The position numbers and the translations under genes were made by a program. This document shows positions 1-39,099 of a stretch of 39,099 bases of DNA, piece after piece (positions within the stretch are counted from its first letter, which is position 1; every line of letters begins with the position of its first letter). The DNA is from a bacterium (GTDB lineage: Bacteria; Hydrothermota; Tepidihabitantia; B3-TA06): positions 1 to 39,099 of the forward strand of contig JAAYVC010000010.1 of NCBI GenBank assembly GCA_012517375.1. The letters run 5' to 3'. The notes beneath the pieces were generated by a model that saw nothing but the letters and a program-made list of their open reading frames with translations, had not been told where the DNA came from and made no database searches.

Positions 1-2804
1 CCTGCATTCTTGCTGCCCGATACGAGGGTTGTTACAAGCTTACCCGATATGTCGTAGACCTTTACGCTCACGTTTACGGTTGCAGGCAACGTGAAGGTTA
101 CGCCGCTCGGCGTCGCTGACTCGAGGGCGAACGGAAGAGGCGGTAGACCTTCTTCTATGCCGGAGTTGATGTGCTGAATGTGGAAGTCGTTGTCCGGACA
201 CATATCGCCCGAAAGCTCGGTGCGGATCGTTATGGTGAACCAGTTGTCGCTGGGGCAGTTCCACACAGGGAAGACTATATCCGCAGTGTAGGGGTTCTCC
301 AGCGTGTTGCCGCGCCAGTCAAGAGTCGTGATGAGCTGGATGTTAGAATAGACCAGCGTGTCTGGGTCAGCGCCTTTGTCCAGTATCTCGCAGCGTACGG
401 GTACGTTGCTCTCCTGGTTGTAGCCGAAGTTCTCGACCGTAGCCGTAATCGTTTCGGCCGTGCCGCTTGCTACGATATCCGGAGGCGCGGGCGGCGGATT
501 AAGCTCTATAGCCACAACGCCTGCGTCGTGCGTCAGAAGCGAAAGCACGTTGCGGCGGACCGTATCGTTGTACGGGCAGTGGTCGGACTCGTCCGGGCCT
601 ATCTCGCCTAGATGGACGAGACCTATGAGCTCGTACTCAACGCCTACGACATAGTTGCCGTCGTACTTGTCGCATTTGCCTTCGGGCGTCCAGGGCACCT
701 GACCGACGTACATAGTGTCAAGACCGTCCGTGGGATCGCCGAGATATCCTATCTTCGGGATAAGAGCCGAGTCGGCATAGTCCGTGTCGCCGTCAGCCGT
801 TACCGCGAAGAACTTGACGGGCAGGAAGCCCGAGCTGGGCTCAGCCTGGCGTCCAATGTTGGCAATCGCGACTTCGGGCGTAATGGCTACGCCAGCCTCA
901 ACCCAATTGTCGTCCGGATGGGTTATCTCGTAGGCTGTAACGTCGTGAGCCTCGCCGTAGTAGCACGGAGGAGCCGGCTTGGGCGAAAGCGGATAAGGTC
1001 CGAAGCCGAGGTGAACGAAGGCTTCGATAGGCGTGGTGTAGTAGTCTTCGCCGTACACGAGGGAGCCATAACTCAATGCGTCATCCACGCAGAGAGGTCC
1101 CCAGCCTTCGAAATACGGGGTACCGAAATAAGTATGACGGAAGAAGCTGCGTCCAGGACCGGGTCCCTGATAGCAGGGATGATCGCCGGGCCAGAGGGTC
1201 ATTCCGTAGTTGTCGTACCATCCTGCGCAATCCATAGTACCCATAGCTCCTGCACCGGTCAAGCTCAAAAAGACTCCGCCGGGAGAGCTCGATGAGACCC
1301 AGCGTCCAAACGCTCCGAACTTAGCCTTGTTCCAGCCCATCTTCGGGGTTTCAAGAACGCCGGAGAATGCGGCAGTAGGCTGTGGAATTCCGCAGCCGGC
1401 GACAGGCATATAGCCTTCTATTGAACCGGGGGTGTGAAGCGGACCGTATTGGTCCGGGTCGAGGTATACGCGGGCGCCAATCATGAGAACGCCGCCGTCG
1501 CAAGGATACCATGTCATGGCATCGCCTTGATTGCTTACCGACCAGCCGTAGCCCTCGGCGTCGCCGAAGTTCCAGTTGTAGCGGAAGGTGTCGTCGCAGT
1601 GCACGAAGCTTTCAACCTCTATGGTGTCGTTGTAGTGGCACTCGTCCGTTGCAAGCTGGCAGCCGAGAACCTTGGTGTAGGTCATGCCTATCTCGCCGGG
1701 TTCCCAGCAGGGAGCCACAAGGGTGTCCATCGCATTGGGCATGAGATCGAACGAACCGAGAACCTCGTGGTAAACCTGTGCGTCGTTGTCATCGTAGATG
1801 TCAAGACTGGCCGTGAAGTGCTCGGCTTCGGTTCCCAGGTTGGCGAGCACGAGCTTGGGCTCGGTCTTCGTCCAGCGCAGAACAACCGGACCGGGAGCGA
1901 GTATGGTATATGCAGCGATATCGTGCTTGAATATCATCTTGTAGCCGGCGCGTACGGCGCGGCTGTTTGAAATAGTTCCCTGGTACCAGATACCATGGGT
2001 GCCGCCCTGGTCTTCTATACCGGCCCTTGCATTGTCCGCGGTCCAGCTTGCCGCTGAGCCGTAGAGGAAGTGAACGAAATGGCGGCTGAATATGATGCCG
2101 CAAGATCCCGCGACATCCAGAAGGGCCTGGCCGCCGGTTCTGAGTCCGAGCTGGAAGGTGTAGGTATTGCTACCTGAAGCGCTTCTTATCGCGTTCCACT
2201 GAATCATAAGACCCTGAACCTGAGCGCTCACGGATTGATCGAGATAGAATACGCGGTTCGAGTTCGAGGGCTCGGGCGTAAGAGTGGGGTTGTAGTCCGC
2301 CCAAAGAGGGGCGAAGAGCTCGTTAGGGGCCGCAACATTTGGGATCGGGGGTACAGAGGTCGGCGGCGTAGGAGCGCCGTCTACCTCTACGGACTGGTCA
2401 AAGCTTGCCCAGCCGTCAGGGGAGATGTAAAGCTCGTCGCCGGGTACGTACCAGTGACCGTAGAACCAGAAGGAGTCTGTCATTGTGTAGGCGAAGGGCC
2501 TATCGTTGTAAGGCGCGCACTTGTTGGCGCCGTAGCCTGTGATGTCGTACCACTGAGGCAGATTCGGCATAACCGGCACTGTAAACGGGGGAGTTCCCGC
2601 CGTGTTTACGTTACCGTCGTACATCCAGTACCAGCCGGTATTCGCGTTGGGCGCCTGACTCCAGAGCACGCCTCCGTCAGCGGGCTGTACCCAACCTTGG
2701 CGCAGCGCATCATACTTAGCATCTTTATTTGTGACCACGGTCGTCGCAAACCCTGCGATCACAAAGCCCAGAATGAGCGCTACTGCAAAAAGCTTTTTAC
2801 TCAT
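1..2804 (-). CDS. Large secreted protein with T9SS-type C-terminal domain, cut by left window edge
   Basis: An open frame runs leftward from the ATG at 2804 without a stop to the window edge, giving about 934 residues. The start follows an AGGAGG site at 2811-2817. The N-terminus is a signal peptide (MSKKLF, then a hydrophobic stretch ending near residue 20). The body is rich in Trp, Tyr, Pro and Cys, with beta-sandwich-like segments; near residues 760-870 it resembles CARDB/Ig-like modules (DAGVVAIE..PP). The last visible residues (FTLPATVNVSVKVYDISGK, then LVTTLVSG) match the start of a Por/T9SS-type C-terminal sorting domain, which needs roughly 35-40 more residues beyond the edge. I infer export and surface anchoring or release. 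No enzymatic motif was recognised. Long open frames on the plus strand across this stretch are shadows of this gene. Confidence 0.85.
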   Translation of the reverse strand, partial: MSKKLFAVALILGFVIAGFATTVVTNKDAKYDALRQGWVQPADGGVLWSQAPNANTGWYWMYDGNVNTAGTPPFTVPVMPNLPQWYDITGYGANKCAPYNDRPFAYTMTDSFWFYGHWYVPGDELYISPDGWASFDQSVEVDGAPTPPTSVPPIPNVAAPNELFAPLWADYNPTLTPEPSNSNRVFYLDQSVSAQVQGLMIQWNAIRSASGSNTYTFQLGLRTGGQALLDVAGSCGIIFSRHFVHFLYGSAASWTADNARAGIEDQGGTHGIWYQGTISNSRAVRAGYKMIFKHDIAAYTILAPGPVVLRWTKTEPKLVLANLGTEAEHFTASLDIYDDNDAQVYHEVLGSFDLMPNAMDTLVAPCWEPGEIGMTYTKVLGCQLATDECHYNDTIEVESFVHCDDTFRYNWNFGDAEGYGWSVSNQGDAMTWYPCDGGVLMIGARVYLDPDQYGPLHTPGSIEGYMPVAGCGIPQPTAAFSGVLETPKMGWNKAKFGAFGRWVSSSSPGGVFLSLTGAGAMGTMDCAGWYDNYGMTLWPGDHPCYQGPGPGRSFFRHTYFGTPYFEGWGPLCVDDALSYGSLVYGEDYYTTPIEAFVHLGFGPYPLSPKPAPPCYYGEAHDVTAYEITHPDDNWVEAGVAITPEVAIANIGRQAEPSSGFLPVKFFAVTADGDTDYADSALIPKIGYLGDPTDGLDTMYVGQVPWTPEGKCDKYDGNYVVGVEYELIGLVHLGEIGPDESDHCPYNDTVRRNVLSLLTHDAGVVAIELNPPPAPPDIVASGTAETITATVENFGYNQESNVPVRCEILDKGADPDTLVYSNIQLITTLDWRGNTLENPYTADIVFPVWNCPSDNWFTITIRTELSGDMCPDNDFHIQHINSGIEEGLPPLPFALESATPSGVTFTLPATVNVSVKVYDISGKLVTTLVSGSKNA

Positions 2805-2900
2805 TAGGTTTTCCTCCTTACGAAAAGGTTTTTTTAAGCAAAGGGTGGGAGTATCTATCCTCCACGCTTTGCCAGGTTTGTCTTAGTTCTCACCTCTCTT

Positions 2901-2921
2901 TTATACACTTCTAAGCTTCAT
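2901..2921 (-). other. Possible leaderless mini-ORF in the leader (6 codons)
   Basis: An ATG at 2921 lies 8 nt past the -10 box, at the predicted +1, and reads MKLRSV before TAA. It could be a leader peptide or chance. It is listed because the glutamate dehydrogenase and mfd leaders show the same arrangement. Confidence 0.25.
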
Positions 2922-2928
2922 TGTTTGA

Positions 2929-2957
2929 AGTATAGGGGTTTCCTGCGATTTTGTCAA
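2929..2957 (-). promoter_or_regulatory. Sigma70-type promoter for the large secreted protein
   Basis: On the minus strand, TTGACA (2957-2952) is followed by a 17 nt spacer and TATACT (2934-2929). The predicted start of transcription is about 2921-2923, leaving a leader of nearly 120 nt before the AGGAGG and ATG at 2804. The match to consensus is strong and the orientation fits the downstream gene. Confidence 0.75.
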
Positions 2958-3281
2958 GCCCCCGAAAGGCAACTTGAGAGAATCCGAAGGAACCCCTTTT
3001 TGTACGCTGTATTAATTGTTTCTCTTCCCGTAACAAATTATTCCCTGACAGCGTTTACTTCATAAAGCTTTAGCAAGATGCGTGCCACCCTTGATTCGTT
3101 GCAAGTTATTTTTTTTTTAACCTTATGTATAGCACTGCTTAAATTTAATGACCAGGGTTCAATATTAAGTAAAACCTGATTATAGAAAATTATAACTTCT
3201 TGTCTCTGTCTAGATGGCTTATTTCCCAAAGCTACACTCCCATAATTGTGGTGTTCCTGACAAACAATTGAACAATCCATC
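2958..3281. other. Divergent intergenic region without a supported gene
   Basis: This AT-rich gap separates the minus-strand secreted-protein promoter from the plus-strand glycosyltransferase promoter. An 80-codon minus-strand frame at 3038-3280 has no ribosome binding site, no convincing promoter at its start and no recognisable family, so it is not called as a gene. Confidence 0.5.
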
Positions 3282-3310
3282 TTGACTTTTACGCACTTGT
3301 TTGATACACT
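3282..3310 (+). promoter_or_regulatory. Promoter of the glycan operon; leaderless start
   Basis: TTGACT (3282-3287), a 17 nt spacer and TACACT (3305-3310). The GTG start of the first gene is at 3317, exactly 7 nt after the -10 box, so the mRNA should begin at the start codon. No Shine-Dalgarno sequence is present. Confidence 0.75.
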
Positions 3311-3316
3311 TACTAC

Positions 3317-4228
3317 GTGAAGAAAAAAAAGGTTTCAATAATAATACCTGCTTTCAACGAAGAGGAGAGTGTGCCTTTGCTTATAGCTCAGTTCCTTGAG
3401 CTTAAGGCGAAAGCAAGTTTTGATTTTGAAGTCATATTTGTAGATGATGGAAGCACTGACAATACTTTTCAGGTTGCTTCAGGTCTTTCCAAGAAAAATG
3501 CTTTCCTGAAGGTATTCAGTCACCGGACAAACTTCGGAATAACGAAAGTTCTGGAAACCGGCTTCAAGCAATCATCGGGCGAGATTTTTGTCTTCTTCCC
3601 TGCAGATCTCCAGTTCCTCGCTTCGGATATCCCGAAGCTCGTTTCACCGATTATTGAAGGCGATGCTGATCTTGTCACGGGACGCAAGGAAGGCCGGTAC
3701 GAAAAGAAGTTCGTTTCTCAAGTTTACAATACCCTTTCAAGACTCCTTTTCAGAGTCGGTGTAAAGGATCTAAATTCTATAAAAGCTTTCAGGAAAGAGG
3801 TTGTAGAAGGAATGGCCTTGCGCAAGGACTGGCACAGATACCTTGTCGTTCTTGCTGCAAATGAAGGATGGCGAATTGGTGAAGTGGATGTTACTTTAAC
3901 GCCGAGAAGGTTCGGTAAATCCAAATTCGGCTTCTGGCGCATACCTATAGGCGTACTTGATATGATCTCGGTGGCTTTCTTGCTAAGGTATTCTCGTAAA
4001 CCCATGCTTCTCTTCGGAACGCTCGGGGGGGCAAGCTTATTTTCGGGAGTTATTGCAGGAATCGTTGCTATCTTCCTGAGAGTCTTCGGTACTGGGTTCA
4101 GACCACTGCTTTATCTTGTAATTTTGTTGATCCTGGTAGGGCTTCTGCTTATCGTTGCAGGCTTTATTGCAGAGCAAGTTGCGCAACTTAGAGCTGAATT
4201 TGATCTCCTGAAGCGCAGTCGGCACTGA
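3317..4228 (+). CDS. GT2-family polyprenyl-phosphate glycosyltransferase (DPM1/GtrB type)
   Basis: The 303-residue protein has a GT-A fold N-terminus (SIIIPAFNEEESV at residues 7-19), the nucleotide-sugar motif DDGS at 43-46 and a DxD-region equivalent PADLQ at 95-99. Two hydrophobic C-terminal segments (about 235-255 and 263-287) resemble those of GtrB-like enzymes that transfer a sugar from a nucleotide donor to a polyprenyl phosphate at the cytoplasmic face of the membrane. The start is GTG, with the transcript apparently beginning at this codon. The stop is followed after 3 nt by the next glycosyltransferase, so the two are co-transcribed and probably act on the same surface glycan. The donor sugar cannot be predicted. 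Confidence 0.88.
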   Translation: MKKKKVSIIIPAFNEEESVPLLIAQFLELKAKASFDFEVIFVDDGSTDNTFQVASGLSKKNAFLKVFSHRTNFGITKVLETGFKQSSGEIFVFFPADLQFLASDIPKLVSPIIEGDADLVTGRKEGRYEKKFVSQVYNTLSRLLFRVGVKDLNSIKAFRKEVVEGMALRKDWHRYLVVLAANEGWRIGEVDVTLTPRRFGKSKFGFWRIPIGVLDMISVAFLLRYSRKPMLLFGTLGGASLFSGVIAGIVAIFLRVFGTGFRPLLYLVILLILVGLLLIVAGFIAEQVAQLRAEFDLLKRSRH

Positions 4229-4231
4229 TAG

Positions 4232-5386
4232 ATGCGGGTTCTTTTCCTGACCCACAATTACCCGAGATTCAAAGGCGATCAAGCGGGCACTTTTATTGAG
4301 GAGTTAGCCTTGGCTCTGCCGGATGATTGTAAAGTATTAGTATTGTGCCCTCATGCGAAGGGTTTGAGGATTAAAGAAAAGAGGGGAAAAGTAACGATTT
4401 ATCGTTTCAGATATGCTGCGGAGAGGAAGGAAACGCTTGCCTATGAAGGAAAGATGCTTGCGTCGCTCCGCCAGGGGATAAAAGGAATAATTGAATTGTT
4501 TATCTTCACTTTCTCCTTTGTAAAATCCATACGCAAGCTGATTGTTAGCGAAAACATAGATATCATCCACGCCCACTGGCTGATGCCTGCAGGAATTGCA
4601 GCAAGACTTGCCCTTTCATCGTGGCATATACCATTGCTCTTAAGTGTTCATGGAACTGATGTTATGTTACTGAAGAACCTAATATTCGGTCGAGCACTCT
4701 CGCGATGGGTGCTGTCGCGCATTAGACTCTTGATGCCTGTTTCACGCTTCCTTGGTGATACTCTTGAGAAGATAAGTGGTGTAAAAAAGCAGAAAGAGCT
4801 CCTGCCGATGCCCGCATCCAAGAATTTCCTTGCCCGGCCGAAGAGGAGACTCGCCAAAAGGATTGTGGCCATTGGCAATCTGGTCAAACAAAAAAGATTT
4901 GATGTTCTGATTGACGCCTTGGGGGTTCTCGCAGAAGTAGGAATAAAGCTCGATCTTGCGATTGTCGGCGACGGGCCTGAAAGAAAATCTCTGGAAGACC
5001 TGTGCCTGGAAAAGAATATCAACACTATATTCGTTGGAAGACAGCCACATCATAAGATACCTGAAATATTGAAGGATGCAGGTATATTGGTCCTGCCTTC
5101 GGTAGATGAAGGATTCGGCTTGGCTCTTGTTGAAGGTCAGCTTGCAGGCCTTGCAGTAATTGGCGCCGATGCCGGCGGGCAGCGCGATATAATAGAAGAC
5201 GGGAAAACCGGTATACTTGTGAAACCGGATGACGTTCATTCGCTGGCCAAAGCCATTGCCGATCTCCTTTCTGATGAGCGGAAGACGTTGAAAATGGCAG
5301 CTTTAGGCCAGGCCAATGCAAAACGCTTTCTTGCCGGGTACGCGGCAACCCGCCTTTCAGATATATATAAGAGGGTGCTTTCTTGA
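4232..5386 (+). CDS. GT4-family glycosyltransferase
   Basis: The 384-residue protein has the two-Rossmann GT-B layout of family 4. The N-terminal half begins MRVLFLTHNYPRFKGDQAG and contains HAHWLMPAGIAARLAL and SVHGTDVML. The C-terminal donor domain begins near AIGNLVKQKRFDVLIDAL and carries the E-x7-E region (EGFGLALVEGQLAG, about residues 292-305) followed by GGQRDIIEDGKTG. It should transfer a nucleotide-activated sugar to a lipid-linked or glycan acceptor at the cytoplasmic membrane. The ATG is 3 nt after the previous stop and has no evident Shine-Dalgarno, which suggests translational coupling. Its stop overlaps the next start (TTGA). Confidence 0.9.
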   Translation: MRVLFLTHNYPRFKGDQAGTFIEELALALPDDCKVLVLCPHAKGLRIKEKRGKVTIYRFRYAAERKETLAYEGKMLASLRQGIKGIIELFIFTFSFVKSIRKLIVSENIDIIHAHWLMPAGIAARLALSSWHIPLLLSVHGTDVMLLKNLIFGRALSRWVLSRIRLLMPVSRFLGDTLEKISGVKKQKELLPMPASKNFLARPKRRLAKRIVAIGNLVKQKRFDVLIDALGVLAEVGIKLDLAIVGDGPERKSLEDLCLEKNINTIFVGRQPHHKIPEILKDAGILVLPSVDEGFGLALVEGQLAGLAVIGADAGGQRDIIEDGKTGILVKPDDVHSLAKAIADLLSDERKTLKMAALGQANAKRFLAGYAATRLSDIYKRVLS

Positions 5387-6396
5387 ATGACGAGATGAAG
5401 CCTGATAAAAAGCCCCAACCTAAGACAAAGACATGGAAAAAGGTTCTGAGATGGACTATACAAATAGCAATAATTGGAGCAATCGTTTTTTTCCTTACCA
5501 GAACGGTTGTAAAAAACTGGGAACAGGTTAAGGATTTTCAATGGAATTTTAATCCCTGGTTTTTGATTCTTTCCTTTGTTGCTTTGGGCGTAACGCTTTT
5601 CTATATGATTGTTTTATGGCGAGGGCTGCTTATTAAGCTAGGGGGGAGTGTCGGGCTCCCGTCGGCCATAAGGATTTTCGCAATCTCGTCCATGGGCAGA
5701 TACCTGCCCGGTAAAGTCTGGCAGATAGCCGGAATGGTATATCTTGGACAAAAAGAGGGCGTGCGTGCTGAGACGGGCGTTTGGGCTGCAGTGCTCGCGC
5801 AGATATTGGCCGTGCTTGCAGGGATATTATTCTTTTCCGTATCCCTGATTGTCGAACCGCAAAGAATTCTTTTACCTTTCATGAAAAGCCTGGGCGTCAA
5901 TAACTTCTCGCCGTACTGGCTTCTTCTGCCCGTATTGCTCGTTCTGGTACTGATCCACCCGAGGATTCTGAAAGGTTTCACAAACTGGCTCTTGAGAATC
6001 CTTAAACGAGAACCTCTCGAGTTCAATCTTTCATACATCAGATTGCTTTCTTTTTTCCTTTTATATGTGCTGAGCTGGTTTTTTTACGGAATCACTTTTT
6101 ATCTGTTCGTTTCATCCATACACCCTGTACCTTTAACCGACTGGTTCGTAATATCGGGTTCTTTCGCAGCTGCATATATAGTAGGGCTTCTGGCGCTCTT
6201 CGTCCCCGGAGGCCTGGGTGTCAGAGAAGGAATTCTTGCCTTGTTTCTTGCCGGATTGGTCGGGTCAGGGGTAGCCGTTGCTATTTCTTTCGGCCAGAGG
6301 CTGTGGTTCACGATTATTGAGTTGACTTTAGTGTTAATTGCCGTTATCTTTATGCGGAGGAAAAATGTCAAAGAAGAAACCGACGAAAAAAAATGA
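5383..6396 (+). CDS. LPG-synthase-TM/UPF0104-type integral membrane protein
   Basis: The 337-residue polytopic protein has a short Lys-rich cytoplasmic N-terminus and about eight hydrophobic segments. It carries hallmarks of the lysylphosphatidylglycerol synthase transmembrane-region family (PF03706): a GRYLPGKVWQIAG segment in the middle and PGGLGVREG near residue 280. Stand-alone members often sit in glycan loci and are proposed to act in lipid-linked sugar handling. No aminoacyl-transfer domain is attached, so lysyl-PG synthesis is not indicated. The start is either TTG at 5383, overlapping the previous stop, or ATG at 5395; I keep TTG because of the overlap. The 3' end overlaps the next gene by 32 nt. 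Confidence 0.8.
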   Translation: MNDEMKPDKKPQPKTKTWKKVLRWTIQIAIIGAIVFFLTRTVVKNWEQVKDFQWNFNPWFLILSFVALGVTLFYMIVLWRGLLIKLGGSVGLPSAIRIFAISSMGRYLPGKVWQIAGMVYLGQKEGVRAETGVWAAVLAQILAVLAGILFFSVSLIVEPQRILLPFMKSLGVNNFSPYWLLLPVLLVLVLIHPRILKGFTNWLLRILKREPLEFNLSYIRLLSFFLLYVLSWFFYGITFYLFVSSIHPVPLTDWFVISGSFAAAYIVGLLALFVPGGLGVREGILALFLAGLVGSGVAVAISFGQRLWFTIIELTLVLIAVIFMRRKNVKEETDEKK

Positions 6397-8947
6397 ACCG
6401 AAACAAATCCAAGAGAAAGCAACAGTTACTGCCCCGGAGTACAAAATAGGCTGGGGCTGGCTTCTTTTAGGTCTCAGCATACTCGTGTTCCTTTTATTCG
6501 CAAACACTCTTGCCAGAGGTCACTTGATCCAGGGTTCAGACCAGCTGCTGGCAGGATACATGTTCAAATCTTTCGCTCAGGATGCAATTCGGACAACAGG
6601 TCAGATGCCGCTTTGGAATCCATACATCTTTGCTGGCCTGCCCTACATAGATGCCCTTCACGGCGATGCTTTGTATATTACGGCTTTCTTAAGGCTCGTC
6701 TTTCCAGTAGGAACGGTGATGTCGCTCGTTTTCATTATTCAAATCATTGTTGCAGGAATCTTCACTTACGGTTTCCTTAGAACATTGAAGACAAGCCAAG
6801 CTGTCGCCTTAATCGGCGCTATTGCATACATGTTCACGGGTGTGATGGTCACCCACGTTGTGTCCGGGCACGACGGAAAAATCATCGTTTCATCCCTTCT
6901 GCCCGCCGGGTTGTTCTTGATACAGAAAGCATTCGATCCCGAAACAAGGCGGCAGCTCATGTGGTTTTCGCTCCTCGGACTCGTGATAGGTCTTGCACTG
7001 CTCTCTCCTCACGTTCAGATGACCTACTACATGCTGATGATGATGGCCTTCTACATCATATTCAAGCTCCTTGCTCTCGGCATCAAGGAGAAGCGCTGGG
7101 GATTCGGTGCAAAAAGCCTCGGCCTTTCCTTCGGCTCCCTTGCATTAGGCTTTGCCATATCGGCGATTCAGTTCCTGCCTTCTATAGCCTATCTTGCATT
7201 CTCGCCAAGAGGCGAAGGCGGAAGGGGGTGGGAATGGAACACTTCCTGGTCAATGCCGAGGCTTGAGGTCTTCGATCTCTTTAATGCAAGGTTCTCGGGA
7301 ATACTCGAGAACTACTGGGGTCCTAACGCATTCAAGCAGCACTCGGAGTACTTCGGGATTATAATAATGGCTCTGGCGATTGTCGGAATCATCTTAGCCT
7401 GGAAGCGCAAGGAGACCAAGTTCTTTATGGGGTTTTCACTTTTCGGATTGCTGATGTCGCTCGGAGGCAATACCTTCTTTTACAGAATCCCATACGAGAT
7501 TTTTCCGCTTCTCAAAAGCTTCAGGGCGCCTGCGATGATATTCTTCACGGTTGCTTTTTCCTCCGTAGTGTTAGCTGCCATGGCACTTGAGGAAATCATT
7601 AATGCTCCACCCAAACCCCAGAAGGAAAGACGGAAAAAGCCTGATATAGCCCTACTCGTATTTTCGATCATAGGTGGACTGATGGCTATACTGGCGATAT
7701 GGTCTTCCGCGGACCCCTCAGGATTCGGCAATTTCGTCTCGGGACTGGCACGGGGGGAGCTTATGCAGACCAACGGACCTGAAAGAGCTCAAGCCCTGCT
7801 TTCAAGGATGCAGGCAAACATACGGAACGCCTCCAATGGCTTCTGGTTAAGCTTTCTCTTCCTCGCCGGGGGTTTGTTGGTGATTCTTCTCTGGCGGCGT
7901 TTCAAAAAACTTACTTTGATTTGGGGTCTTGCGCTTGCAGGCTTAGTGTTTGTCGATCTGTGGCTTGTAGACCGTCACTTTGTAGATATTGTTAGGGACC
8001 GGAACGGCAATCCCATATCGGCAGAGGAGCTTTATGCACCAGATGAAGTTGTCAACTATCTTAAGGCTGACAACGGGATTTATAGGGTTTTCCCGCTTCA
8101 GTATATGGGCAACGACCTCTACCGCAGGGACGACTATCTTATGCTGCACGGAATCCAGTCCGTAGGCGGCTATCACGGCAATCAGCTGGAGCGCTACCAG
8201 GAGTTTATCGGCGCCCCGCACACCATCATGTTCCGCGACGCTTCAAATCTTCGCTATCCCGCTTTTCTTTCATTGCTGGACGTCAAGTACTTGATATCGT
8301 TAAGACTGCCTGAGATGGCTGACATAGACCGATATGCAGCCCAGGATCAGGCCATGATACGGGCGTTGTACTCCGAGCTCGGAACTTGGATAGACACTAC
8401 TCAGAGTACTTTCAAACCTGTATACCTGGGTCAGAACTACGCGATATACAGGAACTCAGCCCCAGTATCACGTGCGTGGCTTGCCTCGAATATCGAGGTA
8501 ATTAAGGACGATAAGGCGATTCTATCAAGAATCGCGCAAAAGGATTTCGACCCACACAGGGACGTTATTCTTGAAGAAAAACCCGGCGATTGGTTGAATT
8601 CCGCAGATACATCTTCGCCCGGCTACGTTAGCATAACGAGATACGAACCTAATGTTATTGAGTTGAAAACGGACGTAAAGCGGTCTTGCGTGCTTGTATT
8701 ATCGGAAAACTGGTACCCGTGGTATCGCGCATGGGTTGACGACAAGGAACAAAAGGTCTACCGCGCGGACTATACTTTGAGAGCGGTGGTTCTTAAGCCG
8801 GGCATGCATAGGATTGAGTTTCGCTTCAAGTCGCCGTATGTGACTGCAGGCGTCTGGATTACCTTTATATCCCTCGGCCTGGTCGGGCTGGCCGTGGCGC
8901 TCTCTCTAGTATCGATTAAGCGCAAGGACAAGAAAACAACCGGCTAA
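6365..8947 (+). CDS. YfhO-family large membrane protein (glycosyltransferase-like)
   Basis: The 860-residue protein has a Lys-rich N-terminus and a dozen or so transmembrane segments. Its C-terminal extracytoplasmic beta domain contains the segment NWYPWYRAWVDDKEQ and a final transmembrane helix, typical of YfhO (PF09586). Members resemble GT-C type membrane glycosyltransferases; YfhO has been linked to glycosylation of lipoteichoic acid in Bacillus. Acidic and His-containing loops early in the protein (HLIQGSDQLL, DALHGDALY) are the usual catalytic region. The ATG at 6365 follows GGAGG at 6356-6360; an upstream in-frame ATG at 6338 lacks such a site. It is the last gene of the operon and is followed by a strong terminator. 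Confidence 0.85.
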   Translation: MSKKKPTKKNEPKQIQEKATVTAPEYKIGWGWLLLGLSILVFLLFANTLARGHLIQGSDQLLAGYMFKSFAQDAIRTTGQMPLWNPYIFAGLPYIDALHGDALYITAFLRLVFPVGTVMSLVFIIQIIVAGIFTYGFLRTLKTSQAVALIGAIAYMFTGVMVTHVVSGHDGKIIVSSLLPAGLFLIQKAFDPETRRQLMWFSLLGLVIGLALLSPHVQMTYYMLMMMAFYIIFKLLALGIKEKRWGFGAKSLGLSFGSLALGFAISAIQFLPSIAYLAFSPRGEGGRGWEWNTSWSMPRLEVFDLFNARFSGILENYWGPNAFKQHSEYFGIIIMALAIVGIILAWKRKETKFFMGFSLFGLLMSLGGNTFFYRIPYEIFPLLKSFRAPAMIFFTVAFSSVVLAAMALEEIINAPPKPQKERRKKPDIALLVFSIIGGLMAILAIWSSADPSGFGNFVSGLARGELMQTNGPERAQALLSRMQANIRNASNGFWLSFLFLAGGLLVILLWRRFKKLTLIWGLALAGLVFVDLWLVDRHFVDIVRDRNGNPISAEELYAPDEVVNYLKADNGIYRVFPLQYMGNDLYRRDDYLMLHGIQSVGGYHGNQLERYQEFIGAPHTIMFRDASNLRYPAFLSLLDVKYLISLRLPEMADIDRYAAQDQAMIRALYSELGTWIDTTQSTFKPVYLGQNYAIYRNSAPVSRAWLASNIEVIKDDKAILSRIAQKDFDPHRDVILEEKPGDWLNSADTSSPGYVSITRYEPNVIELKTDVKRSCVLVLSENWYPWYRAWVDDKEQKVYRADYTLRAVVLKPGMHRIEFRFKSPYVTAGVWITFISLGLVGLAVALSLVSIKRKDKKTTG

Positions 8948-8971
8948 GTCGCTAGGTATTGTTCTATTGAC

Positions 8972-9002
8972 ACAAAAGCCCCCACTGTGAGGGGGCTTTT
9001 GT
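8972..9002. terminator. Bidirectional intrinsic terminator
   Basis: ACAAAAGCCCCC (8972-8983), a 7 nt loop and GGGGGCTTTTGT (8991-9002) form a 12-bp hairpin with A/T tracts on both sides. It lies between two convergent genes and can serve both. Confidence 0.9.
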
Positions 9003-9026
9003 ATATCATATGTACATTGAATTTTT

Positions 9027-9767
9027 TTATTTGACATTCATCCAGAAGAAGGGCTTGACTCCGGTGGATTTGTTTACAAGAGGGCCGAAGACGGGCTTGT
9101 CGGTTGAGACGGTAACTACATAACCCTTGAGAAAAGCTGAAGGTGCAGTGGAGAGATTGATTGAACCCTCGGTGTCGTTTTCGGTTATCGAGAGGCTCTT
9201 TTCTTCAATCGGGGTCGCCATCTTGAGGAAGACTTCGGGATCAGGGTCAAAAAGATCAAGTCCCTCGGCATCGTATAGCGCTATCTTGTAGTCGAGATAG
9301 TCCTTGCCGTCGTAGGTCAATTTCTTGAAGGTTACGGTGATTGCATTTCCTGTGAGGGTGTCTGAGGGAGCAGTTATTTCGAGAACCGGTAACGTCTTTA
9401 CTTCGACCGTATCGTAAGATTTTAGCCCTGACTCGTCGAGGAGCCACATGTAATAAGTGTATGCCTTTTCAGCCTCGAGCGTATCCAAGTCATTGTAGAT
9501 TGTACCTGCCAAAACGATATTGGCAGTATCGCGTCTTGTGGAACCTGAGCGTCCGAAAACGACCTTGGTTGCCGTTATGCCTGTTCCCGTAAATACGTAT
9601 TCGATATCGACCATCGCGAACTCTTTTGAAGCGCCTATCGCCTGAATTGAATTGATCCTTGACGCCGCATGGTACACGCCCTGCTTCAGCTGGTTGATTA
9701 TTTCGCAGCCCGAAACGAGAAACATTCCTGCAAGAAGCAGAACTAAAAATACAGTTCTTTTGTTCAT
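9027..9767 (-). CDS. Secreted lipoprotein of unknown function, Fn3-like
   Basis: The 246-residue protein starts at ATG 9767, directly downstream of an AGGAGG-type site at 9771-9777. An upstream in-frame start would give 54 extra residues without signal character. The N-terminus MNKRTVFLVLLLAGMFLVSGC is a lipoprotein signal with lipobox VSGC, so the mature protein should be anchored by the Cys near residue 21. The rest is rich in Thr, Val and Asp and looks like two beta-sandwich units, the second starting near LEITAPSDTLTG. No catalytic motif is visible. It is monocistronic, with its own promoter and a shared terminator. Confidence 0.75.
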   Translation of the reverse strand: MNKRTVFLVLLLAGMFLVSGCEIINQLKQGVYHAASRINSIQAIGASKEFAMVDIEYVFTGTGITATKVVFGRSGSTRRDTANIVLAGTIYNDLDTLEAEKAYTYYMWLLDESGLKSYDTVEVKTLPVLEITAPSDTLTGNAITVTFKKLTYDGKDYLDYKIALYDAEGLDLFDPDPEVFLKMATPIEEKSLSITENDTEGSINLSTAPSAFLKGYVVTVSTDKPVFGPLVNKSTGVKPFFWMNVK

Positions 9768-9796
9768 TACTCCTCCTTCGTTGATTACTCGACTAC

Positions 9797-9824
9797 ATCC
9801 TAATCGCGGAAATGGATATGTCAA
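9797..9824 (-). promoter_or_regulatory. Promoter of the lipoprotein gene
   Basis: On the minus strand, TTGACA (9824-9819), a 16 nt spacer and TAGGAT (9802-9797). Transcription should start near 9790, giving a leader of about 23 nt that contains the AGGAGG site. Confidence 0.7.
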
Positions 9825-10159
9825 GAGTCTCCGTGTTGATTCAGAGACGATAACGGATACGGCTCGTAGTTCCTCGTCCGTTTCTTTAATTTCTTTAGAA
9901 TTCGGGTATAGATAACTGCGGAATCCCAAGAACTCATCGGTACATTTGAATGAAAATCTCAGGGATAAGACCCTGTATCCAAGAAAGTTCTAAAACACCT
10001 CCATGAACTTTGCCTCCACGAAGGATATTATGAGATCTGCTGATATAGGGATTTCTTTGTTTTTTGCAGATCCTTCACGATTGCTGTTGACAAGGCTTCC
10101 ATCTAGACTAACGTTTTTTATGATGATGGCACCCCGACGGAAGTCGGGGTGCTTCTTAT
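9825..10159. other. Intergenic region between divergent genes, with a hairpin
   Basis: The region separates the minus-strand lipoprotein from mfd. From 9825 to about 10085 I see no supported gene or structure. Around 10087-10152 lie a possible weak promoter and a GNRA-loop hairpin, listed separately. Confidence 0.5.
10129..10152. terminator. Strong hairpin with GNRA-type tetraloop upstream of mfd
   Basis: GCACCCCGAC (10129-10138), loop GGAA and GTCGGGGTGC (10143-10152) form a perfect 10-bp stem followed by TTCTTATTT. It could be a terminator or attenuator for transcripts arriving from upstream, or a REP-like element. It ends 8 nt before the mfd -35 box. Confidence 0.55.
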
Positions 10160-10187
10160 TTGACAGTTCAGCCATTACAAATAGAAT
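10160..10187 (+). promoter_or_regulatory. Promoter of mfd; almost no leader
   Basis: TTGACA (10160-10165), a 16 nt spacer and TAGAAT (10182-10187). The ATG at 10197 is 10 nt past the -10 box, so the transcript should have only 0-3 nt before it. No Shine-Dalgarno sequence is seen. Confidence 0.75.
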
Positions 10188-10196
10188 CCAATCTCC

Positions 10197-13124
10197 ATGA
10201 GTGAATCGTTGACCAAGCAATACATTTTCAGGCGTTTTGTCGAATCGCCTCCTTTCTTGCGTTTTCTGAACCAGGAAGAAAATCCTTCGGTGGTTGCAGG
10301 ATTATACGGGGCAACGAAAGCGTTTTTTCTCAAAGCGTTGGTTGATACCGGCAGGGAAGTGCTTTATGCAGCAAAGAATAACGAAGAAGTCGAAAGGCTG
10401 TTATTCGATCTGGATGACCTGGAAAAATCGGAGACCTTAGCTTTAAGGAGGGCCGAGGATTTGAATTCACTGCGAGCAAATGATGAGCTGCCCGGATTGA
10501 TTCTCTGCCCTGAAGAACTGTTACAGAGAAGGATTGGCGAGGCGAAGGAAAGGCCAGCCTTGTACTTCGAGGTCTCCGGCGAGATTGAGCTTGACCGTGC
10601 CATCGAGTGGCTTTCAGCCAACGGCTTCGAAAGAAGCGACCTCGTGACCGAGCCTGCGGAGTTTGCACAGAGGGGAGGAATACTTGACGTCTTCTCCCCT
10701 CTGTGGGATGAGCCTTCGAGGGTCGAATTCGAGGGTGAACGCGTTATCTCCATCAGAAGTTTTGACCCTCTCACTCAGCGCTCTAAGGAGAGCGCCACCT
10801 CGATTGAAGTGGTATCAAACAGACCGCCGGAGAATTATGGACCTACAGTCATGGAGTATTTGAGCACATCTCTCGTTGTCTCGGCGATTGATGCTGTGAT
10901 GCCGGATCTGCTTCTTGTAAAAGAACTGCGAGATTCTGATGAAACAAAAAAAACTTTCGACTTCGGGTATGCTGAAGCAAGAAAGATCCTTGGTAACTTC
11001 GAGGAAATAAAGGAGCTTGAGAACCAAGGACTCGAGCTCCTTTTCGCGGTAGATAAGGAACACGGCCAGAACTACATCTCAAATCATCTCACTAACTTCA
11101 GGATTGTTGACACCCATCTTTCAGGAGGTTGGGTGGCGAGGGAAGAAGGTTATGCAGTGTTCACTGATGAGGAGCTTTTCGGAACCAGACACAAGCGGAA
11201 AATACCCAGCCATTTCAGGGGTCTTCCTGCGGACGCTTTTCACGAGCTGCACGAAGGAGACTATGTTGTTCACATCGATTACGGAATAGGCATATACAAG
11301 GGTCTTAAGAAGCTCAAGATAGGGGTTGAAGAGAAAGAATTCCTTGAGATTTCTTATGCAGGCACGGACGTATTATACCTGCCTGTAGAGAATCTGGGGC
11401 TGCTTGACCGCTATATAGGAACAGAAGGGCGGCTCCCCAGGGTAAACAAGCTCGGCTCTGAAAGCTGGAAGCTTGCCTCAAAGAACGCCCGAAAATCGGC
11501 ATACGACTACGCACAGGAGCTGCTTTCGCTTTACGCGAAGAGGTCGCTAGCCAAGGGCCACGCTTTCGGCGTTCACCGGGAGGAGATGGAATGGGCGGAG
11601 CTCTCCTTTCCTTACGAGGAGACGCCCGATCAGCGCCGTGCAATCGAATCCATAGAGGCGGATATGGAATCGAGGCATCCCATGGACAGACTGGTTTGCG
11701 GCGAAGTCGGATACGGAAAGACCGAGGTTGCGCTTCGTGCGGCGCTCAAGGCGGCGCTCGATTCAAAACAGGTCGCGCTGATGGCTCCTACCACGATTCT
11801 GGCTCTTCAGCATTACAGGACTTTCACTAGCCGTCTGAAAGAACTTCCTTTAAGAATTGCCATGATATCGCGGTTCGTTTCAGCTGCGGAACGAAAAAGG
11901 ATATTGGTTGAGCTTGAGGAAGGGCGCATCGATATTATTGTGGGCACGCACGCCCTTCTTTCCGAAAACGTCAAATGGAGGGACTTAGGTCTTCTGATAA
12001 TAGACGACGAGCACCGCTTCGGCGTAAAGCACAAGGAAAAGATTCGCAAGAAAAGAACAGAGGTGGACACCTTAGCATTAACCGCTACTCCTATTCCGAG
12101 AACGCTCTATATGAGCCTTGTGGGAATAAGGGATGTTTCGAGGATTGAAACCCCGCCCGTGGGACGCAAGGATGTGATAACCGAGGTGGAGCACTGGTCC
12201 GACGATATGGTTCGCGATTGGGTCTTGAGGGAGCGTTCAAGAGGAGGCCTGACGCTCTTCATCCACAACAGAATAGAGACTATCGACGCACTGAGAAGAA
12301 GGCTCCAAAGACTTCTGCCCGGGCTTTCGATGCATATCGCCCACGGTCAGATGCCCGAGCGCGAACTAGCGGCGATTTATGACCGTTTCCTAGAACATAA
12401 GGTAGACATTCTCGTCTCGACAGCCATCCTTGAGGCAGGAATAGACATCCCCGACCTCAACACCATAATCGTGGACAGGGCAGACCTTTTCGGGCTTGCT
12501 GATCTTCATCAGCTGAGGGGCCGCGTAGGCAGGGCCGAACGCCAGGGCTACGCGCTTTTTATTGTTCCGCGAAAATCGACGGATGATGCCAAGAAGCGGT
12601 TTGCCGCTATAAAGGCCTATGCCGGTCTGGGCGCAGGCTACCGTCTGGCTCTGAGAGACATGGAGATGCGAGGGGTCGGAAACCTTCTCGGCACCGCACA
12701 GCACGGCCACGTCACGACCATCGGCTTTACGCTCTATACCAAGCTTCTTGCCGAGGCTGTGGCGCGGTTGAAGGGCGAGGACTGGTTCGATGAACCCGTT
12801 CTTGAGATGGCATACGGTGCTTATCTTCCCGAGAGTTATATAGGAGAAACTGCTGAGAGGGTATCTCTCTATAAACGACTCTTGTCTGTAGAAGACGAGA
12901 AAGGGGTAGACAAGTTGAAGGATGAACTCGAAGACCGCTTCGGAAGGATGCCGGAGACGGCTTCAAGGATTCTCGATGTGGCAAAGGCAAGGGCTCTGGC
13001 AAGGAAGAAGCGAGTGACAAAGGTCGGTTTCCAGAAGGATTCGTGGTTCATCCTTACACAAAAAAGAACGTACAGGGGGCAAGGCTCGTTCTCGACTCTG
13101 CTTGAACAGCTTAGAAGGATTTAG
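10197..13124 (+). CDS. mfd: Transcription-repair coupling factor Mfd (compact form)
   Basis: Mfd removes RNA polymerase stalled at DNA lesions and recruits UvrA. The N-terminus has the UvrB-like region (GLYGATKAFFLKAL, then ERSDLVTEPAEFAQRGGILD). The CarD-like polymerase-interacting domain lies near residues 345-400 (HEGDYVVHIDYGIGIYKGL). The translocase follows, with Walker A GEVGYGKTE near 500-508, the DEAD-box equivalent IDDEHRFG near 601, TATPIPRT, and GRVGRAERQGYA in the second RecA domain. The C-terminal domain contains AYLPESYIGE. At 975 residues it is shorter than typical Mfd (about 1100-1150). All motor motifs are intact, so the shortening lies in linkers and the N- and C-terminal domains. 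Its stop overlaps the next gene's GTG. Confidence 0.95.
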   Translation: MSESLTKQYIFRRFVESPPFLRFLNQEENPSVVAGLYGATKAFFLKALVDTGREVLYAAKNNEEVERLLFDLDDLEKSETLALRRAEDLNSLRANDELPGLILCPEELLQRRIGEAKERPALYFEVSGEIELDRAIEWLSANGFERSDLVTEPAEFAQRGGILDVFSPLWDEPSRVEFEGERVISIRSFDPLTQRSKESATSIEVVSNRPPENYGPTVMEYLSTSLVVSAIDAVMPDLLLVKELRDSDETKKTFDFGYAEARKILGNFEEIKELENQGLELLFAVDKEHGQNYISNHLTNFRIVDTHLSGGWVAREEGYAVFTDEELFGTRHKRKIPSHFRGLPADAFHELHEGDYVVHIDYGIGIYKGLKKLKIGVEEKEFLEISYAGTDVLYLPVENLGLLDRYIGTEGRLPRVNKLGSESWKLASKNARKSAYDYAQELLSLYAKRSLAKGHAFGVHREEMEWAELSFPYEETPDQRRAIESIEADMESRHPMDRLVCGEVGYGKTEVALRAALKAALDSKQVALMAPTTILALQHYRTFTSRLKELPLRIAMISRFVSAAERKRILVELEEGRIDIIVGTHALLSENVKWRDLGLLIIDDEHRFGVKHKEKIRKKRTEVDTLALTATPIPRTLYMSLVGIRDVSRIETPPVGRKDVITEVEHWSDDMVRDWVLRERSRGGLTLFIHNRIETIDALRRRLQRLLPGLSMHIAHGQMPERELAAIYDRFLEHKVDILVSTAILEAGIDIPDLNTIIVDRADLFGLADLHQLRGRVGRAERQGYALFIVPRKSTDDAKKRFAAIKAYAGLGAGYRLALRDMEMRGVGNLLGTAQHGHVTTIGFTLYTKLLAEAVARLKGEDWFDEPVLEMAYGAYLPESYIGETAERVSLYKRLLSVEDEKGVDKLKDELEDRFGRMPETASRILDVAKARALARKKRVTKVGFQKDSWFILTQKRTYRGQGSFSTLLEQLRRI

Positions 13125-13861
13125 TGAAAGCCGCCCTCATCTCGAATCATGCAACCGCCGACTTCAGTGCAAACGAGAGAAGGATGGTGCAACTTGCCGA
13201 GAGCGCCGTTTCAATGGGCGCTCGATTTCTCGTGTTTCCCGAAGCCGCCGCAACCGGACTCAGGGATACCGGAGACCCGGAGCGCGATTATATGCTGGCT
13301 GAAGTGCTCGGTTCTTCGAGGAACAAAAAATGGCAGGAGTTCGCGGAGAGAAACCGGGTGTGGTTTGCTGCAGGGCTGCTTGAGAGGTTCCAGCGCATGA
13401 TTTTCGACTCCTACGTTATCTTCGACCCTTCGGGCAGACTGGCTCTGCACTACCGGAGAATCGACCCAGGCTGGCGCCGGCCTAGCGATGATCAAGGAAT
13501 CTACTGCGTAGGGGAGCGAGTGGAGATTATACAAACCCCTTTTGGAAGAGCAGGCGTGCTCGTTTGCGGTGACCTCTGGGATGATTTGATTGTGCAAAGG
13601 ATGAAATCGCTGAAGCCCGATTACATTCTCTTTCCCTTCCTGCGGGCGTTGAATCCTGAGAATGATTGGCCAGTTGAGTTTCGTGAGTATTGTGAGAGAT
13701 TCAGGATGCTGGGAGGACGTACGCTTGCGGTAAATTTATACGAGGGTGAAGAACAGGAAGATTCCTTTGGCGGTGCATGGTTCGTGGAAAGGGACGGAAA
13801 CATTATTTCCAATTTACGAGAAGGGAGGGAGGGGATCCTTATTGTTGACACGAGCAACTGA
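13124..13861 (+). CDS. Carbon-nitrogen hydrolase (nitrilase superfamily), atypical active site
   Basis: The 245-residue protein has the nitrilase fold signatures FLVFPEAAATG (Glu40), ALHYRRIDPGW and GVLVCGDLWDD (Cys148). Active members use a Glu-Lys-Cys triad to hydrolyse amides or nitriles. Here the residue aligned with the catalytic Lys of the usual YRKxHL motif is Arg112 (YRRIDP), so the activity is uncertain. The GTG start shares a base with the mfd stop, and AGAAGGA at 13113-13119 provides a ribosome binding site. Co-transcription with mfd is likely. The substrate cannot be predicted. The 3' end contains the argS promoter. Confidence 0.8.
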   Translation: MKAALISNHATADFSANERRMVQLAESAVSMGARFLVFPEAAATGLRDTGDPERDYMLAEVLGSSRNKKWQEFAERNRVWFAAGLLERFQRMIFDSYVIFDPSGRLALHYRRIDPGWRRPSDDQGIYCVGERVEIIQTPFGRAGVLVCGDLWDDLIVQRMKSLKPDYILFPFLRALNPENDWPVEFREYCERFRMLGGRTLAVNLYEGEEQEDSFGGAWFVERDGNIISNLREGREGILIVDTSN

Positions 13862-13873
13862 TGCCGTTAGACT
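13845..13873 (+). promoter_or_regulatory. Internal promoter for argS
   Basis: TTGACA (13845-13850), a 17 nt spacer and TAGACT (13868-13873). Transcription would start near 13880, at the AAGGAG site of argS. The promoter lies in the last codons of the nitrilase-family gene. Confidence 0.6.
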
Positions 13874-13889
13874 TTGCAAAGGAGATTTA

Positions 13890-15629
13890 TTGAAGTACGT
13901 ATTGGAAAGGCTTTTCGATGAGGTTGAAGCCCTTGCGGCAAAGGAGTTTGGCGACGCTCATCCGGAGATACGCAGACCGCCCAAGGAATCTCAGGCAATT
14001 TATGCAATCCCTTGTTTTAGACACGCTAAGACAGGAGGCGCTAGCCCTGTAAAGCTTGCCGAGGAACTGGCGGCGCATTGGAATGCTGAATTAGCTACGG
14101 ATTCAATCCTGGAAAGGTTTCAGGCGGAGCGCGGCTACGTAAACGTATTCGCTAAGACCTCATTTCTCCTCGAGGAGGTAATCGGAGACTTGAACCGTTC
14201 AGGCGCAAACTACGGAAGACACCCGGATAAGCATAAGAAGGTGGTGGTCGACTACTGCTCTCCCAATATAGCAAAACCATTGACCGTCGGTCATCTGCGC
14301 TCTACTATTATCGGACAATCACTTATAAACATTTTGAGAGCTTCTGGATTCGAGACGATTGGCATAAACTTCCTTTCCGACTGGGGAACCCAGTTCGGAA
14401 AGCTTCTTTACGCCTTTAGCCAATGGGGAGACGAAGAGTCATTCATTAAAGAACCGGTGAGACATCTTGTTGATCTATATGTCCGCTTCCACAAGGAGAC
14501 GGAATCGAATCCTGCCTTAGAAGATGAGGCAAGGGCATCCTTCATGCGCCTCGAAAATGGCGAAAGCGCCGAACGTGAACTCTGGAAAAGATTCCGCGAG
14601 GCAAGCCTTAAGGACTTTGAAGGAACCGTGGCGAGACTTGGAGTTCATTTCGACAACAACTGGTTCGAGAGCGAGTTTGAGGCAAAAGCTCACGACCTGA
14701 TAGATAGTTTATTGAGAGAAGGGATAGCCGAGCGTTCGGAAGGAGCCGTTATCGTAAGGACGGGTGAGGATGATAGTGTTCCACCACTCGTGGCGCGGAA
14801 ATCGGACGGAACCACGCTCTACGCATCAAGAGACCTGGCGTCAGCGCTTGTAAGAATAGAGCGCTGGAAACCTGCAAAGCTCCTCTATGTTGTTGCAACC
14901 GAGCAAAATCTTCACTTCTCCAATCTTGCAAAGGTTCTTAGTACGATGGGGTATCCGGATTGCCTTGAGCACATACGCTTCGGGATGGTCTCGCTTCCTT
15001 CAGGCAAGATGTCGACAAGGGAGGGCAGGGTGGTCTATCTCGACGAGCTTCTGGATGAGGCCGAGCGAAGGGCGGAAGAGATTATTAAGGAAAAGAATCC
15101 GGAGATGACCGAGGGGGATAGAAAGGAGGTGGCACGGAAGGTAGGTATAGGAGCCGTCGTCTACGCGGATCTTTCGCAGGACAGGATTAAGGATATAGTC
15201 TTCGACTGGCAGAAGATGCTCTCTTTTGAAGGCAACTCGGCGCCATATCTGCAGTATGCGGCAGTTCGCTGCAAAAAAATAATGCAGAAGGCAGAGCCGG
15301 TTGAGAGGGAACCCCTCAAGAATCTGAATAGAGGGGACATCGCCCATCTCGTTAATGGCCTGATGGATGAGGAGAGTAAAGAACTTCTTCTGCATCTTGG
15401 CCGCTTCCCGCATGCGATTACTGAGGCGGCTGAGCGTTATTCACCACATGTGCTCGCAGGGTATCTCTACGACCTCGCCACGTCCTTCAGCAGATTCTAC
15501 ACGAATCTGCAGGTGCTGAAGTCAGATACAGAAACCAGAAAGGCGCGACTTCTCCTTGTTAAGGCAACAGGTGATATTCTTGAGCAAGGATTAAAGCTTT
15601 TGGGAATAGAAACTCCCGATGAAATGTAG
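13890..15629 (+). CDS. argS: Arginyl-tRNA synthetase
   Basis: This class I synthetase charges tRNA-Arg. The 579-residue protein has the HIGH-like motif SPNIAKPLTVGHLRST near residues 128-143 and the KMSKS-like loop GKMSTREG near 371-378, both typical of ArgRS. An N-terminal Arg-tRNA-synt-N domain and a C-terminal anticodon-binding helical domain (SPHVLAGYLYDLATSFSRFY) are present. I choose TTG at 13890 as the start because AAGGAG lies at 13879-13884 with proper spacing and the resulting length fits the family. The frame is open back to 13746, but that would add 48 residues without homology character, inside the preceding gene. Confidence 0.95.
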   Translation: MKYVLERLFDEVEALAAKEFGDAHPEIRRPPKESQAIYAIPCFRHAKTGGASPVKLAEELAAHWNAELATDSILERFQAERGYVNVFAKTSFLLEEVIGDLNRSGANYGRHPDKHKKVVVDYCSPNIAKPLTVGHLRSTIIGQSLINILRASGFETIGINFLSDWGTQFGKLLYAFSQWGDEESFIKEPVRHLVDLYVRFHKETESNPALEDEARASFMRLENGESAERELWKRFREASLKDFEGTVARLGVHFDNNWFESEFEAKAHDLIDSLLREGIAERSEGAVIVRTGEDDSVPPLVARKSDGTTLYASRDLASALVRIERWKPAKLLYVVATEQNLHFSNLAKVLSTMGYPDCLEHIRFGMVSLPSGKMSTREGRVVYLDELLDEAERRAEEIIKEKNPEMTEGDRKEVARKVGIGAVVYADLSQDRIKDIVFDWQKMLSFEGNSAPYLQYAAVRCKKIMQKAEPVEREPLKNLNRGDIAHLVNGLMDEESKELLLHLGRFPHAITEAAERYSPHVLAGYLYDLATSFSRFYTNLQVLKSDTETRKARLLLVKATGDILEQGLKLLGIETPDEM

Positions 15630-15668
15630 CGTATTCAGAACAGGCTTTTAGTCAAACCAACCCTGGTT

Positions 15669-15700
15669 ATCTTCGCCATACTAGGAAATATGGCGAAGAT
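15669..15700. promoter_or_regulatory. Perfect 12-bp inverted repeat between argS and the MarR gene
   Basis: ATCTTCGCCATA (15669-15680) and TATGGCGAAGAT (15689-15700) are exact reverse complements separated by 8 nt. No T-tract follows in either direction, so a classical terminator is doubtful. It lies 39 nt upstream of the marR -35 box and could be an operator, an RNA structure or a rho-type end. Confidence 0.5.
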
Positions 15701-15739
15701 TGTACTGGGGAAAAGGTTCGGTTTCGGGGATTTAAGGTA

Positions 15740-15769
15740 TTGACAAATTTAATTTATTGAGCATATTAA
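15740..15769 (+). promoter_or_regulatory. Promoter of the MarR operon; leaderless start
   Basis: TTGACA (15740-15745) and an AT-rich -10 (TATTAA at 15764-15769, spacer 18, or overlapping CATATT with spacer 16). The ATG at 15774 coincides with the predicted transcription start within 1-2 nt. There is no Shine-Dalgarno sequence. Confidence 0.65.
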
Positions 15770-15773
15770 CAGT

Positions 15774-16244
15774 ATGGGACATTCGGTTGATGAGCAAGTA
15801 AAGAGACTTGAAGATCTCGGACCGGTGCTTTTGCGCGGTCTTCAGCTTATCGGTTCTTCTACACCCTTCGGGAGCGAACTTTCATTCTCGCAGTATTACA
15901 TTCTTCAGACGCTCCTGGACAAGGAAGCGATGCAGATGAACGAGCTTGCCCTGGCGCTCGGCGTTTCAAAAGCCAACATTACAGGACTCGTGGACCGCAT
16001 GGTGCGCGCCCGTCTGCTTGAGAGGATGCGCTCGGATGAGGACCGCCGAGTAGTTTTTGTTACCCTTTCGCCTAAGGGCCGGCGCGTGGCGCAAAGACTG
16101 CAAAACGCACAGCGCCGCGACTGGAAAAGAATAATGGAAACACTGCCAGTTCAAAATCTCGAGATTTTCATGGACTCCCTTGAACAGCTTTCAAAAGCGC
16201 TTGCCGAACGACCCAGAGAGAAAGTGATAGCAGACGTAGACTGA
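15774..16244 (+). CDS. MarR-family transcriptional regulator
   Basis: The 156-residue protein has a winged helix-turn-helix typical of MarR. The helix-turn-helix covers about residues 53-80 (MNELALALGVSKANITGLV) and is followed by the wing with the signature RSDEDRR at 86-92 and FVTLSPKGRR. Helical N- and C-termini would form the dimer interface. MarR proteins are usually repressors released by small ligands. This one is first in an apparent operon with a phosphodiesterase and a small secreted protein, so autoregulation of that operon is plausible. Its ligand is unknown. Confidence 0.9.
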   Translation: MGHSVDEQVKRLEDLGPVLLRGLQLIGSSTPFGSELSFSQYYILQTLLDKEAMQMNELALALGVSKANITGLVDRMVRARLLERMRSDEDRRVVFVTLSPKGRRVAQRLQNAQRRDWKRIMETLPVQNLEIFMDSLEQLSKALAERPREKVIADVD

Positions 16245-16265
16245 TTTCTTAAGCAGGAGATGTTT

Positions 16266-17123
16266 TTGAACCCGTTCTTGTTTTTGATGATAAGCATTGG
16301 AGGGGTAAATCCATTCAAAGATTCCAATCAACTACTTATCTTTGCTCACAGGGCGGGCGCTCAGGTAGTCCCCGAGAACACCATAGAAGGCTGGAAGGAA
16401 TCAAAATCTCTGTATAATCCTGACGTATGGGAGCTTGACGTGCATCTTACCGCTGACGACAGTCTCGTAGTTCTGCACGACGAAACCGTTGACAGGACGA
16501 CCAACGGATCGGGTAATATCCGGGAGATGACTTTTGATGAACTGCGTAAGCTGGACGCCGGTTTCTGGTTTACTCCCGACTCGGGGCTCACTTTCCCGTG
16601 GAGAAACAAAGGGGTAAGGATTCCAACGATGGCCGAGGTTTTTGACTCCTTTCCCGACGACCTTTTCAATATAGAAATTAAAGACTCTCTCATCTGGGAA
16701 GCCGATATTCTCGTCTCTCTTGTCAAGATAGAGCAAATGGAAGAACAAGTGATGATAGCTTCTGTCTATACGCCAGTTCTCGAACGGGTCCGCAAACTTG
16801 ATTCAAAAATTGCCACATCGGGTTCTGAATCGGAAATAAAACCGCTCGTTCTCTGGGGCAAGGTTGGACTCGGAAGCCTAGTAAAAACGCCAATGGACGC
16901 CGTTCAGGTTCCGGAATACTCAGGCTCAATCCGCGTCGTAACCCCCAATTTCGTCAAGCTCTGCCACAAAAAGGGACTCAAGGTTCATGTATGGACCGTC
17001 AACGAATCCGATGATATGGAAAGGCTCATCAAGCTTGGAGTGGATGGCATAATCTCCGACAGGCCGGACGTTGCGGACAGGGTAGCAAAAACGCTGGGGC
17101 TGAGGAAGTTCACAAAACCTTGA
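16266..17123 (+). CDS. Glycerophosphodiester phosphodiesterase
   Basis: GDPD enzymes cleave glycerophosphodiesters to glycerol-3-phosphate and an alcohol, using a metal in a TIM barrel. Counting from TTG 16266, the protein has 285 residues with His28-Arg29 and Glu37 (HRAGAQVVPENT), Glu56 and Asp58 (ELDVHLTADD), His71 (VVLHDETVDRTTNGSG), NIEIK, and a C-terminal GVDGIISDRPD. A short hydrophobic N-terminus could be a signal or membrane anchor, suggesting a periplasmic location. AGGAG at 16255-16259 abuts the ATG at 16260 but is correctly spaced for the TTG, so I prefer TTG; the difference is two residues. It follows marR after 21 nt and is probably in the same operon. Confidence 0.9.
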   Translation: MNPFLFLMISIGGVNPFKDSNQLLIFAHRAGAQVVPENTIEGWKESKSLYNPDVWELDVHLTADDSLVVLHDETVDRTTNGSGNIREMTFDELRKLDAGFWFTPDSGLTFPWRNKGVRIPTMAEVFDSFPDDLFNIEIKDSLIWEADILVSLVKIEQMEEQVMIASVYTPVLERVRKLDSKIATSGSESEIKPLVLWGKVGLGSLVKTPMDAVQVPEYSGSIRVVTPNFVKLCHKKGLKVHVWTVNESDDMERLIKLGVDGIISDRPDVADRVAKTLGLRKFTKP

Positions 17124-17164
17124 CAACCGCCTGAAAAAGCTTATCTTTCTACTGGAGGACGAAA

Positions 17165-17497
17165 ATGAAGAAGTTAATTTTGTTATCCGTAATTATCGCG
17201 GGCTTTTTTTCATTTGACTGCGAAAGAACGATTGAGATTAAAGGCATAGTGAAAGATGCATCCTCAGGCTATCCTATTGCAGGAGCAAGGGTCTTGCATG
17301 AAGCTATAGATACCGTTGTGGTAACGGATTCTTCAGGCAGATTCGAGCTTCCGCCCGCGCCTGCCCGGCCTGCCGAGATTCTCTTTAATGCACCCAATCA
17401 TGAACCGCTGGAGCTTGAATTCAAGCCGAAAGGTGTAAAGAGCGTTTTCGAGCTCGAGGTGGAGATGGATCCAAGACCTTTAGAAGTCATTTACTAG
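17165..17497 (+). CDS. Small secreted protein with carboxypeptidase-regulatory-like domain
   Basis: The 110-residue protein begins with a signal-like segment (MKKLILLSVIIAGFFSFDC) followed by one beta-sandwich of the carboxypeptidase-regulatory type (IKGIVKDASSGYPIAGARV, then TDSSGRFELPPAP). The Cys near residue 19 may be a lipobox Cys, but Asp at -1 is atypical, so the lipoprotein assignment is uncertain. GGAGG at 17154-17158 precedes the ATG. It lies 41 nt after the phosphodiesterase and is probably the last gene of that operon. Its role is unknown. Confidence 0.75.
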   Translation: MKKLILLSVIIAGFFSFDCERTIEIKGIVKDASSGYPIAGARVLHEAIDTVVVTDSSGRFELPPAPARPAEILFNAPNHEPLELEFKPKGVKSVFELEVEMDPRPLEVIY

Positions 17498-17531
17498 CTA
17501 AGCCTGCTTTAGGGAGTTTTTTCAATAAACA

Positions 17532-17560
17532 TTGACTTTAATGCTTCGTTAAAGTATCCT
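17532..17560 (+). promoter_or_regulatory. Promoter of the nucleoside phosphorylase gene; leaderless start
   Basis: TTGACT (17532-17537), a 17 nt spacer and TATCCT (17555-17560). The ATG at 17567 is exactly 7 nt downstream of the -10 box, at the predicted +1. No Shine-Dalgarno sequence is present. Confidence 0.75.
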
Positions 17561-17566
17561 TGAATC

Positions 17567-18871
17567 ATGCCTGTTTCTGCCTACGATTTCATCAGGAAAA
17601 AACGCATAGGCAATACATTTTCTTCAGACGAGGTTAAGGAATTCGTCGAGGGTTACCTTGAAGGAACCGTCGCCGACTACCAGATGTCGGCATGGTTGAT
17701 GGCGGTGAATTTCAACGGACTCTCCGACGAAGAGCTTTTTGCTTACACCGAAGCCTTGATTGAATCAGGCGAGAGATTTGATCTATCGGGGATTAGGGGA
17801 ATCAAGGTGGATAAACACTCGACCGGCGGTGTGGGAGATAAGGTTTCGCTCGTTCTGGCGCCGCTTGCAGCTTCATGCGGGCTTGTCGTGCCGATGGTTT
17901 CGGGCAGAGGTCTTGGTCATACCGGCGGGACATTGGATAAACTCGCGTCGATTCCCGGTTTCAGAACCTTTCTATCCGAGGATGAGTTCAAGAGACTGCT
18001 GGAGGATGTCGGTGCAGCAATGATGGGACAGACTGGAGAGCTTTGTCCTGCGGACGCTAGGATATATGCGCTGAGGGACGTAACAGCCACGGTGGAATCA
18101 ATACCTTTGATTGCAGCATCGATATCCTCAAAGAAGATAGCTGAGGGGTCCCAGGGTTTGGCGCTTGACGTCAAGGTGGGCAACGGCGCTTTCATGAAAA
18201 CGAAGGAGGAGGGGAAGAAGCTTGCAGGCACGATTATTGGCGTTACCGCAAGATTCGGCGTGCGAACGAACGCTCTCTTGACAAATATGGATGAGCCGAC
18301 CGGAAAGGCGGTGGGCAACGCTCTTGAGGTTCGTGAGGCGATTGACTGTCTCAAGGGAGGAGGTCCGGCGGATTTGAGGACGCTAGCCCTGGAGCTTTGT
18401 TCAAAGATGCTTTGCCTGTCGGGCGTTGAGGAGAGCAGGGCTAGAGAGAATGCGGTCTCGAATCTGGACTCGGGCAAGGCGCTCGACAAGTTTCGCGAGA
18501 TTGTACGCGGACAAGGAGGAGATGAGAGGATTGCCGAAGATTATTCGATTCTGCCTCAGGCGGAGGCGAGAGTCGAGGCAAGAGCTTTAGATAACGGTGT
18601 CCTGACGGAGATTGATACCTACAGAATAGGCATGCTGGCCGTCGAGCTGGGCGCAGGCAGGAGGAGGAAGGAGGATGCGGTTGATCCGGCAGTAGGTTTC
18701 GTAATCGAAAAGAAGCTGGGCGATGCAGTGAAGAAAGGCGACCTGCTTGCGACCGTTCACGCAAATGACAGCAAGAAGGGTGAGACGGTTGCAGAGAAGC
18801 TAGAGGGATGTTTCAGAATGGGCGATAAGACATCGAGTGATTCCAGATTGATAATCGAAAGAATCGAGTAG
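17567..18871 (+). CDS. deoA: Thymidine / pyrimidine-nucleoside phosphorylase
   Basis: The enzyme phosphorolyses pyrimidine (deoxy)nucleosides to base and (deoxy)ribose-1-phosphate. The 434-residue length is that of the family. The phosphate and substrate motifs VDKHSTGGVGDKVSL (about 82-96) and GRGLGHTGGTLDKLASIPG are complete. The C-terminal PYNP domain is present (YRIGMLAVELGAGR). Discriminating thymidine phosphorylase (deoA) from the broader pyrimidine enzyme (pdp) is not safe by eye, so the symbol is tentative. It is transcribed alone from a leaderless-type promoter and followed closely by the gyrA promoter. Confidence 0.9.
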   Translation: MPVSAYDFIRKKRIGNTFSSDEVKEFVEGYLEGTVADYQMSAWLMAVNFNGLSDEELFAYTEALIESGERFDLSGIRGIKVDKHSTGGVGDKVSLVLAPLAASCGLVVPMVSGRGLGHTGGTLDKLASIPGFRTFLSEDEFKRLLEDVGAAMMGQTGELCPADARIYALRDVTATVESIPLIAASISSKKIAEGSQGLALDVKVGNGAFMKTKEEGKKLAGTIIGVTARFGVRTNALLTNMDEPTGKAVGNALEVREAIDCLKGGGPADLRTLALELCSKMLCLSGVEESRARENAVSNLDSGKALDKFREIVRGQGGDERIAEDYSILPQAEARVEARALDNGVLTEIDTYRIGMLAVELGAGRRRKEDAVDPAVGFVIEKKLGDAVKKGDLLATVHANDSKKGETVAEKLEGCFRMGDKTSSDSRLIIERIE

Positions 18872-18920
18872 GACTGCGCACAAGACCCGTATAATTGCAA
18901 CTTAAGAGAGGAGGCAGCGT

Positions 18921-18948
18921 TTGACTTCCATTCCCCGAGGCGTAGAAT
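18921..18948 (+). promoter_or_regulatory. Promoter of the gyrA operon; fixes the gyrA start
   Basis: TTGACT (18921-18926), a 16 nt spacer and TAGAAT (18943-18948). The predicted +1 is about 18955, one base before the ATG at 18956. The other in-frame ATG at 18950 would lie upstream of the transcript start. Confidence 0.75.
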
Positions 18949-18955
18949 TATGATT

Positions 18956-21385
18956 ATGAATGAGACTCGCATACAGCCTGTTTACATTGAAGACGAAGTA
19001 AGACAATCCTTTCTTGATTACGCCATGAGCGTGATAGTCAGCCGCGCCCTGCCCGATATAAGGGACGGACTCAAGCCAGTGCAGCGCCGGATTCTCTATG
19101 CCATGAAGGAGCTTGGGCTTGATCCGGCCAAACCCTTCCGAAAGTGCGCGACCGTGGTCGGCGACGTTTTAGGCAAGTATCACCCGCACGGCGACATGGC
19201 GGTTTACGACACACTTGCCCGCATGGCGCAGGATTTCAGTCTGCGCTACCCCTTGATCTTAGGTCAGGGTAATTTCGGCTCAATTGACGGCGACCCGCCT
19301 GCCGCATACCGATACACCGAATCAAAGCTCCAGCAGTTGACTATGAGCATGCTGGACGATCTTGATAAGGAAACGGTCGGGTTTATCCCGAACTTCGACA
19401 ACTCACGCCAGGAGCCTGAGGTGCTCCCGGCGGCATTCCCTCAGCTTCTCATGAACGGCGCATCCGGCATCGCGGTCGGCATGGCAACGTCGATACCGCC
19501 TCACAACTTTTCAGAGATTGCAGACGCCACCGTTGCATTAATCCGTAAGCCGGAACTCTCGGATGACGAACTGTGCGAGCTCGTAAAAGGCCCCGATTTC
19601 CCTACGGGCGGCCTGATACTCGGTAAGGATGGAATAAAGGAGGCATACAAAACAGGCAAGGGCAGGGTTACAGTCCGCGGAAAGGTCCGCTTCGAGGAGC
19701 CCAAACCTGGAAGGGAAGCGATAGTCATAACGGAGATTCCATATCAGCTTAATAAGGCTCAGCTAATAGAGCGCATTATAGAGCTCGTCAAAACCAAAAA
19801 GCTGACAGATGTTGCCGACTTGAGGGACGAATCTGACAGAGAAGGAATAAGGATAGTCATTGAACTGAAACGCGGCGCGAACCGCGAGGTTCTGTTGAAC
19901 AGACTTTATCAGCACACGCCTCTGCAATCGACGTTCTCTATAATACTCCTTACCATTACCAATATGACGCCCCGGGTATACCCCTTAAAGAAGCTTCTTG
20001 AGGAGTTCATTGAATTCCGCTACGATGTCGTGAAAAAACGCACCGAGTTCGAGCTTCGCAAAGCACAGGAACGCGCGCACATACTCGAGGGCCTCAGGAA
20101 GGCGCTCGACCACATCGACGAGATTGTTCAGATAATCAAGGCCTCGCCCGACTCGAAGGAAGCCAAAACCAACCTCATGAAGCGGTTTGACTTCTCCGAC
20201 GTTCAGGCTCAGGCCATACTAGACATGCGTCTTGCAAGGCTTACAGGCCTTGAACGGGAGAAGCTTGAGGAGGAGTACCGCGAGCTCATAAAAGAGATTG
20301 AAAGACTCAAGACAATACTCGCATCACGCGCAGGCGTGATGGGCGTCATCGAGAAGGAAATTTCTGAACTCAGACGCCGCTTCGGAGATGAGCGCCGCAC
20401 TGAGATACGCGACGAGAAGCCCGAAGAGATTACGCTTGAGGATCTTATCTCGGAGGAGGACGTTACTATAATACTGACTCACCAGGGATACATAAAGCGC
20501 ATGCCTGTATCAGGCTACCGCAAGCAGGGTCGCGGGGGCGCAGGCAGGGGCACAATCGATCTCGGGAAGGAGGATATGGTCGCATCCATACTGACCGGCT
20601 CGACACACGACTCTATTCTCTTCTTCTCCAATCTGGGCAAGGCATATCTCTTGAAGGCTTACGAGGTTCCGGAAGGCTCTTTCGAGGCACGAGGCAAGCC
20701 CGTCTACCAGCTATTTAATCTTTCCGATGGTGAGCGTATAACTAGGCTCCTAAGAGTAAAGGAATTCTCGGAAAATCTGCACGTCGTGCTCGTGACAGAG
20801 CAGGGAGTAATAAAGCGCTCGTCCCTTACGATGTTTGAAAACACGAGACGCTCTGGAATAGTAGCTATAACCCTCAACGAAGGCGACAAGCTCCAGTATG
20901 CGCTTCTTGCCGACGATTCGGTCGAACTCTGTCTATTCTCCGCGAAAGGCCAGGCCGTGCGATTCCCTGTCAAGCTCGTGAGGCCGATGGGACGCGCAGC
21001 GGCAGGAGTAAGGGGAATCAAGCTTGCCGCCTCGGACAGGGTGGTATCCTCGACAACGGTCCTTGGCGATTGTTCGCTTCTGTTCGTAACGAGCAAGGGA
21101 TACGGCAAGCGTTTGTCATTCGATGAGCTGCCCAGCTTCGCCAACCGCGGCGGCAAGGGCGTACGCGTGATAGCGCTAAGTGAGCGCTCGGGTCCTCTTG
21201 TGGATGCAGTCCTCGTGCGAGATAAGGACCAGGCGATAATAGTTACAAAGCAGGGCACAGGCATACGAATAAAGGTAAAAGACGTAAAGTTCCAGAAAAG
21301 GCCGAGCCTTGGAGTTCGGCTCATATCAATAAAGGAATCCGACGAAGCTCGAGAGATAGCGGTAGTCCCGGAAGAGGAGGAATAG
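18956..21385 (+). CDS. gyrA: DNA gyrase subunit A
   Basis: GyrA is the DNA breakage-reunion subunit of gyrase. From ATG 18956 it has 809 residues. The winged-helix domain contains [12 protein letters not shown] (residues 74-85) and the catalytic Tyr120 in [10 protein letters not shown], close to Tyr122 of E. coli. The coiled-coil tower contains [19 protein letters not shown]. The C-terminal beta-pinwheel starts with a GyrA-box-like QGRGGAG near 523-529, which differs from the canonical QRRGGKG. The quinolone-region residue equivalent to E. coli Ser83 is Met81, while Asp85 (E. coli Asp87) is retained. Topoisomerase IV ParC is less likely given the box. It heads an operon with three downstream genes. 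Confidence 0.92.
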
Positions 21386-21394
21386 GAGAAAGAT

Positions 21395-21889
21395 ATGGGC
21401 GAAGCGGCGGCAAATATCGTTCATAAGAGGCTTCCATGGGATTCTTATTTCATGAAGATTGCGGAGCTGGTATCCGAGCGTTCTACCTGCTTGAGAAGGA
21501 AAGTCGGCGCCGTTATTGTAAGGGACAGACACATACTTGCGACCGGATACAACGGCGCTCCAAAGGGTCTTTCCCACTGCCTTGAAGTCGGCTGCCTGCG
21601 CGAGGAGCTTGGAATTCCTTCGGGCGAGCGGGTAGAGATATGCCGCGGAATTCACGCGGAGCAGAACGCGCTGGTTCAGGCTGCAAGGTTCGGCATAGGG
21701 CTCGAAGGCGGAACGCTCTACTGCAACACCCAGCCTTGCGTAACGTGCTCAAAGCTTCTCATAAACGCAGGGATTGTCCGGATTGTTTTTCTGGAGCCCT
21801 ACGCCGACAAGCTTGGCGAAGAGATGCTTTCAAGAAGCGGAGTTGATTTTGAAAGGCTCAAGTATGAGGAGGAGAAATGCCGAGAATAA
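21395..21889 (+). CDS. dCMP/cytidine deaminase family protein (ComEB-like)
   Basis: The 164-residue zinc deaminase has GIHAEQNAL near residues 84-93 (zinc His and proton-shuttling Glu) and PCVTCSKLL near 113-121 (two zinc Cys), with RRKVGAVIV and [14 protein letters not shown] as in deoxycytidylate deaminases. It probably converts dCMP to dUMP for dTTP synthesis. Extra Cys residues in [12 protein letters not shown] match the second zinc site seen in ComEB-like members. AGGAG lies just after the gyrA stop, 9 nt before this ATG. The gene overlaps rsmD by 13 nt. Confidence 0.9.
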
Positions 21890-22422
21890 CATCAGGCGAG
21901 TTCGGGGGCAGGATTCTTAGATATCCGGAAGGCGAAAGGTTCCGTCCGACAATGGACAAGGTCAAGGAGGCATTATTCTCGATAATCGGAGAGGACATAG
22001 TTGACGCGCGGGTTTTAGATCTCTACTCGGCGGCAGGCGCGTTAGGGCTTGAGGCGCTTTCGAGAGGCGCGCGTCAGGTCGTGTTCGTTGAGCAGAATCC
22101 GGGCGTGTGCAGGCTGCTCGAAGGAAACATCCAGATGCTCGGCGTAGAAGAGCAGACCATCGTGGTCAAGCAGGATGTGCGTACTTATCTCAGACAATCC
22201 AAGTTCTTCGCGACGCACGTTTTCTGCGATCCTCCCTACCGCTCAGGTCTTGCCTCGGAGACCATCGGACTCCTCGCCGTAAATCCCGGGATAATGGAAG
22301 AGACTCTGATTGTCGTCGAGCATGCCGCAGACCAGGAGCTTTCCGTTCCGGAAAGACTCGAACTGGAGGACTCCAGGGAGTACGGAGATACCAAACTGAG
22401 TTTTTTGAGAAGGCGCAGATGA
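21877..22422 (+). CDS. rsmD: 16S rRNA (guanine-N2)-methyltransferase RsmD
   Basis: RsmD methylates G966 of 16S rRNA (E. coli numbering). The 181-residue protein shows the family start [12 protein letters not shown], the [13 protein letters not shown] motif, the SAM-binding [18 protein letters not shown] and the catalytic DPPY near residues 117-120. A GGAGGAG site precedes the ATG. The stop overlaps the coaD start as ATGA, the common rsmD-coaD arrangement of bacteria. Confidence 0.93.
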
Positions 22423-22901
22423 GGATAGCCGTTTACCCCGGCACGTTCGATCCCGTAACCAACGGTCACCTCGACGTTATGATGCGGGCGCTTTCGCTCT
22501 CCGATAGGCTTATTATAGGCGTTGCGGACAGAGCCGAGAAAAATCCTCTCTTCTCGGCAACCGAGCGCGCCGAACTTATTCGGGACGTACTCAAGAACGA
22601 ACCCAGGGTGGAAGTGGCGACCTTCAGCGGTCTTTTGATTGAATTCGCAAGGTCAAAGGACGCCGCGTTCATAATAAGGGGCCTGAGGGCGGTTTCTGAT
22701 TTCGACTACGAACTTCAGCTCGCGCTCGCCAACCGGAAACTTGCGCCTCAGATTGAGACCGTATTCCTTATGCCTGCCGAGAGCTACATCTTCATCTCAA
22801 GCTCCATCGTAAAGGAAATAGCCCGCTTCGGCGGCGACGTATCCGAGCTTTGTCCTGCCTCGGTCGAGGAAGCGCTGAAACTAAAGTTCTCAACCCCGTA
22901 A
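22419..22901 (+). CDS. coaD: Phosphopantetheine adenylyltransferase
   Basis: CoaD transfers AMP from ATP to 4'-phosphopantetheine, the penultimate step of coenzyme A synthesis. The 160-residue protein has the nucleotidyltransferase motif YPGTFDPVTNGHLD (residues 6-19), RGLRAVSDFDYELQLALAN and the ISSSIVKEIARFGGDV motif. Its ATG overlaps the rsmD stop, so it is translationally coupled. The frame is open further upstream only as a shadow of rsmD. The stop codon is the first unit of a degenerate GTAAC repeat (22896-22930). Confidence 0.95.
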   Translation: MRIAVYPGTFDPVTNGHLDVMMRALSLSDRLIIGVADRAEKNPLFSATERAELIRDVLKNEPRVEVATFSGLLIEFARSKDAAFIIRGLRAVSDFDYELQLALANRKLAPQIETVFLMPAESYIFISSSIVKEIARFGGDVSELCPASVEEALKLKFSTP

Positions 22902-22930
22902 CACCGTAACCTCGTAACCTGTAACAACCC
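22896..22930 (+). repeat. Degenerate GTAAC repeat starting at the coaD stop codon
   Basis: GTAAC occurs at 22898, 22906, 22914 and 22921. The first copy supplies the coaD TAA. A related repeat, with the shared junction CCGTAACACC(C)GTAAC, supplies the stop of the YHS-like lipoprotein gene at 30662. Confidence 0.6.
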
Positions 22931-23013
22931 TTACACGTAAAACATCGTCGACTTCAGGATTCTTGCTCCATTGAGTCTGGAAAACGTATCCGATTTCTGG
23001 CAAGCGAGTAACC

Positions 23014-23041
23014 TTGACATCGGCGCTTCGCCACCTAAGAT
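23014..23041 (+). promoter_or_regulatory. Promoter of hslU; fixes the hslU start
   Basis: TTGACA (23014-23019), a 16 nt spacer and TAAGAT (23036-23041). The ATG at 23049 is 8 nt beyond the -10 box, so the transcript should start at the ATG or one base before it. Confidence 0.72.
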
Positions 23042-23048
23042 TGAAGAC

Positions 23049-24431
23049 ATGATTCAAGAAACAAACGCTAAATCGCCGCCACTTGGGGTATTGAAGAAGG
23101 ATGGCGGAGTGTTCACGCCTAGAGAGATTGTGAGAGAGCTTGACCGCTACATCGTCGGACAGGACAACGCCAAGAAAGCGGTCGCAATAGCCCTTCGAAA
23201 CCGATGGCGCCGCCAGCGAGTGCAGGAAAAACTCCGCGAGGAGATTTATCCTGCCAACATCATAATGATAGGGCCCACCGGCGTCGGAAAGACGGAGATA
23301 GCGCGCAGGCTCGCACAGCTCGCACAGGCGCCATTCGTCAAGGTCGAAGCCTCAAAATTCACCGAGGTCGGCTACGTAGGCAGGGATGTAGAGTCTATGA
23401 TAAGGGAACTCGTGGAGATAGCCGTGAAGATAGTGCGCAAGGAAAAGGAGGCCGAGGTCATTCCAAAGGCTGAGGCAAACGCAAGGGAGAAGCTTCTCGA
23501 CCTGCTTCTGCCTTCAATGCCTGCGCCCAAGGAGGGTGAGGACTCGCACGCTGAGACCAGGGCAAAGTTGAGAAAGATGCTATCTGCAGGTCTTCTCGAC
23601 GAGAGAACGGTCGAGCTCGAAACGCACAGGGAACCGCAGGGACTCTTTGATCTGTTCCGCATCAGCGGCATGGACGAGGTCAACGTCGAGCTTCAGGAGA
23701 TGCTTCAGAACGCCCTGCCCAGAAAACCCAAGAACCGCAAGGTCTCGGTCAAGGAAGCGCTTAGGATACTTACCCAGGACGAGGCTTCGAAACTCGTCGA
23801 TATGGAAGAGGTAACCTCGCTTGCCCGCGAAAGAGCCGAGAACTCGGGTATAGTTTTTATTGACGAAATAGACAAGGTCGCTGGATCAGAAGGCCCGCAT
23901 TCAGGGCCGGACGTTTCAAGGGAGGGCGTTCAGCGGGACCTCCTGCCTATTGTAGAAGGCTCTAATATTTCAACAAAGTACGGGCTCGTGAAGACCGACC
24001 ACATACTCTTCATTGCCGCGGGCGCATTTCACAAGACAAAGCCTTCGGATCTTATACCGGAGCTTCAGGGACGCTTCCCGATAAGGGTTGAACTCGATTC
24101 GCTCTCAAGGGAGGATTTCGAGCGAATCCTTACCGAACCGGAGACCGCACTCGTTAAGCAGTACCAGGCGCTTCTGGAAACCGAAGGCACGAAGATTTCC
24201 TTCACGAAGGACGGCGTCGGAGCTGTTGCCGAGATATCGGCTCTTCTCAACGAACGCTCGGAAAATATCGGAGCAAGAAGGCTGCATACCGTGATGACAG
24301 CCCTGCTCGAGGAGTTTCTTTTCGAACTTCCCGAATCGGGCAAGAAGGACATTAAAATAACGGGTAAATTCGTACGGGAAAAGCTCGATTCTATTGTCGC
24401 GGACGAGGATTTAAGCCAGTATATACTCTAG
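23049..24431 (+). CDS. hslU: HslU, ATPase subunit of the HslUV protease
   Basis: HslU is an AAA+ unfoldase that feeds substrates to the HslV peptidase. From ATG 23049 the protein has 460 residues: [20 protein letters not shown] near 23-42, Walker A GPTGVGKT at 75-82, the pore loop GYVG at 108-111, Walker [13 protein letters not shown], and the C-terminal hook DEDLSQYIL that inserts into HslV. The frame is open to a TTG at 22971, but that start has no ribosome binding site and lies upstream of the promoter. The roughly 20 residues before TPREIV are longer than in E. coli. No hslV gene is adjacent; coaD lies immediately upstream. Confidence 0.93.
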
Positions 24432-24530
24432 AATACCTCTGCTAAGATTCTGCAGAGCATGACGAAAGGTGAGATTTCCTTTCAACAATGAAGTATTGGA
24501 ATAGGTCGCCAGCTGGCTGAGGACAGGACT

Positions 24531-26543
24531 TCAGCCGCTCTTACCTAGAGCGGCGAGCTTGGTCTGGGCGCGTTCAAGGTTCTTGCGTGCGTTCGAGTGG
24601 TTTGGGTCTATTGAAAGAACCTTCTGCCAGTAGGAGATGGCGAGTTCGTAGTTGTTTTCGGAGTAGGATTCAACACCCAGAAGGTAGAGCTTCTGAGCGT
24701 CCTGCGACGACTTCTGAGCGGCCTTCTGAATCTGGGCAAGATTCTCCTGAGCCTGTTTATTTGCAGGGTCGAGTTCGAGAGCCGCTTTCAGTTCCTTCTC
24801 CGAACGTGCCGGGTCCTTGCTCTGCTGTTCCTGCGCACGTTCGAGCCGGCGCTGGACGTCTTCGCTGACCTTTGAATCAATCTCGCCTATCTTCTGCAGA
24901 AGCTCCGCGTTCTGCGGCGCCACCTTTAGAAGTTCCCTAGTCTTGTTTTTGGCTTCGGAATACCTGCTCATGGATATGAGAGAGTTGACAGTGGCCATCT
25001 CCTCCTTGATGTAGCGGTCAACCTCTGCCTGTGTCTTGCGGATGTAGTCCTGCGCCACCGCGTTCGAAGGGTCGTAGTCAAGAACCTTCTCGAACGACCT
25101 CATCGCCGTAAGGTAATCCCGGCCCGTAAGCGCCTCGATGCCCTGTCTGAGGTCCGACTGCAGCGCCGCGGGCGCTTTTGAAATGAGCTCCTCCGCGAGA
25201 CCCTTCTGCGCCTCTTCTTTGTAGAAGAGTGCGAGGCTGTGCGAGGGATCCCTTGCGAGTATCTCTTCCGACATGACGGCAAGCGAAACGTAGTTCTTGC
25301 TCACGTAGGCCTGCTTAGCCTGATCGACGAGCGCCTGGAGAGCCATCTTGTCCTTTTCGGCAGAGACTTTGGCTATCATGCTCTGCGCATCCGCGTTGTC
25401 GGGCCACCATATGAGGGCCATATCCCAGCTCTCGAGCGCATCGTCGTAGCGGCTCATGTTATACTGCGAAACTCCCTGCTCATAAAGGCTCTGGCTGGTC
25501 TGCTTCTGAAGCTCAAGCGCCCTCTTCAAGGCCTCCTTCTGAGCTTCGGCAAGCAGGCGCTCCTTCTCCTCGGCGCTGGTTCCGAAGTGAAAACCCACGT
25601 CTATTCCGTGAAAACCTCCGGCGCCGAAACCGTTCGTGCTCGGCAAGTAGGAGTAGTTGACCTCAAGGTTCGCGAGCCTCAAGCCGAATCCCAGAGAGAG
25701 ACCGTTGAGCGCGCCTGCGGATATTCGTTCGGTATTGTAGCCGGCGCGAAGCGAAAAAACACTCCATGGCGAGTACTCCACTCCCGCGGCGGCTACGATG
25801 CCCCTTGCATTGCCGTAGCCTGCACTGGCGAGCAGCAGCAGTTTTTTATCAAAGAGCGAATATCTCAGGGAACCGGACAGATTAAGGGGTTGAGGATTGC
25901 CTGCGCTGTCTGCGGTATCCCCGACGAAGTAGAATCTGGGCCCGATATTCTGAACAACGAATCCGAGTCCAAGGTTGTCAAAATCCTGGTAGGCGCCGAT
26001 ATCAAGACCGACCTTGTTATCCGTAAAGGCCTCGCCTTCTTGACCGGGGTTGTACCCAAGCGATACGGTTTGCGCCTTGAGGCCGGCCCCCACGCTGAAT
26101 GGTCCGAACCTGCGCGCAAACGATATAGCCGGTATGGCTGCTACGACGGATGTGTTTTCTACGTAGTAGTCAGGATTGTTCGGGTCGGGTCTGATCTCGA
26201 TGCCGCCGACGGTTGCGGCCTTGAGACCGACGCAGAAGGTGCCGAACTTGAAGGGGAAAAGGCCGATGAAACCCAGTGAATTGACGAATCCCATGTTCTG
26301 CTCGCCCGCAATGACGGCTATCTGGGAGGCGAACGCCGATGTAGCAGGATTGTTGTAAAGGCTGAAGCGGTCCGCAGGGACGGCGCCAAGCGCTTCCGCT
26401 AAGGCAAGTCCCCTGGCTCCGAAGGAAACGTCAAGAATCGACAGGCCTGGGAAAGATACGGTGTCAACCGGCTGGGCGAAAACGGAGACAGCGGACAGCA
26501 ATGCAAGAATGAGCAGGGCTTTGATGAATCCTCTATTCCTCAT
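24531..26543 (-). CDS. PorV-like outer-membrane barrel fused to a TPR domain
   Basis: The 670-residue protein has a signal peptide (cleavage near VFAQP, residue 23). A region of about 300 residues resembles PorV/UPF0164 barrels: GARGLALAEALGAVPADRF followed by SLYNNPATSAF, then alternating aromatic and Gly-rich strands up to the VGFHFG strand. A helical linker (KERLLAEAQKEALKRALEL) leads to five or six TPR-like repeats from about 345 to the end (EQGVSQYNMSRYDDALESW; GVESYSENNYELAISYWQK). In T9SS, PorV captures the C-terminal domain of cargo at the outer membrane; a TPR tail would add a periplasmic binding surface. It is translationally coupled (ATGA) to the upstream gene, which encodes a cargo-like protein. 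Confidence 0.82.
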   Translation of the reverse strand: MRNRGFIKALLILALLSAVSVFAQPVDTVSFPGLSILDVSFGARGLALAEALGAVPADRFSLYNNPATSAFASQIAVIAGEQNMGFVNSLGFIGLFPFKFGTFCVGLKAATVGGIEIRPDPNNPDYYVENTSVVAAIPAISFARRFGPFSVGAGLKAQTVSLGYNPGQEGEAFTDNKVGLDIGAYQDFDNLGLGFVVQNIGPRFYFVGDTADSAGNPQPLNLSGSLRYSLFDKKLLLLASAGYGNARGIVAAAGVEYSPWSVFSLRAGYNTERISAGALNGLSLGFGLRLANLEVNYSYLPSTNGFGAGGFHGIDVGFHFGTSAEEKERLLAEAQKEALKRALELQKQTSQSLYEQGVSQYNMSRYDDALESWDMALIWWPDNADAQSMIAKVSAEKDKMALQALVDQAKQAYVSKNYVSLAVMSEEILARDPSHSLALFYKEEAQKGLAEELISKAPAALQSDLRQGIEALTGRDYLTAMRSFEKVLDYDPSNAVAQDYIRKTQAEVDRYIKEEMATVNSLISMSRYSEAKNKTRELLKVAPQNAELLQKIGEIDSKVSEDVQRRLERAQEQQSKDPARSEKELKAALELDPANKQAQENLAQIQKAAQKSSQDAQKLYLLGVESYSENNYELAISYWQKVLSIDPNHSNARKNLERAQTKLAALGKSG

Positions 26544-29500
26544 TTCACCACCACGAAAGGCTTTATAACGACGCCATCCGGCAGACTGTCGTCCTCCGCG
26601 ACGAGCCTGAAGAAGTAAACGTCAGGACCGAGCCCGGAGATGTCGACCTCAAGGAACTTCCGTGCACCTTTGACTATTGCATCGCCGTCGCTCGCCTCAT
26701 AGAACGATATTCTCTTACCCCTTGCCGTGTATATCTCGAGCTCGACGCGTGTGGCGTCGGCGCTGAGGTTGTAGTAAATCTTTGCAGTACTCTGCCTTAC
26801 CGCCGGATTAGGTAAAAAGAAGACCTGCGCTGGATCCATTAGCACGGTGGTATCCTGCTGATTTTCGACTATGTTAAGGGTATCCTCGACTTTAGCGCTT
26901 AGGCTCCCCAGATGCGCCTCGGCAATAACCCTGTAGCCCCCAAGCGCCAGTTTCATGGTTGTGCTGTCTTTATAGAAGACCGTTAGAGAATCGTATGAAA
27001 CGGAGTCAGCCGGAGGATAGAGGGAATCAGGCCAGAACTCGGCGCCTGTCTCGTTCTCCAGATGAATCTGCATCGAATTCACAATCCTGTGCGATTTTGC
27101 GGCCAATGAAAGCGGGCTGCCCTGAAGCAGGGATTTCTGGGAGTAGAGTGTTAGGATGATGGTGTCAGCAGGCGGAGCCTCGCCCAGAGGAACCAGCCTC
27201 ACGAAGTACGGCTTGTTTACGCCCTCTGTCCATGCAATTAGGGGCTGAGCGTCGGAGTACGTGCACTGGGGGAGCTGAGGGAAGAAGGCGCTGCCTGATG
27301 GGGTTTGGAGCTGGGGAGTTCCCCAAAGCGTAGCGGTGCGCTGGTTGAAATATACGGCGCCTGCAGCCTGCCATGCCGCGGTAATTTTTCCAGCGGCGTT
27401 GACGTTGCACGTAATATTCATTGCAAATCCGGGGTACCCTTTGAGTTCAGCAGCGCTTCCCCAGCTGCCTGCGGTACGCTCCCTGAAGAAAAGCTTGCCT
27501 GCACCGTCGGTATAGAGAAGGTAGATTTTGTCGTCGCCCAGGGAGGTTGCGGAAAGCTCGACAACGCCCGACGTATTGTCCTTTGGCTCAAGCGTTCCTG
27601 GCCCGTTCCAGATATAATCATATCCTGTCGACCCGCGGCTATAGAATATGTGCACGCCGTCCGACGCCCTTAGGATATCCAGATCGGTAAAAGCGTCCGT
27701 TCCTGTTTCCGAAAAAACGGTATCCAGCACCCATGCGCCGGATGCGCGGTGATAGAGCTCTCCTGTCTCGCCGCTGGGGGACTTCTTAACTACCGCTACA
27801 AGAGGAGTGCTGTCCTTGGCTACCGCCACTGCCAACTTCATGATGTCTTCACCGTTGGGCAGTGCGGCAAGCGTATCGGTCGTGAAGGAGCCGGTGTGGT
27901 GAAGGGCGAAAAGACCCACTGTTCCGTCGGTTCTACGCTCAGTCCATGCCCGCCAGTGAGTGCCGTCCTGGGCCATCGCAAGGCTTGCAAGCGTTGTCTT
28001 TGAATCTTTTGTGTTGCTTAAATCCTGACCCAGAAAGAAATGACCCGTAGCTGTGCTGTCTGCAACCCCGAAGAGTTCGGGCACGTCAAGGCTGCGGTAG
28101 AGAAGGTAGCCCAGGTCTCCGCCCGCCTGAGGGTACTGCAGGAGGAGACGTGTTCCCGACGTCGCGTCGGTGGACGTGCTCTGCGGAGGATTGCCGATTA
28201 TGAGCGCTATGGAAGCGCTCGCCTCGCCCGACGCCTCGCCCGACTGTCCCTGGAAGGTTGCCGTATATACGCCCGCAGGCGCAAGCCAGCCTGATTCCGT
28301 AAAGCCGTCCCATGTAAAGTCCTGCGCCGGTTTTGTCGCGCCGGACTGGTAATAATACACGTTGTCAGCGGTATCTCTTATCGAGACGCTCCACGATGTG
28401 ACCTTCATGAAATCATCGCCGTCCAGATGGAATACGGCTTTTGCGCCTATCTCCGGCGAGAAGCTGCCCGCTTCGGCCGTCATTGAGAGCTTGAGATCAT
28501 CGGGGGGTCCCGAAACAGTAAACTGCGCATAGTTTATGCCCGTCGCCGTGGCGACATACACGTGACCGATCTGAGTCTGGCTGTCAAGTTTTACAGCCAG
28601 ATCGTGCACATCGCCCTGTAAGGGCGAGGCGATTCTCGTCCAAGTTTTCCCCGTATCGGTGGTGAAGAAGACCGAAATCTCGGAACCTGAAACGGCGGCC
28701 GCCACGAGCAGACCGGCTGAGGAAGTGTCCGCCGCAATAGCCCTCACGATGCCGGAAGTGGGAGGTCCCTGGAAATTGCTCCACACCTCTCCGGAGTTTG
28801 AGCACGTGTAAATCTTGCCTGTACTGCCGAGCATGAAGAGTCTGCCTCCTCCTCCAGCCTCGAGCAGAATCCCGTTGGCAGCGGGAAGCGCGACAGGCAC
28901 CTTTTCAACTTGACCCGATGCGTTCGTGCGGTAAAGCCCATTGACGGTCAAAAGGAACATTTTGCCGCCGTCCGAAGGAGCGTAGGTCATATCTAGCGGC
29001 TGTTCTTTTGCAAGGTCCAGCGCCTGGTCCGATGTAGCGCAGGCATCGTCGCTGTGATAGACGACGAAGGACGGGGCTTCGGACGGGAAGTTTTGCCTCG
29101 TTACGAACCAGCATTCCCTGGGGTTCGAAAGGTTTGCGGATGCGAGAATGACTGAGCGGCCCTCTGCATCGGGGTGCTGGACCCATCCCTCCGCGCCGTT
29201 GGCTGAGCTGGCTATGCCTAAGGAGTTGCCTGCGTAGAGATAGACCGTCGAGTAGGTTCCCTTTGCCGAAGTAAGACAGAGCGAGACAGGCGTTTCAGCG
29301 AACCCGTGTCGTTTCCATGTCAGTGCGCCGTCAGGGCTTTTATATATCCCGCCGCCCAGGGAGGCGGCGTAGCACATCTTGGGGTACTGCGGGTCTATCT
29401 CAAGACCCATGAAGGTCTGGGCTTTGAGATTTCCGTAGACTGACCATCCGGACACCGAGCTTGTATACACATTGTCAGACATGCCCGCGATGCCTGAAAC

Positions 29501-30385
29501 TGCAAGAGGCGATGTAGAACTCAGGCAGTATGCATCCAGGGATGAAAGACCCTCGTTTGAGTCAGTCCAAGCAGACGACCCGCCTAGATTGGAGATAATC
29601 CCCCTGTTCGTGGCTGCCCATATGCTGGCGCCCCACACATAAAAATCCTTGATAATCCTGTCGCTGTAAGAAACATCCGGCTGCCATGCGAGAGTGGACG
29701 ACTCAACGAAAGCGACGCCATTCGCAGTTCCGACAAAAATCCTGTCCCCAATCCAACCCATGGAAACAACTCTTCCCGCAAGACCCGAAGGCATGTAGGT
29801 CGAATCCTCCCAGTTCTTCGAAGTCAGCGGATTCCAGATTTTAACGACCCTTGAACCCTCGATAGAAATGGCTGCCTTGTCCCGCTCCGGTTTGGCGGAA
29901 ATGGCCGCAATCTCCCTGCCCGGGAATGCCCAGCTTTCGTCGACCTGTACGAATCTTTTTGCCTGAAACCAATCGTACTTCCAAACGCCGTGACTGCGCG
30001 TTGCGGCAAAAAACGAGTAGATAGAGTCAATGACAGGTACTATTCCCACGACATCGGCATCGGCAGGAATACCCTCGAGATTGCTCCATGTTACTCCCGA
30101 ATCCCGGCTGATGAGGAGTCCGTGCTTGCGCGTGCATGCAACAAGACTGTCGCCGAACATTACAAGCTTGTTTATACCGGCGTCCTTCAGGAGATTGAGG
30201 TTGGGGGTATCAATCCTTTTCCAGGCGGGATCGCTCCCACGTCTGTAGAGTCCCTGATCGGTGTATGCATAGGTAACGCCGTTTCCTGCGGCAAGCGCAT
30301 GGACAAACCCGCCATCGGGTCCAGAGCCCTGCCACTGGCTTAACAGGGACAGGGTAAAGAGTATCTTAGGCAGAAACACCATCAT
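26540..30385 (-). CDS. Giant secreted Asp-box/propeller protein with T9SS-type C-terminal domain
   Basis: The 1281-residue protein begins with a hydrophobic signal-like segment. It contains several Asp-box (BNR) motifs: RDSGVTW near 95, PDGALTW near 352, NSGEVW near 530 and DTGKTW near 578, as in beta-propellers of the sialidase/VPS10 type. A FlgD-like Ig segment follows (SFSPEIGAKAVFHLDGDDF ... GVYTATF), then a second propeller-like stretch. The last 80 residues (FFLPNPAVRQSTAKIYYNL ... ELEIYTARGKRI ... GPDVYFFRLVAEDD) form a Por-secretion-type C-terminal domain. I infer surface display or release; no catalytic residues were identified. The ATG at 30385 is at the predicted transcription start, and its TGA overlaps the PorV-like gene start. 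Confidence 0.8.
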   Translation of the reverse strand: MMVFLPKILFTLSLLSQWQGSGPDGGFVHALAAGNGVTYAYTDQGLYRRGSDPAWKRIDTPNLNLLKDAGINKLVMFGDSLVACTRKHGLLISRDSGVTWSNLEGIPADADVVGIVPVIDSIYSFFAATRSHGVWKYDWFQAKRFVQVDESWAFPGREIAAISAKPERDKAAISIEGSRVVKIWNPLTSKNWEDSTYMPSGLAGRVVSMGWIGDRIFVGTANGVAFVESSTLAWQPDVSYSDRIIKDFYVWGASIWAATNRGIISNLGGSSAWTDSNEGLSSLDAYCLSSTSPLAVSGIAGMSDNVYTSSVSGWSVYGNLKAQTFMGLEIDPQYPKMCYAASLGGGIYKSPDGALTWKRHGFAETPVSLCLTSAKGTYSTVYLYAGNSLGIASSANGAEGWVQHPDAEGRSVILASANLSNPRECWFVTRQNFPSEAPSFVVYHSDDACATSDQALDLAKEQPLDMTYAPSDGGKMFLLTVNGLYRTNASGQVEKVPVALPAANGILLEAGGGGRLFMLGSTGKIYTCSNSGEVWSNFQGPPTSGIVRAIAADTSSAGLLVAAAVSGSEISVFFTTDTGKTWTRIASPLQGDVHDLAVKLDSQTQIGHVYVATATGINYAQFTVSGPPDDLKLSMTAEAGSFSPEIGAKAVFHLDGDDFMKVTSWSVSIRDTADNVYYYQSGATKPAQDFTWDGFTESGWLAPAGVYTATFQGQSGEASGEASASIALIIGNPPQSTSTDATSGTRLLLQYPQAGGDLGYLLYRSLDVPELFGVADSTATGHFFLGQDLSNTKDSKTTLASLAMAQDGTHWRAWTERRTDGTVGLFALHHTGSFTTDTLAALPNGEDIMKLAVAVAKDSTPLVAVVKKSPSGETGELYHRASGAWVLDTVFSETGTDAFTDLDILRASDGVHIFYSRGSTGYDYIWNGPGTLEPKDNTSGVVELSATSLGDDKIYLLYTDGAGKLFFRERTAGSWGSAAELKGYPGFAMNITCNVNAAGKITAAWQAAGAVYFNQRTATLWGTPQLQTPSGSAFFPQLPQCTYSDAQPLIAWTEGVNKPYFVRLVPLGEAPPADTIILTLYSQKSLLQGSPLSLAAKSHRIVNSMQIHLENETGAEFWPDSLYPPADSVSYDSLTVFYKDSTTMKLALGGYRVIAEAHLGSLSAKVEDTLNIVENQQDTTVLMDPAQVFFLPNPAVRQSTAKIYYNLSADATRVELEIYTARGKRISFYEASDGDAIVKGARKFLEVDISGLGPDVYFFRLVAEDDSLPDGVVIKPFVVVK

Positions 30386-30391
30386 ACGTTA

Positions 30392-30419
30392 AATGTACTC
30401 TGGAATAAATGTTTGTCAA
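30392..30419 (-). promoter_or_regulatory. Promoter of the propeller/PorV-like operon; leaderless start
   Basis: On the minus strand, TTGACA (30419-30414), a 16 nt spacer and TACATT (30397-30392). The ATG at 30385 is 7 nt past the -10 box, at the predicted +1, with no Shine-Dalgarno sequence. Confidence 0.75.
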
Positions 30420-30545
30420 GCGGAAGTAACTGACCGGCTTAGAGCACAGGGAGGGTTTATCTCTCATGCCGCGGGAGTTATTTATGATTTATGCTTGATG
30501 AAAATCAAGAGAAAGACCTTGAATACGGCTTCTTTGCTCTTATAG

Positions 30546-30568
30546 GTAACGCCCCTTAAGGGGGTTAC
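30546..30568. repeat. Inverted repeat in an otherwise featureless gap
   Basis: GTAAC-G-CCCC and GGGG-GTTAC flank TTAA, forming a 9-bp stem with one bulged G. No T-tract follows. Apart from this and the heptamer repeat at 30610-30668, I see nothing in 30420-30661. Confidence 0.45.
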
Positions 30569-30609
30569 GAATTTTGCGGATGATGCCGGAATTTCCTTAA
30601 AAGCAGAGG

Positions 30610-30668
30610 TGTTGCGGGTACGTGTTACGTGTTACGTGTTGCGTGTTGCGTGTTACGGGTGTTACGGG
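30610..30668. repeat. Heptamer tandem repeat (ACGTGTT/GCGTGTT)
   Basis: About five consecutive 7-nt units of (A/G)CGTGTT, with degenerate flanking copies. The end of the array supplies the TAA stop of the minus-strand gene at 30662. The units are too short for CRISPR. Confidence 0.7.
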
Positions 30669-30934
30669 CCGAGGTACTTATCCGGGTCTGCGACAACTAT
30701 GTCCCGGCATGCTTTTGAAGAGAAGTAGTATTCCTTGCCCTTGTATTTGAAGACGGGTATTGAATCGTCATGAACGAGCAGGACGCTTCCGGTCGAGTCT
30801 ATTGAGCATACAACGACCTCTGGAAGCTGGGCCGTTTCCTGTACATTGTTCTTCAGAGGTTCGTTCTTTTTTGCACACCCGAATAAGAGCACGGCTGCAA
30901 AAACCGTAATCAGCGCTGCGAATATCTTTTTCAT
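30662..30934 (-). CDS. Small lipoprotein with degenerate YHS-like domain
   Basis: The 90-residue protein has a lipoprotein signal (MKKIFAALITVFAAVLLFGC, lipobox LFGC, Cys20). Its C-terminal half (FKYKGKEYYFSSKACRDIVV, then ADPDKYL) matches the second half of a YHS domain, where GKxYYFCSxxC is usual. YHS domains can bind metals. Here the first Cys of that segment is replaced by Ser (YYFSSKAC) and the usual CPVCGM start is absent, so metal binding is doubtful. A GAAAGGA site precedes the ATG, and a TATAAT promoter drives it. The gene's stop lies in a simple repeat. Confidence 0.7.
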   Translation of the reverse strand: MKKIFAALITVFAAVLLFGCAKKNEPLKNNVQETAQLPEVVVCSIDSTGSVLLVHDDSIPVFKYKGKEYYFSSKACRDIVVADPDKYLGP

Positions 30935-30971
30935 TAGATGTTTCCTTTCATTTTTTTAATTTCCTATTACT

Positions 30972-30999
30972 ATTATAGGAGTTTTCAAGGAAGCGTCAA
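30972..30999 (-). promoter_or_regulatory. Promoter of the YHS-like lipoprotein gene
   Basis: On the minus strand, TTGACG (30999-30994), a 16 nt spacer and a perfect TATAAT (30977-30972). The leader is about 30 nt and contains GAAAGGA before the ATG at 30934. Confidence 0.75.
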
Positions 31000-31091
31000 G
31001 CCGGCCGAGTTTAAGCTGACAAAAAATCGATTTTAATAGCTTAATGTATTGAATTGCTTAAACTTAAACGCTTATAGCAAATCAAAAACCC

Positions 31092-31119
31092 TTGACAGGG
31101 TCTTTTTTCGGACTATTAT
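31092..31119 (+). promoter_or_regulatory. Promoter of the adhesin-like gene
   Basis: TTGACA (31092-31097), a 16 nt spacer and TATTAT (31114-31119). Transcription near 31126 gives an 80-nt leader ending in AGGAGG before the ATG at 31208. Confidence 0.65.
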
Positions 31120-31207
31120 TAACTATAGAATTCAAGGGAAGGGATCGGGGCTGTTACGCAGGATGGGCTACAATAATTCAGAGTTAAACCTTGTACAGGA
31201 GGTTTTA

Positions 31208-32767
31208 ATGTTAAAAATCAACAGTCTTAAGAAGATCATCACCATTGTTGCAGTTTTGTTGCCGTTGGGGGCCATTCTCAATGCTCAGCCGGTTCCTCTG
31301 CTTACCGAAGGATTTGAGGGTTCTTTTCCTCCGGCAGGCTGGTCTACAAGTCAGACCCAGGGAAACAACCAGTGGAACCGCAACGACTTCTATTCCAGGC
31401 CCAACTACACCCCGGGAGCTACAGGCTACTGCGCAGACAACGATGACGACGCTAATTCAAACCAGTCGCGCGTGGGCAACAATGCCCTAACCTCGAAGAC
31501 GTTCGACGCGACCGCTTTCCAGGTCGTCTGCTTAGCCTGGGATGTTGACTGGTACCCTAAACCAGGGCTCGTGGAGCTTCAGGCGATGGTGCAGGTTACG
31601 AACGGTTCCGGCGGATGGGTTACCGTAAAGAGCTACATCCCAGGTTCACGCGTAACTACAAGGGACAGCGTTAACATATCCGCCCAGGCTGCAGGAAAGG
31701 CGAACAACCAGGTCAGGTTCGTCTACAATGAGCTCTCAGGCGGAATAAAATCCTACTGGTACGAGATTGACGACGTGTCCGTATGGGGTTCAATGCCTTA
31801 CCCGCCTCCCGAGACGCTCGACCTTGGGATTTCTGAGATACTGCGTCCTTTAGACCACGAAGATCCAGGCATACCGTTCTTCCCTTCGTGCAGGGTATCC
31901 AACAACCTCGACACCACTGCGCATGCAACAATCCGGTGCGTTATGAAGGAGATGGTTACTCAAAACACCGTTTACGACGACGCCCTCACGAACTATTCAT
32001 GTACTCCGGGATATACAACCGTGACCGGGTTCGAAGCGTTTGTTCCCCTTGCCAACAAGGTTTATACAGCGACATTTACCGTGCAGCATCCGGACGATAA
32101 AATCCCTATGAACAACAGCATGAGCAAGAACTTCAACGCCTCACAGGTGGAATACGAAATTACCCCGATTCTGATGACGCTTCCCAATGTTCCTGATCAG
32201 TATGGCGCGTTTGTGCCCACCGCCGATTACGCCGAGAAGCTCGGAAACCAGGTAGACCACCCGGCCCTGCGCTGCAGAATAGCAAGACTTGAAGACATGG
32301 AACAGGTTTATGAAGACTCGATAGGCGTTACAGCCTTTATGCCTTACGATACGGTGACTGCCGAGTTCGATACAGCGTTTCTTGATACCTCGACCTATGT
32401 AATTACTTTCTGGGCTACCGATATCTACGTAGTCAACATAAGCAACCCTGTCTGGGTGGATACATTCAACGTGCTCGAAGGCATCGCTGAAGCGCCTGCA
32501 GACGCCAATACCAGCCTGGATATCACGACATCCGCTCTTTTCAATGCGGGAGTGGGACTCTCCTATTCGATTGCGAAGACTTCATACGTCAACCTGAGCG
32601 TATACGATGCGCTTGGCAGAAAGGTCGAAACGCTTGTGGACGCAAGAAAGCCGAGCGGCACATACTGCATTTCATGGAACGCTGCCGACGTTCCCCAGGG
32701 AGTGTACTTCGTAAAACTTACCGCTCCCGGTGTCGCGCTCTACAGAAAGGTAACGAAAATAAAGTAG
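31208..32767 (+). CDS. Secreted cleaved-adhesin-like protein with T9SS-type C-terminal domain
   Basis: The 519-residue protein starts at ATG 31208 after AGGAGG at 31197-31202; upstream in-frame ATGs lack such a site and lie before or near the promoter. The signal peptide ends near LNAQP (residue 25). The next 200 residues resemble the cleaved-adhesin/choice-of-anchor J jelly roll (EGFEGSFPPAGWS ... WYEIDDVSVWG). Ig/CARDB-like segments follow. The last 80 residues are a typical Por-type sorting domain (LSYSIAKTSYVNLSVYDALG, RKVETL, SGTYCISWNAADVPQGVYF, VKL). It is probably displayed on or released from the cell surface. It is monocistronic, and a weak CCGGC hairpin lies at 32787-32805 after the stop. 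Confidence 0.82.
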   Translation: MLKINSLKKIITIVAVLLPLGAILNAQPVPLLTEGFEGSFPPAGWSTSQTQGNNQWNRNDFYSRPNYTPGATGYCADNDDDANSNQSRVGNNALTSKTFDATAFQVVCLAWDVDWYPKPGLVELQAMVQVTNGSGGWVTVKSYIPGSRVTTRDSVNISAQAAGKANNQVRFVYNELSGGIKSYWYEIDDVSVWGSMPYPPPETLDLGISEILRPLDHEDPGIPFFPSCRVSNNLDTTAHATIRCVMKEMVTQNTVYDDALTNYSCTPGYTTVTGFEAFVPLANKVYTATFTVQHPDDKIPMNNSMSKNFNASQVEYEITPILMTLPNVPDQYGAFVPTADYAEKLGNQVDHPALRCRIARLEDMEQVYEDSIGVTAFMPYDTVTAEFDTAFLDTSTYVITFWATDIYVVNISNPVWVDTFNVLEGIAEAPADANTSLDITTSALFNAGVGLSYSIAKTSYVNLSVYDALGRKVETLVDARKPSGTYCISWNAADVPQGVYFVKLTAPGVALYRKVTKIK

Positions 32768-32822
32768 CCTGGAGACCTTTCCTTACCCGGCACTTTAAGA
32801 GCCGGATGATTCGTTATATAGA

Positions 32823-32850
32823 TTGACGTGGACGATAATATTCATATAAT
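32823..32850 (+). promoter_or_regulatory. Strong promoter upstream of glutamate dehydrogenase
   Basis: TTGACG (32823-32828), a 16 nt spacer and TATAAT (32845-32850). The predicted start is 32857, giving a leader of about 160 nt, unusually long for this window and a possible site of regulation. Confidence 0.75.
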
Positions 32851-32856
32851 ATGCGC

Positions 32857-32886
32857 ATGTTGCGTCAGCCGGACGCCATCCTCTGA
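32857..32886 (+). other. Possible leaderless 9-codon leader peptide
   Basis: An ATG falls exactly 7 nt beyond the -10 box and reads MLRQPDAIL before TGA. It could be a translated leader peptide in the glutamate dehydrogenase leader. There is no experimental support. Confidence 0.3.
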
Positions 32887-33016
32887 AATTCATAGACAAA
32901 ACCGAACTAAAGGCTGAGCGGTGAAGTAAGGCAGGATTGCGGGCAAGGATAAGGAACGGAGAGAGTGCGTAAGTACACAATAAGATTGAACAACCTCTAA
33001 GGAGTAAAAAACCACA

Positions 33017-34285
33017 ATGGAAACCAACAATAAACCCAGCGTTTACGACAATGTAAGCTGGCAGTTTAACAAAGCGGCTGATTTAATGGGGCTGGACTCC
33101 AACATCCGCAGAATCCTTGCAAAAACCACCAACGAAGTAGTCGTCAACTTTCCCGTAAAGATGGACGACGGCCGCATCGAGATATTCACGGGCTACCGCG
33201 TTCAGCACTCGAACGTGCTCGGACCTTACAAGGGCGGCCTGAGATTCCATCCTGCAGTCAACATCGACGAGGTTCGCGCGCTCGCCACATGGATGACCTG
33301 GAAATCGGCTATCGTAGATATCCCGCTGGGCGGCGCAAAGGGCGGCATCCAGATAGACCCGGCGAAGTATTCAAGAGCGGAACTCGAGCGCATATCCAGG
33401 CGCTTCACCTACGCGCTCGGAAACACCATAGGCCCCGAGTACGACATCCCGGCGCCCGACGTGAACACCAATCCGCAGATAATGGCGTGGATACTGGACA
33501 CCTACCTTTCTACCGTTCCGCCCACTGAGCGTCAGCGCTCGGTGCACGTGGTTACCGGCAAGCCCATCGAGTCGGGCGGAAGCCTCGGCCGCGACAAGGC
33601 GACCGGCCAGGGCGTGGTCTACACGATTGAGGCGTGGGCAAAAGACAAGGGCTTCAATCTCAAAGGCGCAACATACTTCGTTCAGGGATTCGGCAACGTA
33701 GGCTCGTGGGCTGCAAGGCTCCTAAAGCCGCACGGCTCTGTACTTGTTGCCGCCGAGGACGTTACAGGTTCCATTGCGAATCCCGAGGGCATTGACCCCG
33801 ACGCTCTCAGCCAGCACGTCGCAAAGACCGGCGGCGTCAAAGGCTTCGCGGGCGCCAGGGTAACAGATCACGACGCCTTCATGAAGACGAAAGCCGATAT
33901 CTTCATCCCGTCCGCCTTGGAGAATCAGATCACCGCCGAGACCGCACCGAATTTGGACGTAAAGCTCGTTGCCGAGGGCGCGAACGGCCCCACTGATCCG
34001 GAAGGCGACCGCATTCTTTTCGAGCGAGGCGTAGACGTGCTTCCCGACATCCTCTGCAACGCGGGCGGCGTTATTGTCAGCTATTTTGAGTGGCTCCAGA
34101 ACAAGCGCAGCGAGCGCTGGGAGCTTGAGGAGGTGGACTCAAAGCTCTTAAAGAAGATAGTGCGGGGCTACGAGCGCGTGCGCGACACTGCAAAGCACTA
34201 CAAGACCGACTGGCGCACCGCGGCGTACGTGGTTGCCCTGAACCGCATAGAGCGCGTTTACCGCGAGCGCGGCATTTTCCCCTGA
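33017..34285 (+). CDS. gdhA: Glutamate dehydrogenase (Glu/Leu/Phe/Val dehydrogenase family)
   Basis: The enzyme interconverts glutamate with 2-oxoglutarate and ammonia using NAD(P). The 422-residue length fits hexameric GDH. It has the substrate-binding motif GPYKGGLRFHP (Lys72), TWKSAIVDIPLGGAKGG with catalytic Lys108, and the dinucleotide motif QGFGNVGSWAA. The C-terminal segment CNAGGVIVSYFEWLQN is typical of GDH rather than leucine dehydrogenase, but other amino acids cannot be excluded. The ATG follows AAGGAGT. It is expressed alone from a TATAAT promoter with a long leader and ends at a strong terminator. Cofactor specificity was not resolved. Confidence 0.92.
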   Translation: METNNKPSVYDNVSWQFNKAADLMGLDSNIRRILAKTTNEVVVNFPVKMDDGRIEIFTGYRVQHSNVLGPYKGGLRFHPAVNIDEVRALATWMTWKSAIVDIPLGGAKGGIQIDPAKYSRAELERISRRFTYALGNTIGPEYDIPAPDVNTNPQIMAWILDTYLSTVPPTERQRSVHVVTGKPIESGGSLGRDKATGQGVVYTIEAWAKDKGFNLKGATYFVQGFGNVGSWAARLLKPHGSVLVAAEDVTGSIANPEGIDPDALSQHVAKTGGVKGFAGARVTDHDAFMKTKADIFIPSALENQITAETAPNLDVKLVAEGANGPTDPEGDRILFERGVDVLPDILCNAGGVIVSYFEWLQNKRSERWELEEVDSKLLKKIVRGYERVRDTAKHYKTDWRTAAYVVALNRIERVYRERGIFP

Positions 34286-34312
34286 TATTCGTTTCAATAC
34301 ACATTTATCCTT

Positions 34313-34339
34313 GCCGGGACTCGCGTCCCGGCTTTTTTT
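34313..34339 (+). terminator. Intrinsic terminator of glutamate dehydrogenase
   Basis: GCCGGGAC (34313-34320), loop TCGC and GTCCCGGC (34325-34332), followed by seven T residues. Confidence 0.93.
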
Positions 34340-34399
34340 ACATGAGTGGACGCGGATTGAGGAAGGCGACTCATAAAACGCCAGCGTCATCCTGGGGTA

Positions 34400-34452
34400 G
34401 CGCCTGGAAGGCGCATGTGTCGAACGAGCACTAGAAGTGCATGCGTTCGACA
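34400..34452. repeat. Palindromic repeat unit, two adjacent hairpins
   Basis: GCGCC-TGGAA-GGCGC at 34400-34414. Next to it is a nested hairpin with outer arms TGTCGAACG (34418-34426) and CGTTCGACA (34444-34452) and inner arms GCAC-TAGAA-GTGC. Loops of the form T(G/A)GAA recur at 35408-35412. Confidence 0.75.
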
Positions 34453-34526
34453 AGTCTTCGTAGCGCGGCGTAAGGATCGCCTAATCAAGGCTGTATCTTA
34501 TGACTGAGAAATTCCTGATGATTAAT

Positions 34527-34564
34527 GCGATTGCTTCGTCCTCCCAGGAGACCTCGCAATGACA
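34527..34564. repeat. REP-like repeat with outer ATTGC/GCAAT arms, copy 1
   Basis: GCGATTGCTTCG (34527-34538) and CTCGCAATGACA (34553-34564) bracket a short inner hairpin (TCCT-CCC-AGGA). The outer ends match the copy at 35181-35217; the inner part differs. Confidence 0.7.
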
Positions 34565-34596
34565 TTATGTGAAACCGGGATGGAGAGGGAGGGGGC

Positions 34597-34636
34597 ATCG
34601 CGAGGAGTAACGCCGCAGGCGTTAGGACGTGGCGAT
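34597..34636. repeat. REP-like repeat with different inner hairpin, copy 2
   Basis: ATCGC (34597-34601) pairs with GCGAT (34632-34636), in the opposite orientation to copy 1 (CGAGGAG side first). The inner hairpin is TAACGCC-GCA-GGCGTTA (34608-34624). Confidence 0.7.
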
Positions 34637-34697
34637 CTCCTGGCAGAGTGCTGATACATATGGCTCTATCAAGTGTGTTTTGAGATAGTGTTATGGG

Positions 34698-34731
34698 ATC
34701 GCCACACCTTCTTCGAAGGTTCGCGATGGCG
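34698..34731. repeat. REP-like repeat with different inner hairpin, copy 3
   Basis: Outer arms CGCCA (34700-34704) and TGGCG (34727-34731) enclose a perfect inner hairpin ACCTTC-TTC-GAAGGT (34706-34720). Confidence 0.65.
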
Positions 34732-34734
34732 AAA

Positions 34735-34806
34735 CGTAGAGGCTGACCTTCAGGTCAGCCCGCGCAGCAGCAGTATTTCGGGCCGACTTAAAAGTCGGCC
34801 ACTACG
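34735..34806. repeat. Composite repeat: two palindromes inside a closing stem
   Basis: CGTAG (34735-34739) and CTACG (34802-34806) can close a structure holding two separate perfect hairpins, GGCTGACCT/AGGTCAGCC at 34741-34760 and GGCCGACTT/AAGTCGGCC at 34781-34800. The unit overlaps the 3' end of the truncated membrane-protein gene. Confidence 0.75.
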
Positions 34807-35097
34807 AGCTACCATATAAAAGATAATCCGGTTGTTGAAAACCATCCGCATTGTTCTGTGGGTATACTTGGTCACGAACTGGGTGGCGATTAGTGTAATC
34901 GAAAAAACGAGCGCAAGTAGCGCAGCAAGCACCGGTGCAATCGCACTGAGCATGTACTTGTTTTGATCACCGAGATTCTCTTTCACATTCAACCACGCTC
35001 TGGTTGTCGGCAGAACAATCAAAATGGCAAGCACGAGGACAGCGATTACTGCTAGTCGTATCCAGACAGTTTTGTCGAACCTCCTGCCGTTACTCAT
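34750..35097 (-). pseudogene. Truncated DUF2254-like membrane protein
   Basis: The frame from ATG 35097 encodes 115 residues: a short basic N-terminus, two transmembrane segments (AVIAVLVLAILIVL; SAIAPVLAALLALVFSITLI) and a segment ATQFVTKYTHRTMRMVFNN like the start of DUF2254 membrane proteins, which are normally several hundred residues long. The last roughly 18 residues (after FYMVA) are encoded by the palindromic repeat at 34735-34806, so the gene appears truncated by repeat insertion or deletion. A good promoter and start remain, so a short two-helix protein may still be made. The family assignment is moderate. Confidence 0.5.
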
Positions 35098-35102
35098 GGT
35101 TG

Positions 35103-35130
35103 ATGATAGGCTGGGGTTAGTAATTGTCAA
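35103..35130 (-). promoter_or_regulatory. Promoter of the truncated membrane-protein gene; leaderless start
   Basis: On the minus strand, TTGACA (35130-35125), a 16 nt spacer and TATCAT (35108-35103). The ATG at 35097 is 6 nt after the -10 box, at the predicted +1. Confidence 0.7.
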
Positions 35131-35164
35131 GAGAGAGGCAAAAGGAGTGTCTTTTCTAAGGAGC

Positions 35165-35217
35165 ATGCACTTCGTGCATAGATTGCTTCGCCGGCTCGGA
35201 GCCGGCTCGCAAAGACA
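35165..35217. repeat. REP-like repeat with outer GATTGCTTCG ends, copy 4
   Basis: A hairpin ATGCAC-TTC-GTGCAT (35165-35179) is followed by GATTGCTTCG (35181-35190), inner hairpin CCGGCTC-G-GAGCCGG (35191-35205) and CTCGCAAAGACA (35206-35217). The outer ends match copy 1. Confidence 0.75.
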
Positions 35218-35242
35218 CATTAAATTTTCTTGACGCACTTCC

Positions 35243-35299
35243 TTAGTCCTGGCTTGATGCGGGGTCCCCAAAATAATGCTCCGGGCATTATTTTGGGGT
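35243..35299. repeat. Long-hairpin repeat, copy A
   Basis: A 57-nt unit with a perfect 14-bp stem CCCCAAAATAATGC (35266-35279) / GCATTATTTTGGGG (35285-35298). It begins TTAGTCCTGGCTTGATG and parallels copy B at 35499-35558. Confidence 0.8.
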
Positions 35300-35394
35300 G
35301 GTTTTGTCCATCTTTTGTCTATCTTTTGGGGAGCTTTTTATACCCCACGGATCTGCTTCGTAGCTTCGCGGGGGCCCGGATTCTGAAATCGGCT

Positions 35395-35441
35395 GCCGGA
35401 GGTGCGCTGGAAGCGCGACTTCGGCCAATGCGGCCTCCGGC
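35395..35441. repeat. Composite repeat: two hairpins inside an 8-bp closing stem
   Basis: GCCGGAGG (35395-35402) pairs with CCTCCGGC (35434-35441). Inside are GCGC-TGGAA-GCGC (35404-35416) and GGCC-AATGC-GGCC (35423-35435, overlapping the closing arm). The architecture resembles 34735-34806. The rest of 35300-35498 has no gene. Confidence 0.7.
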
Positions 35442-35498
35442 CGCTACTTTTGTCCTGCTTTTGTCACCCTTTTGACCGTGATTCTGGGATAGATTTCT

Positions 35499-35558
35499 CT
35501 AATCCTGACTTCGAATTTGGGGTCCCCGAAAGAATGATTCCAGCATTCTTTTCGGGGT
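35499..35558. repeat. Long-hairpin repeat, copy B
   Basis: It begins CTAATCCTGACTTCGAATTTG and forms CCCCGAAAGAATG (35524-35536) / CATTCTTTTCGGGG (35544-35557) with one bulge. Relative to copy A, both arms changed together at two positions. It lies just past the stop of the radical SAM gene. Confidence 0.8.
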
Positions 35559-35564
35559 TAAATT

Positions 35565-36530
35565 TCACCACATCTCGTCCGGTTTTTCCTTAAAATCGGG
35601 CCTGTGATGGAGCTCCACACCCAGCCCCTCCTGCACCCAACCATTTGAAAATCCGAGACTTACCATGTAGTCCGTAGCCTCCTGATACTCCGCGCGCGTA
35701 AGGGTTCTATCGTACGCTGTGCCTTGCATGTTGTGCGTCGGGAAGTACTGCCCCATAAGCGATATAGCTACGTTACTTCCAAGCGTGTCGCTCAGCATCC
35801 GCAGGACCAGCTTCGTGTTCTCCAGCTCTCCTGGAATTATCAAGTGACGTATTATAAGACCCTTATGCGCAACACCCTGGGAATCGAGTTCCAAGTCTCC
35901 AACCTGCCTGTACATCTCCGCCAGCGCTGCGCGGTTGACTCGTGGATAGTCTGGGGCAGTGGAGAGTGTCTTTGCAAGTTCAATGTCTGCGTATTTTGCA
36001 TCGGGCAGATAGATATCGACGATGCCTTCCAGAAGTTCGAGCGCATCCAGGCTTTCGTATCCCGAGCAGTTGTAGACAAGCGGGACGGTAAGTCCTTCAT
36101 TTATAGCGATTTGTAGTCCTTCGAGCAGCCACGGCAGGTAATGGGACGGCGTGACCCAGTTTATGTTATGTACCCTCGCGGTTTGCAGTTCAAGCATCCC
36201 TGTCGCGAACTCGTGGAGACCGATGTCATGGCCTTCGCCCTCGATGCTTAACTGCCAGTTTTGACAATACTTACAGCGCAGGGAGCAGTGCGAGAAGAAG
36301 ACGGTGCCTGACCCTTGTGTTCCGGAGAGCGCAGGCTCCTCTCCCCTATGACGTATGAATCTGGAAATACGCAACTTATTGCTTGCGCCGCAAAAACCTC
36401 TCTCGCCTTCAAGTCTCTTTACCCCGCAGTTGCGTGGGCACAAGCGACAATCTTTAGCGAGGTTATACGCTTCTTTGATCCGATTGTTAAGCTCGCCCGA
36501 TCCGGCGAGCGCTATGTAACGCGGCTGCAT
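35565..36530 (-). CDS. Radical SAM protein, PflX / pyruvate-formate-lyase-activase-like (COG1313 type)
   Basis: The 321-residue protein has the radical SAM CxxxCxxC motif CSLRCKYCQ (Cys82, Cys86, Cys89) and the PflX-type N-terminal cysteine cluster CRLCPRNCG...GFCG (Cys28, Cys31, Cys35, Cys47), which may hold a second metal or Fe-S site. Later blocks include WVTPSHYLPWLLEGL, PLVYNCSGYESLDAL, DIYLPDAKYAD and ISLMGQYFPTH, as in this family. Members resemble glycyl-radical activating enzymes, but their substrates are generally unknown, and no glycyl-radical enzyme gene is in the window. The ATG at 36530 coincides with the predicted transcription start. It is apparently monocistronic. Confidence 0.88.
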   Translation of the reverse strand: MQPRYIALAGSGELNNRIKEAYNLAKDCRLCPRNCGVKRLEGERGFCGASNKLRISRFIRHRGEEPALSGTQGSGTVFFSHCSLRCKYCQNWQLSIEGEGHDIGLHEFATGMLELQTARVHNINWVTPSHYLPWLLEGLQIAINEGLTVPLVYNCSGYESLDALELLEGIVDIYLPDAKYADIELAKTLSTAPDYPRVNRAALAEMYRQVGDLELDSQGVAHKGLIIRHLIIPGELENTKLVLRMLSDTLGSNVAISLMGQYFPTHNMQGTAYDRTLTRAEYQEATDYMVSLGFSNGWVQEGLGVELHHRPDFKEKPDEMW

Positions 36531-36536
36531 GCTGGG

Positions 36537-36564
36537 ATTGTAATCAAAACTCGCAAACAGTCAA
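36537..36564 (-). promoter_or_regulatory. Promoter of the radical SAM gene; leaderless start
   Basis: On the minus strand, TTGACT (36564-36559), a 16 nt spacer and TACAAT (36542-36537). The ATG at 36530 is 7 nt past the -10 box. The promoter sits in the 50-nt gap after the preceding gene's stop. Confidence 0.75.
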
Positions 36565-36580
36565 CTTATGTATAAGGACG

Positions 36581-37429
36581 TCAGGGGCTAGTGACTACCC
36601 ACCGCAGGCCTGAAACCAATTGGTAACCGAGTTTAAGCGTTGCTTGGTAAATGCTACTCGGCTCAGTAAGAGCTGTTACATATATCTTTCCAAAATGACC
36701 GGTTGTGTCGTACACACCATCGTCATCGAGCCAGAAACCGTAGACCCCGTTGTTTTGAATTGGCGTCTCGTACTTGAAGTACTCGTTTGTTGGCGCAGGA
36801 ACTATCTTTAGCGAATCATATATTGCTCTAATCTGGCATGTGGAGTTGTGTTCCGTGTTTAAAGGATTTGGAGGATGTATGTGCGGCGATATAAAGCAAG
36901 GGGTGTTTTCTGCATCTATGCCTAAATAGATATCGACCTGGTCAGAATTGTTGAATGTCGAATATGCTGTGGCTGTTCCGTTTTCGATGAAGCCGAACCC
37001 GGATGGGTGTTCGGGTGACGGATCGTTTATGCTCCAGACTTCGAGGTAAGGGGTTTCAACAATGGCTAGGTCAATAGTTTCACGATGTGATTCAGATTCA
37101 CCTAAAACTCCTGATACTCCTATAACCTTGGTTGCAGTGTAGACGTAATAAAAAAACGAATCCGTTCTGCCTATTTCTTTATCGTCAACATATATGACAT
37201 ATTCAACTTCTTCCTTTTGTTTATCGCACGAAAAGAACCCCCCGTTATTAGAACTGCTACTTTGATAGTATTGCGGTTCCCATTCAAGCTTAATAGCACC
37301 ACCCTCGCCAGCCATCGAGTCGGGAATTACCTGATAACGTAGATTCTGTACGGGTTCCCATGGCGGGGTGCCTATCATCACTGCAACTGCTATCAACAAC
37401 AAAGCTGCGATACTGGCTTTCAGTTTCAT
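36581..37429 (-). CDS. Secreted protein of a local paralogous family, copy 3
   Basis: The 282-residue protein has a signal peptide (MKLKASIAALLLIAVAVMIG). The mature start EPVQNLRYQV, the middle YLEVWSIN...GFGFIENGTATAYS and the end FGKIYVTAL...LGYQLVSGLRWVV align with the upstream neighbour (DPVQD..., LIEVYS...GIGFDSTGKASAYS, FAKAYVTSI...IAYQPVPGLRWVV). Two beta-sandwich (Fn3-like) units are likely. Its ATG overlaps the previous stop (ATGA), so it is translationally coupled. No family was recognised and no catalytic motif is seen. It may be a surface or periplasmic binding protein. Confidence 0.75.
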   Translation of the reverse strand: MKLKASIAALLLIAVAVMIGTPPWEPVQNLRYQVIPDSMAGEGGAIKLEWEPQYYQSSSSNNGGFFSCDKQKEEVEYVIYVDDKEIGRTDSFFYYVYTATKVIGVSGVLGESESHRETIDLAIVETPYLEVWSINDPSPEHPSGFGFIENGTATAYSTFNNSDQVDIYLGIDAENTPCFISPHIHPPNPLNTEHNSTCQIRAIYDSLKIVPAPTNEYFKYETPIQNNGVYGFWLDDDGVYDTTGHFGKIYVTALTEPSSIYQATLKLGYQLVSGLRWVVTSP

Positions 37430-38283
37430 CTTGTCGTCTCTTCAACGAAATATTCAACTACCACCCACCTCAGGCCGGGCACAGGCTGATAGGCGATTCG
37501 TAGTGAGACCCTGCCATCCGCGATACTTGTTACATACGCCTTGGCGAAGAAATCGTCGGTCGAATAGTCCTTCTCACCCTGATCTAGGTACAGGGAGTAA
37601 ACTGAACCCTGCGCTATTGCGGTCGAGTCCTGGTAGGTCGCGGCGGAGACAGAAGGCGTGATAAGGAGAGAATCGAAGCTCTCGGAAGCGCTACAGACGC
37701 CTCTGACGCCACCCGAGTAGCACTCGCCCGATTTGAGGAACGTTGTTTCTCCGGATTCGTCGGTTGAAACGAAATAGTCCACAGTCGCAGGAGAATCTTC
37801 AACGGAATACGCCGAAGCCTTGCCTGTAGAGTCGAAACCTATGCCGGTCGGTCCCTCGGTTTCGCTTGAGTAGACTTCTATCAGGGATTCAAGCGCGGCT
37901 ACGGATAGTTCCTTTGAGCCTAAGAACCCGTAGCCTACTTCATATGCGTCTATTGTAATTCTCGCCCCGGGCGTGTAGAGCGTGCACGAAACGGTCTTGT
38001 CGAGGTCATCGGATTCAACGGTAACCGAATCCTGAGGCGCGCTGTCGACCGACAGAACGAACTTTACCTGACCGTCCGCGATGTAGTCCTGGTAGCATCC
38101 ACCCTCTCTTAAAAAAAGCCTCGTGTCGCTCTTAAATGAGACTTGCACCCCTCCCCCCGGGTTCCCTGCTCCGTCTTCGACCGGGGTGCACTTAGCATCC
38201 TGAACGGGATCAATCTCCGGCCCTGCAAAAAGCACAAAAACGGATAAGAGAATTAGACTTAATACTTTGATGATTCTACTCAC
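37426..38283 (-). CDS. Secreted protein of a local paralogous family, copy 2
   Basis: The 285-residue protein starts at GTG 38283, 6 nt after AAGGAG. The signal peptide (MSRIIKVLSLILLSVFVLFAG) is followed by EIDPVQDAKCTPVEDGAGNP with GGGVQVSF, then an acidic, Ser/Thr-rich beta-type sequence with a few Cys. The C-terminus IAYQPVPGLRWVVVEYFVEE shares the PGLRWVV/SGLRWVV block with the next gene, where that block is almost terminal. The N-terminal block EPVQ/DPVQ plus NPGGG is also shared with the broken copy upstream. It is translationally coupled to the downstream paralog. Function unknown. Confidence 0.75.
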   Translation of the reverse strand: MSRIIKVLSLILLSVFVLFAGPEIDPVQDAKCTPVEDGAGNPGGGVQVSFKSDTRLFLREGGCYQDYIADGQVKFVLSVDSAPQDSVTVESDDLDKTVSCTLYTPGARITIDAYEVGYGFLGSKELSVAALESLIEVYSSETEGPTGIGFDSTGKASAYSVEDSPATVDYFVSTDESGETTFLKSGECYSGGVRGVCSASESFDSLLITPSVSAATYQDSTAIAQGSVYSLYLDQGEKDYSTDDFFAKAYVTSIADGRVSLRIAYQPVPGLRWVVVEYFVEETTR

Positions 38284-38583
38284 CGACTTCTCCTTGAATT
38301 TATGATTAATTCACGACCCATGCGGCCCCTTCCACACATAATATATAAATATATAACCATCGAGTTCAGGACCGCTATTCTCGCTGCATGGAAGAGGAAA
38401 CCTCCACTCACTGTTGCAGGTTCATCCCACGTTATCTTTATTCCGCCTCCCGGGTTGCCTAAGGAGTCCTGCACGGGTTCATAACTCATATCCCTGACTT
38501 CAGACTTCATCGGAGTAAGATGTCCGCAGGAACAAAACAAGTGCGGATATTGAAGGTATCGCTGATTTTATCGCTTTCTTCAT
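38280..38583 (-). pseudogene. Broken first copy of the secreted paralog family
   Basis: From ATG 38583, preceded by GGAGG with good spacing, the frame reads a signal peptide (MKKAIKSAIPSISALVLF) and then hits a stop after DEV. Shifting one frame in the T-rich stretch near 38530-38540 continues as CSCGHLTP...EPVQDSLGNPGGGIKITW, the family's N-terminal block. A second shift near 38399 restores PCSENSGPELDGYIFIYYVW, which parallels CDKQKEEVEYVIYV in copy 3, before TGA at 38313-38311. So a family member with at least two frameshifts and a truncation remains, while its promoter still drives the two intact paralogs. Confidence 0.65.
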
Positions 38584-38599
38584 TCGCGCCTCCGTGCCA

Positions 38600-38627
38600 A
38601 TTATCTCAATCTTGAATCTTCTGTCAA
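38600..38627 (-). promoter_or_regulatory. Promoter of the secreted-paralog operon
   Basis: On the minus strand, TTGACA (38627-38622), a 16 nt spacer and GATAAT (38605-38600). Transcription would begin near 38593, leaving a short leader with GGAGG before the ATG of the broken copy. Confidence 0.7.
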
Positions 38628-38648
38628 TCCCTCATTTGTAATGCGAGT

Positions 38649-38984
38649 CTATCTGTGCGAGGGCGGCGTTACGCCCTCGGATACGGGTATTCCGACCTTT
38701 TGCGAGATCTTAATGAGGTCGCGCGAGAAGTTCACGAAGGTCTGATCCATCTCGTTCAAACGCTGCTTTATTGCCGAAAGCTCTGCGCCCGGCGGTGTCT
38801 TAAGCGAATCATACTTGGCGGCAAGGTCTTTTACCTGCTTGTCAAGCGCGACTATCTGCGTTTGCATGTCGTTGACCTTTGTGTAGAGGGCGTCCACCTT
38901 GCGCACTAGGGAGTAGTTCGTGCAGCCGGTCGAGAGCGAGAATGTAAGCAGCGCCAGCCCGGACATGATGAGAGTTTTTTTCAT
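38649..38984 (-). CDS. Small coiled-coil lipoprotein
   Basis: The 111-residue protein has a lipoprotein signal with lipobox STGC (Cys21). A heptad-rich helix follows (about residues 27-62: LVRKVDALYTKVNDMQTQIV, ALDKQVKDLAAKYDSLK), then a second helix with DQTFVNFSRDLIKISQKVG. It resembles short envelope-spacer or Lpp-like proteins only in general form. AAAGGAG precedes the ATG. It lies between a terminated paralog gene and the promoter of the paralog operon. No convincing promoter of its own is seen in the short gap after the terminator. Confidence 0.75.
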   Translation of the reverse strand: MKKTLIMSGLALLTFSLSTGCTNYSLVRKVDALYTKVNDMQTQIVALDKQVKDLAAKYDSLKTPPGAELSAIKQRLNEMDQTFVNFSRDLIKISQKVGIPVSEGVTPPSHR

Positions 38985-39009
38985 TCATACTCCTTTCCTT
39001 AAAAAACAT

Positions 39010-39029
39010 GGGGGAGCTTACGCTCCCCC
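39010..39029 (-). terminator. Intrinsic terminator downstream of the edge gene
   Basis: GGGGGAGC (39010-39017) and GCTCCCCC (39022-39029) form an 8-bp stem with a 4-nt loop. On the minus strand the stem is followed by ATG and then TTTTTT. Confidence 0.85.
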
Positions 39030-39057
39030 AATTTTCATAGACTATAATGCTTAAAGG

Positions 39058-39099
39058 TTATTCCATAACCCAGGCAATGCCGTCTTTAAGCTGATAGCC
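39058..39099 (-). CDS. C-terminal end of another member of the secreted paralog family (partial)
   Basis: Only the last 13 codons lie in the window, reading GYQLKDGIAWVME before TAA. GYQL-x-x-G-x-x-WV matches the C-terminal block of copy 3 (GYQLVSGLRWVV) and copy 2 (AYQPVPGLRWVV), so the gene is probably a fourth member of the array. The rest is beyond the right edge. Confidence 0.6.
   Translation of the reverse strand, partial: GYQLKDGIAWVME

Follow-up and report, generated by a model that had tools for sequence, protein, structure and literature searches.

We suggest that the two neighbouring genes at positions 24,531 to 30,385 of the window (the whole stretch of DNA that was analysed, 39,099 nucleotides) encode a cognate pair, in which a T9SS cargo is served by its own shuttle and anchor. 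We put the probability of this reading at roughly 0.6. Gene A (26540..30385, minus strand) is an ORF with an ATG start and encodes a cargo-like surface protein of 1281 aa. Gene B (24531..26543, minus strand) encodes a PorV/PorQ-family barrel with a TPR tail, 670 aa in total. Both genes lie on the minus strand with the cargo gene upstream. The stop TGA of A and the start ATG of B fall within a single ATGA at 26543-26540 (26540..26543, minus strand; junction sequence GTGGTGAAATGAGGAAT), so the ORFs and the sequence confirm the ATGA junction that an earlier note on this DNA had described between the 1281-residue protein and B.

Gene A starts with a short hydrophobic putative signal peptide, read from the sequence, in which no clear AXA site is seen. 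The Asp-box/sortilin-type propeller region occupies residues ~20-620 (28526..30328, minus strand) and is defined by NCBIfam and Pfam matches. The profile searches return F510_1955 of NCBIfam (80 bits), Sortilin-Vps10 and FlgD_ig, the last as a FlgD-type Ig domain in the middle of the protein (residues 662-716; 28236..28402, minus strand; PF13860, 35.9 bits with a cut-off of 27). The AlphaFold2 model of residues 82-1281, computed from 5 sequences, is all-beta and of low confidence (pLDDT 49). Its Foldseek matches include sortilin-type and GH74 propellers with very low TM-scores, and they were set aside as evidence for anything beyond an all-beta fold. Orthologues of A at 31-33% are present in genomes of the same family.

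The last ~90 residues of A resemble a T9SS sorting domain. This C-terminal domain (CTD; residues 1190-1281, 26543..26818, minus strand) is assigned to the ‘TPR-barrel’ group from a weak TIGR04183 match, the alignment of 42 upstream C-termini and the CTD trees. By itself it reaches only 14-19 bits against TIGR04183, below the cut-off of 23. However, TIGR04183 is matched at E<=0.05 by 38 of the 42 C-termini of proteins encoded upstream of tailed barrels, a set made up of the TPR and OmpA barrel types plus a few doubtful cases. With the partner C-termini as context the assignment of the A domain appears clear. The earlier description of A as an Asp-box protein with a T9SS-type CTD is in line with the Asp-box/sortilin matches and, for the CTD, probable from the partner C-termini.

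Gene B begins with a putative Sec signal peptide (residues 1-23, ..SAVSVFA-Q; 26475..26543, minus strand), recognised by reading the sequence and seen as a helix at residues 4-19 in the model. The protein scores 99.0 bits against NF033709, the NCBIfam PorV/PorQ family (cut-off 90), 53 bits against the PorV equivalog NF033710 (cut-off 250) and 22.8 bits against the PorQ equivalog NF033711 (cut-off 220). Because the family cut-off is passed and the equivalog cut-offs are far missed, B is a PorV-family paralogue and not PorV itself. The AlphaFold2 model, with ten sequences from the window or the locus as input, has a mean pLDDT of 73, which is best in the tail and only moderate in the barrel. It comprises a 14-stranded PorV-like barrel with two plug helices (residues 35-319; 25587..26441, minus strand) and a TPR solenoid with a long first helix (residues 324-668; 24540..25574, minus strand). 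The tail is also recognised by Pfam TPR_2 (E 5e-14), and in the alignment its last repeat is the most conserved. The best fold match of B in the PDB is PorV of the SprA translocon (6h3i_F, E 4e-8, Foldseek), followed by PorV from the RemA-CTD complex (8gl6_F).

The earlier note had staked its reading on a 14-strand PorV-like barrel at the N-terminus of B, and this is what the model and the PorV fold match give. It had called the barrel PorV/UPF0164-like: the first half of this label stands on NF033709 and the fold, but the second is unsupported, because B has no UPF0164 Pfam match at E<=0.1. The TPR tail is present as described, but measures ~345 residues in the model instead of about 320. A PorP/SprF shuttle was also considered for B and rejected, with no PF11751 match at E<=0.1.

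The fold of B raises another possible function: B could be an uptake channel of the FadL kind that carries a TPR dock and has no relation to its neighbour, like TP0548, TP0859 and TP0865 of T. pallidum. A 14-strand barrel followed by a periplasmic TPR has also been modelled in these FadL orthologues (PMC8407342), and FadL is found among the fold matches of B. However, its E-value is 4e-5 as compared with 4e-8 for PorV, the NF033709 cut-off is passed, and an uptake channel leaves the conserved upstream CTD partner (32 cases, see below) unexplained. We consider such a channel very unlikely.

The cargo-barrel pair recurs throughout the phylum. A phylum-wide search, combined with fetched regions and a scripted neighbourhood analysis, places a CTD-bearing protein, usually giant, directly upstream of 32 PorV-TPR genes, which are spread over 26 genomes and 14 families. 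The conserved neighbourhood in relatives that the earlier note had called for is therefore found. The two genes overlap by 4 nt in 16 of the 32 pairs and most of the others are within about 50 nt of each other; three larger overlaps are probably over-called starts. The host belongs to candidate division WOR-3 (Ca. Stahlbacteria). Its genome measures 2.54 Mb in 125 contigs, is 96.9% complete and contains ~97 CTD places that exceed the cut-off of TIGR04183, or 124 when all matches at E<=0.1 are counted. Since there are only about 100-124 CTD places genome-wide, the immediate CTD neighbour of 32 PorV-TPR genes is beyond chance. A contig scan with a closer sequence set, restricted to two narrow patterns, gave 9 loci, all from WOR-3.

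Besides A and B, the host genome has a 1076-aa FG-GAP protein with a CTD followed by a 620-aa PorV-TPR protein (locus C77), and a 1044-aa FG-GAP protein followed by a 612-aa PorV barrel with an OmpA domain (locus C18), each with a 4-nt overlap. In the C18 barrel the OmpA domain is accompanied by a carboxypeptidase-regulatory-like stretch, read from the sequence. This is an example of a parallel set of barrels that carry an OmpA tail in place of the TPR and are paired with another CTD group. In total, the host genome has two TPR pairs and one OmpA pair, and its PorV-family barrels number 11. Exceptions to the pairing are a TPR barrel whose neighbour is short and lacks a CTD (L154), a genome in which the cargo is broken across several frames (L076), and a PorV-TPR subtype that stands alone, with no cargo upstream. 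This lone subtype forms a single clade (99/93) in the barrel tree.

Passenger, CTD and tail behave as separate modules in these comparisons. The passengers of the pairs vary between Asp-box/sortilin, FG-GAP, Big_5/fn3 (Ig/fn3 stalks) and CBM9-like types, while barrel, TPR and CTD persist. Of 325 pairs, phmmer connects 95 among the passengers, 176 among the CTDs, 212 among the barrels and 301 among the TPR tails.

This variety bears on the possibility that A and B are a module of the attachment complex, that is, PorZ/PorQ-like (or PorU/PorV-like) machine parts which process other cargos. A is indeed a CTD-bearing propeller protein adjoining a PorV/PorQ-family barrel, as PorZ of P. gingivalis is a propeller protein that retains its CTD and belongs with the PorV-family barrel PorQ. 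The PorU-V-Q-Z complex is known (PMC5562754, PMC8545088), and the PorU tail model is matched by 36 of the 42 partner CTDs. However, PorZ was tried for A and rejected, with no PorZ match at E<=0.1, and the host genome offers a better PorZ/barrel candidate (C5), a protein of 1110 aa with a PorZ C-terminal match (E 6e-5), then a 363-aa barrel. The varied passenger folds and the presence of two TPR pairs and one OmpA pair in one genome also fit poorly to a single core component. Hence, we regard a role of A and B in the attachment complex as unlikely.

The CTDs group by the type of barrel that they adjoin, which adds support to the reading as a display pair. In the first CTD tree all partners of TPR barrels (32/32) are on one side of a branch with support 98/93, as opposed to the generic CTDs of the host and the partners of OmpA barrels. 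As the generic CTDs of this tree were the host genome's best TIGR04183 matches, the tree was repeated with 40 host CTDs across the whole score range. In this larger tree, which like the first has only about 107 columns and shows modest support, with generics from one genome and partner CTDs from many, the 26 TPR partners form a group that takes in two generics (91/81), and 37 generics stand apart (91/89). A single TPR-partner clade is neither rejected nor proven there by the AU test (p 0.33). The partner CTDs of OmpA barrels form their own group (97/91), joined by the host orphans C99 and C49, for which no barrel adjoins within the fetched stretches. A similar orphan, C65, lies near the TPR group, also with no barrel adjoining in the fetched stretches. 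In the barrel tree the OmpA barrels group at 94/97, and the TPR barrels are not resolved into a single clade (3 changes, weak forks).

We note that CTD and barrel groups could also correspond because the two genes are inherited together as an operon, with no specific recognition involved.

The proposal of the earlier note that the two proteins are a dedicated surface display pair is thus partly supported. The 14-strand barrel, the phylum-wide neighbourhood and the CTD grouping by barrel type speak for it. However, strict one-to-one coupling does not follow from these data, given the orphan CTDs C65, C99 and C49 and the lone cargo-less subtype.

The translocon for export is encoded in the same genome. 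SprA (326 bits summed, cut-off 200) and PorU (450 bits, cut-off 420) are both above their cut-offs, and SprA matches occur in 145/147 genomes of the phylum. Of the components that the earlier note wished to see, these two are present. GldM gave no match in 21 genomes and GldL none in 11, in profile searches run without a positive control. PorP/SprF (PF11751) has no match in the host genome. In the open-access literature (PMC) we found no description of a T9SS in WOR-3 or of PorV together with WOR-3; published accounts restrict the T9SS to Bacteroidota or to the FCB group as a whole, whereas its translocon is now found in nearly all WOR-3 genomes searched.

These searches also concern the role of the tail. 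The TPR might be PorW/SprE-like and recruit B to the SprA translocon or to the ring, which would make B a high-turnover shuttle and not a static anchor. PorW/SprE is a TPR lipoprotein bridging Sov and PorN (PMC8754138), and PorV is reported to shuttle between the translocon and the attachment complex (PMC5562754). However, GldL and GldM are without match in the 11 and 21 genomes searched (no positive control), the TPR arrays of PorW are not its PorN-binding part (PMC8754138), and the sister barrels have at the tail position an OmpA domain, suggesting the cell wall. Docking to the translocon is thus rather improbable to us. The link from the TPR to a motor, raised in the earlier note, finds no support in the same GldM (0/21) and GldL (0/11) results, and the sister systems, where an OmpA domain takes the place of the TPR, point to cell-wall or periplasmic anchoring instead of a motor.

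Taking together the features that were computed directly, namely the domains, the ATGA junction, the phylum-wide pairing, the CTD grouping, the tail exchange and the presence of SprA and PorU, we propose that the cargo and shuttle/anchor pair operates as follows. Protein A would cross the inner membrane via Sec and the outer membrane via SprA. The CTD of A, which belongs to another group than the bulk of the host CTDs, would then be taken by the PorV-like barrel of B. The barrel would stay bound and thus keep A non-covalently on the surface. The TPR solenoid must be periplasmic if B has the topology of PorV, and it may fix the complex to another component of the envelope, in the role that PorE has for shuttles of the SprF/PorP type. 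In the sister systems an OmpA cell-wall domain would act at the position of the TPR tail.

Extending this to the whole genome, WOR-3 may use one T9SS translocon for no fewer than three shuttle classes in parallel, each with its own CTD group: the bulk cargos would go by tail-less PorV, and dedicated surface proteins by PorV-TPR or PorV-OmpA. We see the chances of this extension as evenly balanced. If true, PorV-type barrels would have a cognate CTD/shuttle code, the first of its kind for them, and a shuttle and an anchor joined in one chain. How cargos are sorted after they leave SprA is an open question of the T9SS field, and the comparisons made here suggest that PorV-type barrels, too, have divided into CTD-specific lines that contain their own periplasmic anchor. 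A CTD receptor and an anchor in a single chain make a simple object for structural work, and the exchanged passengers suggest a natural display platform. The recurrence of a giant cargo with its own tailed carrier across the phylum suggests a dedicated secrete-and-hold display system.

Last, we compare the pair with known systems. In T. pallidum TP0548, TP0859 and TP0865, similarly, a 14-strand FadL-type barrel precedes a bundle of periplasmic helices that includes a TPR motif; unlike B, they are treated as uptake proteins, and their TPR motif spans only two helices (PMC8407342). PorV with its type A CTD cargo shares with the WOR-3 pair the barrel fold and family, the CTD fold family and the presence of SprA and PorU. 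However, known PorV is tail-less and serves all type A CTDs, a single PorV doing so in Flavobacterium (PMC12618676). The tailed paralogues of WOR-3 differ in that each goes with one cargo and with a separate group of CTDs.

The arrangement resembles the type B CTD complexes of Bacteroidota. Type B cargos have cognate shuttles of the PorP/SprF (SprF-type) family encoded next door, as in Fjoh_3952-3951-3950 of F. johnsoniae (PMC12618676), and the PG1035-PorP-PorE and SprB-SprF complexes have been shown (PMC9143113). Some type B sets add PorE, a periplasmic TPR/propeller/CRD/OmpA protein (PMC9143113, PMC5053529, PMC12618676). Both have a cargo gene with its own barrel gene directly after it and cargo-specific pairing, and in both a periplasmic part of the TPR/CRD/OmpA type is tied to the barrel. 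They also have in common that one genome contains several paralogous sets, along with orphan cargos that share a shuttle (PMC12618676, PMC9143113). PorE (PG1058) itself is matched by the TPR, by the carboxypeptidase-regulatory-like stretch and OmpA domain of the C18 paralogue, and by the periplasmic placement. However, PorE is a lipoprotein of its own that includes a propeller (PMC5053529), whereas in WOR-3 the periplasmic domains follow the barrel in one chain; the barrel is of the PorV/PorQ family, and the CTD is TIGR04183-like and not of type B. The WOR-3 pair thus appears to have the layout of a type B CTD/SprF/PorE complex, with a PorV-type barrel as the shuttle and the periplasmic module fused to it.

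The T9SS translocon is widespread in WOR-3: the search across the phylum gave an SprA match in 145 of 147 genomes, and PorU is also matched in the window's own genome (G000). Example places for SprA/PorU are G000:C119:1-4824 (fetched stretch L073) and G000:C22 (L072:7354-11205). To our knowledge, reviews confine the T9SS to the Bacteroidota or the FCB group, and these matches stand in contrast to that limit.

On contig C5 of the same genome, a protein of 1110 aa that gives a weak PorZ C-terminal match is followed by a tail-less PorV-like barrel (L068:2625-5957 and 5969-7060), and we suggest the two as a candidate PorZ/PorQ pair. The 886-aa TPR protein on C9 (L067:3554-6214), whose gene lies immediately downstream of a PorV-family barrel gene, has a sub-threshold PorW/SprE match (43.6 bits).

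In the window, divergently from the cargo-like gene A, 31049-32767 (+) encodes a 572-aa protein whose TIGR04183 sorting domain (CTD) scores above cut-off and clusters with generic CTDs. At 35565-38283 (-), two adjacent genes without Pfam match (36581-37429 and 37426-38283) precede a weakly radical-SAM-like gene.

A PorV-TPR subtype lacks the upstream cargo gene (L063:8056-9945; relatives in L083, L088, L091, L101 and L148), forming a single clade in the barrel comparison (support 99/93). OmpA-tailed PorV-family barrels likewise lie behind CTD proteins (L061:3367-5205; L160-L171). A 493-aa barrel on C118 of G000 (L065:6795-8276), with weak PorV-likeness, carries an OmpA domain and also a stretch that resembles a coiled coil. 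The OmpA-tailed barrel on C18 additionally has a carboxypeptidase-regulatory-like stretch, in which it resembles the C-terminal half of PorE. The orphan CTD proteins L215:1213-4419, L216:8506-9645 and L217:5336-8164, for which no adjoining barrel was found in these stretches, have CTDs clustering with those of the TPR-barrel or OmpA-barrel partners, and are paralleled by the orphan type B cargos of F. johnsoniae.
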